DNA of 32,763 nt from a virus. This document shows positions 1-32,763 of the stretch, one piece after another (the stretch's first letter is position 1; every line of letters begins with the position of its first letter). A program made the position numbers and the translations under genes. The DNA is taken from the IMG/VR virus record IMGVR_UViG_3300025645_000261, positions 1 to 32,763 of that record; one strand, written 5' to 3'. The notes below the pieces were generated by a model. The model worked only from the letters and a program-made list of their open reading frames with translations. It was not told the origin of the DNA and ran no database searches.

Positions 1-2
1 GG

Positions 3-2720
3 TCTGAGCGAATGCGTCTCACTATGGAGGGTAATTTAAACCTTGTCAGTGGCTCTTTTACTATGGGTGGCAACACAGTAATAGACTCTAGCCGCAACCT
101 TACCGTAGCTACGGGTGCGTCGTCTGGCAAGTTTGCTGTAATGGCGTCATCGCCTCACGGGACTTACGACTTCTATAACAACGGGACTACATACCTTAAT
201 GGCTCAACTATCGTTGATGATGCTTTAAATCTAACCGGAGGGAACGCCAAATTACAAATCAGTGGCACCACAGTAATAGACTCAAGCCGTAACCTAACGA
301 ATATTGGAACTATATCTAGTGGGGCTATTACCAGCACAGTAATAAACACTGGAGATGCTACGTTATTAACGCTTCACCATGATACTGGTGCTGACCTTGC
401 ACAACAGAAGTCTTTTATTGATTTTAGTTTTGCGGATACCAATACAAACGAAACGCCTCAAGTAAGGATCGGTGCCGAGGTTGGTCAGAATAACAATGCG
501 GACACGCAGGAAAAGGAAGGCTCTGGTGCATTTGTAGTTTATACCAACAATGCGGATACCATTTCGGGAGCTGCTGGCGCAAGTTTGGCAGAAAGGTTTC
601 GGGTTGATTATGTAGGAAACACAACGAGTACTGGCACAGTAACCGCAACCGGCGGCAACTCTACCAACTGGAACACTGCTTACGGTTGGGGTAACCACGC
701 TTCACAAAGCTACGCCACTCAGTCCTACGTTGGCACTCAGATTAGCAACCTTGTTGACTCTTCTCCTCTTGCGCTAAACACGCTTAATGAACTGGCTGCT
801 GCGCTGGGTGATGATGAAAACTTCTCGACCACCGTAACTGACAGCATTGCAACTAAGTTGCCGTTAGCTGGCGGTACGATGACTGGTGATCTTAAAGTTA
901 GCAAGTCAAATGCTGCTATCTATTTAAATGACAGCAGTGGGTCGCCTACCCAACAAGGTATGCGTATTAGAGCAGAGTCTATTGACACCAACTTGCCTAA
1001 CAATGAAGGCATCGGGATTGTTTTTGAGGAAGATCCAGCCAACGGGTCTCCTGACACAACCCCTGCTGTCATTACTACAGGTGAGTTTTATTCTCAGTCC
1101 AACAAAAAGGTATGGCATGAAGGCACCTTAACTACCACTAACAAGTCTAATTACGACACAGCTTACGGTTGGGGTGATCACTCGACTGAGGGGTATTTAA
1201 CAAGCTACACCGATACCAACACGACTTACTCTGCTGGCACTGGCATTACTCTTACCGGCACTGAGTTTAGCCTTACTGATACCAACGCTAAGCTGAACCT
1301 GTCTGGCGGTACGCTGTCCGGTACTTTAAACATCGTGACTGGAGATAGCTCTGAAAGTGTTATTAATCTCTATGGGGGTTCTCAAGGTACAGGCAAACTT
1401 TATGTAGGTCAAAGCACTACGCATGGCGGCGGTATCGAGTACAACGGTGACGGAACGCCTACAAGCTCAGGGTCAGGCGCAGACTATGTAACTCTGTTCA
1501 GAAGAACCGGAGGCGTAGACTCTTGGACTGCTAGAAACTTCCACAGCAGTGATGACTGGAAGTTCCGTGGCAGCATATACGCGAACGATACGCAGCGTGT
1601 CTTCGCTGATAACTACCACCCGAACGCTGATACATGGACTACTGCTAGAAGTCATACAGTTACTTTAACTGGCGAAGTCACAGGTACTGCAACTCAGTCT
1701 GTAAATGGTTCAGGAAACAAGACTTGGTCAATTGCCACGACTCTTGGTAATACGGCTCTTAATGACCAATATATCAAGAGAGGAACTCCTAGTCTAACCA
1801 GCAATATCACAACGATAGCAACTAGTAGCGATATTGTAAGATGGAATGGTACTACTACAGGAAGGCCAGCTTCAGGCCAGTCTAATGAGTATGGTTCTAT
1901 GCTACAGATGGCATATGATGGTACTAGAGTGTCTCAGCTTGCTCATGATTTTGATCAAGATAACTTGTATTTTAGACAGCTTAATACTAGTACAGATACA
2001 GGTACAACCTGGGAACAAATATTCCATGACACTTATCATCCCAACGCCGACGTATGGACTACTGCTAGAAACCATACAGTCACCTTAACGGGAGACGTTA
2101 CTGGTACTGCAACTCAATCTGTAAATGGTTCAGGAAATAAAACCTGGACCGTAGCAACAACAGCCTCAGCACCTTCAGCACCTTCAGCGCCTTCTATAAC
2201 GGCTACAAGTGTGGTAGGAGAAACAATTGAAGTAACTTTTTCACAGTCTTCTACTTCAGGTGTAGATCATTATGAAGTTTGGAGTGATGGCGGAAGTGGT
2301 ACAGACTACTCTCTAGTTGCAAGAATTCCCGAAGTAGATATAGCATCCTCAATGAGTATTGTAGATTCTTCTTTTGATGATGGGGGCACCATAGCATACA
2401 GAGCGTATGCAGTAAAAAATGGTGTATACTCTACAGCCGCAACTGCTACAAGAGCTTATACTGTATCTACCTCTCTAGACGTCGCGTCTCTTTCTGTAGT
2501 TCCGGATATTAATGTATATCATATTAGTTATAATAAACCAGACTCAAGGTTCATAGACCATATAGAAATCTACAAAGATGCAGAGGCCGTTCAAGGAAAC
2601 CTTAGCCGAACAGGAGCAACACTAGTTTATAGTGGTGCCAATTCTGCCTTTACTTATAGTATAGGAGCTTCAGATCTTGATAAGTATCACCAGTTCTGGG
2701 TTGAAGTGGTGGCAGTATGA
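3..2720 (+). CDS. Tail fibre protein, 5' end cut by window edge
   Basis: Long modular tail fibre, probably virion surface and host recognition. The open frame continues upstream of the first ATG at 12 to the window edge and reads SER before MRL. SERMRL is the usual interior motif of such fibres, so the true start lies outside. Visible modules include NWNTAYGWGNHAS, a LVDSSP...LNELAAALGDD block, two NYHPNAD/TYHPNAD...WTTAR blocks and TYSAGTGITLTGTEFSL, all common in marine phage fibres. After a SAPSAPSAPS linker (about residues 717-727) the last 175 residues look like two fibronectin-III-like beta domains. The last third is more AT-rich than the modules before it, suggesting a patchwork origin. 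It shares modules with the 1587-residue fibre downstream. The stop overlaps the ATG of the next small gene. Fibre role is confident; the receptor is unknown. Confidence 0.85.
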   Translation, partial: SERMRLTMEGNLNLVSGSFTMGGNTVIDSSRNLTVATGASSGKFAVMASSPHGTYDFYNNGTTYLNGSTIVDDALNLTGGNAKLQISGTTVIDSSRNLTNIGTISSGAITSTVINTGDATLLTLHHDTGADLAQQKSFIDFSFADTNTNETPQVRIGAEVGQNNNADTQEKEGSGAFVVYTNNADTISGAAGASLAERFRVDYVGNTTSTGTVTATGGNSTNWNTAYGWGNHASQSYATQSYVGTQISNLVDSSPLALNTLNELAAALGDDENFSTTVTDSIATKLPLAGGTMTGDLKVSKSNAAIYLNDSSGSPTQQGMRIRAESIDTNLPNNEGIGIVFEEDPANGSPDTTPAVITTGEFYSQSNKKVWHEGTLTTTNKSNYDTAYGWGDHSTEGYLTSYTDTNTTYSAGTGITLTGTEFSLTDTNAKLNLSGGTLSGTLNIVTGDSSESVINLYGGSQGTGKLYVGQSTTHGGGIEYNGDGTPTSSGSGADYVTLFRRTGGVDSWTARNFHSSDDWKFRGSIYANDTQRVFADNYHPNADTWTTARSHTVTLTGEVTGTATQSVNGSGNKTWSIATTLGNTALNDQYIKRGTPSLTSNITTIATSSDIVRWNGTTTGRPASGQSNEYGSMLQMAYDGTRVSQLAHDFDQDNLYFRQLNTSTDTGTTWEQIFHDTYHPNADVWTTARNHTVTLTGDVTGTATQSVNGSGNKTWTVATTASAPSAPSAPSITATSVVGETIEVTFSQSSTSGVDHYEVWSDGGSGTDYSLVARIPEVDIASSMSIVDSSFDDGGTIAYRAYAVKNGVYSTAATATRAYTVSTSLDVASLSVVPDINVYHISYNKPDSRFIDHIEIYKDAEAVQGNLSRTGATLVYSGANSAFTYSIGASDLDKYHQFWVEVVAV
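1128..1175 (+). repeat. 48-bp module shared by the two tail fibre genes
   Basis: This stretch encodes LTTTNKSNYDTAYGWG and recurs at 5727-5774 in the second fibre gene with three visible differences, all third-base or silent. Shared near-identical DNA between two fibres gives a substrate for recombination and module exchange. Confidence 0.85.
1224..1313 (+). repeat. 90-bp module shared by the two tail fibre genes
   Basis: It encodes TYSAGTGITLTGT...LNLSGGT and matches 5271-5360 without gaps, about 80 of 90 positions by eye. In both genes it follows an AYGWG module, so the order of modules is also conserved. Confidence 0.85.
1615..1727 (+). repeat. 113-bp direct repeat inside the first tail fibre
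   Basis: Gapless second copy at 2035-2147, offset 420 nt. Both copies encode YHPNAD-x-WTTAR-x-HTVTLTG followed by VTGTATQSVNGSGNKTW. A shorter relative (YHPNADKWTTAR) is present in the second fibre near 7688. The repeat probably arose by tandem duplication of a fibre segment. Confidence 0.85.
2164..2191 (+). repeat. 9-nt tandem repeat coding a Ser-Ala-Pro linker
   Basis: The unit ACCTTCAGC is repeated in tandem and gives the protein linker SAPSAPSAPS. It marks the border between the fibre-repeat part and the fibronectin-like C-terminus of the first fibre, and roughly where base composition becomes more AT-rich. Confidence 0.75.
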
Positions 2721-2872
2721 TGGAAACTTTAGAGTATTATCAAGAAAAACTACAAGAATTTACAGAGGCTTTGGAAGCAGAGAAAGGCTTTGACGAAGAG
2801 AATGAAACTATGATTAAACTTTTGAAAACCGAAATAAGTCTTTGTAATAAGTATATTGGAGATCTATCGTGA
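2717..2872 (+). CDS. Small acidic helical protein (51 aa) between tail genes
   Basis: This short frame starts with two ATG codons; the first overlaps the TGA of the fibre (ATGA). Its own TGA overlaps the GTG start of the next gene (GTGA), so all three genes look translationally coupled. The product begins MMETLEYYQEKLQEFTEAL and is rich in Glu, Lys and Leu, with a heptad-like pattern compatible with one coiled coil. There is no signal peptide or membrane segment. It ends KYIGDLS. I do not recognise the family. A GGAG at about 2858 serves the downstream gene. Tight packing on both sides argues it is real; a small tail-assembly factor or minor virion protein is possible but unproven. Confidence 0.65.
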   Translation: MMETLEYYQEKLQEFTEALEAEKGFDEENETMIKLLKTEISLCNKYIGDLS

Positions 2873-4599
2873 GTACTATAAAAACACAAAGACTTGCGAG
2901 AGATCAAGTTACGAGTATTACAGGAGCTGCTTTTGGAGACTACTTAAACCAGCATGCCCTTGTTCCTGTATTTAAAAGAGGTCTGAGTAATACTACTACT
3001 AATAGCGGCTCAGGCGACTACGACGGCGGTGATCGAGTTATTGCGTTTGGTCAGTATGGAGTTGATGGCGATCTACTTATAACAGGTGGTTGGGGTGATG
3101 GAGTTGCGATTCGCAGATTGAATAACGATGGTTCAATGACAAAACTATGGCACGATAGCAACGCCTTGTTTCAGGATACTACCTCTACTTATAATCATAT
3201 AAACTCCCTCGCAATTCATAAAGGAAGTAGTCAAATACATGTAAGTACTCACAATGTGAACGGCTATTCTATGATTGACTATAGCGATATTACGAATACA
3301 GCAACTTCTACAAACAATGTAGTCAACACGCGCCCTTCCAGTCGGTATATGTTTAGTAATGGAGTTAATATTGATAGATCGGGTATTGCTTATGGTTCTG
3401 GAGTCGTAACAGCGGGAGATTGGCTATACGTCAATGACTATAGTGCGACTCATTACAAAAAATATCCGCGTCGCCACTGGACAAACGATACAGAAGAATT
3501 AATTGATGGAACTTCTTCTTCCTACTTATACACTGATAGCAACGGCTCTTCAGGAGCAGTAGATAGAAATGGTTATCGCGGACACATATTTTACGATGAA
3601 GTAAACGATAGAGTTTACTACCAGATGTTCTATAACTCAAACTTTACTGTAATAACGTCTGCATCTACAGCAAGTCCGAAAGTTGTTTGGTGTGATATGG
3701 GAGATGCAGGTGTTGGAGATGACGGCTATGAAGCAGGACTCTTCATAGTAGACCCTGTAAATTATCCAAATAAAGTAAGAATCGGAGGCTCCAGTAGATT
3801 TTGCGAAGTAGATTATACTCCTTGTTTTTCTGGGGGAGATCCTACAATAATAAAAACTGTTTTTGTTGAAAGTACAGACTATGGAATTCAAATTGGTGCT
3901 CAATTAAAAATGGGTGCACTTCGACAAGGAATAACAGACGAGTACTGCGATAAGTTTCCTGGATACTCCGATTTTACTCCCATCTATGCCGATAGAGGCA
4001 GAGCAACAATGGGAGGCTGGATAGATTGGGACAATGAAAGGGCAGTAGCTTTGGTAAGACATGATGGATATATCGAAGACACTACTAGTAATGGAAGAGG
4101 TCGTAGCTATAGAAATGACTACGGCGGTATGATGTTTAGAATGTCCTCTGCAAACGGAACTAAGTGGTGGGTCCAAACTGGTTATGGGCATGACGGGCAC
4201 AGTTTTAAGATCTGGAATGATAACATCGGGCCAGGCCTTGTTGGAAACTGGCAGTGCGAATTTGGAACCTTTACATCTGAAAATAGTGAAGACATCACTT
4301 TCTGCTATTTAGAGGTAGTGGATCACTACACTCCCGGTTCTTGTTCTTTAAACTACTTTGCAAGTAATAATAATGGATCTACATGGGAGTCGATAACACC
4401 TGGACAAACCCATATGTTTTCCGGAACAGGAACACAGTTAAAAATTAAATACGTTGCCACAGGACACCCAAACAAAGCGCCTTATAAGCTGTCATACAGC
4501 AAGGACGCGGTATCTTATGGAAAACTATACACAAGTATGTTAGACACTAACATACCCACAAAAATTGTAAGAAGAAAAATTAGAGGGAGAAAATTTTAA
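2869..4599 (+). CDS. Putative tail or receptor-binding protein (576 aa)
   Basis: Starts at GTG, with GGAG seven bases upstream, overlapping the stop of the 51-residue gene; its stop overlaps the next fibre's ATG (TAATG). The sequence is rich in Gly, Ser, Asn, Tyr and Trp, has no membrane segment or coiled coil, and shows spaced blocks of short predicted strands (GDRVIAFGQYGVDGDLLITGG, GDWLYVNDYS, DRVYYQMFY, KVRIGGSSRFCEVDYT) that resemble a beta-propeller or other all-beta surface protein. The last 110 residues look like a separate beta-sandwich module, and the extreme C-terminus is basic (RRKIRGRKF). Lying between two tail fibres, it is probably a virion tail component. No enzymatic motif was recognised, so a tail-spike glycanase cannot be claimed. 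Confidence 0.6.
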   Translation: MSTIKTQRLARDQVTSITGAAFGDYLNQHALVPVFKRGLSNTTTNSGSGDYDGGDRVIAFGQYGVDGDLLITGGWGDGVAIRRLNNDGSMTKLWHDSNALFQDTTSTYNHINSLAIHKGSSQIHVSTHNVNGYSMIDYSDITNTATSTNNVVNTRPSSRYMFSNGVNIDRSGIAYGSGVVTAGDWLYVNDYSATHYKKYPRRHWTNDTEELIDGTSSSYLYTDSNGSSGAVDRNGYRGHIFYDEVNDRVYYQMFYNSNFTVITSASTASPKVVWCDMGDAGVGDDGYEAGLFIVDPVNYPNKVRIGGSSRFCEVDYTPCFSGGDPTIIKTVFVESTDYGIQIGAQLKMGALRQGITDEYCDKFPGYSDFTPIYADRGRATMGGWIDWDNERAVALVRHDGYIEDTTSNGRGRSYRNDYGGMMFRMSSANGTKWWVQTGYGHDGHSFKIWNDNIGPGLVGNWQCEFGTFTSENSEDITFCYLEVVDHYTPGSCSLNYFASNNNGSTWESITPGQTHMFSGTGTQLKIKYVATGHPNKAPYKLSYSKDAVSYGKLYTSMLDTNIPTKIVRRKIRGRKF

Positions 4600-7500
4600 T
4601 GGCAACAGTCACAGGATCACAAAGAAATAAAGTTTTAGTCGTTGATACAGTAAACACAGGTCAAGGAGCTAATGAACTCTATGCTATGAACCAGAACGTT
4701 CGTACTTCTGACAATGTTACGTTTAATAACGTGACAATTGCAGGCAGTATATCTGGTTATGCCACAGAGTCCTACGTCGGCAACCAGATCACAGCGCTTG
4801 TTGACTCTTCACCCGCCACAATGGATACGCTTAACGAGTTAGCCGCTGCATTGGGTGATGATCCTAATTTTGCTACCACGGTATCAACTAGCATTGGTAC
4901 AAAGTGGACGCAAGATAACACTAAGATTTCGCAGTGGAACACAGCTTACACCTATTCCCAAGTAGGTCATGTTGAGCTAGATGGTACAAGTACTATTTCA
5001 GGCAGCAGTGCTTCAAACGGAACCAGAACTGCAATGGTTTGGATGCGAGGAAAAGTAGGCGACTCTGTAAACCAAATAAATGTTCAAGGAGCAAGTATTG
5101 AGTTTGGTCAGGGTGGTACTTTGGATACTACTCCAGCATTTAAATTCTCACACCAAGGGGTTCTTACAGCAACAGGCAGGCTTAACGCTTTGGGCGGTAA
5201 TTCCGATCAATGGAACACAGCTTACGGCTGGGGTAACCATGCTTCTGCTGGCTACGTTACCACTAACACTACTTACTCTGCTGGTACTGGTATTACTCTT
5301 ACCGGCACTACCTTCAGCCTTACCGATACTAACTCCAAGCTGAACCTGTCTGGCGGTACGATGACGGGTAAAATTTCGATGTTCCAGAATAATGAAATTT
5401 TTGGCTTATCTGGCACTATCGCAAACTACCCTAGATTAAGTTTTAACTCTTCTGAAGGTACTCATGCAGCTAAAACACAGACACTTGATGGAGATTTAAT
5501 TGGGCAGATAGACTTTAACCCTTACACTGGAACTTCATACACCGGCGGCGGCAAGGTTTCTTTTATTGCTACGGAGGCTATTACTAGCACCCAACGAGGT
5601 ACTGAAGCTAGAATTTACTCTACTAAAACAGGAGAAAGTTCTCTTAGCTACCATCAGTTTAAGGACGATGAACTTTTCATTAAGAATGTAGGCGGCACTA
5701 CTCATAAGTATTGGCATTCTGGCAACTTAACCACCACTAACAAGTCTAATTACGATACAGCTTACGGCTGGGGTAACCATGCTTCTGCTGGCTACTTAAC
5801 GTCCGTACTTACTCCTGTAAATGGTAGCTGGTGGAATAGTGGCTTTGTTAAAGTTGGGGGCGATGGAGTAATGGAGGTCGGCAAGTACCTAGACTTCCAT
5901 ACAAGTAACACTGGCGGCAATGTTGACTATGATCTTAGAGTTACAGCATCTCCCGGTGCTTTATCTGTAGGTGGAACAATCGCTGCCACTGGTGGTAACT
6001 CAGGAAACTGGAACACTGCTTACGGCTGGGGTGATCATGCGAGTGCTGGGTACTACGCTGCGAGTAATCCTAATGGCTACACTAATAACACTGGCACGAT
6101 GGTAGAAACAGGAACGACATTCAATGGAACATACAATTTAAGTTTTAGGATTGGAGCTAACAGCTATTACTCTCATGCAGGTATGCAATTTACAGGATCT
6201 ACATCAACGCTAAATGTTAATGGCAATATCACACTGGGGGGTACTGTAGATGGGAGAAACGTAGCGACTGATGGTACCAAGCTTGACGGTATTGCTGCCG
6301 GAGCAACTGCCAACGTAGGAGATATCACTGCAGTAACTGCTGGTACAGGTTTAACTGGTGGGGGTGCTTCGGGTTCTGTAACTCTCAATGTTATAGGTGG
6401 AACTGGCATCACAGCAAATGCCAATGATATCGCAGTTGATTCTACTGTATTAACAACATCATCAAGTACTCAAGTAAAAGATGGCGTTCTAAATACTAGA
6501 AACAATGCAGTTGATGATGAGACACTTTTTGCAATCACTGATTCAGATGATACTACAAGTGTTAGAGCCAAGTTTTATACTACTAGTACAGCCATTACAA
6601 AGGTAGATGATGCTACTGCTCCTGCTTCTGGTGTTTTTAAAATAACAGGTAGTTTTAACGCAACGTGGGGTGAACACATCCCGATTGATGATGAATCAGA
6701 AATCATGTTCGAGTGCTGGATTAAGCATGTTTCTGGGTCTGATACGTCAGGCAACTTCTATGCTGGCGGTGAGTTCTATAATGGCGCTAAAACAAGTTAT
6801 GGAAACACTCAGCGGTATTGGGGTGCCGATGGTGACGCTCACGATAGCGATACGCCAAACCCTCCGGGATGGAGACATATTAAAGGTGTGATGCACGGTG
6901 GTGCCATCCGAGCACAATCTAGTACGCCTGATGCTCAATATGTCAGATTGCTTATACTTGCAAACTATAACGCAGCTGCAAACTCTTCTCATTTTTGCGG
7001 TTTTAGGTTCTACCGTAGTAAGAAAACAATCTCAAGCCTTTGGTTAAAAACACATAACACCACTAGCTACAATCAAGATAGCGCGTGGCAGAACTTAGAA
7101 GCTTCGACTGCACTTAATATTATTGATAACGCTGGCAACATTACATCACCAGCAACAATAACTGCTTCGGGAGGCAACTCTACTAACTGGAACACAGCCT
7201 ACGGCTGGGGTAATCATGCTTCTGCGGGTTACACCTCCAACGTAGGTGACATCACCGGCGTAACTGCTGGTACAGGTTTAACCGGAGGTGGTACTTCAGG
7301 AACTCCTACCTTAAATGTCATAGGCGGCTCAGGCATCACAGCGAATGCTAATGATATCGCTGTTGACTCTACTGTAATTCGAACTACAGGCGATCAGTCA
7401 ATGTCTGGGACTAAGACGTTCACAGGTGCAGTGTCTATAGATAATGGTGGTAACACAACACCTTCATTCGTTATGAAAGGAACTAGCCCTACCATGAGCT

Positions 7501-9362
7501 TCCTTGACGATGACGTAAACGCAGACGACTTTTATATACATATAAACTCAAATAAATTTTACATTTTATCAAATAGAACAAACGATACTAATTTAATTGG
7601 AACAGGCTGGGAAAGCCCGCATCCAATGTACTTGGACAGCTCTAATAACACAGGGTATCTTTTCGAGCAGAGGATGTTTGCTGATAACTATCACCCTAAT
7701 GCTGACAAATGGACTACAGCTCGTACCCTTACTCTGAATGGAGACGTTACTGGTAGTGTATCGTGGGACGGTTCAGCTGACGTTACACTTACTACTGCTG
7801 TAGCTAATGATAGCCACACCCATTCACAAGTATACATACCAGATACTCGTGGAGCGCAAAGAGCGCCGAGCTACTACCCTGATAATAATGTCTCTTTCGA
7901 TTTTCAGAATACCGCCGATACTTTAGCTGGTGGAGATGCTTGGAATGTCCTTCAGACCGTTGCTCCGTGGTCAGTTTATAACAACGACCATCGTCAACAG
8001 CAGCTTGCTTGGACTGGAAGTGGCGGATTAAAGTTTCGATACGCGACTAGCGAAAGCGCGTGGGCAGGATGGCAAACACTTTGGACATCTGGCAATGACG
8101 GTCCAGATTCTGGCTTAGATGCTGATCTTCTCGACGGGCAACATGGTTCTTCGTTTTTACGTTCTGATGCGGACGATACTGCCTCTGGAGCTATTACTTT
8201 TAGTGCTGGCACAATCTACATGGCAGGTAATCTTGCTCATAGTGGAGACACCAACACTTACATGGGTTTCCATGCTGCTGATCAGTGGCGCGTAGTTACT
8301 GGCGGAGCGGAAAGGCTAGAAGTTAATAATTCTGCTGTGACTATTAGTGGCTTACTAAACGTCAGGACAGGCATCGATTTAGCTGATAACGACTATATTC
8401 GTATGGGCAGCAGCGATGACATGGAAATGAGATTCAGTGGAACCCAGTTTGAGATAGACATGAATGGCGGCTATGATTTTGTTATTCGTGATGGAGCTGC
8501 CTCTAACGTTAATAGGTTTGTGTTCGACGTGTCTGAAGGTAGGTCAACTTGCGCAGGTATACAAGTTCAATCTAAGGGAGTAGAGTACTATAACAGTACT
8601 TCTGGCGTGATTAAAAACTTCGTGTCTGGCTCAGGCAACTCAGGCTCTAATCTGTATTGGCAAACTGGAACGACTGATCTAATGAAGTTAGATTATAGTG
8701 GTAACTTAACTGCTGGCGGTCGTGTTTACATCGGAAACACCACCACTACCTTTTTAGATGCAGGGCCTTACAGTTCTACAAATATGTCTCTTAACTGTAC
8801 AAGCGGGATATTCTTGTACTCTGGTTCTACGCAAATGGCGTTTTTCACCCTTCTCAACGCTTGGTTTAATAAGAAAATAGTAGTTCAAGGTGGTACTACT
8901 CAAACCGCAGCTACACCTAACATACAGTCAATAGCGCAAGGTAGTGGTAACGGTGTTACGCAGTACCATATTAACTTTTGCAACTCTGGGCAAACAGTTC
9001 ACGGAAGAATTACATCAAATAACTTTTCAACAACTTACGCAACCACTTCGGATTATCGAGTTAAAGAAGATGTGCAGGAAATGGAGGGAGCAACAGAAAG
9101 ACTTCTCCAGCTAAACCCTGTTAACTTTAAATGGAAAGGCAGCGAGATACGCACAGACGGTTTCTTAGCACATGAAGTTGATGCAATTGTGCCAGATGCA
9201 GTAGTCGGAATAAAAGATGCAACAGAAGAAGTTACAGACGAAGAAGGTGTTACCACTACAGTTGATAGCTTGCAGGCTTTAGACCAAGCCAAGCTAATCC
9301 CTTTATTAATAAAAACAATCCAAGAGCTAGAAGCTCGAATTAACGCGTTAGAAAACGCATAG
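4599..9362 (+). CDS. Tail fibre with C-terminal S74 chaperone domain
   Basis: Very long fibre (1587 aa). The N-terminal 40 residues differ from the repeats and may attach to the tail. The shaft repeats AYGWG(N/D)HAS four times, with AGTGITLTG, VTAGTGLTGGG and DADLLDGQHGSSF blocks known from marine phage fibres. The last 104 residues are an intramolecular chaperone of endosialidase type (peptidase S74): SDYRVKEDV starts at Ser1484, with Lys1489 five residues on, the spacing of the self-cleaving Ser/Lys pair in that family. HEVDAIVPDAV and a terminal coiled coil (LLIKTIQELEARINALEN) follow. The chaperone is expected to trimerise the fibre and then cut itself off at Ser1484. The gene overlaps the previous stop by one base. 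Confidence 0.9.
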   Translation: MATVTGSQRNKVLVVDTVNTGQGANELYAMNQNVRTSDNVTFNNVTIAGSISGYATESYVGNQITALVDSSPATMDTLNELAAALGDDPNFATTVSTSIGTKWTQDNTKISQWNTAYTYSQVGHVELDGTSTISGSSASNGTRTAMVWMRGKVGDSVNQINVQGASIEFGQGGTLDTTPAFKFSHQGVLTATGRLNALGGNSDQWNTAYGWGNHASAGYVTTNTTYSAGTGITLTGTTFSLTDTNSKLNLSGGTMTGKISMFQNNEIFGLSGTIANYPRLSFNSSEGTHAAKTQTLDGDLIGQIDFNPYTGTSYTGGGKVSFIATEAITSTQRGTEARIYSTKTGESSLSYHQFKDDELFIKNVGGTTHKYWHSGNLTTTNKSNYDTAYGWGNHASAGYLTSVLTPVNGSWWNSGFVKVGGDGVMEVGKYLDFHTSNTGGNVDYDLRVTASPGALSVGGTIAATGGNSGNWNTAYGWGDHASAGYYAASNPNGYTNNTGTMVETGTTFNGTYNLSFRIGANSYYSHAGMQFTGSTSTLNVNGNITLGGTVDGRNVATDGTKLDGIAAGATANVGDITAVTAGTGLTGGGASGSVTLNVIGGTGITANANDIAVDSTVLTTSSSTQVKDGVLNTRNNAVDDETLFAITDSDDTTSVRAKFYTTSTAITKVDDATAPASGVFKITGSFNATWGEHIPIDDESEIMFECWIKHVSGSDTSGNFYAGGEFYNGAKTSYGNTQRYWGADGDAHDSDTPNPPGWRHIKGVMHGGAIRAQSSTPDAQYVRLLILANYNAAANSSHFCGFRFYRSKKTISSLWLKTHNTTSYNQDSAWQNLEASTALNIIDNAGNITSPATITASGGNSTNWNTAYGWGNHASAGYTSNVGDITGVTAGTGLTGGGTSGTPTLNVIGGSGITANANDIAVDSTVIRTTGDQSMSGTKTFTGAVSIDNGGNTTPSFVMKGTSPTMSFLDDDVNADDFYIHINSNKFYILSNRTNDTNLIGTGWESPHPMYLDSSNNTGYLFEQRMFADNYHPNADKWTTARTLTLNGDVTGSVSWDGSADVTLTTAVANDSHTHSQVYIPDTRGAQRAPSYYPDNNVSFDFQNTADTLAGGDAWNVLQTVAPWSVYNNDHRQQQLAWTGSGGLKFRYATSESAWAGWQTLWTSGNDGPDSGLDADLLDGQHGSSFLRSDADDTASGAITFSAGTIYMAGNLAHSGDTNTYMGFHAADQWRVVTGGAERLEVNNSAVTISGLLNVRTGIDLADNDYIRMGSSDDMEMRFSGTQFEIDMNGGYDFVIRDGAASNVNRFVFDVSEGRSTCAGIQVQSKGVEYYNSTSGVIKNFVSGSGNSGSNLYWQTGTTDLMKLDYSGNLTAGGRVYIGNTTTTFLDAGPYSSTNMSLNCTSGIFLYSGSTQMAFFTLLNAWFNKKIVVQGGTTQTAATPNIQSIAQGSGNGVTQYHINFCNSGQTVHGRITSNNFSTTYATTSDYRVKEDVQEMEGATERLLQLNPVNFKWKGSEIRTDGFLAHEVDAIVPDAVVGIKDATEEVTDEEGVTTTVDSLQALDQAKLIPLLIKTIQELEARINALENA
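6311..6449 (+). repeat. 139-bp direct repeat inside the second tail fibre
   Basis: Gapless second copy at 7238-7376, offset 927 nt. Both encode VGDIT-x-VTAGTGLTGGG, then TLNVIGG-x-GITANANDIAVDSTV. The copies differ mostly at third positions, so this is an older duplication kept under selection for protein sequence. Confidence 0.85.
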
Positions 9363-9368
9363 AAACTT

Positions 9369-9381
9369 AGGAGAAATAAAA
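9369..9381 (+). promoter_or_regulatory. Duplicated 13-nt ribosome-binding leader, first copy
   Basis: AGGAGAAATAAAA directly before ATG at 9382; an identical copy lies at 9658-9670 before the ATG at 9671. It contains a strong Shine-Dalgarno with an A-rich spacer. The identity suggests co-ordinated high translation of both small genes, or duplication of the leader. Confidence 0.7.
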
Positions 9382-9657
9382 ATGTCAATAACATATGAAT
9401 TACTTGAAGAATACACCGGCACTCGCAGCACCGAGATGCCAGACCCCGACAACGAGGGTGAAACAATTACATCAGAGTCTGCTTGTCGAGACATTAAAGT
9501 TAGATTTACTTGTTCAGATAGCAGTTGCACTCATGAGAGGTCTGTGAATGTATGCTATGATGTAGATGGAGTATATGATGCCGAAGCTACCGCTGAGCGT
9601 ATCAGTGAAGTTGGTTTAGGTGTTTCACACAAGATCGCCGCTGGCGTAATATCTTAA
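9382..9657 (+). CDS. Small protein of unknown function behind tail fibre (91 aa)
   Basis: Starts at ATG with a strong AGGAG ten bases upstream, 19 nt after the fibre stop. The protein is acidic and has four cysteines; CSDSSC followed by TH and a later VCYD could be a small metal-binding or disulphide-bonded turn, but no known motif is complete. There is no signal peptide or membrane segment. The leader before its ATG is identical over 13 nt to that of the next gene. Position suggests a virion or tail-associated protein, possibly a fibre chaperone. I do not recognise the family. Confidence 0.75.
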   Translation: MSITYELLEEYTGTRSTEMPDPDNEGETITSESACRDIKVRFTCSDSSCTHERSVNVCYDVDGVYDAEATAERISEVGLGVSHKIAAGVIS

Positions 9658-9670
9658 AGGAGAAATAAAA

Positions 9671-10000
9671 ATGGCAGCAACATGGAACATTACAGAGTTA
9701 GAAAGAGAAACCACAAATCAAGGTGTAGTAGTTGTACATTGGAGAGTAAGTGACGAAGAAGTTGTTGGAGAAGGGGAAGAGGCCGTAACACATAGGGGTG
9801 CTAATTATAGTTCCACCAGTTTTACTCCTGATTCTTCGGCTGAGGGTTTTACAGAGTTCGATGCTCTAACTGAGGCTGATGTAGTTGCCTGGGTAAAAGC
9901 ATCCTTAGGAGAACAAGGAGTAGTAGAGGTTGAAAGCCATATTACAGCTCAAATTACAGAGTCAAAGATCCCTGCAACAGCAACGGGACTTCCTTGGTAA
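9671..10000 (+). CDS. Conserved small phage protein (109 aa), tail-gene neighbourhood
   Basis: Begins MAATWNITELERE and has strand-like segments (GVVVVHWRVSDEEVV) and an acidic middle. It ends ATATGLPW. The N-terminal pattern resembles a small family often found beside tail genes in marine phages (perhaps DUF7936; recalled, not searched). No catalytic motif is visible. The ATG has AAAGGAG upstream, and the gene is last in the rightward block, just before the terminator at 10017. It may be a virion or tail-assembly protein. Confidence 0.75.
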   Translation: MAATWNITELERETTNQGVVVVHWRVSDEEVVGEGEEAVTHRGANYSSTSFTPDSSAEGFTEFDALTEADVVAWVKASLGEQGVVEVESHITAQITESKIPATATGLPW

Positions 10001-10016
10001 GATTTTTCAAGGCAAT

Positions 10017-10044
10017 AAAAAAGGGACTTTACAGTCCCTTTTTT
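10017..10044. terminator. Bidirectional rho-independent terminator
   Basis: Six A, then GGGACT, loop TTAC, AGTCCC, then six T and more T-rich sequence. The 12-bp perfect stem works in both directions, since each strand ends in a U run. On the minus strand the loop reads GTAA, a GNRA-type tetraloop. It sits where the rightward tail block meets the leftward replication block, so it ends both. Confidence 0.95.
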
Positions 10045-10060
10045 ATTTTACTACTTAGCT

Positions 10061-10297
10061 TTAAACTACTTCGCCTTCAACAGGAGCTGGATCTTCCAAC
10101 TCCTCCTGTAATAGGGCTGTAAAACCTGTAATACCTACTTGAATCTGATCGAGACGAGCACGAGTTTGGTTTGCTTGAGCTTGCATATCTTGTACTTGTG
10201 ATACTAAGTACTTTGCTTTCTCAGAAAGATCGCTTACTTTATACTCTTTATCGTTCAAAGAGATGGTTTGTACTTCGTTTTCAGTTACTTCAGTCAT
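10061..10297 (-). CDS. Small coiled-coil protein (78 aa), unknown function
   Basis: Last gene of the leftward block, 15 nt after the reductase, with AAGGA upstream of its ATG. The product is acidic: a short beta-like N-terminus (VQTISLNDKEYKVSDLSEKAK) followed by a long helix (residues 30-65, Gln/Leu-rich: VSQVQDMQAQANQTRARLDQ) that should form a coiled coil. Similar small proteins of this layout are common in marine phages, sometimes listed as DUF6447-like (recalled, not searched). No enzymatic motif. Transcription would stop at the terminator at 10017-10044. Confidence 0.75.
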   Translation of the reverse strand: MTEVTENEVQTISLNDKEYKVSDLSEKAKYLVSQVQDMQAQANQTRARLDQIQVGITGFTALLQEELEDPAPVEGEVV

Positions 10298-10311
10298 TAT
10301 AATATCCTTTA

Positions 10312-12192
10312 TTATAGTATGTCACAGCCGCCGCCAACACAGGCAAGCTCTTGTGATCCGGTTGTGTTATCTTCTTTTTCAAATTGAGCTAAATCTTCCC
10401 AATTCACGTTTTGAGGCATTGCTGCCAACAATTCTTTGTACTTCTCTTCAGTAATATCTTCATATGGAGCTTGTTGATAAACATGATCGCTTGTTGGAAG
10501 TAAGCTAATTCCAGAACATAGATCAAAATTATCCCAAATCCACTGAGCTACTTGCAAGTACTCACTATCTGTATAGTATACAGTTACACTTGGTTTATGC
10601 TCACACCAGTGATTCTGATACGCTTTCCAAAGAGCCAACTGCTCCATAGCTCCTACTTCTTTCACACATGTACTAGACTCTGGCGCTTTAACCGGGAAGC
10701 TGAAGACTACAGAAGAGGGCGACATAACATCGTTCTCTACTGGGAATCCTGCTTGTTCCATATAGAGTGCAAGTGGGTCCTTTTTGTCTGAACGGACACG
10801 CCTAATGTAATGCTTGCTGAAACGAGGATGAATACCGGAAGCACTATCAACAAGCTGAGAAACGGTACCACTAGGCTTAACGCATGTAATAGCCACAGAC
10901 TGGTTAACACCAATTCTTTCAGCCCACTCTTTATTTGTTGCAATACTAACATCTCTCATCTCCTCTAGCCATGCCGCGAGTTCAGGGTTGTTAGCATCTC
11001 CTAAAATTGCGTGATCCATAATACCTGTTAAACTTACGCCAAGCAATGCTTCTTCTTCAGTGTTACGCTTCCAGCGCACCCGTAGATACCTAAAATCTGT
11101 CAGACTAGATTGCAAAGTACCAATAATGGTAGCTTTACGAACTTTTTCTTTCAGTGTTTCGAGTGTATCGTCTGCTCTTACTACTACCTCTGATAGATTA
11201 CAAAACTCATTACTACGAAGAATAATCTCAGAGCAAGGGTTAGTGCCAAAATCATGTGTAGCGTCTCTACGACCATTACGAGCTGCAACCTTTTGCGCGG
11301 CTACACGACTAAACAAGCCACGCTCTCCCGCTTTAGACTCGTACAAGTTTTTCATTTCATTAAGGTATGCTTCAAAGTCTGGCTTCTCAGTATATGCTAC
11401 TGAATTGTTAGCTAGACGACGCTGTCCTTGATCAACCCACCACTGTCCTGATTTAGCTTTAGACATTCGTTGATCAGAAAGATTTGACAGACTGATAAGA
11501 GCAGAACGACGTACACCGCCTACTACTACAATATCTGCAATCTTACAGCACACATCATGGCACTCAATACTCGTTAGTTTACGACCTGCAGCCTTCTGAA
11601 AGATACTTGCACAAAATTGAAAGAGATCTCGCAAAGGCTCAGGGCCGGAAGCACGACCACCAAAAGTTTTAAGTCTAGCACCTGCAGGACGTACTCGGCT
11701 CATGTCCCACTCAGGTAATTTACCTGCATAAAGCATAGCAATCAACTCACGGAAAGCACTCGCCCATCCTAGCTTACTATCACTTACTACAATAGTAGAG
11801 CTTGTTTTGTGGAAAGTTTCGGCTACTTCTGGTAGTTTGTTAATAAAATTACGTTCTACACTAAAACCTACTCCTGTTCCACACATCAACACATACATAA
11901 GCTCATCAAAAGCTCGTGGATGGTCAATATGTAAATAACTACAGTTAAAACCTGCTACGTTGTCACGCTTGAGGGCTTCGCCTGCTGTCATCATACATCT
12001 CATAGAGGGCATAACTTCCAGAGCATGAATAGCATTATAAATCTCTTCACCGCTCTCGTCGTCTAGTTGCTCTCTTTCTTTAAAAAAGTTTACATACCTG
12101 TGGCAAGTCTCTTCCCAAGTCTCTCTACGACCTTCATCTTCTAGCCAACGTGCATATCTACTTTTGTGTATAAAACTTTGATACTGATCCAT
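10312..12192 (-). CDS. Class II (B12-dependent) ribonucleotide reductase, monomeric type
   Basis: Reduces ribonucleotides, probably triphosphates, to deoxyribonucleotides with adenosylcobalamin, supplying dNTPs for replication. Visible residues fit the Lactobacillus leichmannii monomeric enzyme: Cys84 (NVAGFNCS), Asn318-Pro-Cys320-Ser-Glu322 (radical Cys and Glu), Cys331 eleven residues after Cys320 (the same 408/419 spacing), and the C-terminal shuttle pair Cys618-x4-Cys623 near the end (ACVGGGCDIL). At 626 residues it is about 110 shorter than the bacterial relative. It needs B12 from the host, as no cobalamin genes are in the window. No R2-like subunit is seen, as expected for class II. 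The ATG overlaps the stop of the exonuclease (TAATG), so the two are coupled. Confidence 0.93.
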   Translation of the reverse strand: MDQYQSFIHKSRYARWLEDEGRRETWEETCHRYVNFFKEREQLDDESGEEIYNAIHALEVMPSMRCMMTAGEALKRDNVAGFNCSYLHIDHPRAFDELMYVLMCGTGVGFSVERNFINKLPEVAETFHKTSSTIVVSDSKLGWASAFRELIAMLYAGKLPEWDMSRVRPAGARLKTFGGRASGPEPLRDLFQFCASIFQKAAGRKLTSIECHDVCCKIADIVVVGGVRRSALISLSNLSDQRMSKAKSGQWWVDQGQRRLANNSVAYTEKPDFEAYLNEMKNLYESKAGERGLFSRVAAQKVAARNGRRDATHDFGTNPCSEIILRSNEFCNLSEVVVRADDTLETLKEKVRKATIIGTLQSSLTDFRYLRVRWKRNTEEEALLGVSLTGIMDHAILGDANNPELAAWLEEMRDVSIATNKEWAERIGVNQSVAITCVKPSGTVSQLVDSASGIHPRFSKHYIRRVRSDKKDPLALYMEQAGFPVENDVMSPSSVVFSFPVKAPESSTCVKEVGAMEQLALWKAYQNHWCEHKPSVTVYYTDSEYLQVAQWIWDNFDLCSGISLLPTSDHVYQQAPYEDITEEKYKELLAAMPQNVNWEDLAQFEKEDNTTGSQELACVGGGCDIL

Positions 12193-13022
12193 TAAATCAT
12201 TTTCCTTTGTATTTCGAATATATTATCCGCGCCTATTGCGTCATCGCAATATGTAATTAAGTCCATTAACTCATAATTTTTTAGTAATACTTCAGCATTT
12301 GCGTTTAGCTCTTGTATGTACTTATACTTACCGTCTAATGGTATGTTGTCATATATAGTCATTGCATCGCCGTATTCTTTTATGAGCTGCTCTGCTCTCT
12401 TCGGGCCAATACCGTTAATACCTGGAACATTGTCACCTTTATCTCCTGTGAGACACTTGAAGGAGATATACTCTTCAGGTGTAACACCGTAGTGTTCGCT
12501 CCAGTTATTTATAGTAACTTCTTTTCGAGTAACGTAAGAAAATCTACTTACACCGTCTTGAATCAATAAGTCCCAATCTCGGTCACTTGACAGTAGCCAA
12601 ATGTCTTCTAAACCATACTCTTCTTTTTGCTTTACAAGGTGGGCAGCAAGATCATCTGCCTCTACACCTTTGTATCGAAGTACTGTATAGCTTTCTGCTA
12701 GTAGTTCTAAAGTTTCTTCATACTCATCAAAGAAATCTATAAATGCTTGCTTCTCTGCTTCTGTTTGTGTAGCGTACTTATCTTTTCGATTCTGTTTGTA
12801 CTCTGGCAATAAATCTTTGCGGTAGCTTGAAGAGCCCCAGTCTGCGGTGATAATAATCCTACCACATTTGTAAGAATTTGCTAGAGACTTAACTGTTTCT
12901 ACGTACTGCTCACGAAAATCAGATCTGCCCTGATGCTTCCATCGAAAAGCTAAGTTTAGTGCATCCACAATCAAAACAGTAGTATCTTTACCACCAATTG
13001 CTTCATTAAAATTAAAAGCCAC
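12192..13022 (-). CDS. FEN-type 5'-3' exonuclease
   Basis: Structure-specific 5' nuclease that probably removes RNA primers and flaps during replication, like the N-terminal domain of bacterial Pol I or T4 RNase H. Metal-binding acidic residues are in place: Asp20 (VDALNLAFR), Asp61 (TADWG), Glu121/Asp123/Asp124 (EADDLAAH), Asp147/Asp149 (SSDRDWD) and Asp194/Asp197 (TGDKGDNVPG), followed by the helix-hairpin-helix GINGIGPKRAEQLI. The length of 276 aa is normal for free-standing phage versions, and the family A polymerase in this window lacks this domain, so the two complement each other. It overlaps the resolvase-like gene by 11 nt and the reductase start by 1 nt. Confidence 0.93.
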   Translation of the reverse strand: MAFNFNEAIGGKDTTVLIVDALNLAFRWKHQGRSDFREQYVETVKSLANSYKCGRIIITADWGSSSYRKDLLPEYKQNRKDKYATQTEAEKQAFIDFFDEYEETLELLAESYTVLRYKGVEADDLAAHLVKQKEEYGLEDIWLLSSDRDWDLLIQDGVSRFSYVTRKEVTINNWSEHYGVTPEEYISFKCLTGDKGDNVPGINGIGPKRAEQLIKEYGDAMTIYDNIPLDGKYKYIQELNANAEVLLKNYELMDLITYCDDAIGADNIFEIQRKMI

Positions 13023-13458
13023 CTATCCACTCCGTCTTTTCAGATGCCAACCAAGTATCCATTAGTAATACGTAACAATTCAAAAATCTAATATACAGAT
13101 ATTCTTCTGTATTTTCTGGTTTATTCTCTGTTACTACAAATACCTTTGATCGGTCATATTTAAAAAATAGCATTGGCTTTTGATCGCCACCTGCTGCTTG
13201 TACTACAACTTTTTTCCACCATCTGATAAGATTATTTGTCTTTGGTTGTGTAAATATTTTATCAGTGAGGGCAGAGTCTTTGTAGTTCTTTACCTCTATA
13301 CAGTAATGATTTCTTTGATTAGGGACATATAAGTCCCCTTTCAGGTATTCAAGAGCGCCCGAGGCAGGTACTCTCTCAAACTTCAGGCCTGTAGCTTCTC
13401 TCAACATGTCCCTTACTAGGTACTCGCCCCTTGCTCCCTTCGCTCTTGAGTCTACCAT
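13012..13458 (-). CDS. PD-(D/E)XK nuclease, Holliday-junction-resolvase-like
   Basis: Probably cuts branched DNA made by recombination-dependent replication. The start KGARGEYLVRDML with Glu12, then KGDLYVP (Asp42), then CIEVKNYK (Glu55-x-Lys57) matches the E...GD...ExK core of the archaeal Hjc/VRR type of resolvase. Length 148 aa is typical. GAGG lies upstream of the chosen ATG. It follows the gp46/gp47 genes and overlaps the exonuclease, fitting a recombination operon. A restriction-like or VRR-NUC nuclease with another branched substrate is an alternative. Confidence 0.8.
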   Translation of the reverse strand: MVDSRAKGARGEYLVRDMLREATGLKFERVPASGALEYLKGDLYVPNQRNHYCIEVKNYKDSALTDKIFTQPKTNNLIRWWKKVVVQAAGGDQKPMLFFKYDRSKVFVVTENKPENTEEYLYIRFLNCYVLLMDTWLASEKTEWIGGF

Positions 13459-13549
13459 CTTCTTCCTCTGCTTCCTCTACGGATTCTGCTTTTATTTCTT
13501 TTTCTACTCTGATATGTCTCCACCACATTCTTCTGCGACCTGCACTCAT
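13376..13549 (-). CDS. Small charged protein (57 aa) overlapping the resolvase start
   Basis: ATG at 13549 lies two bases after the stop of the SbcC-like gene and five bases after a GGAG that spans that gene's last codons. The product begins MSAGRRRMWWRHIRVEKEIK, is strongly basic at first and then acidic (VEEAEEEDGR). The last 24 codons overlap the resolvase gene in another frame (13376-13458). The unique part (about 33 codons) fills an otherwise empty 93-nt gap with good translation signals, which supports it; the overlapping tail is less certain. No family recognised. Confidence 0.5.
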   Translation of the reverse strand: MSAGRRRMWWRHIRVEKEIKAESVEEAEEEDGRLKSEGSKGRVPSKGHVERSYRPEV

Positions 13550-13551
13550 TA

Positions 13552-15345
13552 CTACTCCAATACGCTGATGTTGCCATCCTTAACTACCTCGATTTTTTCT
13601 AGGAGAGGATGTGACCAGCCATGTGATACTATATAAGTATTTAAGTCTTCCCTCAGTAAAACCTCTACTAGCTTCTCTCTGCCTTGATCATCGAGTACGT
13701 TAGTAACTTCATCTAAAAACAGTATATTGATTTTAGACTTTGAAATACTACTCATTAGCTTTCTAATTGCTATCAAAGTAGCTGTGTTTACTCTTGCAAG
13801 CTCACCAGAAGAAAGAGCTAGAATGTCTACTACGTTACCGTTATCAGTAATCTCTACGTTAAGTTTATCATTTGAAACAACAAACTCCAGAGTGAAGCGG
13901 CCATCTGAGAGTTCTGCTAAGTACTCATTTGCCATTTCTTCTAGTTCACCGACTAAGTTTTCAATCTTATATGCTAATAATCCGTTCGTACTAAAGGACT
14001 TCTTTAACACAGTAAGATTAGACTCTAGCTTACTATTTTCTTCCAATTTGGAGCTGTATTCCTCAAATTGAGCAATAAACTCGTCTGTCTGTTCTTGAAT
14101 TACTTGTATACGAGTATTTAATCGTGTACGTCTTTCATTCTCTTCCGCATTTTCTTTCAGTTGTTTCTTTGCTGCTCGTAGTCTGTCCTGTACCGCAAAT
14201 AGTTCGCTTTCCAACTGTGCCTGATCAAGTATAGTAGAAGGAAGTTCCTGTGAGTACGCCCGCAGTAAATCTTCCCAATCCTTACGAGCTTTATTATTAC
14301 GCTCAAATTCAAGATTGTTTGCTTTAATTTGCTTAATCTTTGGGCCAATCGCCATAGCTTTAGCGTGAGCAGTATCTTTCTTAGCGCGCTCTACTTCAAT
14401 CATTGCTTTCTCTTCCGAAACATCAATAGATTGTTTACAAGTAGGACACTCATCAGAAATTCGTTCTAATTTATCCAAAGTTCGTTGAGCACCCGTAGCG
14501 ACTGCTTGCAAAGAGCCTAATTCTGACTGTAATTCGTCATAGGATTCATACTGTGTAATAGTAGAACCCTGGATAGATGCAATATCTATCTGCTCTAGCA
14601 TCTTTTTGTATTGATTATTGGTAGAGATTTTTTTATTTTTTTCGGAAATATTTTCAATTTCTATCGTCAAAGAGCTTAAAGACTTCTGATCTTCCGATGT
14701 ATCAATTTGTAAATCCAACATGGGTAGTATATTGGTATTACTCAATTTATTATCTTCTAACCACTTTTCAACTGTTGCAAGTTTCCCTGCTATCGTAGAA
14801 GATACTGATGTTACTTCCCTAGAGGCGCTTTTAAATATTTCAAACAACTCAACGTACTTCTCCAAGTGCAATAGATCAATAAGAAACTTCTTACGATTTG
14901 CATCGGTAGCAGTCAAGAACTGTAAGCTCGCATTAGTATTTTGATATACTAACTGCGAGAAGGTTTTAAAGTCTACTCCAAGAACTTCCTGTAAAGTTTT
15001 ATAGGTATTAGTAGCCGTATGGCTAGATATATCAGTACCATTCTTTTCCAGTTTTACTTTAATGTTTGTTTTTCTATTGATTGTAATTGCATACTTATCC
15101 TCATCTTTAGTAAAAGAAAGATAAATATTGTATCCGTCATTGATATAACGATTAGGAATGTCTGCTTTCTTAATACCTTTAGAGTTCTTGTTATACAGAG
15201 CTTCCTCAATAATTAACGGTATGGAGGACTTCCCCATACCGTTAGTGCCAAGGATTTGTGTAACAGTATTATCATCTAATTGTAATTCATTACCAGAACC
15301 ATAACTAAAGCAGTTATCCCATTTCAACGTTTGTAGTGTAATCAT
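13552..15345 (-). CDS. SbcC/Rad50-like ATPase (T4 gp46-like)
   Basis: SMC-type ATPase that with the SbcD-like partner processes DNA ends for recombination. Walker A GTNGMGKSS (residues 33-41), Q-loop region near residue 135 (SQLVYQN), long coiled coils at about 170-295 and 315-450, zinc hook Cys300-Pro-Thr-Cys303, ABC signature LSSGE (511-515), Walker B INILFLDE (539-546) and H-loop His575 (YIVSHGW). The length of 597 aa is short compared with cellular SbcC and close to phage gp46. The N-terminus overlaps the SbcD-like gene by 32 nt. The DNA encoding Walker A forms a perfect 11-bp inverted repeat (15214-15244). Confidence 0.95.
   Translation of the reverse strand: MITLQTLKWDNCFSYGSGNELQLDDNTVTQILGTNGMGKSSIPLIIEEALYNKNSKGIKKADIPNRYINDGYNIYLSFTKDEDKYAITINRKTNIKVKLEKNGTDISSHTATNTYKTLQEVLGVDFKTFSQLVYQNTNASLQFLTATDANRKKFLIDLLHLEKYVELFEIFKSASREVTSVSSTIAGKLATVEKWLEDNKLSNTNILPMLDLQIDTSEDQKSLSSLTIEIENISEKNKKISTNNQYKKMLEQIDIASIQGSTITQYESYDELQSELGSLQAVATGAQRTLDKLERISDECPTCKQSIDVSEEKAMIEVERAKKDTAHAKAMAIGPKIKQIKANNLEFERNNKARKDWEDLLRAYSQELPSTILDQAQLESELFAVQDRLRAAKKQLKENAEENERRTRLNTRIQVIQEQTDEFIAQFEEYSSKLEENSKLESNLTVLKKSFSTNGLLAYKIENLVGELEEMANEYLAELSDGRFTLEFVVSNDKLNVEITDNGNVVDILALSSGELARVNTATLIAIRKLMSSISKSKINILFLDEVTNVLDDQGREKLVEVLLREDLNTYIVSHGWSHPLLEKIEVVKDGNISVLE
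15214..15244. repeat. 11-bp perfect inverted repeat inside sbcC-like gene
   Basis: TAACGGTATGG, nine-base loop, CCATACCGTTA. It lies exactly in the codons for the Walker A loop (TNGMGKSSIPL), about 100 nt after the start. It could fold in the mRNA or extrude as a cruciform. A similar hairpin lies in the preceding sbcD-like gene at 16217-16242. Confidence 0.7.
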
Positions 15346-16273
15346 TGTATGTTCCTATGATGTCTGGTATTTTATCAGTATTAATTTCAAGTATGTAGGT
15401 TAAGTACTCTGCTAGCTCGTCTTGTACGGACATATCTTTATCCATTATCAAGGAGGCTTCTGACTTTCGTACTACTACTTTCTTATCTAGCAGCTCTGAG
15501 TTCTTTACGTTTGCTAAATCTTGTATGTCGCCTTCTACTTCGTATATCGTGTGATCAAAATCAGTAGGTAACATATCGGCTTCGTCTGTTACTGTCTTTC
15601 TTATAAGTTGTGGTAGATTAAATTCTTCCCACATCCAGCTCCAGTCTCTTTCGTTAATTAGCAAATATCCAGTTTTTACCTTGCTTCTATGAAAGGATGT
15701 GGTCATAGGACTGCCTGGATATACTATATTTTTTTGTGTGTTACTGTGAGAGTGCAAGTCTCCTGCAAACACAACAGGGAAGTCTTCAAACAAGTCTAAG
15801 TCAACTTCCGGTTTTACGTGCGGTGGTATCTCTCCTCGAACGTGAGTAAATAAAGGCTGCGTCGTATCAAAGTGATCAATGCTACCCTTCTTGTGTAGAT
15901 CTGCATAAGGCAGTATGCCATAGCCTAAATCTGCGTCAATGTAGGATATATCTACTACATTGATAAGAGGGTTAATATCTCTGGAAACTTGCTTTAGCTG
16001 AGTAAAGAATGTTTTGTTCTTCTTAGTAGCTTCATGGTTTCCATCATAGATAATTGTTGGAATCGTTACTCCACGAATAAATCTGAAGTAAAGTTCCAAC
16101 TCTTCCATATTCGGAAGACGATCAAAGAGATCGCCTCCGATTATGTGCATATTACATTCTTTTTCTAGTGCATACACTTGGTCAAAGAACATTTGATAAC
16201 GGTTTGTAGCCCACTTAACTGGGACATTTTTCTGTCCCAGTTTGATGTGCCAATCAGCCGTAAATAATATCAT
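15314..16273 (-). CDS. SbcD/Mre11-like nuclease (T4 gp47-like)
   Basis: Metallophosphoesterase-fold exo/endonuclease partner of the gp46-like ATPase. Metal ligands are visible in order: Asp7 and His9 (ADWHIK), Asp48 (GGDLFDR), Asn79-His80 (DGNHEA), His144 (FTHVRGE), and the final His-x-His at 174/176 (GDLHSHS). Length 319 aa is normal for phage gp47. Its 3' end overlaps the ATPase by 32 nt and its start overlaps the end of the ssDNA-binding protein by 4 nt (ATGA), so both are coupled. A perfect 10-bp hairpin lies in codons 11-19. Confidence 0.95.
   Translation of the reverse strand: MILFTADWHIKLGQKNVPVKWATNRYQMFFDQVYALEKECNMHIIGGDLFDRLPNMEELELYFRFIRGVTIPTIIYDGNHEATKKNKTFFTQLKQVSRDINPLINVVDISYIDADLGYGILPYADLHKKGSIDHFDTTQPLFTHVRGEIPPHVKPEVDLDLFEDFPVVFAGDLHSHSNTQKNIVYPGSPMTTSFHRSKVKTGYLLINERDWSWMWEEFNLPQLIRKTVTDEADMLPTDFDHTIYEVEGDIQDLANVKNSELLDKKVVVRKSEASLIMDKDMSVQDELAEYLTYILEINTDKIPDIIGTYNDYTTNVEMG
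16217..16242. repeat. 10-bp perfect inverted repeat inside sbcD-like gene
   Basis: AACTGGGACA, six-base loop, TGTCCCAGTT; 31 nt after the ATG of the sbcD-like gene and encoding KLGQKNVPVK. It has no U run, so it is not a normal terminator. An early-coding hairpin could slow translation or bind a protein. Confidence 0.7.
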
Positions 16274-16902
16274 CCTACGTTGAACTCAGCATCAAGTGCT
16301 TCGTCATCAGTCTCGTTACCATGGTTACGAACACGATCTAACAGCTCTTTCTGAGCGTCAGCAGTTGGACGAGGCATAACGTCATCCATAGACTTCAGAT
16401 CAGCAATAGAAGCAAGTTCGTCTTCGGTAAGAGCACGAGGCTTGCACTTCAATGCTTGGAGTTGGTACTCTACGTTGTAAGGTAGTGGGCCAGTCTTAAC
16501 ACGCTTGAAAGAAATATCCCAACCAGTGTTAACATCAGTAGGGTCACCTAAGTCTTCTGCTGCAGTGATGATTTGCTCCCACAACTTCTTTTTAAGGTTT
16601 GCTACTTTGACTTTGCCGTCGCTTGGGTCAATTACTTGACAAGCGTAGCTCCAGCCGCATTTCAGATCAGGATAGTACTCTCGTACCCAGTCTTGTTCTT
16701 TGTTATTGAATCGCTCAGAGTTTCTATCAAAAGATAGACACTCCATAGGAATGTTTTTGTCGTTCTCACCGTTAATCCAGTATACATAACGTGCAAGAAT
16801 GTCGCCAACTACGCGCATTTTGTTGTCACCGTCTTTGTACTGAAAAGTTGAGATTGAGGATTTTTGGGCTCCGCCCGTCTGCTTGTTAAATGATAATGCC
16901 AT
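16270..16902 (-). CDS. Probable single-stranded DNA-binding protein
   Basis: Likely coats ssDNA at the fork and in recombination, like T4 gp32. The evidence is indirect but consistent: basic, Lys/aromatic-rich middle (WVREYYPDLKCGWSYACQV, VANLKKKLWEQI, WDISFKRVKTGPLPYNVEY) suggesting an OB-fold, and a highly acidic C-terminal tail (NETDDEALDAEFNVG), the usual partner-binding tail of phage SSBs. It lies directly before the gp47/gp46 pair and after the helicase gene. It has no complete zinc motif, unlike T4 gp32. Start ATG overlaps the upstream stop by one base. Length 210 aa. Confidence 0.72.
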   Translation of the reverse strand: MALSFNKQTGGAQKSSISTFQYKDGDNKMRVVGDILARYVYWINGENDKNIPMECLSFDRNSERFNNKEQDWVREYYPDLKCGWSYACQVIDPSDGKVKVANLKKKLWEQIITAAEDLGDPTDVNTGWDISFKRVKTGPLPYNVEYQLQALKCKPRALTEDELASIADLKSMDDVMPRPTADAQKELLDRVRNHGNETDDEALDAEFNVG

Positions 16903-17303
16903 TAGTGTATAGTCTCCAGTGTGACTTCTTCATAGATTAACGTTATTTCGTCTTGTAGTACTATGAGTAGCCTGTTGTCTTTGATTTCGTCAAGAGGCAC
17001 AGGACAATGCAGTGCGTCTAACGTAGTTTTTTGTGTAGCTATATAGTCTGCCGTACTTCGTAAAGAAGCTAAGGCATAGTAAATAGCCAGTTCTTTTTGT
17101 GTATACTTATATGCGTGGTGTAAAAGAAATTCTCCATGTAAAAGAAAACTATCTCCCGTAAAGTCTTTACCGGAGTATTTATAAATAGGGTCAAACTTGT
17201 TGCGAGGTACTTGTTGCTTTATTAGCATTTCCATTATCGTGGTGCAAGTCGCAATATTCCCGTTTGCCGTATCAAAAACCTTTTTCCAATCAAATAAGAG
17301 CAT
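16902..17303 (-). CDS. Conserved phage protein of unknown function (133 aa)
   Basis: An upstream TTG (17333) gives a longer frame, but that TTG is the first half of the -35 box of a strong promoter, so it is not a credible start. ATG at 17303 gives MLLFDWKKVFDTANGN, which looks like the natural beginning. However, this ATG lies only one base after the -10 box, so transcripts from that promoter would begin inside the codon region; ATG 17234 (MEMLIKQ) is the next choice. The protein is mostly helical (AIYYALASLRSTADYIATQ), with no membrane segment or known motif. It heads the operon for SSB, gp47 and gp46, so a replication or recombination helper is possible. Start uncertain. Confidence 0.65.
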   Translation of the reverse strand: MLLFDWKKVFDTANGNIATCTTIMEMLIKQQVPRNKFDPIYKYSGKDFTGDSFLLHGEFLLHHAYKYTQKELAIYYALASLRSTADYIATQKTTLDALHCPVPLDEIKDNRLLIVLQDEITLIYEEVTLETIH

Positions 17304-17304
17304 A

Positions 17305-17333
17305 ATTATACTATCTTTTAACCAAGTTGTCAA
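17305..17333 (-). promoter_or_regulatory. Sigma-70 promoter P1 (consensus)
   Basis: On the minus strand: TTGACA (17328-17333), 17-nt spacer, TATAAT (17305-17310), a perfect match to both boxes. Upstream is an A-rich tract and AATAATTC. It should drive the SSB-gp47-gp46-resolvase-exonuclease-reductase genes. Its start site falls inside the annotated 5' end of the next ORF. Confidence 0.92.
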
Positions 17334-17344
17334 GAATTATTTTT

Positions 17345-18628
17345 TTAAAGGTATTTCATGTTCCAACCTTGTTTCATATAGAACCCAACACGATTGGAGG
17401 CTTGTTTTCGAGCCGTATTACCTCTCAAGTGTATGTCTATTATAACAGGATCTATTTTACCTTCCTTTTTGCGAATCACTCGTCCCACAAGTTGCGTGAG
17501 TAGTGGTTCATTATTCACAGGCGTAGCAAGTATTAAGCAGCTTAGTGTGTCAACTGATATACCTTCTGAGAAAATTGCCTGCGTTCCGTAGAGAACATTT
17601 GCATCCCCGTAGAGTATTTCATCTACGAGTGTCTCTCTATCTTCATGAGAAACATCGCCTGTTACACATACTGCTTTATCTCCAGTAAGTTCTGCACAGG
17701 CTTTAAGAAAACTCACTCTGTCACTTACTACTAGAACTTTATGCCCCTTTGCGGCGTAGGCCGCAGCAAGCATTGCTATTGTATGTCTGTATTCTTCATC
17801 ATTAGATAGAGCTGATACTCTGTTTGCCCAAGGTATTCTAGCACCATCCATAAACCTTATTTCAGAATGCACTAGATGTATCTCGGGGGTCATATAGTTT
17901 TCTTTGGGCGGCTTGAAGAGAGTGTTACCAAAGTAATCTCTGAATACAACGTGTTTTCCGTCCTTTCTTTCTATAGTTCCTGATAGTCCGATCTTATATC
18001 GGCAATAGTTTGTATCGAGAATTTTACTAAAGGTCGGACTACTAACATGGTGCATTTCATCTAATATGATAGTGCCAAACTCTTTACGAATCTTGTCTAT
18101 GTTTCGGTACAAACTCTGTGTATTCCCAATAACGATAGGAGCATCAAGTTCAAATCTTCCACTTCCAATGATTCCAGCTGTGATTCCAAATACTTTTTCT
18201 ACTTCCTTAGCCCACTGATTACGCAAAGCGACAGTATGGGTAACAACAAGTGTTTTTTGACCTAATTTACCTGCGATTGCAAGACCTGTAAAAGTCTTTC
18301 CCCAACTGACCCATGCGTTGATTATAGCGTTGTCTTCGATTGCGTCATATACGTCTTGCTGACTCTTTCGTAGCTCAAACTTAAACTCAGGAAAGTCCAC
18401 AGGCTTATTAATCCGCCGATCAACAATTTCATAGTGCTCAGGGATCAAATCCGTGCGCCCTATAGGTAAGGATACGAGGCCATTACGAATAATGCCCATA
18501 TTCTTGATCATCTCAGGCGGATCTAAAGGATTGTGCGTAGGGATAGCATAGGTAAGCTCTTTATCGATCTTATCCTGCAATTCAGCGGTGCAATCCATGT
18601 AAATTCTGTGGCTTATAACTGCTTTCAT
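17345..18628 (-). CDS. UvsW-like superfamily 2 helicase
   Basis: ATP-dependent helicase probably used for branch migration, fork regression and R-loop removal, as T4 UvsW. Motifs: Q-like region RKSQQDVYDAI (87-97), motif I AWVSWGKT (105-112), motif II DEMHH (190-194), motif III SGT (216-218), and motif VI QLVGRVIRK (379-387). Motif I is unusual: the first Gly of GxGKT is replaced, giving SWGKT, while Gly-Lys-Thr remain. The length of 427 aa is near T4 UvsW. The ATG overlaps the stop of the PhoH gene by 4 nt, so they are coupled. The stop is followed within 15 nt by promoter P1. Confidence 0.9.
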   Translation of the reverse strand: MKAVISHRIYMDCTAELQDKIDKELTYAIPTHNPLDPPEMIKNMGIIRNGLVSLPIGRTDLIPEHYEIVDRRINKPVDFPEFKFELRKSQQDVYDAIEDNAIINAWVSWGKTFTGLAIAGKLGQKTLVVTHTVALRNQWAKEVEKVFGITAGIIGSGRFELDAPIVIGNTQSLYRNIDKIRKEFGTIILDEMHHVSSPTFSKILDTNYCRYKIGLSGTIERKDGKHVVFRDYFGNTLFKPPKENYMTPEIHLVHSEIRFMDGARIPWANRVSALSNDEEYRHTIAMLAAAYAAKGHKVLVVSDRVSFLKACAELTGDKAVCVTGDVSHEDRETLVDEILYGDANVLYGTQAIFSEGISVDTLSCLILATPVNNEPLLTQLVGRVIRKKEGKIDPVIIDIHLRGNTARKQASNRVGFYMKQGWNMKYL

Positions 18629-19284
18629 AGGTTTAATTCATTTTTTGCTATAATATAGTTTTTAACAAAGTCACTTCGTACAATATCTTCTACTTCAAAC
18701 TCAATAAAGTCGAAATCACCCATACGCTTTAGGACTTGCATAAAATCCTGCAGTCCATTCTGTTTTAGATCAGCCTGTCGAAAGTCTCCGCAGAAAATAA
18801 CTCTACAATTACGTCCCATACGGGTTATAATTGAATCTAATTCGTGGAATGACATATTCTGACACTCGTCAATAAGAACTACTGCATCTTTGAGCGTAAT
18901 ACCTCGAATAAACGAAGTTGTCATAAAATGTACTAGACTTTTCTGCTTTAGTATCTCATAAGCATCCCCTCTGCCGAACAGTTCGATAGCAATTTCTCTA
19001 TAGGGCTCTTCGTATACTGAGGACTTCTCTTTCTCCGTGCCAGGAAGAAAACCAATATCTCTTGTAGGCACAGCACTACGAATAATTACTAGCTGTTCGT
19101 AGTTCTGCTTAGACATATCGTCAAATGCTAAGTAACTCGATATGAACGTCTTACCTGTTCCTGCTAAACCATGCAAAATCAGGTGTTTATTAGAATCAAA
19201 AGCTCTAAGTTGGTTTCTGGTTAAGGGTTCAATCTCTAGTAGTTCGAGACTAGCGCCGGCCAGCGTTCTTCGTTTTTTAGCCAT
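18625..19284 (-). CDS. phoH: PhoH-like P-loop ATPase
   Basis: Walker A GLAGTGKT (39-46), Walker B VVLIDECQNM (135-144) and the sensor-like FCGDFRQADL mark the PhoH family, common in marine phages. Its role is not settled; links to phosphate stress and RNA or helicase functions have been proposed for the family. Length 219 aa is typical. Here it sits between the 165-residue unknown gene and the UvsW-like helicase and overlaps the latter by 4 nt, so a replication or repair role is suggested by context. I see no good Shine-Dalgarno before ATG 19284; translation may depend on the upstream gene, which ends 3 nt earlier. I see no PHO box. Confidence 0.92.
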   Translation of the reverse strand: MAKKRRTLAGASLELLEIEPLTRNQLRAFDSNKHLILHGLAGTGKTFISSYLAFDDMSKQNYEQLVIIRSAVPTRDIGFLPGTEKEKSSVYEEPYREIAIELFGRGDAYEILKQKSLVHFMTTSFIRGITLKDAVVLIDECQNMSFHELDSIITRMGRNCRVIFCGDFRQADLKQNGLQDFMQVLKRMGDFDFIEFEVEDIVRSDFVKNYIIAKNELNL

Positions 19285-19287
19285 AAT

Positions 19288-19785
19288 TTATACTTTTTTT
19301 CTGGTATCTTTGAGTTTCGTTTCTGAATACTCGTAAAGCACCCATGGCAGCCCATGCAAGTGCAGAACCCCAGCCCAAGTATATCCATCCTCGGGAGGGC
19401 GTGGTACGGTAAAAGGACTGTTATGACCCCTTATCCATATTAGTGAGGCAGTATCTTTCTGCTGCACTTTCTTAATTTTCAAGTACTTTAACTGCGCAAA
19501 GCGTCGTTTTTCGTACATAAAAGGTTTACCGGCATTATCTATAAAATGTCTAGTACGTTGCTTTAGTATCCCATTGTACGAAGAAATCATTTTCTTTAAA
19601 GGGAAAAGGTCTTTATGAGGTGTCTGCATACGCCTAGCACCTAAAGTTTTTCCTTCTTGGTTTTTATCGTCTAGTACCTGATCTTCAATCAGAAGTAAAC
19701 CATCCTGTATTTCCCAAAGTCCCGAAGGCAATAAGAATACAGGATACTCTACAATTTTTCTGATATTATGATATGTGATCACCAT
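19288..19785 (-). CDS. Conserved phage protein of unknown function (165 aa)
   Basis: A longer frame reaches 19914, but its first 43 codons lie entirely inside the polymerase gene and show no protein-like character. ATG 19785 gives MVITYHNIRKIVEYPVFLLP, overlapping the polymerase by 20 nt. The protein has no membrane helix or nucleotide-binding motif. It contains IWIRGHNSPFTVPRPP and ends WVLYEYSETKLKDTRKKV; the aromatic and basic pattern suggests nucleic-acid or protein binding. I recall similar proteins beside DNA polymerase in marine phages, but the function is unknown. A polymerase accessory role is a guess from position. Confidence 0.75.
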   Translation of the reverse strand: MVITYHNIRKIVEYPVFLLPSGLWEIQDGLLLIEDQVLDDKNQEGKTLGARRMQTPHKDLFPLKKMISSYNGILKQRTRHFIDNAGKPFMYEKRRFAQLKYLKIKKVQQKDTASLIWIRGHNSPFTVPRPPEDGYTWAGVLHLHGLPWVLYEYSETKLKDTRKKV

Positions 19786-22045
19786 ACATTTTCTCGAATT
19801 TGCCGCCTGAGTAGTCCTGGTGGACGATTTCAAAGTCACAACCAACTGGAGTACCGGGAATAGATAAACCTCTGTCCATCTGAACAAAATGTGCGAGTTT
19901 AACCATGTACTCATCTACTTCTTCATCTGGTACTTCTGCTAGAATAGAATCGTGTACAAGTGCAAAGATACGTGCTTTCTTACCATTTGCTTTAATCCAC
20001 GAGTTCATGTCAATAGCGCCTAATAAGTTAATATCAGAAGCAACAGACTGCACCAGAAAATTAAGACCAGACCTAACGCTATGGCTCTGGATGCCTTTGT
20101 CTGTCGATGCGACATTGGGTAATCTCCTTTTTCTACCGAAGTAGCTGTAAATAAATCCATTTTGCATAATGAACTTTTGGTTTTCTTCAATCCACGACTT
20201 CAGTCTATGGAACTCTTTAAAATAGTCCTCAATTACTTCTTGTGCATCCTGTCGAGAGAAAGGCTTACCACTATCCTTAGTAACTTGTTCACTAATCTTA
20301 TTTGCACCAGCACCGTACATAATACCAAAGGTTACTGCTTTAGCAGCCTGTCTTTGCATACTATATAGCTCTGCCACTTCACTAACATCACAGGGCAGTT
20401 TAAATACTTTATGTGCAATTGCTGAGTGAAAGTTTCCGCCGGAACGGAATACATCCATCAGTGCTGTATCCTTTGCTAGGATTGCCGCAACGTATACTTC
20501 TGCAGTTGTTAAATCCATTGCGACAATTTTGTGCCCTGGTGCTGCTTTGATGCAGCCTTTTACAATAGGGTTATCCCGAGGAAGCTGCTGCATATTAAGT
20601 TTACCACTAGAACTAAGACGCCCAGAAGTTGTAGTATGTAAATTGAAGCCTGTACGTAGTCTACTATCTCTATCCAACTGCGGAAAGATTTTGTCCAGAT
20701 AAGTATTTTTAATTTTGGACTTTTGTCGAATAGCAAGAATGAGGGCGGGTACTTCTGATTGGCCTGCCAGTTCTCCAAGAACTTCTGCATCTGTGCTGTT
20801 TGCACCTGTACCAGTCTTTTTTCCAGTAGGAGTAAGACCAATGAAATCAAACAATAGGCTACGAAGCTGAACAGTACTATTAGGATTAAAGTCTTTTCCA
20901 TTAATTGTCTCAAATTTACTAATAGCAGGGTGCTTGTATAGCTCCGCTACTGCTTCGTCAATCTGCTCCTGCATAAGAGATTGGCCCTTCAACAGACGCG
21001 TCTTATCAAAAGGTACGCCGTTGTCTTGAATGTCTGTTAAAAAACGACAACCAGGAATAAGGATATTATCGTATACTTTTTTAAGACGTTTATTTTGCTT
21101 AATCTTTATAAATTTCTCGTAGAGCAGGAAAGTACAAGCAGCATCCATACCCGCATAGAGTTTCATAATGTCAAAAGGAATATCGCCCCAATTGAACTCA
21201 CTTTTAAGAATACCATGCTCCTTTCGGTACTGAGCCATCCAGTCGTACATACCTTTCTCATAATCACCGTAAGGAGTATATTTCATAGACAAGGCTTTCA
21301 ATCCATGAGTACCTGGATTCTCGTCAATAAGATAATGCAGAAGCATAGTATCTTCAAAGCGTGGGAAGTTAAAGTTGAAATGGTACTCAAAGAATGCCAT
21401 ATCAAACTTAGCATTATGAAATACTACTATCTTTTTATCGAATAGTTCTTGTAAGAGTGCTTCTGTTGTTTCGTCAAAGCACTCTGTATCTATATATGCT
21501 CCGCGATCAGCTTCATAAGACAAACTGAGGCCAAGCATATGCCCATCACGTGGGTAAAGTCCTGTTGTTTCCGAGTCAAGAGCAATGTAATCAAGAGGAG
21601 CGGCGATAGCAGCGCGTATGAAATCATTGCACTCCTCCGTATCTTGGATGCCCCAAGCATTGTATTCTGTGATAATTGTGTCTTGCTTGTTTCCAGTAAT
21701 GTACTCGGTAATGCTCTGCTTAGAGTCATCCCAGGTACGCTGCGCTTCTGGTTTAAATGCAAGCATGGCAGGGTTAATGACAGGTAGGAATTTTTCCTCT
21801 ACTTTCTTACCAGAATATTCGGTGACTGAGTTGAGAGGTGTGAAGTATTTAAGTGCATCACTACCTACGAGAATAATCCAGTCATATGCGTCAATATCAA
21901 TCTCGATATCGCAGTCTCGTTTTAGTACTTTTTTCAGGTTCGGGTCAGAGCAGAGCTGATATTGATCAAACTCGAACTCCTCATCAAACTCTTTCTTAAA
22001 ATTTGTTCTACTTGGTTTAGTTTCTACTAATGCAACTTTAGGCAT
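19766..22045 (-). CDS. Family A DNA polymerase with 3'-5' exonuclease
   Basis: Replicative polymerase. Exonuclease motifs: DSETTG (Asp157, Glu159), HNAKFD (Asp215), YAGMD (Tyr297, Asp301). Polymerase motifs: A with Asp511 and Glu516 (MDLTTAEVY; the usual Ser/Gln are changed), B with Arg565, Lys569, Phe573 and Tyr577 (RQAAKAVTFGIMYG), C with His698-Asp699. Phe573 sits at the position of E. coli Phe762. It has no 5'-3' exonuclease domain; that activity is a separate gene. Residues 55-107 (IILVGSDALKYFT...VINPAMLAF) resemble the C-terminal part of a uracil-DNA glycosylase fold but lack the first catalytic motif. The start overlaps the primase by 8 nt. Confidence 0.96.
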   Translation of the reverse strand: MPKVALVETKPSRTNFKKEFDEEFEFDQYQLCSDPNLKKVLKRDCDIEIDIDAYDWIILVGSDALKYFTPLNSVTEYSGKKVEEKFLPVINPAMLAFKPEAQRTWDDSKQSITEYITGNKQDTIITEYNAWGIQDTEECNDFIRAAIAAPLDYIALDSETTGLYPRDGHMLGLSLSYEADRGAYIDTECFDETTEALLQELFDKKIVVFHNAKFDMAFFEYHFNFNFPRFEDTMLLHYLIDENPGTHGLKALSMKYTPYGDYEKGMYDWMAQYRKEHGILKSEFNWGDIPFDIMKLYAGMDAACTFLLYEKFIKIKQNKRLKKVYDNILIPGCRFLTDIQDNGVPFDKTRLLKGQSLMQEQIDEAVAELYKHPAISKFETINGKDFNPNSTVQLRSLLFDFIGLTPTGKKTGTGANSTDAEVLGELAGQSEVPALILAIRQKSKIKNTYLDKIFPQLDRDSRLRTGFNLHTTTSGRLSSSGKLNMQQLPRDNPIVKGCIKAAPGHKIVAMDLTTAEVYVAAILAKDTALMDVFRSGGNFHSAIAHKVFKLPCDVSEVAELYSMQRQAAKAVTFGIMYGAGANKISEQVTKDSGKPFSRQDAQEVIEDYFKEFHRLKSWIEENQKFIMQNGFIYSYFGRKRRLPNVASTDKGIQSHSVRSGLNFLVQSVASDINLLGAIDMNSWIKANGKKARIFALVHDSILAEVPDEEVDEYMVKLAHFVQMDRGLSIPGTPVGCDFEIVHQDYSGGKFEKMYGDHIS

Positions 22046-22865
22046 ATAATTTTCTCTTTAATGTTTGTACTGATTTTAAGGGTAGTGCACCAGGGTCTGT
22101 GTCCTTTAGCCCTACATTTCGTGATGTCAAGCCTACTCGCTCTACCATCTCTTTTACTTCTTTAGCGGCATCCTGCCCTGCGGTATCTCCATCGAAGAAA
22201 ATTATTACCTCCTCTACACCTTGTATCGAAAGCATTCGCAATTTATCTTCATTTATGTTCTTTGTTCCAAAGGTACAAACTGCGTTAGTTAGTCCTTTAT
22301 CATGTAAATTTACCATATCATATATACCTTCTACTAAGATAATGGAACCTTGTATCGGCTCTACTATAGGGTATAGAGGTAGCTTTGCACCCGCAGGCGA
22401 GATCATGTACTTAGGTGTACCGCCTGTAGTGTGACGGCCATTAAAGGACACAATACGCCCTGATATATCTCGTACAGGAAACACAATGCGACCAATATGG
22501 TCAGTGTCGTGGTGTTGGAACGCTTCAAATCTTTTATAGGTCTCTGGTTTAATATCTCTCCAGTTGCCTACATATGGTACACTACCTTTAGGAAATGACA
22601 AACCAACCGACTCAGACCTTTTTTCTCTAATACGTTTTTTGAGTAGCTCTCGTCTTAGTTGTAATTGGTTTGCCTTTTCGCCAAAGTGTGTAAAAATGTT
22701 GCCTTTGTATCCGCATGAGAAACAGTTAAATATACCTGTGATTTTGTCAATGCGCATACTAGGACTGCTGTCTGCGTGTTCAGGATTTAGACAGGTAACA
22801 ATAGCATCTGCACCTTTCGGTACAAAGTATACTTGTCTTGATACTAATAGTTCTTCTACTGTCAA
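22038..22865 (-). CDS. DNA primase, CHC2 zinc finger plus Toprim
   Basis: Makes RNA primers for the lagging strand. The zinc-binding site is Cys25, His30, Cys48, Cys51 (CLNPEH, CFSC), and the Toprim core has Glu179 (ILVEGIYD) with Asp225 and Asp227 (FFDGDTAG). With 275 aa it is the primase half of a T7 gp4-like protein without a fused helicase; the helicase is a separate gene just upstream. Translation appears to start at TTG 22865, which overlaps the stop of the previous gene (TTGA), so it is coupled to it; no ATG is available before the zinc finger. It overlaps the polymerase by 8 nt. Confidence 0.92.
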   Translation of the reverse strand: MTVEELLVSRQVYFVPKGADAIVTCLNPEHADSSPSMRIDKITGIFNCFSCGYKGNIFTHFGEKANQLQLRRELLKKRIREKRSESVGLSFPKGSVPYVGNWRDIKPETYKRFEAFQHHDTDHIGRIVFPVRDISGRIVSFNGRHTTGGTPKYMISPAGAKLPLYPIVEPIQGSIILVEGIYDMVNLHDKGLTNAVCTFGTKNINEDKLRMLSIQGVEEVIIFFDGDTAGQDAAKEVKEMVERVGLTSRNVGLKDTDPGALPLKSVQTLKRKLYA

Positions 22866-23143
22866 CGTCCAATATCCTTAATATTTTCTTTACTGATTAC
22901 TTGGTACGCGCCCTTGTTATATGCAGGGGCTACGGTGAAGTCTGCACCGGCAGTGTAACTACGGTCTACAGCTTCGCAAGATCCGCCCATATGTAAGGCA
23001 GAGCTATAATGTTTGGTGTCTCTACGATAGGTATCGGAGACTTCCATAGGTTCAAACTTGGGGGTGTATCGTTTAGACTTAGGCAAAGGCTTTCGCTTCC
23101 TGCCTGAGTAAGAGTGTCGTAAACTACCGAATGTAAGTGCCAT
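22862..23143 (-). CDS. Small basic protein of unknown function (93 aa)
   Basis: The frame opens at 23200 inside promoter P2, but ATG 23143 has GGGAG upstream (minus strand) and gives MALTFGSLRHSYSGRKRKPL, so this start is chosen. The N-terminal half is very basic (GRKRKPLPKSKRYTPKF), compatible with nucleic-acid binding; the rest is Tyr/Ser/Gly-rich. No membrane segment. It is the first gene of the P2 unit, directly coupled to primase, so a helper of priming or replication is possible. Family not recognised. Confidence 0.78.
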   Translation of the reverse strand: MALTFGSLRHSYSGRKRKPLPKSKRYTPKFEPMEVSDTYRRDTKHYSSALHMGGSCEAVDRSYTAGADFTVAPAYNKGAYQVISKENIKDIGR

Positions 23144-23171
23144 TTGCTTTCTCCCTTCAAAGTATCCGTAT

Positions 23172-23200
23172 ATTATACGCAAGAAGAGATAAAAAGTCAA
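23172..23200 (-). promoter_or_regulatory. Sigma-70 promoter P2
   Basis: On the minus strand: TTGACT (23195-23200), 17-nt spacer, TATAAT (23172-23177) preceded by CG. Upstream is AAAATATTTC, the AT-rich element of the family. It lies ten bases after the helicase stop and 29 nt before ATG 23143. It should drive the primase, polymerase, PhoH and UvsW genes. Confidence 0.9.
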
Positions 23201-23209
23201 GAAATATTT

Positions 23210-24559
23210 TTATATATCATCAATGGATTCGCCAGTCTTGTGCGAGGAATCGTCTTTCTCTTGCGGAGTCATAGCAGTATCAGGGCCAATCTTTAGGCTA
23301 TCCCAATCTACTGTAGAAGTAAACGATTTCATAGAAGCAGAGCGCATCTTTACACAATTGAATGTAATACATTCGTCTTCGTGATCCCACGTTTCTAAGG
23401 TATATGCAGCATCTGCAGCATCAAGAATACCTTTAGCGAATCGTGCTTCACCAGTTGCGTCTGTTTGATATGGAGATACGACAGTGCAGTCATACTCCTG
23501 TGCCATTGACTTCAATGCTTTACTTACTTCGATCTGTTCTGTCCAATCATATTGACCACCACGAGATGGAAGACTCGACCGCTTTACCTGATTAATATAG
23601 TCTACGATAATGACACCAACATTCAGAGCTTTGACTTTTTTGTCTAGCTCGGCACGAATTTTGGAGAGAGTAAGAGACGCATCATACACGATGTCCAGCT
23701 GTTGAGTCGGGAGGAGCTCACAGGTGTTCTTCAGTGATGTATGCAACTTATTAAAGTCACGATGTATTCTATATTCCTTCAAGCGGTCTTGTCCATCAAC
23801 ATAACGATTTGCCCACCATGTAGCTACTTTTTCCCACTCGGCAAGACTCAGGTTTTGAGTACGTAGACGAGAGAAAGGAACTTCGGTAGCAATGGAACAA
23901 CATCGTTGAAGGATAGAACGGCTATCCATTTCAATAGTGAAATACATAGCCGATTTACCTGAAGCATATACTGCATTAGCAATATTAGCACATATTACAG
24001 ATTTACCAGCACCTCGTTTACCACCGAACATAACAAGGTCTCTGGGTGAGAACTGTATTTCGTAGTCGTACTCTTGATTGAGTCCCAAGGGTATATATCT
24101 GGCTAAATCTTCTTCTGGCTCGAACAGTTCAATACGTTGCATACTTTCCTGCGGATCTTCCAAATCAACCTTGTCTTCGACATCGAGTACGATTTGGTGA
24201 AGATGATTAACAGACTCCTGAGCATTTTCAAATGCAACAGAATTCTCAATATAATCTTCTAGCGAGTCCAGAATTTCTTTTTGAGTGTATTCGTTCTTCA
24301 GATACTCAAGAAGCATATGAGGATCGGCATCGACCTCAATAGCTTCTACTGCGTACAGTTTTTCACGAGTAGCTGAATCACGAATCTCAAACTTTAGATC
24401 CTCAATCGTTGGCATTTTATGGAATGCTTCGCAATGCTTATCAATAATCTTATACAGACTATGATACTCGGATGCGAAATAATGCTTATGCGCTACACTC
24501 CAGGTCTGAAAGTCCTGTAGCGTAAGCACTTGCTTAATAAGCGCACTAGCAATATTCAA
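23210..24559 (-). CDS. DnaB-like replicative helicase
   Basis: Hexameric RecA-fold helicase that unwinds the fork. Walker A GGKRGAGKSV (179-188), catalytic Glu210 region (FTIEMDSR), Walker B VGVIIVDY (314-321), and a downstream VSPYQTDATGEARF (361-374) resembling the sensor and arginine-finger region. The N-terminal 150 residues are helical and acidic, as in DnaB N-terminal domains. Length 449 aa fits the family. The start is TTG 24559, with GGGAG seven bases upstream; no ATG is better placed. It is separated from the HTH gene by a hairpin at 24591-24616, and no consensus promoter is visible, so it may depend on read-through. Confidence 0.9.
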   Translation of the reverse strand: MNIASALIKQVLTLQDFQTWSVAHKHYFASEYHSLYKIIDKHCEAFHKMPTIEDLKFEIRDSATREKLYAVEAIEVDADPHMLLEYLKNEYTQKEILDSLEDYIENSVAFENAQESVNHLHQIVLDVEDKVDLEDPQESMQRIELFEPEEDLARYIPLGLNQEYDYEIQFSPRDLVMFGGKRGAGKSVICANIANAVYASGKSAMYFTIEMDSRSILQRCCSIATEVPFSRLRTQNLSLAEWEKVATWWANRYVDGQDRLKEYRIHRDFNKLHTSLKNTCELLPTQQLDIVYDASLTLSKIRAELDKKVKALNVGVIIVDYINQVKRSSLPSRGGQYDWTEQIEVSKALKSMAQEYDCTVVSPYQTDATGEARFAKGILDAADAAYTLETWDHEDECITFNCVKMRSASMKSFTSTVDWDSLKIGPDTAMTPQEKDDSSHKTGESIDDI

Positions 24560-24590
24560 TGAAAGTCTCCCGATTTCAAATCTAAAATAT

Positions 24591-24616
24591 AGGGCAGACC
24601 CCGTAGAGCCTGCCCT
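24591..24616 (-). terminator. Hairpin with UACG tetraloop between HTH and helicase genes
   Basis: On the minus strand AGGGCAG and CTGCCCT form a 7-bp stem, extended by GCTC/GGGT (with G-U pairs) to a C(UACG)G loop, a very stable UNCG-type tetraloop. It is followed by ATATTTTAG, only a weak U run. It may be a partial terminator that lowers helicase expression, or an mRNA-processing or protecting structure. Confidence 0.65.
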
Positions 24617-24631
24617 TTAAACTAATAAAGA

Positions 24632-25357
24632 TTAAGCTGAGGCTTTTTCTTTCTTAGATGCGCCATCGTAGTCTGCGGCTGAAAGGCCACGACGAGTGAG
24701 CATAGTCTTAACGCCACGGGCGGTCTTACCAATTTGCTCTGCGATAGCTTCGACAGTCTGGCTACCAATGTCAGTGATTCCGGCCAATGGATCTTCTTTA
24801 GAAGCGCCTTTGGTAGTCTCTTGACGTGGGATAGCGTCGATGTCGCCTGAACGAAGAAGGCTCAGAGCCTTGCCACGAACAGAGTTTACTGAACGATCAA
24901 GTGCAGTAGCAATTGCTTCTACAAAAGCGCCATCTTGTACCATAGATACAAAAGTTACTTCTTCAGCTTCAGAGTACGTGCGTACTGCTTCAACTTTAGG
25001 AGCTGGCTTAACGTGACCAGTCAGTTCCATAGACAAAATCTTGCCTTGGATTGACTTAGCAGAAAAGTGACCATCTTCGAAATGACCAGCGATTTCAGCA
25101 TAAGTATACTCGCCGCTATTGTCTGAGACAAAAGCTGCAAGGGTTGCTTCTTGTGCATCGGTAAACGCACGAGTAGCTCCGGCAGAAGCCAGCTCTACGT
25201 CATGACCCATCTTGCGCAATTTGCTAGAGATAGAACGAGTAGAGGTTTCAAGCTGAACAGCTGCTTCCGCAACAGTAGCTTGGGATACGGGGCTTTCGCC
25301 ACCGACAAATTCAGTTAGTTGAGCTGTACGCTCATCAGTCCACTTAGGTAGTGCCAT
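24632..25357 (-). CDS. Tandem HTH (Myb/SANT-like) DNA-binding protein, 241 aa
   Basis: The protein appears to contain four helix-turn-helix units: about residues 6-55 (WTDERTAQLTEFV...STRSISSKLRKMG), 64-112 (FTDAQEATLAAFV...SAKSIQGKILSM), 127-172 (YSEAEEVTFVSMV...SVNSVRGKALSLL) and 194-228 (TVEAIAEQIGKTARGVKTML). Each has an opening acidic helix and a recognition-like helix with S/A-R/K and a hydrophobic end. Unit 4 resembles the 146-residue HTH protein at 27863-28303. Repeated Myb-like units usually bind DNA in tandem; here it could be a transcription or replication factor. GGAG lies upstream of ATG. It follows the ligase half with 4 nt between and is followed by a hairpin. Confidence 0.75.
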   Translation of the reverse strand: MALPKWTDERTAQLTEFVGGESPVSQATVAEAAVQLETSTRSISSKLRKMGHDVELASAGATRAFTDAQEATLAAFVSDNSGEYTYAEIAGHFEDGHFSAKSIQGKILSMELTGHVKPAPKVEAVRTYSEAEEVTFVSMVQDGAFVEAIATALDRSVNSVRGKALSLLRSGDIDAIPRQETTKGASKEDPLAGITDIGSQTVEAIAEQIGKTARGVKTMLTRRGLSAADYDGASKKEKASA

Positions 25358-25361
25358 TATA

Positions 25362-26117
25362 TTATTCTCCGGTAAGAATTTTAAGGTTAGTTACAATTTG
25401 AACGCCAGCATCTCTGGCCTTCTTAGTTTTTGCGGATTCAATCCCGCTTTCGTTTACTAGGATGGTTACATCCTTAGTGAAACTAGATTTTACATTAAGT
25501 CCTGCTGCTTCCAAGGCTGCATGAGCCTCTGCTTTGGTTTTGTAGCTTATCAACTTGCCTGTGATACAGACAGTGTTGACTGACGTATTAACAGGTTTGT
25601 TCTCAGCTCTTACAAATTTAAAGCTAAATGGGAGCATACTCACTCGATAAAATTCCATCTCTAGCCAATGTAAAAGGTTGGCTGTAGATTTCTCACCAAG
25701 ACCTGCTTCGCGGCATATATCGTAGTCTATTTCATCTATATCAATGCAAACTTTTGATAGTTTATCCGCTGCTGTCTTCCCGATAAGAGGAATGCTAAAC
25801 GCTGGTAATAATACGTTTAGAGGAGCACCCGTGGAGCGTTGCAACTCATCTACTAACTTTGTTGCTAGTTTCTCAGAATCCAAGGCTTCTTCTATGTCGA
25901 GTGCGTCTAGTTCATAAATCTCTTCTAGAGAGCGTATGTCTAGCTTAGCTATTGACTTAGGGCCGAGGCCTTTGATCTTGAGAGTCTTTGCAAAGTGTTC
26001 GATAAGTTTTGCAACTTTCTCACCACAATAGGTGTTTCTACAATATAGAAGATGATTTACATTTTCTAAGACTGAGCTACAAGATGGACAAGTAGTTGGG
26101 GCTTCGATTATGCTCAT
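25362..26117 (-). CDS. NAD-dependent DNA ligase, C-terminal half (zinc finger, HhH, BRCT)
   Basis: Carries the part of LigA that binds DNA: a four-cysteine zinc finger (CPSC...CRNTYC, residues 10-31), helix-hairpin-helix repeats (LKIKGLGPKSIAKL and IPLIGKTAADKL), and a BRCT domain in the last 80 residues (VCITGKLISYKTKAEAHAALEAAG). It lacks the KxDG site, which is in the upstream gene 26197-27114; together the two make a full ligase. Split NAD ligases are known in phages, T5 among them. A strong promoter (P3) lies between the halves, and this gene has its own AGAGG before ATG 26117, so it can be expressed alone. Confidence 0.9.
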   Translation of the reverse strand: MSIIEAPTTCPSCSSVLENVNHLLYCRNTYCGEKVAKLIEHFAKTLKIKGLGPKSIAKLDIRSLEEIYELDALDIEEALDSEKLATKLVDELQRSTGAPLNVLLPAFSIPLIGKTAADKLSKVCIDIDEIDYDICREAGLGEKSTANLLHWLEMEFYRVSMLPFSFKFVRAENKPVNTSVNTVCITGKLISYKTKAEAHAALEAAGLNVKSSFTKDVTILVNESGIESAKTKKARDAGVQIVTNLKILTGE

Positions 26118-26143
26118 CGTGATTCCTCTGAAATTGAATACGT

Positions 26144-26172
26144 ATTATACGGAGTTTTAAGGTTATTGTCAA
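26144..26172 (-). promoter_or_regulatory. Sigma-70 promoter P3 between ligase halves
   Basis: On the minus strand: TTGACA (26167-26172), 17-nt spacer, TATAAT (26144-26149), flanked by CG...ACG, with AAAAAAATAGTTC upstream. Both boxes are perfect. It gives independent transcription of the C-terminal ligase gene and the tandem HTH gene. Confidence 0.93.
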
Positions 26173-26196
26173 GAACTATTTTTTTCAAGGTAGCAA

Positions 26197-27114
26197 TCAA
26201 TCTAACCGCCTCACGACGCGAGGTATGATTTCACCAGAACGTATAACCTCTACTTTACAACCTAACTCCAAATTAAGATCGCGGATATACTCAATATTAT
26301 GTAGAGTAGCTCTCGATACTGTAGCTTCACCTATAATACAAGGCTCTAATATAGCTACGGGACTGACAACACCGCTTTTACCCAACTGCCATACTACCTC
26401 CAACAGCGTGGTCTCCACTCCAGCTATTTGCTCTTTCAAAGCAAAAGCGCCTCGTGGGTGTTTAGCAGTGTAACCTAGGCTCTTAAAAGTTTTGTACGAA
26501 TCTACACGATAGACAATGCCATCTGTAGGGTAGGCACTAGCATCAAACTTATTAACTGTATTGAAGCCTTGAGTGTTTAGAGCACCCATTGCCTCTCTCC
26601 AGGTACTATTGTTTTCGCCTTGAACATCATAAGCTACAAAAGTTAAGGGTCGAGAACGAAACTCTTCCATAGACTTTAAGTTTAGTGACCCCGAAGCGAA
26701 GTTACGAGAGTTAGGAACACTGCTTGGAGCAATTACCTCACCAGTGATTTGAACAACACCCAAGTACTTAATTGTATTAGGTACTAGATGTTGCATCTTA
26801 TCTGTGATGTCTCTACCATGGATGCCGTCACCTCTGGTTAAACCCAGTTGTAATTCGCCACCTATGTATAGAATAGATACTGCTGCTCCATCTAATTTAG
26901 GAGTTCTCACGTAGCCGTCTAGTGCTGGAGCTTTGGTAATATCAAAAAACTTCTGCAACGAATACATTTGATATGTATGTGGCACTGCATCAGTAACCTC
27001 ATACCCAACTGTATTGTAGTTATGCTTTTCTGCTAGAAGGTCGAACTCCGCATCTGAAAGAAGTGGAGTACCTTCGTAATATAACTTACTTGCTCTGTCT
27101 AAAAATGCTCGCAT
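26197..27114 (-). CDS. NAD-dependent DNA ligase, N-terminal half (Ia, adenylation, OB)
   Basis: Contains the NAD-binding Ia region (YYEGTPLLSDAEFDLL, residues 12-27), HTYQMYSLQKFFD (46-58), the AMP-accepting lysine Lys73 in PKLDG, TRGDGIHGRDIT, GEVIAP, a later DGIVYRVD and FALKEQ, and the start of the OB fold (WQLGKSGVVSPVA...SRATLHN). The Ia region is shorter than in bacteria. The zinc finger, HhH and BRCT domains are in the next gene. It seals nicks and joins Okazaki fragments in complex with that partner, as inferred from T5. AGGAAAACAAT lies before ATG 27114 and promoter P4 lies upstream. Confidence 0.92.
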   Translation of the reverse strand: MRAFLDRASKLYYEGTPLLSDAEFDLLAEKHNYNTVGYEVTDAVPHTYQMYSLQKFFDITKAPALDGYVRTPKLDGAAVSILYIGGELQLGLTRGDGIHGRDITDKMQHLVPNTIKYLGVVQITGEVIAPSSVPNSRNFASGSLNLKSMEEFRSRPLTFVAYDVQGENNSTWREAMGALNTQGFNTVNKFDASAYPTDGIVYRVDSYKTFKSLGYTAKHPRGAFALKEQIAGVETTLLEVVWQLGKSGVVSPVAILEPCIIGEATVSRATLHNIEYIRDLNLELGCKVEVIRSGEIIPRVVRRLD

Positions 27115-27139
27115 ATTGTTTTCCTAAATAAGAAAAGAT

Positions 27140-27168
27140 ATTATACGTACTTTAACCAAGATTGTCAA
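27140..27168 (-). promoter_or_regulatory. Sigma-70 promoter P4
   Basis: On the minus strand: TTGACA (27163-27168), 17-nt spacer, TATAAT (27140-27145) preceded by CG. The upstream AAATAGTTC contains the TAG stop of the preceding gene. It drives the first ligase half. Confidence 0.93.
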
Positions 27169-27171
27169 GAA

Positions 27172-27471
27172 CTATTTATACAGATCCTGGATAAGGTCTG
27201 AGAAATGTTCTTCTATCAAGCTCTTAGATTCCGCTAGAGATAATATCTCTATTAGACCTGCAAACATCTCTCTTGAGTTAGAAAGATCTAAGGGCATAGC
27301 TACTCCTTCAGGGGTAGGCTTCCACTCTTCGTCAAAGTCCATATAATACTTTCGTAGGTGCATATATTCTATGCCCCGGAAAGTGTTGATGGTAAGTCTT
27401 ATCTGTATTTCTTTAACTTCATCATAATGTATAACACGAGAGTACGCTTCAGGAGCCTGGTGTAAGTCCAT
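27172..27471 (-). CDS. PC4-like single-strand-binding protein (99 aa), tentative
   Basis: The middle, KEIQIRLTINTFRGIEYMHL followed by RKYY and WKPTPEGVAMPLDL, resembles the eukaryotic transcription coactivator PC4 / phage PC4-like fold (beta strands with NTF-x-G-x-EY-x-x-(I/L)RKYY, then W-x-P-x-x-x-G). This fold binds single-stranded DNA and often melts or protects it. The C-terminal 35 residues are helical. ATG overlaps the stop of the 90-residue gene (TAATG). Role could be in transcription or in replication next to the ligase; identification is by motif only. Confidence 0.62.
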   Translation of the reverse strand: MDLHQAPEAYSRVIHYDEVKEIQIRLTINTFRGIEYMHLRKYYMDFDEEWKPTPEGVAMPLDLSNSREMFAGLIEILSLAESKSLIEEHFSDLIQDLYK

Positions 27472-27743
27472 TATGTTCTGCCTTCATTCTTTAAAATGGA
27501 GGCAAGAGGAACCACACTAGACACGTTCGAAGGTCTCAGTAAACGGTATGAATCAGTATCCCAGCAGAAGAAAAGGAGGGTATCCTCAGTTTCAGTTGCT
27601 CTATTCTTCTTTTTCTGAATATAGGGAGTTGAAAAATCTAAGGTACAAACATTGTACTTTAGCTTTTTGGAGTGCTCGCTACGATAAGTAATAACGGCAT
27701 CCCCATAAGAGCGCACTAACTGCGCTAGTTCTTGCTTTTTCAC
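27471..27743 (-). CDS. Small conserved phage protein (90 aa), unknown function
   Basis: Begins at GTG (27743) with AAGGAA upstream. It contains YNVCTLDFSTPYIQKKK and DTLLFFCWDTDSYRLLRPSN, a strand-rich pattern that I associate with an unnamed family in marine phages. It is basic in the middle and has no membrane segment. It overlaps the PC4-like gene by one base. The GTG overlaps the stop of an 11-codon mini-ORF (see the region just upstream), which may control its translation. Confidence 0.72.
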   Translation of the reverse strand: MKKQELAQLVRSYGDAVITYRSEHSKKLKYNVCTLDFSTPYIQKKKNRATETEDTLLFFCWDTDSYRLLRPSNVSSVVPLASILKNEGRT

Positions 27744-27778
27744 TATAAGTTTCCTTCTGGTAGTAGTTTAGCAATCAT
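27743..27778 (-). other. 11-codon leader mini-ORF (MIAKLLPEGNL)
   Basis: ATG at 27778, stop TAG whose last G is the first G of the next gene's GTG. Its sense codons contain the AAGGAA that serves as ribosome-binding site for the downstream gene. It could couple translation or be a leftover 5' exon-like fragment of the same protein in another frame (KLLPEGN is a common phage-protein start). It has no Shine-Dalgarno of its own that I can see. Confidence 0.4.
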
Positions 27779-27819
27779 TATTACTATGTACTTACTCAGA
27801 GGTTATTTATAAGAGATGC

Positions 27820-27851
27820 AAAAAAGCCCCGCTAGACGAATCTAGCAGGGC
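27820..27851 (-). terminator. Rho-independent terminator of the single-gene HTH unit
   Basis: On the minus strand GCCCTGCTAGA, loop UUCG, TCTAGCGGGGC form an 11-bp stem (one G-U pair), followed by six U (27820-27825). It is twelve bases beyond the HTH gene stop and insulates it from the genes to the left. Confidence 0.95.
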
Positions 27852-27862
27852 GATAGTTACTA

Positions 27863-28303
27863 CTAACCTTCGTCAGAAAGTAGGGTAGTAAAGTACTGAG
27901 CGGCTTTACCAGTCAACTTAGAGATAATCTCTTCATCAACAGCTTTACCTGCATCAGTAATAGCAGCGGTGAGGGCTTCTTGAGCTGCTGCTTTGGAGAC
28001 ACGAGTGCCGCCTGTAGCTGCACCGGTAGAAGCGGTTTTTGCTGCTGGGGTTTTCTTAACGTAGACGCCAGCCTTTGTTAAAATCATGCGAACACCGTTT
28101 GGTGATTCGTCGAGTTCTTCTGCAATATCTTTTACGATCTCCATAGATGTTTCTGGAGTTGGTTCTGCTGCTTCATAAAGGCGTACTGCCTCTGCTTTCT
28201 TATCGTCATCCCAAGCCACTTTTCGGCTCCTTCTGTTAGGGTTTTTGTTTCCTGGGCAATCGCCCAGAGTTTTGAGTTGTTGTTCGTAGAATCTTTGTCC
28301 CAT
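27863..28303 (-). CDS. HTH DNA-binding protein (146 aa), single-gene unit
   Basis: Residues 28-74 (VAWDDDKKAEAVRLYEAA and VKDIAEELDESPNGVRMIL) form a Myb/HTH unit with the same layout as the four units in the 241-residue protein (compare VEAIAEQIGKTARGVKTML). A basic, Ala/Thr-rich linker (TPAAKTASTGAATGGTRVSK) leads to a small helical C-terminus. The start region is Asn/Arg/Lys-rich (GNKNPNRRSRKV). GAGGA precedes ATG 28303. It has its own strong promoter (P5) and terminator, suggesting high, independent expression. Likely a DNA-binding regulator or histone-like protein. Targets unknown. Confidence 0.72.
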   Translation of the reverse strand: MGQRFYEQQLKTLGDCPGNKNPNRRSRKVAWDDDKKAEAVRLYEAAEPTPETSMEIVKDIAEELDESPNGVRMILTKAGVYVKKTPAAKTASTGAATGGTRVSKAAAQEALTAAITDAGKAVDEEIISKLTGKAAQYFTTLLSDEG

Positions 28304-28327
28304 ACATTCCTCGATTTCAGAATGGAT

Positions 28328-28356
28328 ATTATACGGGAATTTAAGGAGGCCGTCAA
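28328..28356 (-). promoter_or_regulatory. Sigma-70 promoter P5
   Basis: On the minus strand: TTGACG (28351-28356), 17-nt spacer, TATAAT (28328-28333) preceded by CCG, with AAAAAATAGTTC upstream. One mismatch in the -35 box. It drives only the 146-residue HTH gene. Confidence 0.9.
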
Positions 28357-28366
28357 GAACTATTTT

Positions 28367-29101
28367 TTACAACCTCTCCAAATTTACGCCGTACTTTTTC
28401 AAGTGTTCCAGTTTCGCAAGCTCACAAGCAGGTGCATATGCGTGAAAGCCTCCAGAAGTTACGCTACTAAAGAAAGTATCTTCACTGTCTACTTTCTGAA
28501 CTACGTAAATCTGATAGCAAGGAGAGGCATACTTACTTTCATAGTCTGTATTCCCAAGACCTTTCTTACCGGCTTGATACTCCGTAGTCATTCGGTTACC
28601 TACTCTTACAGCACTATGATAAGTTGCTGACCAAGCGATCTCTCCTGGAACAAAGTCTTCAGACACGCACTCATCTGGGAAGTAGTCTACTTGTCGTTTT
28701 TCTTCTTTAGAGCTAGGGCGTTGTGGGACTCCAACTGTTTCAAGTATTTGTCGCACGAATCCTGTGCTTCGAAAAAGGCGTTTCGATATGTCCGTAACAG
28801 TCTCGCCTTGCAAGTAATCAGTAACTGCCTCGCAAATTTCTGAATCCTTTGCAGGACGGCCTCGATTTTGTGCTTTCCTTGTTTTAACATACGCTTTCTG
28901 CTCTAAATAGCCATCTATAATTGCATTCAATCTTGTAGTATTGTATGCAATGTTTAGTATTTCACAGGCTTCCTTTTTAGTTATCGCTTTTTTGGTATTG
29001 GAGCCACTTTGGGTTGAACTGTCCGGGTTTAAAAGTGCTATCACCTTCTCGATGTTCTTGTTCGTTAGGTTCTCGTAATCCTTCTTCTTCACTCTTGCCA
29101 T
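28367..29101 (-). CDS. HTH protein with AT-hook-like motif (244 aa)
   Basis: The basic N-terminus is followed by an HTH-like region (AITKKEACEILNIAYNTTRLNAII, about 39-62), then an AT-hook-like NRGRPAK (residues 79-85), then a second HTH-like unit (ICEAVTDYLQGETVTDISKRL, 88-108, and STGFVRQIL). The C-terminal 120 residues are a beta-rich domain of unknown role, with several Tyr and Cys. It is probably a DNA-binding regulator. Its ATG has GGAG eight bases upstream yet lies 125 nt inside the preceding gene. Its stop lies in the AT-rich element of promoter P5. Confidence 0.68.
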   Translation of the reverse strand: MARVKKKDYENLTNKNIEKVIALLNPDSSTQSGSNTKKAITKKEACEILNIAYNTTRLNAIIDGYLEQKAYVKTRKAQNRGRPAKDSEICEAVTDYLQGETVTDISKRLFRSTGFVRQILETVGVPQRPSSKEEKRQVDYFPDECVSEDFVPGEIAWSATYHSAVRVGNRMTTEYQAGKKGLGNTDYESKYASPCYQIYVVQKVDSEDTFFSSVTSGGFHAYAPACELAKLEHLKKYGVNLERL

Positions 29102-29384
29102 TTTCTAACTCCAATTCTAATTTAAACATTAAACAGCAGATAGCGTGTGCTAAATGCGAGTAATTTGTTTCTTCGTCTTTTAGTTCACCATCAAGGTGTG
29201 CGAATATGTGCCGAAGTGCACCACCGCTGTATCTATTCTGAAGATTGTCTAACTTACGCCAGTTATCTTCATCATATTTTTGTGCGCCAAAAGTCAGTAC
29301 CTTACTAATCTCTACCATGGATTTGGGAGGTAGTAAATACATCTTCGGCTTCTCACTATCAAACTTTCTACCCTCATCACTCAT
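28977..29384 (-). CDS. dATP/dGTP diphosphohydrolase-like protein (135 aa)
   Basis: Residues 5-90 (GRKFDSEKPKMYLLPPKSM, FGAQKYDEDNW, and the helix with SGGALRHIFAHLDGELKDEET and SHLAHAICCLMF) match a phage family known as DUF5664 or dATP/dGTP diphosphohydrolase N-terminal domain (recalled, not searched). The family is linked to nucleotide-pool control; HIFAHLDGE and HLAHAI would supply metal ligands in a MazG-like helical bundle. ATG 29384 is chosen over the upstream TTG because AAGGAG lies seven bases before it. The final 45 residues are charged, without the domain, and overlap the next gene by 125 nt. It follows thyX, overlapping by 8 nt. Confidence 0.8.
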   Translation of the reverse strand: MSDEGRKFDSEKPKMYLLPPKSMVEISKVLTFGAQKYDEDNWRKLDNLQNRYSGGALRHIFAHLDGELKDEETNYSHLAHAICCLMFKLELELENGKSEEEGLREPNEQEHREGDSTFKPGQFNPKWLQYQKSDN

Positions 29385-30042
29385 GCACAAACTCCTTAAT
29401 CATAGGAAACACATCGTTAATGGCATAAGCGCATTGACGAGCAATATCCATATGCTCCTGTTGAGTACCTGGTGTAGTTCGTACATCAATGTAGTGCATC
29501 CAAGATCGTACTGTACCATTCATATACATACGAGTTTTAGTAAGACCCTCTGGCAATACTGCACGAGCTTGCTCTTTCGCAATGCCATTCGCTAAAGCCC
29601 AGCGATATGCTGCGTCTGCTGCTTCTAATACGCGCTTCTGTTGGTTTACCCAGTGTCCCTGAAGTAGTTTGTGTCCATCCATTTCTGGATCAAGTGTCAA
29701 ACTATTCTGACGATTATTCTCATCCTGAATTCGTGCTTCTCTTAGCTCGAACGGATAGCCCATCGCCGCAGGGTCGGCGTAGCGTTGGCTGAACTCCTGA
29801 AAAGAGAAACTACGGTGACGTAGAATCTGCTTTGCGATATCACGAGTTGTATTAATCTCTAAGCATATAGAAGCCATTTCGAATGGTGACCAGTGTTTAT
29901 GCTTTACGAGATAACCTACCAGCTTTTCAGAAGTTTCTTTGTTGTGCTGGTTGCTTGGATTCGACACTCTTGCCATCATTGCAATATCTTCTAAGAGATT
30001 AGAGTCAGACGAAGATGTCGATATAAGTTTTACTTTTGTCAT
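29377..30042 (-). CDS. thyX: FAD-dependent thymidylate synthase ThyX
   Basis: Converts dUMP to dTMP with FAD, NADPH and methylene-tetrahydrofolate. The signature RHRx7S is at residues 75-85 (RHRSFSFQEFS) followed by QRY; the C-terminal half has RSWMHYIDVR (with the substrate-binding Arg) and GTQQEHMDIA. Length 221 aa is typical. It overlaps the HNH gene by 4 nt (ATGA) and the dNTP hydrolase-like gene by 8 nt. With the reductase and hydrolase it forms the phage's nucleotide-supply set. The gene is not interrupted by an intron. Confidence 0.96.
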   Translation of the reverse strand: MTKVKLISTSSSDSNLLEDIAMMARVSNPSNQHNKETSEKLVGYLVKHKHWSPFEMASICLEINTTRDIAKQILRHRSFSFQEFSQRYADPAAMGYPFELREARIQDENNRQNSLTLDPEMDGHKLLQGHWVNQQKRVLEAADAAYRWALANGIAKEQARAVLPEGLTKTRMYMNGTVRSWMHYIDVRTTPGTQQEHMDIARQCAYAINDVFPMIKEFVHE

Positions 30043-30692
30043 TCGAATTTGTTCCCTTTCTTTAAATTTTCTTCGGCAGTTAGATACTGCAAATTTGTTT
30101 CTACGTGGAGACCAGACACCCTTTCTCCTTGTAGAGGAATAATATGGTCTACGTGGTACCCCTCTGGGCAGTTCGCATAGACTTCTTTAATTTTTTCAAG
30201 GTCTGCCCAAGAAGGAGTTCTTTGTAGCTTAGCTCCTCTATATTTTGCACAGTAGTAGGCTCCTTTTCCACCTCGTAGTCTTTCTCTTTGTTGCGAGTTT
30301 ATTTTGTCTTGGTTAGCTTTTTGGTATCGCGCTCTGGCAGTTTTGTCTTTTTCTGGATTATTTTCTTGCCAGTCCTTCCCCTTCCGATCCATACACGGCT
30401 TACAACCCCAAGTTTTACCTGTAGAAGTAGAGTTATCAGTATAAAAATCCTCTAAAGGTTTTGCTTTTTGACAGTTAGTACACCATTTTAAGCCCTCTAC
30501 TATAAGTATTTCTGTTCTTAGGCTTGTGTTAGGTACTTTATTGGGGTATAGTTTTTTAAATGCCGCCGCCACTTTTTTTCTACAGCACTTTAACTCTTTT
30601 GCCACAGCACTGGCACTTGTATGTATCAGACATAAGTTTAGAAAATCCTCTTTTGAAAGAGCTATTTCTTTGGTTATAATTACAATTTCCAT
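30039..30692 (-). CDS. HNH endonuclease with zinc ribbon
   Basis: Free-standing DNA endonuclease, possibly a homing or mobile element. The C-terminus has GYHVDHIIPLQGERVSGLHV (His180, Asp182-His183) and N200LQ plus NLKKGNKF, the usual HNH core. A zinc ribbon (Cys71-x2-Cys74, Cys97-x2-Cys100) and a basic linker lie before it; an HTH-like region is at 13-48 (SKEDFLNLCLIHTSASAVAKEL). Such HNH plus zinc ribbon proteins are frequent phage insertions. It is the first gene of the P6 unit, has GGAG before ATG and is coupled to thyX. Confidence 0.85.
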   Translation of the reverse strand: MEIVIITKEIALSKEDFLNLCLIHTSASAVAKELKCCRKKVAAAFKKLYPNKVPNTSLRTEILIVEGLKWCTNCQKAKPLEDFYTDNSTSTGKTWGCKPCMDRKGKDWQENNPEKDKTARARYQKANQDKINSQQRERLRGGKGAYYCAKYRGAKLQRTPSWADLEKIKEVYANCPEGYHVDHIIPLQGERVSGLHVETNLQYLTAEENLKKGNKFE

Positions 30693-30712
30693 AATTTCTC
30701 TCCTTGGCTAAT

Positions 30713-30741
30713 ATTGTACCAAAAAGAGAAATTTTTGTCAA
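30713..30741 (-). promoter_or_regulatory. Sigma-70 promoter P6
   Basis: On the minus strand: TTGACA (30736-30741), 17-nt spacer, TACAAT (30713-30718). Upstream AAAAAATAATTC. One mismatch in the -10 box. It drives the HNH, ThyX and hydrolase-like genes. Confidence 0.88.
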
Positions 30742-30777
30742 GAATTATTTTTTCTCTGCTTGAACTAGATTTGTACA

Positions 30778-30870
30778 TCACATCCAAACTCCGTTAGTAA
30801 CACCATAGTGTAGCATTGTGCCTACTGCACCAATCACCACAGCATACCAAACTACCAATCGTTTCTTCAC
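30778..30870 (-). CDS. 30-residue single-span membrane peptide
   Basis: GTG at 30870 overlaps the TGA of the preceding gene (GTGA), so translation is coupled. The product starts (M)KKRLVVWYAVVIGAVGTML, with two lysines and an arginine before a hydrophobic span, then HYGVTNGVWM. That is the layout of a tiny inner-membrane protein with the N-terminus inside. It may belong to the small hydrophobic proteins of marine phages. A pinholin or inhibitor-type role is possible given the nearby lysis genes, but I have no direct evidence. Confidence 0.6.
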   Translation of the reverse strand: MKKRLVVWYAVVIGAVGTMLHYGVTNGVWM

Positions 30871-31085
30871 TGTCCACTTCTCCCAACAAGATCTCGTTTA
30901 TACACTGCTGTGGTGTTTGTGCCCATTTGCGGGCACACTAAAATAAACTCCGGTAATCCATGCTCATCACTGTTACCCGCTTCACCACAGATAAAGAATG
31001 AACCACTCTTGTCAGGTTGTGTGTGAAACCAAATCTTTTTCAGCTTGGTGAACAGTTCATGTTCTTCGTCAGTGATTTCTTTCAT
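30867..31085 (-). CDS. Conserved small phage protein (72 aa), unknown function
   Basis: ATG 31085 (MKEITDEEHELF) has GGAGG seven bases before it; a GTG one codon earlier is possible but less likely. The core FFICGEAGNSDEHGLPEFILV followed by CPQMG is a conserved-looking pattern that I associate with unnamed marine phage proteins. Two cysteines and strands suggest a small beta protein. It overlaps the upstream gene by about 17 nt and the membrane peptide by 3 nt. Confidence 0.75.
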   Translation of the reverse strand: MKEITDEEHELFTKLKKIWFHTQPDKSGSFFICGEAGNSDEHGLPEFILVCPQMGTNTTAVYKRDLVGRSGQ

Positions 31086-31695
31086 CACTCACCCTCCTTT
31101 TGATTTTCTCTGCTATCATTTCCGATACTAAGTCATTATTCCACCAGCCTGGCTTGTCACGATATTTCCATTCTGCGAAGTTATTTTTATCGTACATATA
31201 AAAGTTGCGGTAGGACTCAATAGCTGTGCCTTGCTTATATTTGTCTGGCATTATTTTCATTGCTAAAGCAAAAGTGGTAAACCCATGGTCTTCCATGTGT
31301 TTTGGTTCTGGCAAAGCATAGAGCATTGCAAGACTTTTGTGATCACTACCATAACGATAGTGTGCTTCGCTACCGAGAGCAAAGGCGTAGCAATTTGTCC
31401 AGAAGTAATTTTCAAGAGAGGAACGCACCCAAACACATGAAGGATGATTCTGCATGGTAGGAAGGTATGGAAAGAGTCTATCTTCCATTGGAACTTCTTT
31501 CCACTCTTTGCGAGTCTTTTGCAGAATAGCATTTTCTTCTTTAGTGATAGCACGAGGTACAAAACCGAATAGGTGATCTATCCAGAGATTTGTGCAGATA
31601 AGCTGTGCGGCTTCGAGTATCATCTTATTGACGTGTCGGTCAACATGATACTCTGCACACTTATCGAGGTCTTCGTCTAGGTAAAAAAGATTGAT
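31069..31695 (-). CDS. Conserved phage protein with likely AUC start (208 aa)
   Basis: The first standard start is ATG 31623 (MILEAAQ), but the frame is open upstream and the extra codons read NLFYLDEDLDKCAEYHVDRH and then VNKM, a typical N-terminus of a phage family (recalled pattern FYLDxDxxKCAxYHxDxHVxKMILE). The codon before it is ATC at 31695, seven bases after AGGAG (31703-31707) and at the right distance from promoter P7. No ATG, GTG or TTG is in frame between. So translation probably starts at AUC. The C-terminus has MPDKYKQGTAIESYRNFY and ends near WWN...RRVSDERNH. No enzymatic motif is certain; a DNA-repair role is only a suggestion. Confidence 0.72.
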   Translation of the reverse strand: MNLFYLDEDLDKCAEYHVDRHVNKMILEAAQLICTNLWIDHLFGFVPRAITKEENAILQKTRKEWKEVPMEDRLFPYLPTMQNHPSCVWVRSSLENYFWTNCYAFALGSEAHYRYGSDHKSLAMLYALPEPKHMEDHGFTTFALAMKIMPDKYKQGTAIESYRNFYMYDKNNFAEWKYRDKPGWWNNDLVSEMIAEKIKRRVSDERNH

Positions 31696-31702
31696 GATAA
31701 TT

Positions 31703-31707
31703 CTCCT
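31703..31707 (-). promoter_or_regulatory. Shine-Dalgarno AGGAG deciding the AUC start
   Basis: AGGAG on the minus strand, seven bases before ATC 31695. There is no other start codon with a Shine-Dalgarno in this frame. The expected transcript from P7 (start near 31715) includes it. Confidence 0.7.
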
Positions 31708-31721
31708 AAAATTGAATATGT

Positions 31722-31750
31722 ATTATACGCAATTTTAGAAAGACTGTCAA
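31722..31750 (-). promoter_or_regulatory. Sigma-70 promoter P7
   Basis: On the minus strand: TTGACA (31745-31750), 17-nt spacer, TATAAT (31722-31727) preceded by GCG. The upstream GAATAACTC contains the stop codon of the spanin-like gene. It drives the 208-residue gene, the 72-residue gene and the membrane peptide. Confidence 0.93.
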
Positions 31751-31753
31751 GAG

Positions 31754-32176
31754 TTATTCTTCAGTTGCTGTAGGTTTGGTGGGGGTGGTTACATCTTTGT
31801 AGTATAATATAACTTCTCCGAGTTGACTAATGTATCTTTTCAACTCTTGCGTGTTATAAGACATTAGTTCATAGTCTCCGACACTCATTGCTACAAATAC
31901 TAAGTCTCCTCCATGCTTCTTTTTAATATCTTCTATGAATTTATCGAAATAAGTATAGCCTTCAGGATATTGTCCATCTTTGTTAGCTATTTTAGTATCT
32001 GATACTACATACCAGTGTGGTTCTTTGAGACTGAGAGCGCGTGGCATGATAGGCTGTGTAATGACAATCTCTACAGGCTTAGAGACTATTTTTACTTCAC
32101 GTGGAGGTGCTTGGAAAAAGCTACAACCACTAATCGTTGAGAGAATTAATGCGCTTGCTAATATCTTCAATCTCAT
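31754..32176 (-). CDS. Lipoprotein, probable outer-membrane spanin
   Basis: Begins MRLKILASALILSTISGCSF: a lipoprotein signal peptide with lipobox ISGC and Cys18 as lipidation site. The mature part is 120 residues, longer than most Rz1 proteins, with a beta-rich middle and proline-rich ends (QAPPREVK and TPTKPTATEE). It starts 47 nt inside the gene for the TM/coiled-coil protein, the overlap typical of spanin pairs, and follows lysozyme. It would fuse with the inner spanin to rupture the outer membrane, which implies a Gram-negative host. Identification is by architecture and position; a different periplasmic lipoprotein is possible. Confidence 0.65.
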   Translation of the reverse strand: MRLKILASALILSTISGCSFFQAPPREVKIVSKPVEIVITQPIMPRALSLKEPHWYVVSDTKIANKDGQYPEGYTYFDKFIEDIKKKHGGDLVFVAMSVGDYELMSYNTQELKRYISQLGEVILYYKDVTTPTKPTATEE

Positions 32177-32522
32177 CGAATACCTCCTTTGTTGCTTTGT
32201 TTGCTTTACTCTGAATTAATCCAGGTTTTGCGCTGGCTAACTGAGCTATATTGTGACGGCGGAATATATCAAGATACTCCGACATCTGAGTTTCGTACTG
32301 CTGATTTTGTTTCTGAAGAACGGCAGATGCTGCTGCTGTCTTCTCTGCGTTTTCTTGGATTGCGACAATTGTAGCTTTCTGCTCCTGATCTCGCAAATCC
32401 TGGGCAAGAATAACACTTACTTGCTCTTCTATTTTATTTTTCATAGGTATAACAGCGAATTGGTAGTACAGGAAACCCGCACTACCCATCGCTGCTATAA
32501 TTCCTAACAGTAGCTTAGACAT
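32130..32522 (-). CDS. Probable inner-membrane spanin (Rz-like)
   Basis: 130 aa: a single N-terminal membrane span (about residues 4-24, LLLGIIAAMGSAGFLYYQFA) followed by a long Gln/Glu/Ala-rich helix that should form a periplasmic coiled coil. This is the layout of Rz-type i-spanins. Its ATG overlaps the lysozyme stop by 8 nt and its 3' end overlaps the lipoprotein gene by 47 nt. The partner lipoprotein supports the assignment. No sequence family is recognised beyond this. Confidence 0.72.
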   Translation of the reverse strand: MSKLLLGIIAAMGSAGFLYYQFAVIPMKNKIEEQVSVILAQDLRDQEQKATIVAIQENAEKTAAASAVLQKQNQQYETQMSEYLDIFRRHNIAQLASAKPGLIQSKANKATKEVFDEIEDISKRINSLND

Positions 32523-32763
32523 TTTCTAACTTTGCCATCAATCGTTCGGCTCGATTAGTAACTTGTTTATACCATAGGGAATCCCGCCCTTCTACTGCTG
32601 CGGTTTTCCAGTCGCCGTCTAGTACAGCTATGTTCATTTTTTTGAACTTTGATAGGCGTGTACGACCCATATTGAACATCATATTAACAAGTATACCTTG
32701 TACTTCGTCTGGTAAGTTGTCAAAAGACCCTTGTCCGTATAAAGCGTGACACTCTGATATTGC
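32515..32763 (-). CDS. GH24 (T4-like) lysozyme, C-terminal part, cut by window edge
   Basis: The last 82 codons are in the window; the N-terminus and catalytic Glu lie beyond the right edge. The visible part, LVNMMFNMGRTRLSKFKKMN, then DGDWKTAAVEGRDSLWYKQV and TNRAERL, matches the C-terminal half of T4 lysozyme (NMVFQMG, AKSRWYNQTPNRAKRV). It degrades peptidoglycan at the end of infection. It is followed by the inner spanin with an 8-nt overlap, so lysozyme, inner and outer spanin form one lysis cassette on the minus strand. No holin is in the window. Family assignment is firm. Confidence 0.88.
   Translation of the reverse strand, partial: AISECHALYGQGSFDNLPDEVQGILVNMMFNMGRTRLSKFKKMNIAVLDGDWKTAAVEGRDSLWYKQVTNRAERLMAKLENV

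Follow-up and report, generated by a model that had tools for sequence, protein, structure and literature searches.

Where does a conserved phage gene begin when its reading frame stays protein-like upstream of the first ATG? The gene in question lies on the minus strand of a 32.8-kb IMG/VR virus record (32,763 nucleotides, analyzed whole and referred to here as the window), which carries genes for tail fibers and for replication (polymerase, primase, DnaB, ribonucleotide reductase, ThyX, and a split NAD ligase). A sequence-only reading had placed its start at an ATC codon. Such start signals are of a very rare type; pcnB has one of the AUU type. Comparison of homologues shows, as far as sequence can, where the gene starts, how this start is conserved and turns over, how it is coupled to Shine-Dalgarno (SD) strength, and that starts of this type are confined to two gene families.

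The focal locus

Direct reading of the minus strand agrees with the layout proposed earlier (Table 1). AGGAG stands seven bases before ATC 31695, the promoter said to lie at the right distance is a perfect sigma-70 promoter (TTGACA-17-TATAAT, 31750 to 31722), and no in-frame ATG, GTG, or TTG precedes ATG 31623. The window contains two copies of the promoter/leader pattern, versus 0.00 in shuffled sequence. The SD duplex has an energy of −7.3 kcal/mol, assuming an E. coli-type 16S tail, which may not be that of the host. After the ATC, the frame reads AAT CTT TTT TAC CTA GAC GAA GAC CTC GAT AAG (NLFYLDEDLDK), and it ends at a stop codon at 31071 to 31069. Since ATT and ATC (31701 to 31696) directly precede ATC 31695, three isoleucine codons would be possible starts from this sequence alone; the choice of 31695 rests on SD spacing and, more decisively, on the homologues.

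TABLE 1 Sequence features of the AUC-started gene and of the second gene family with such starts
Feature	Positions	Strand	Remarks
−35 hexamer TTGACA	31745..31750	−	With the −10 hexamer, 12/12 consensus match, 17-nt spacer
−10 hexamer TATAAT	31722..31727	−	TATAAT also upstream in 28/28 ATC/ATT members
Shine-Dalgarno AGGAG	31703..31707	−	7 nt (AATTATC) before ATC
AUC start codon (very probable)	31693..31695	−	Column holds ATG, TTG, GTG, ATC, or ATT in relatives
phrog_624 gene, 208 codons plus stop	31069..31695	−	phrog_624 E value, 8.5e-39; purifying selection on codons 2 to 24
In-frame ATG at codon 25, an invariant internal Met rather than a start	31621..31623	−	76/76; inside helix 19 to 43 of the model
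MNLFYLDEDLDK			Predicted peptide of the AUC-started gene
phrog_1725 gene, ATG in the window	27863..28303	−	Relatives also use ATC or ATT

The start column across relatives

A scan of IMG/VR returned 564 relatives. In the best 79 of these with residue 1 aligned, the start column holds ATC in 31, ATG in 24, ATT in 16, TTG in 6, and GTG in 2, and a DNA pattern with ATH as the start found 47 stretches. Further scans that set out from more distant members contributed chiefly ATG (59/72; ATT, 4). After near-copies were taken out, 91 nonredundant IMG/VR members remained, with 52 ATG, 17 ATC, 11 ATT, 8 TTG, and 3 GTG. In 80 homologues from genome contigs of bacteria and archaea, part of which are probably phage, the codon is ATG in 64, GTG in 13, CTG in 2 (L360:1501-1503 and L403:1501-1503), and TTG in 1. 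In an annotated phage collection, the gene starts exactly at this column in four phages. The canonical starts of relatives thus align with codon 31695, as the proposal of an AUC start predicted, and none of the homologues begins at internal ATG 31623.

All 28 nonredundant ATC/ATT members have an in-frame stop 4 to 12 codons upstream, and in none of the 28 does a canonical start lie between that stop and the ATC or ATT; the next canonical codon downstream is codon 18, 22, or 25. We also screened 1,312 distinct open reading frames (ORFs) of the phage group, every other codon serving as a control. In ORFs lacking a nearby canonical start, the codon at SD distance was ATC 29 times and ATT 12 times, more than chance would give; other codons occurred at most 3 times, with ATA and CTG at 0 each. 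ATA is likewise absent as a start from the nonredundant members of the focal family, beside 28 with ATC or ATT; it is nevertheless one transition from ATG and is used by Staphylococcus aureus genes.

The suspicion that an ATG had been misread in sequencing or assembly does not stand up. ATC and ATT occur in dozens of independent contigs, drawn from the metagenomes of many different IMG/VR samples, which excludes a read error, with a consistent leader and with two different bases at the third position; we give this explanation practically no weight. On these comparisons, the AUC/AUU start is a clade-wide, evolving feature of a marine phage group, and we place the start of the gene at AUC 31695 to 31693 with high confidence.

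The first 25 codons and the protein product

If translation began at ATG 31623 or at some other codon downstream of the AUC, the upstream frame would be a leader; the one argument for this is that no canonical codon comes earlier in frame. Across the 28 ATC/ATT members, pN/pS is 0.086 for codons 2 to 24 versus 0.376 for codons 26 to 188, indicating stronger purifying selection on the former than on the rest of the gene. Residues N2, F4, L6, A14, D19, H21, and K24 are invariant in the family. Codon 25 encodes Met in all 76 sequences, adjoins invariant K24, lies near invariant E28, and falls within helix 19 to 43 of the predicted structure (mean pLDDT, 87.6). This invariance, the selection upstream of it, and the helix position led us to reject ATG 31623 as the start. 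Moreover, relatives with ATG, GTG, or TTG and the annotated phages begin at codon 1, and the conserved leader is laid out so as to put no SD at the downstream codons. A downstream start is therefore highly improbable, and because invariant residues stand among the first 25 positions, a product truncated at Met25 is unlikely to be functional.

The sequence-only reading had called this a conserved phage gene, and most of the protein (residues 4 to 199 of the ORF at 31072 to 31701) indeed matches phrog_624, a family labeled "DNA binding protein." Certain phrog_624 members carry a pyrimidine dimer glycosylase annotation, and phrog_624 and PF03013 (Pyr_excise) proteins share with the focal family the N-terminal motif MN[IL]F..D.D....A..H.DKH..KM..E. 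However, the window protein does not match PF03013 up to an E value of 1. That profile matches 21/47 relatives (best, 3.9e-6), only L251 and L253 lying above the cutoff. All members of the focal family have Asn at residue 2, whereas the N-terminal Thr of T4 endonuclease V provides the catalytic amine (PMC3285167). On this basis we would not assign the protein to the pyrimidine dimer glycosylases. A fold search of the PDB with the model, covering the T4 endonuclease V fold, returned nothing above a Z score of 4.4; a PDB sequence search gave a single match at chance level, and matches in BFVD are uncharacterized phage proteins. The focal early gene probably encodes a DNA-binding or DNA repair protein.

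Restriction to two gene families

When promoter-driven genes of the phage-group contigs were grouped by family, ATC or ATT starts were found in 33/69 genes of the focal family and in 5/50 of phrog_1725. They were absent from the N-terminal (0/45) and C-terminal (0/21) ligase halves and from the remaining multimember promoter-driven families. The screen also returned ATA twice, both times as a mechanical call followed two codons later by an ATG, and one unclustered ATT call. The phrog_1725 gene starts with ATC in L040, L090, L111, and L144 and with ATT in L294 and L296, behind the same type of leader as the focal gene; in four cases examined, there was no canonical codon upstream in frame. Because the ligase and other promoter-driven genes keep ATG, these comparisons indicate that AUC/AUU initiation is specific to two gene families and does not characterize the phage or host at large. 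Both families are labeled DNA binding by PHROGs, by annotation only. Across 33 contigs, weak starts in phrog_624 and phrog_1725 within one phage showed no clear pattern of correlation.

The same data bear on the idea that the host reads AUC and AUU about as well as AUG, through lax IF3 or an unusual initiator tRNA, so that the codon is neutral. The many independent occurrences within one phage group would fit such a host, as would a possible ATT start of the DnaB gene (homologous to window positions 23210 to 24559) in L161 and L163, where ATT stands behind GGGAG at a position held by TTG in 23 sequences; we do not claim this start, as a TTG lies upstream in frame. Yet these phages use ATG almost exclusively in their other promoter-driven genes, which speaks against lineage-wide lax initiation, and the weak codons are found only with a strong SD. 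The 32.8-kb window contains no tRNA gene, so an unusual initiator is not encoded in this part of the phage genome. A permissive host is thus very unlikely.

Turnover and coupling to Shine-Dalgarno strength

On a gene tree built without the start codon, ATC/ATT and canonical starts interchange 14 times on the best tree, at least 8 of these forced by well-supported branches, and ATC and ATT interchange 6 times; these counts are events, not necessarily point mutations. Single steps join all forms (ACC ATC AAT, ACC ATT AAT, ACC ATG AAT, and ACCA TTG AAT).

The SD is stronger where the codon is weaker. Mean duplex energy is −7.6 kcal/mol in ATC/ATT members (n = 28) versus −4.6 kcal/mol in ATG members (n = 52) (P = 2e-13, kinship ignored), and the difference holds against promoter-bearing ATG members only (P = 3e-11, kinship ignored). 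All 28 ATC/ATT members lie between −7.1 and −9.4 kcal/mol for an assumed E. coli-type 16S tail; TTG members also have a strong SD (−7.3), and most ATG members have a weaker one than ATC/ATT members. In phylogenetically independent pairs, a strong SD went with ATC/ATT 7 to 0 (median P = 0.016, at a cutoff of −7.2 chosen after the data were seen). Structure at the start was discarded as a factor because ATC/ATT leaders fold, if anything, more weakly (−3.8 versus −5.9 kcal/mol).

The closely related genes L082, L138, and L167 carry ATC, ATG, and TTG leaders, and the upstream context of the ATC leader differs too, which suggests that leader and start codon are probably exchanged between phages as a block by recombination. 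As promoter, leader, and start codon seem to travel together, common descent may account for the link between SD and start codon.

A model for AUC initiation

As the most economical account, we propose that a strong sigma-70 promoter yields a short, little-structured leader on which the ordinary initiator tRNA of the host, charged with fMet, pairs with AUC despite a third-position mismatch, stabilized by a strong and well-spaced SD duplex. IF3 would disfavor AUC and AUU, so translation per mRNA is expected to be low and IF3 sensitive, by analogy with what is known of IF3 (PMC5472188) and with measurements in S. aureus (PMC13009471). The start codon of the focal gene, and more rarely that of phrog_1725, would move among AUG, UUG, AUC, and AUU, with weak codons accepted only alongside a strong SD and output kept within a tolerated, probably low, range. 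Here, we infer fMet use, low output, IF3 sensitivity, and selection for low dose. As a whole, the statement that ordinary fMet-tRNA initiates at AUC, with SD compensation and low-range, IF3-sensitive output, seems to us probable.

The main competitor accepts the AUC/AUU start as real and denies it a regulatory role: output would equal that of AUG sisters with a weak SD, and leaders would drift and recombine among equivalent solutions. In its favor, the SD strengthens as the codon weakens, similar compensation is known for GUG and UUG (PMC5622118), leaders are swapped as blocks, and strong SDs accompany TTG as well. It sits less easily with the confinement to two gene families, although the ligase and other genes have promoters and leaders of the same type, and with the persistence of ATC and ATT in whole subclades, although AUG is one back-mutation away. 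We consider such compensated drift possible but rather unlikely. A strong SD argues equally for constant and for low output. Restriction to two genes favors selection on dose, and block exchange together with SD compensation favors mere tolerance of a weak codon.

A further elaboration of AUC/AUU initiation is that these codons act as a sensor. Genes that combine a strong promoter and SD with a start codon rejected by IF3 would be translated chiefly while IF3 is in short supply compared with free 30S subunits, or once infection has reduced the fidelity of initiation, and the two DNA-binding products would thereby be timed or limited during infection. With either trigger, we regard this reading as doubtful.

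Relation to known noncanonical starts

Starts of the AUC/AUU or a similar type are already known from infC, sigR, cvfC1, and pncA; the recurrent phage form appears to be new. In the open-access literature covered by our searches, we found neither phage AUC/AUU starts nor a family with recurrent ones coupled to the SD. The infC gene, which encodes IF3, starts with ATT in Escherichia coli and ATC in Streptomyces (PMC5472188). It thus resembles the focal gene in its AUU or AUC start, on which IF3 acts; infC is autoregulated through its own product, whereas the phage gene has no known link to IF3. Streptomyces sigR has a GTC start with AGGAGGTG and is repressed by IF3 (PMC5472188). Like the focal gene, sigR (GTC/GTT) combines a strong conserved ribosome-binding site with a pyrimidine-ending noncanonical start kept across species (PMC5472188). 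IF3 repression has been shown for sigR (PMC5472188), whereas for the focal gene we infer IF3 sensitivity; furthermore, the sigR codon is stable in Streptomyces, while the focal codon switches many times together with SD strength.

In S. aureus, AUU and AUA starts with an extended SD give about 10% of AUG output (PMC13009471). There, cvfC1 (AUU) and ccpN (AUA), the latter encoding a transcriptional repressor, pair a weak start with a strong extended SD, as the focal gene does (PMC13009471). Those are cellular genes with ribosome profiling and reporters; the focal phages are uncultured, known from sequence, and showed no AUA start. Borrelia pncA (bbe22) has an AUU start, and databases list a truncated protein (PMC13398362), as gene callers would for the focal gene. 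Unlike the focal case, it is a single gene with genetic and structural proof (PMC13398362).

Gene callers limited to ATG, GTG, and TTG would shorten such proteins, here by 24 residues, including invariant ones. In one phage gene family, the start codon has crossed between ATC/ATT and the canonical forms no fewer than 8 times. The sister alleles (ATC, ATT, ATG, and TTG), each with its own SD on closely related genes, form a natural experiment that bears on the trade-off between SD strength and start codon and on IF3 proofreading as a setter of phage gene expression.

Other initiation signals in the window

A promoter/leader cassette (TTGAC[AG]-17-TATAAT, a leader containing TTC, and then an SD) is repeated at 31750 to 31709, 27168 to 27121, 26172 to 26125, and 28356 to 28328, drives several genes, and seems to be exchanged between phages. 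The NAD-dependent DNA ligase is split into genes at 26197 to 27114 (phrog_3359) and 25362 to 26117 (phrog_3498), both of which have a perfect sigma-70 promoter of their own. Genes at 16902 to 17333 and 22862 to 23200 keep a TTG start in 4/4 sequences without an SD. Finally, the gene following the focal one begins within its end (31069 to 31088), at GTG 31088 or ATG 31085; its SD, AAAAGGAGGGTGA, is the second strongest in the window (−13.2 kcal/mol), and this gene may be translationally coupled to the AUC-started gene.
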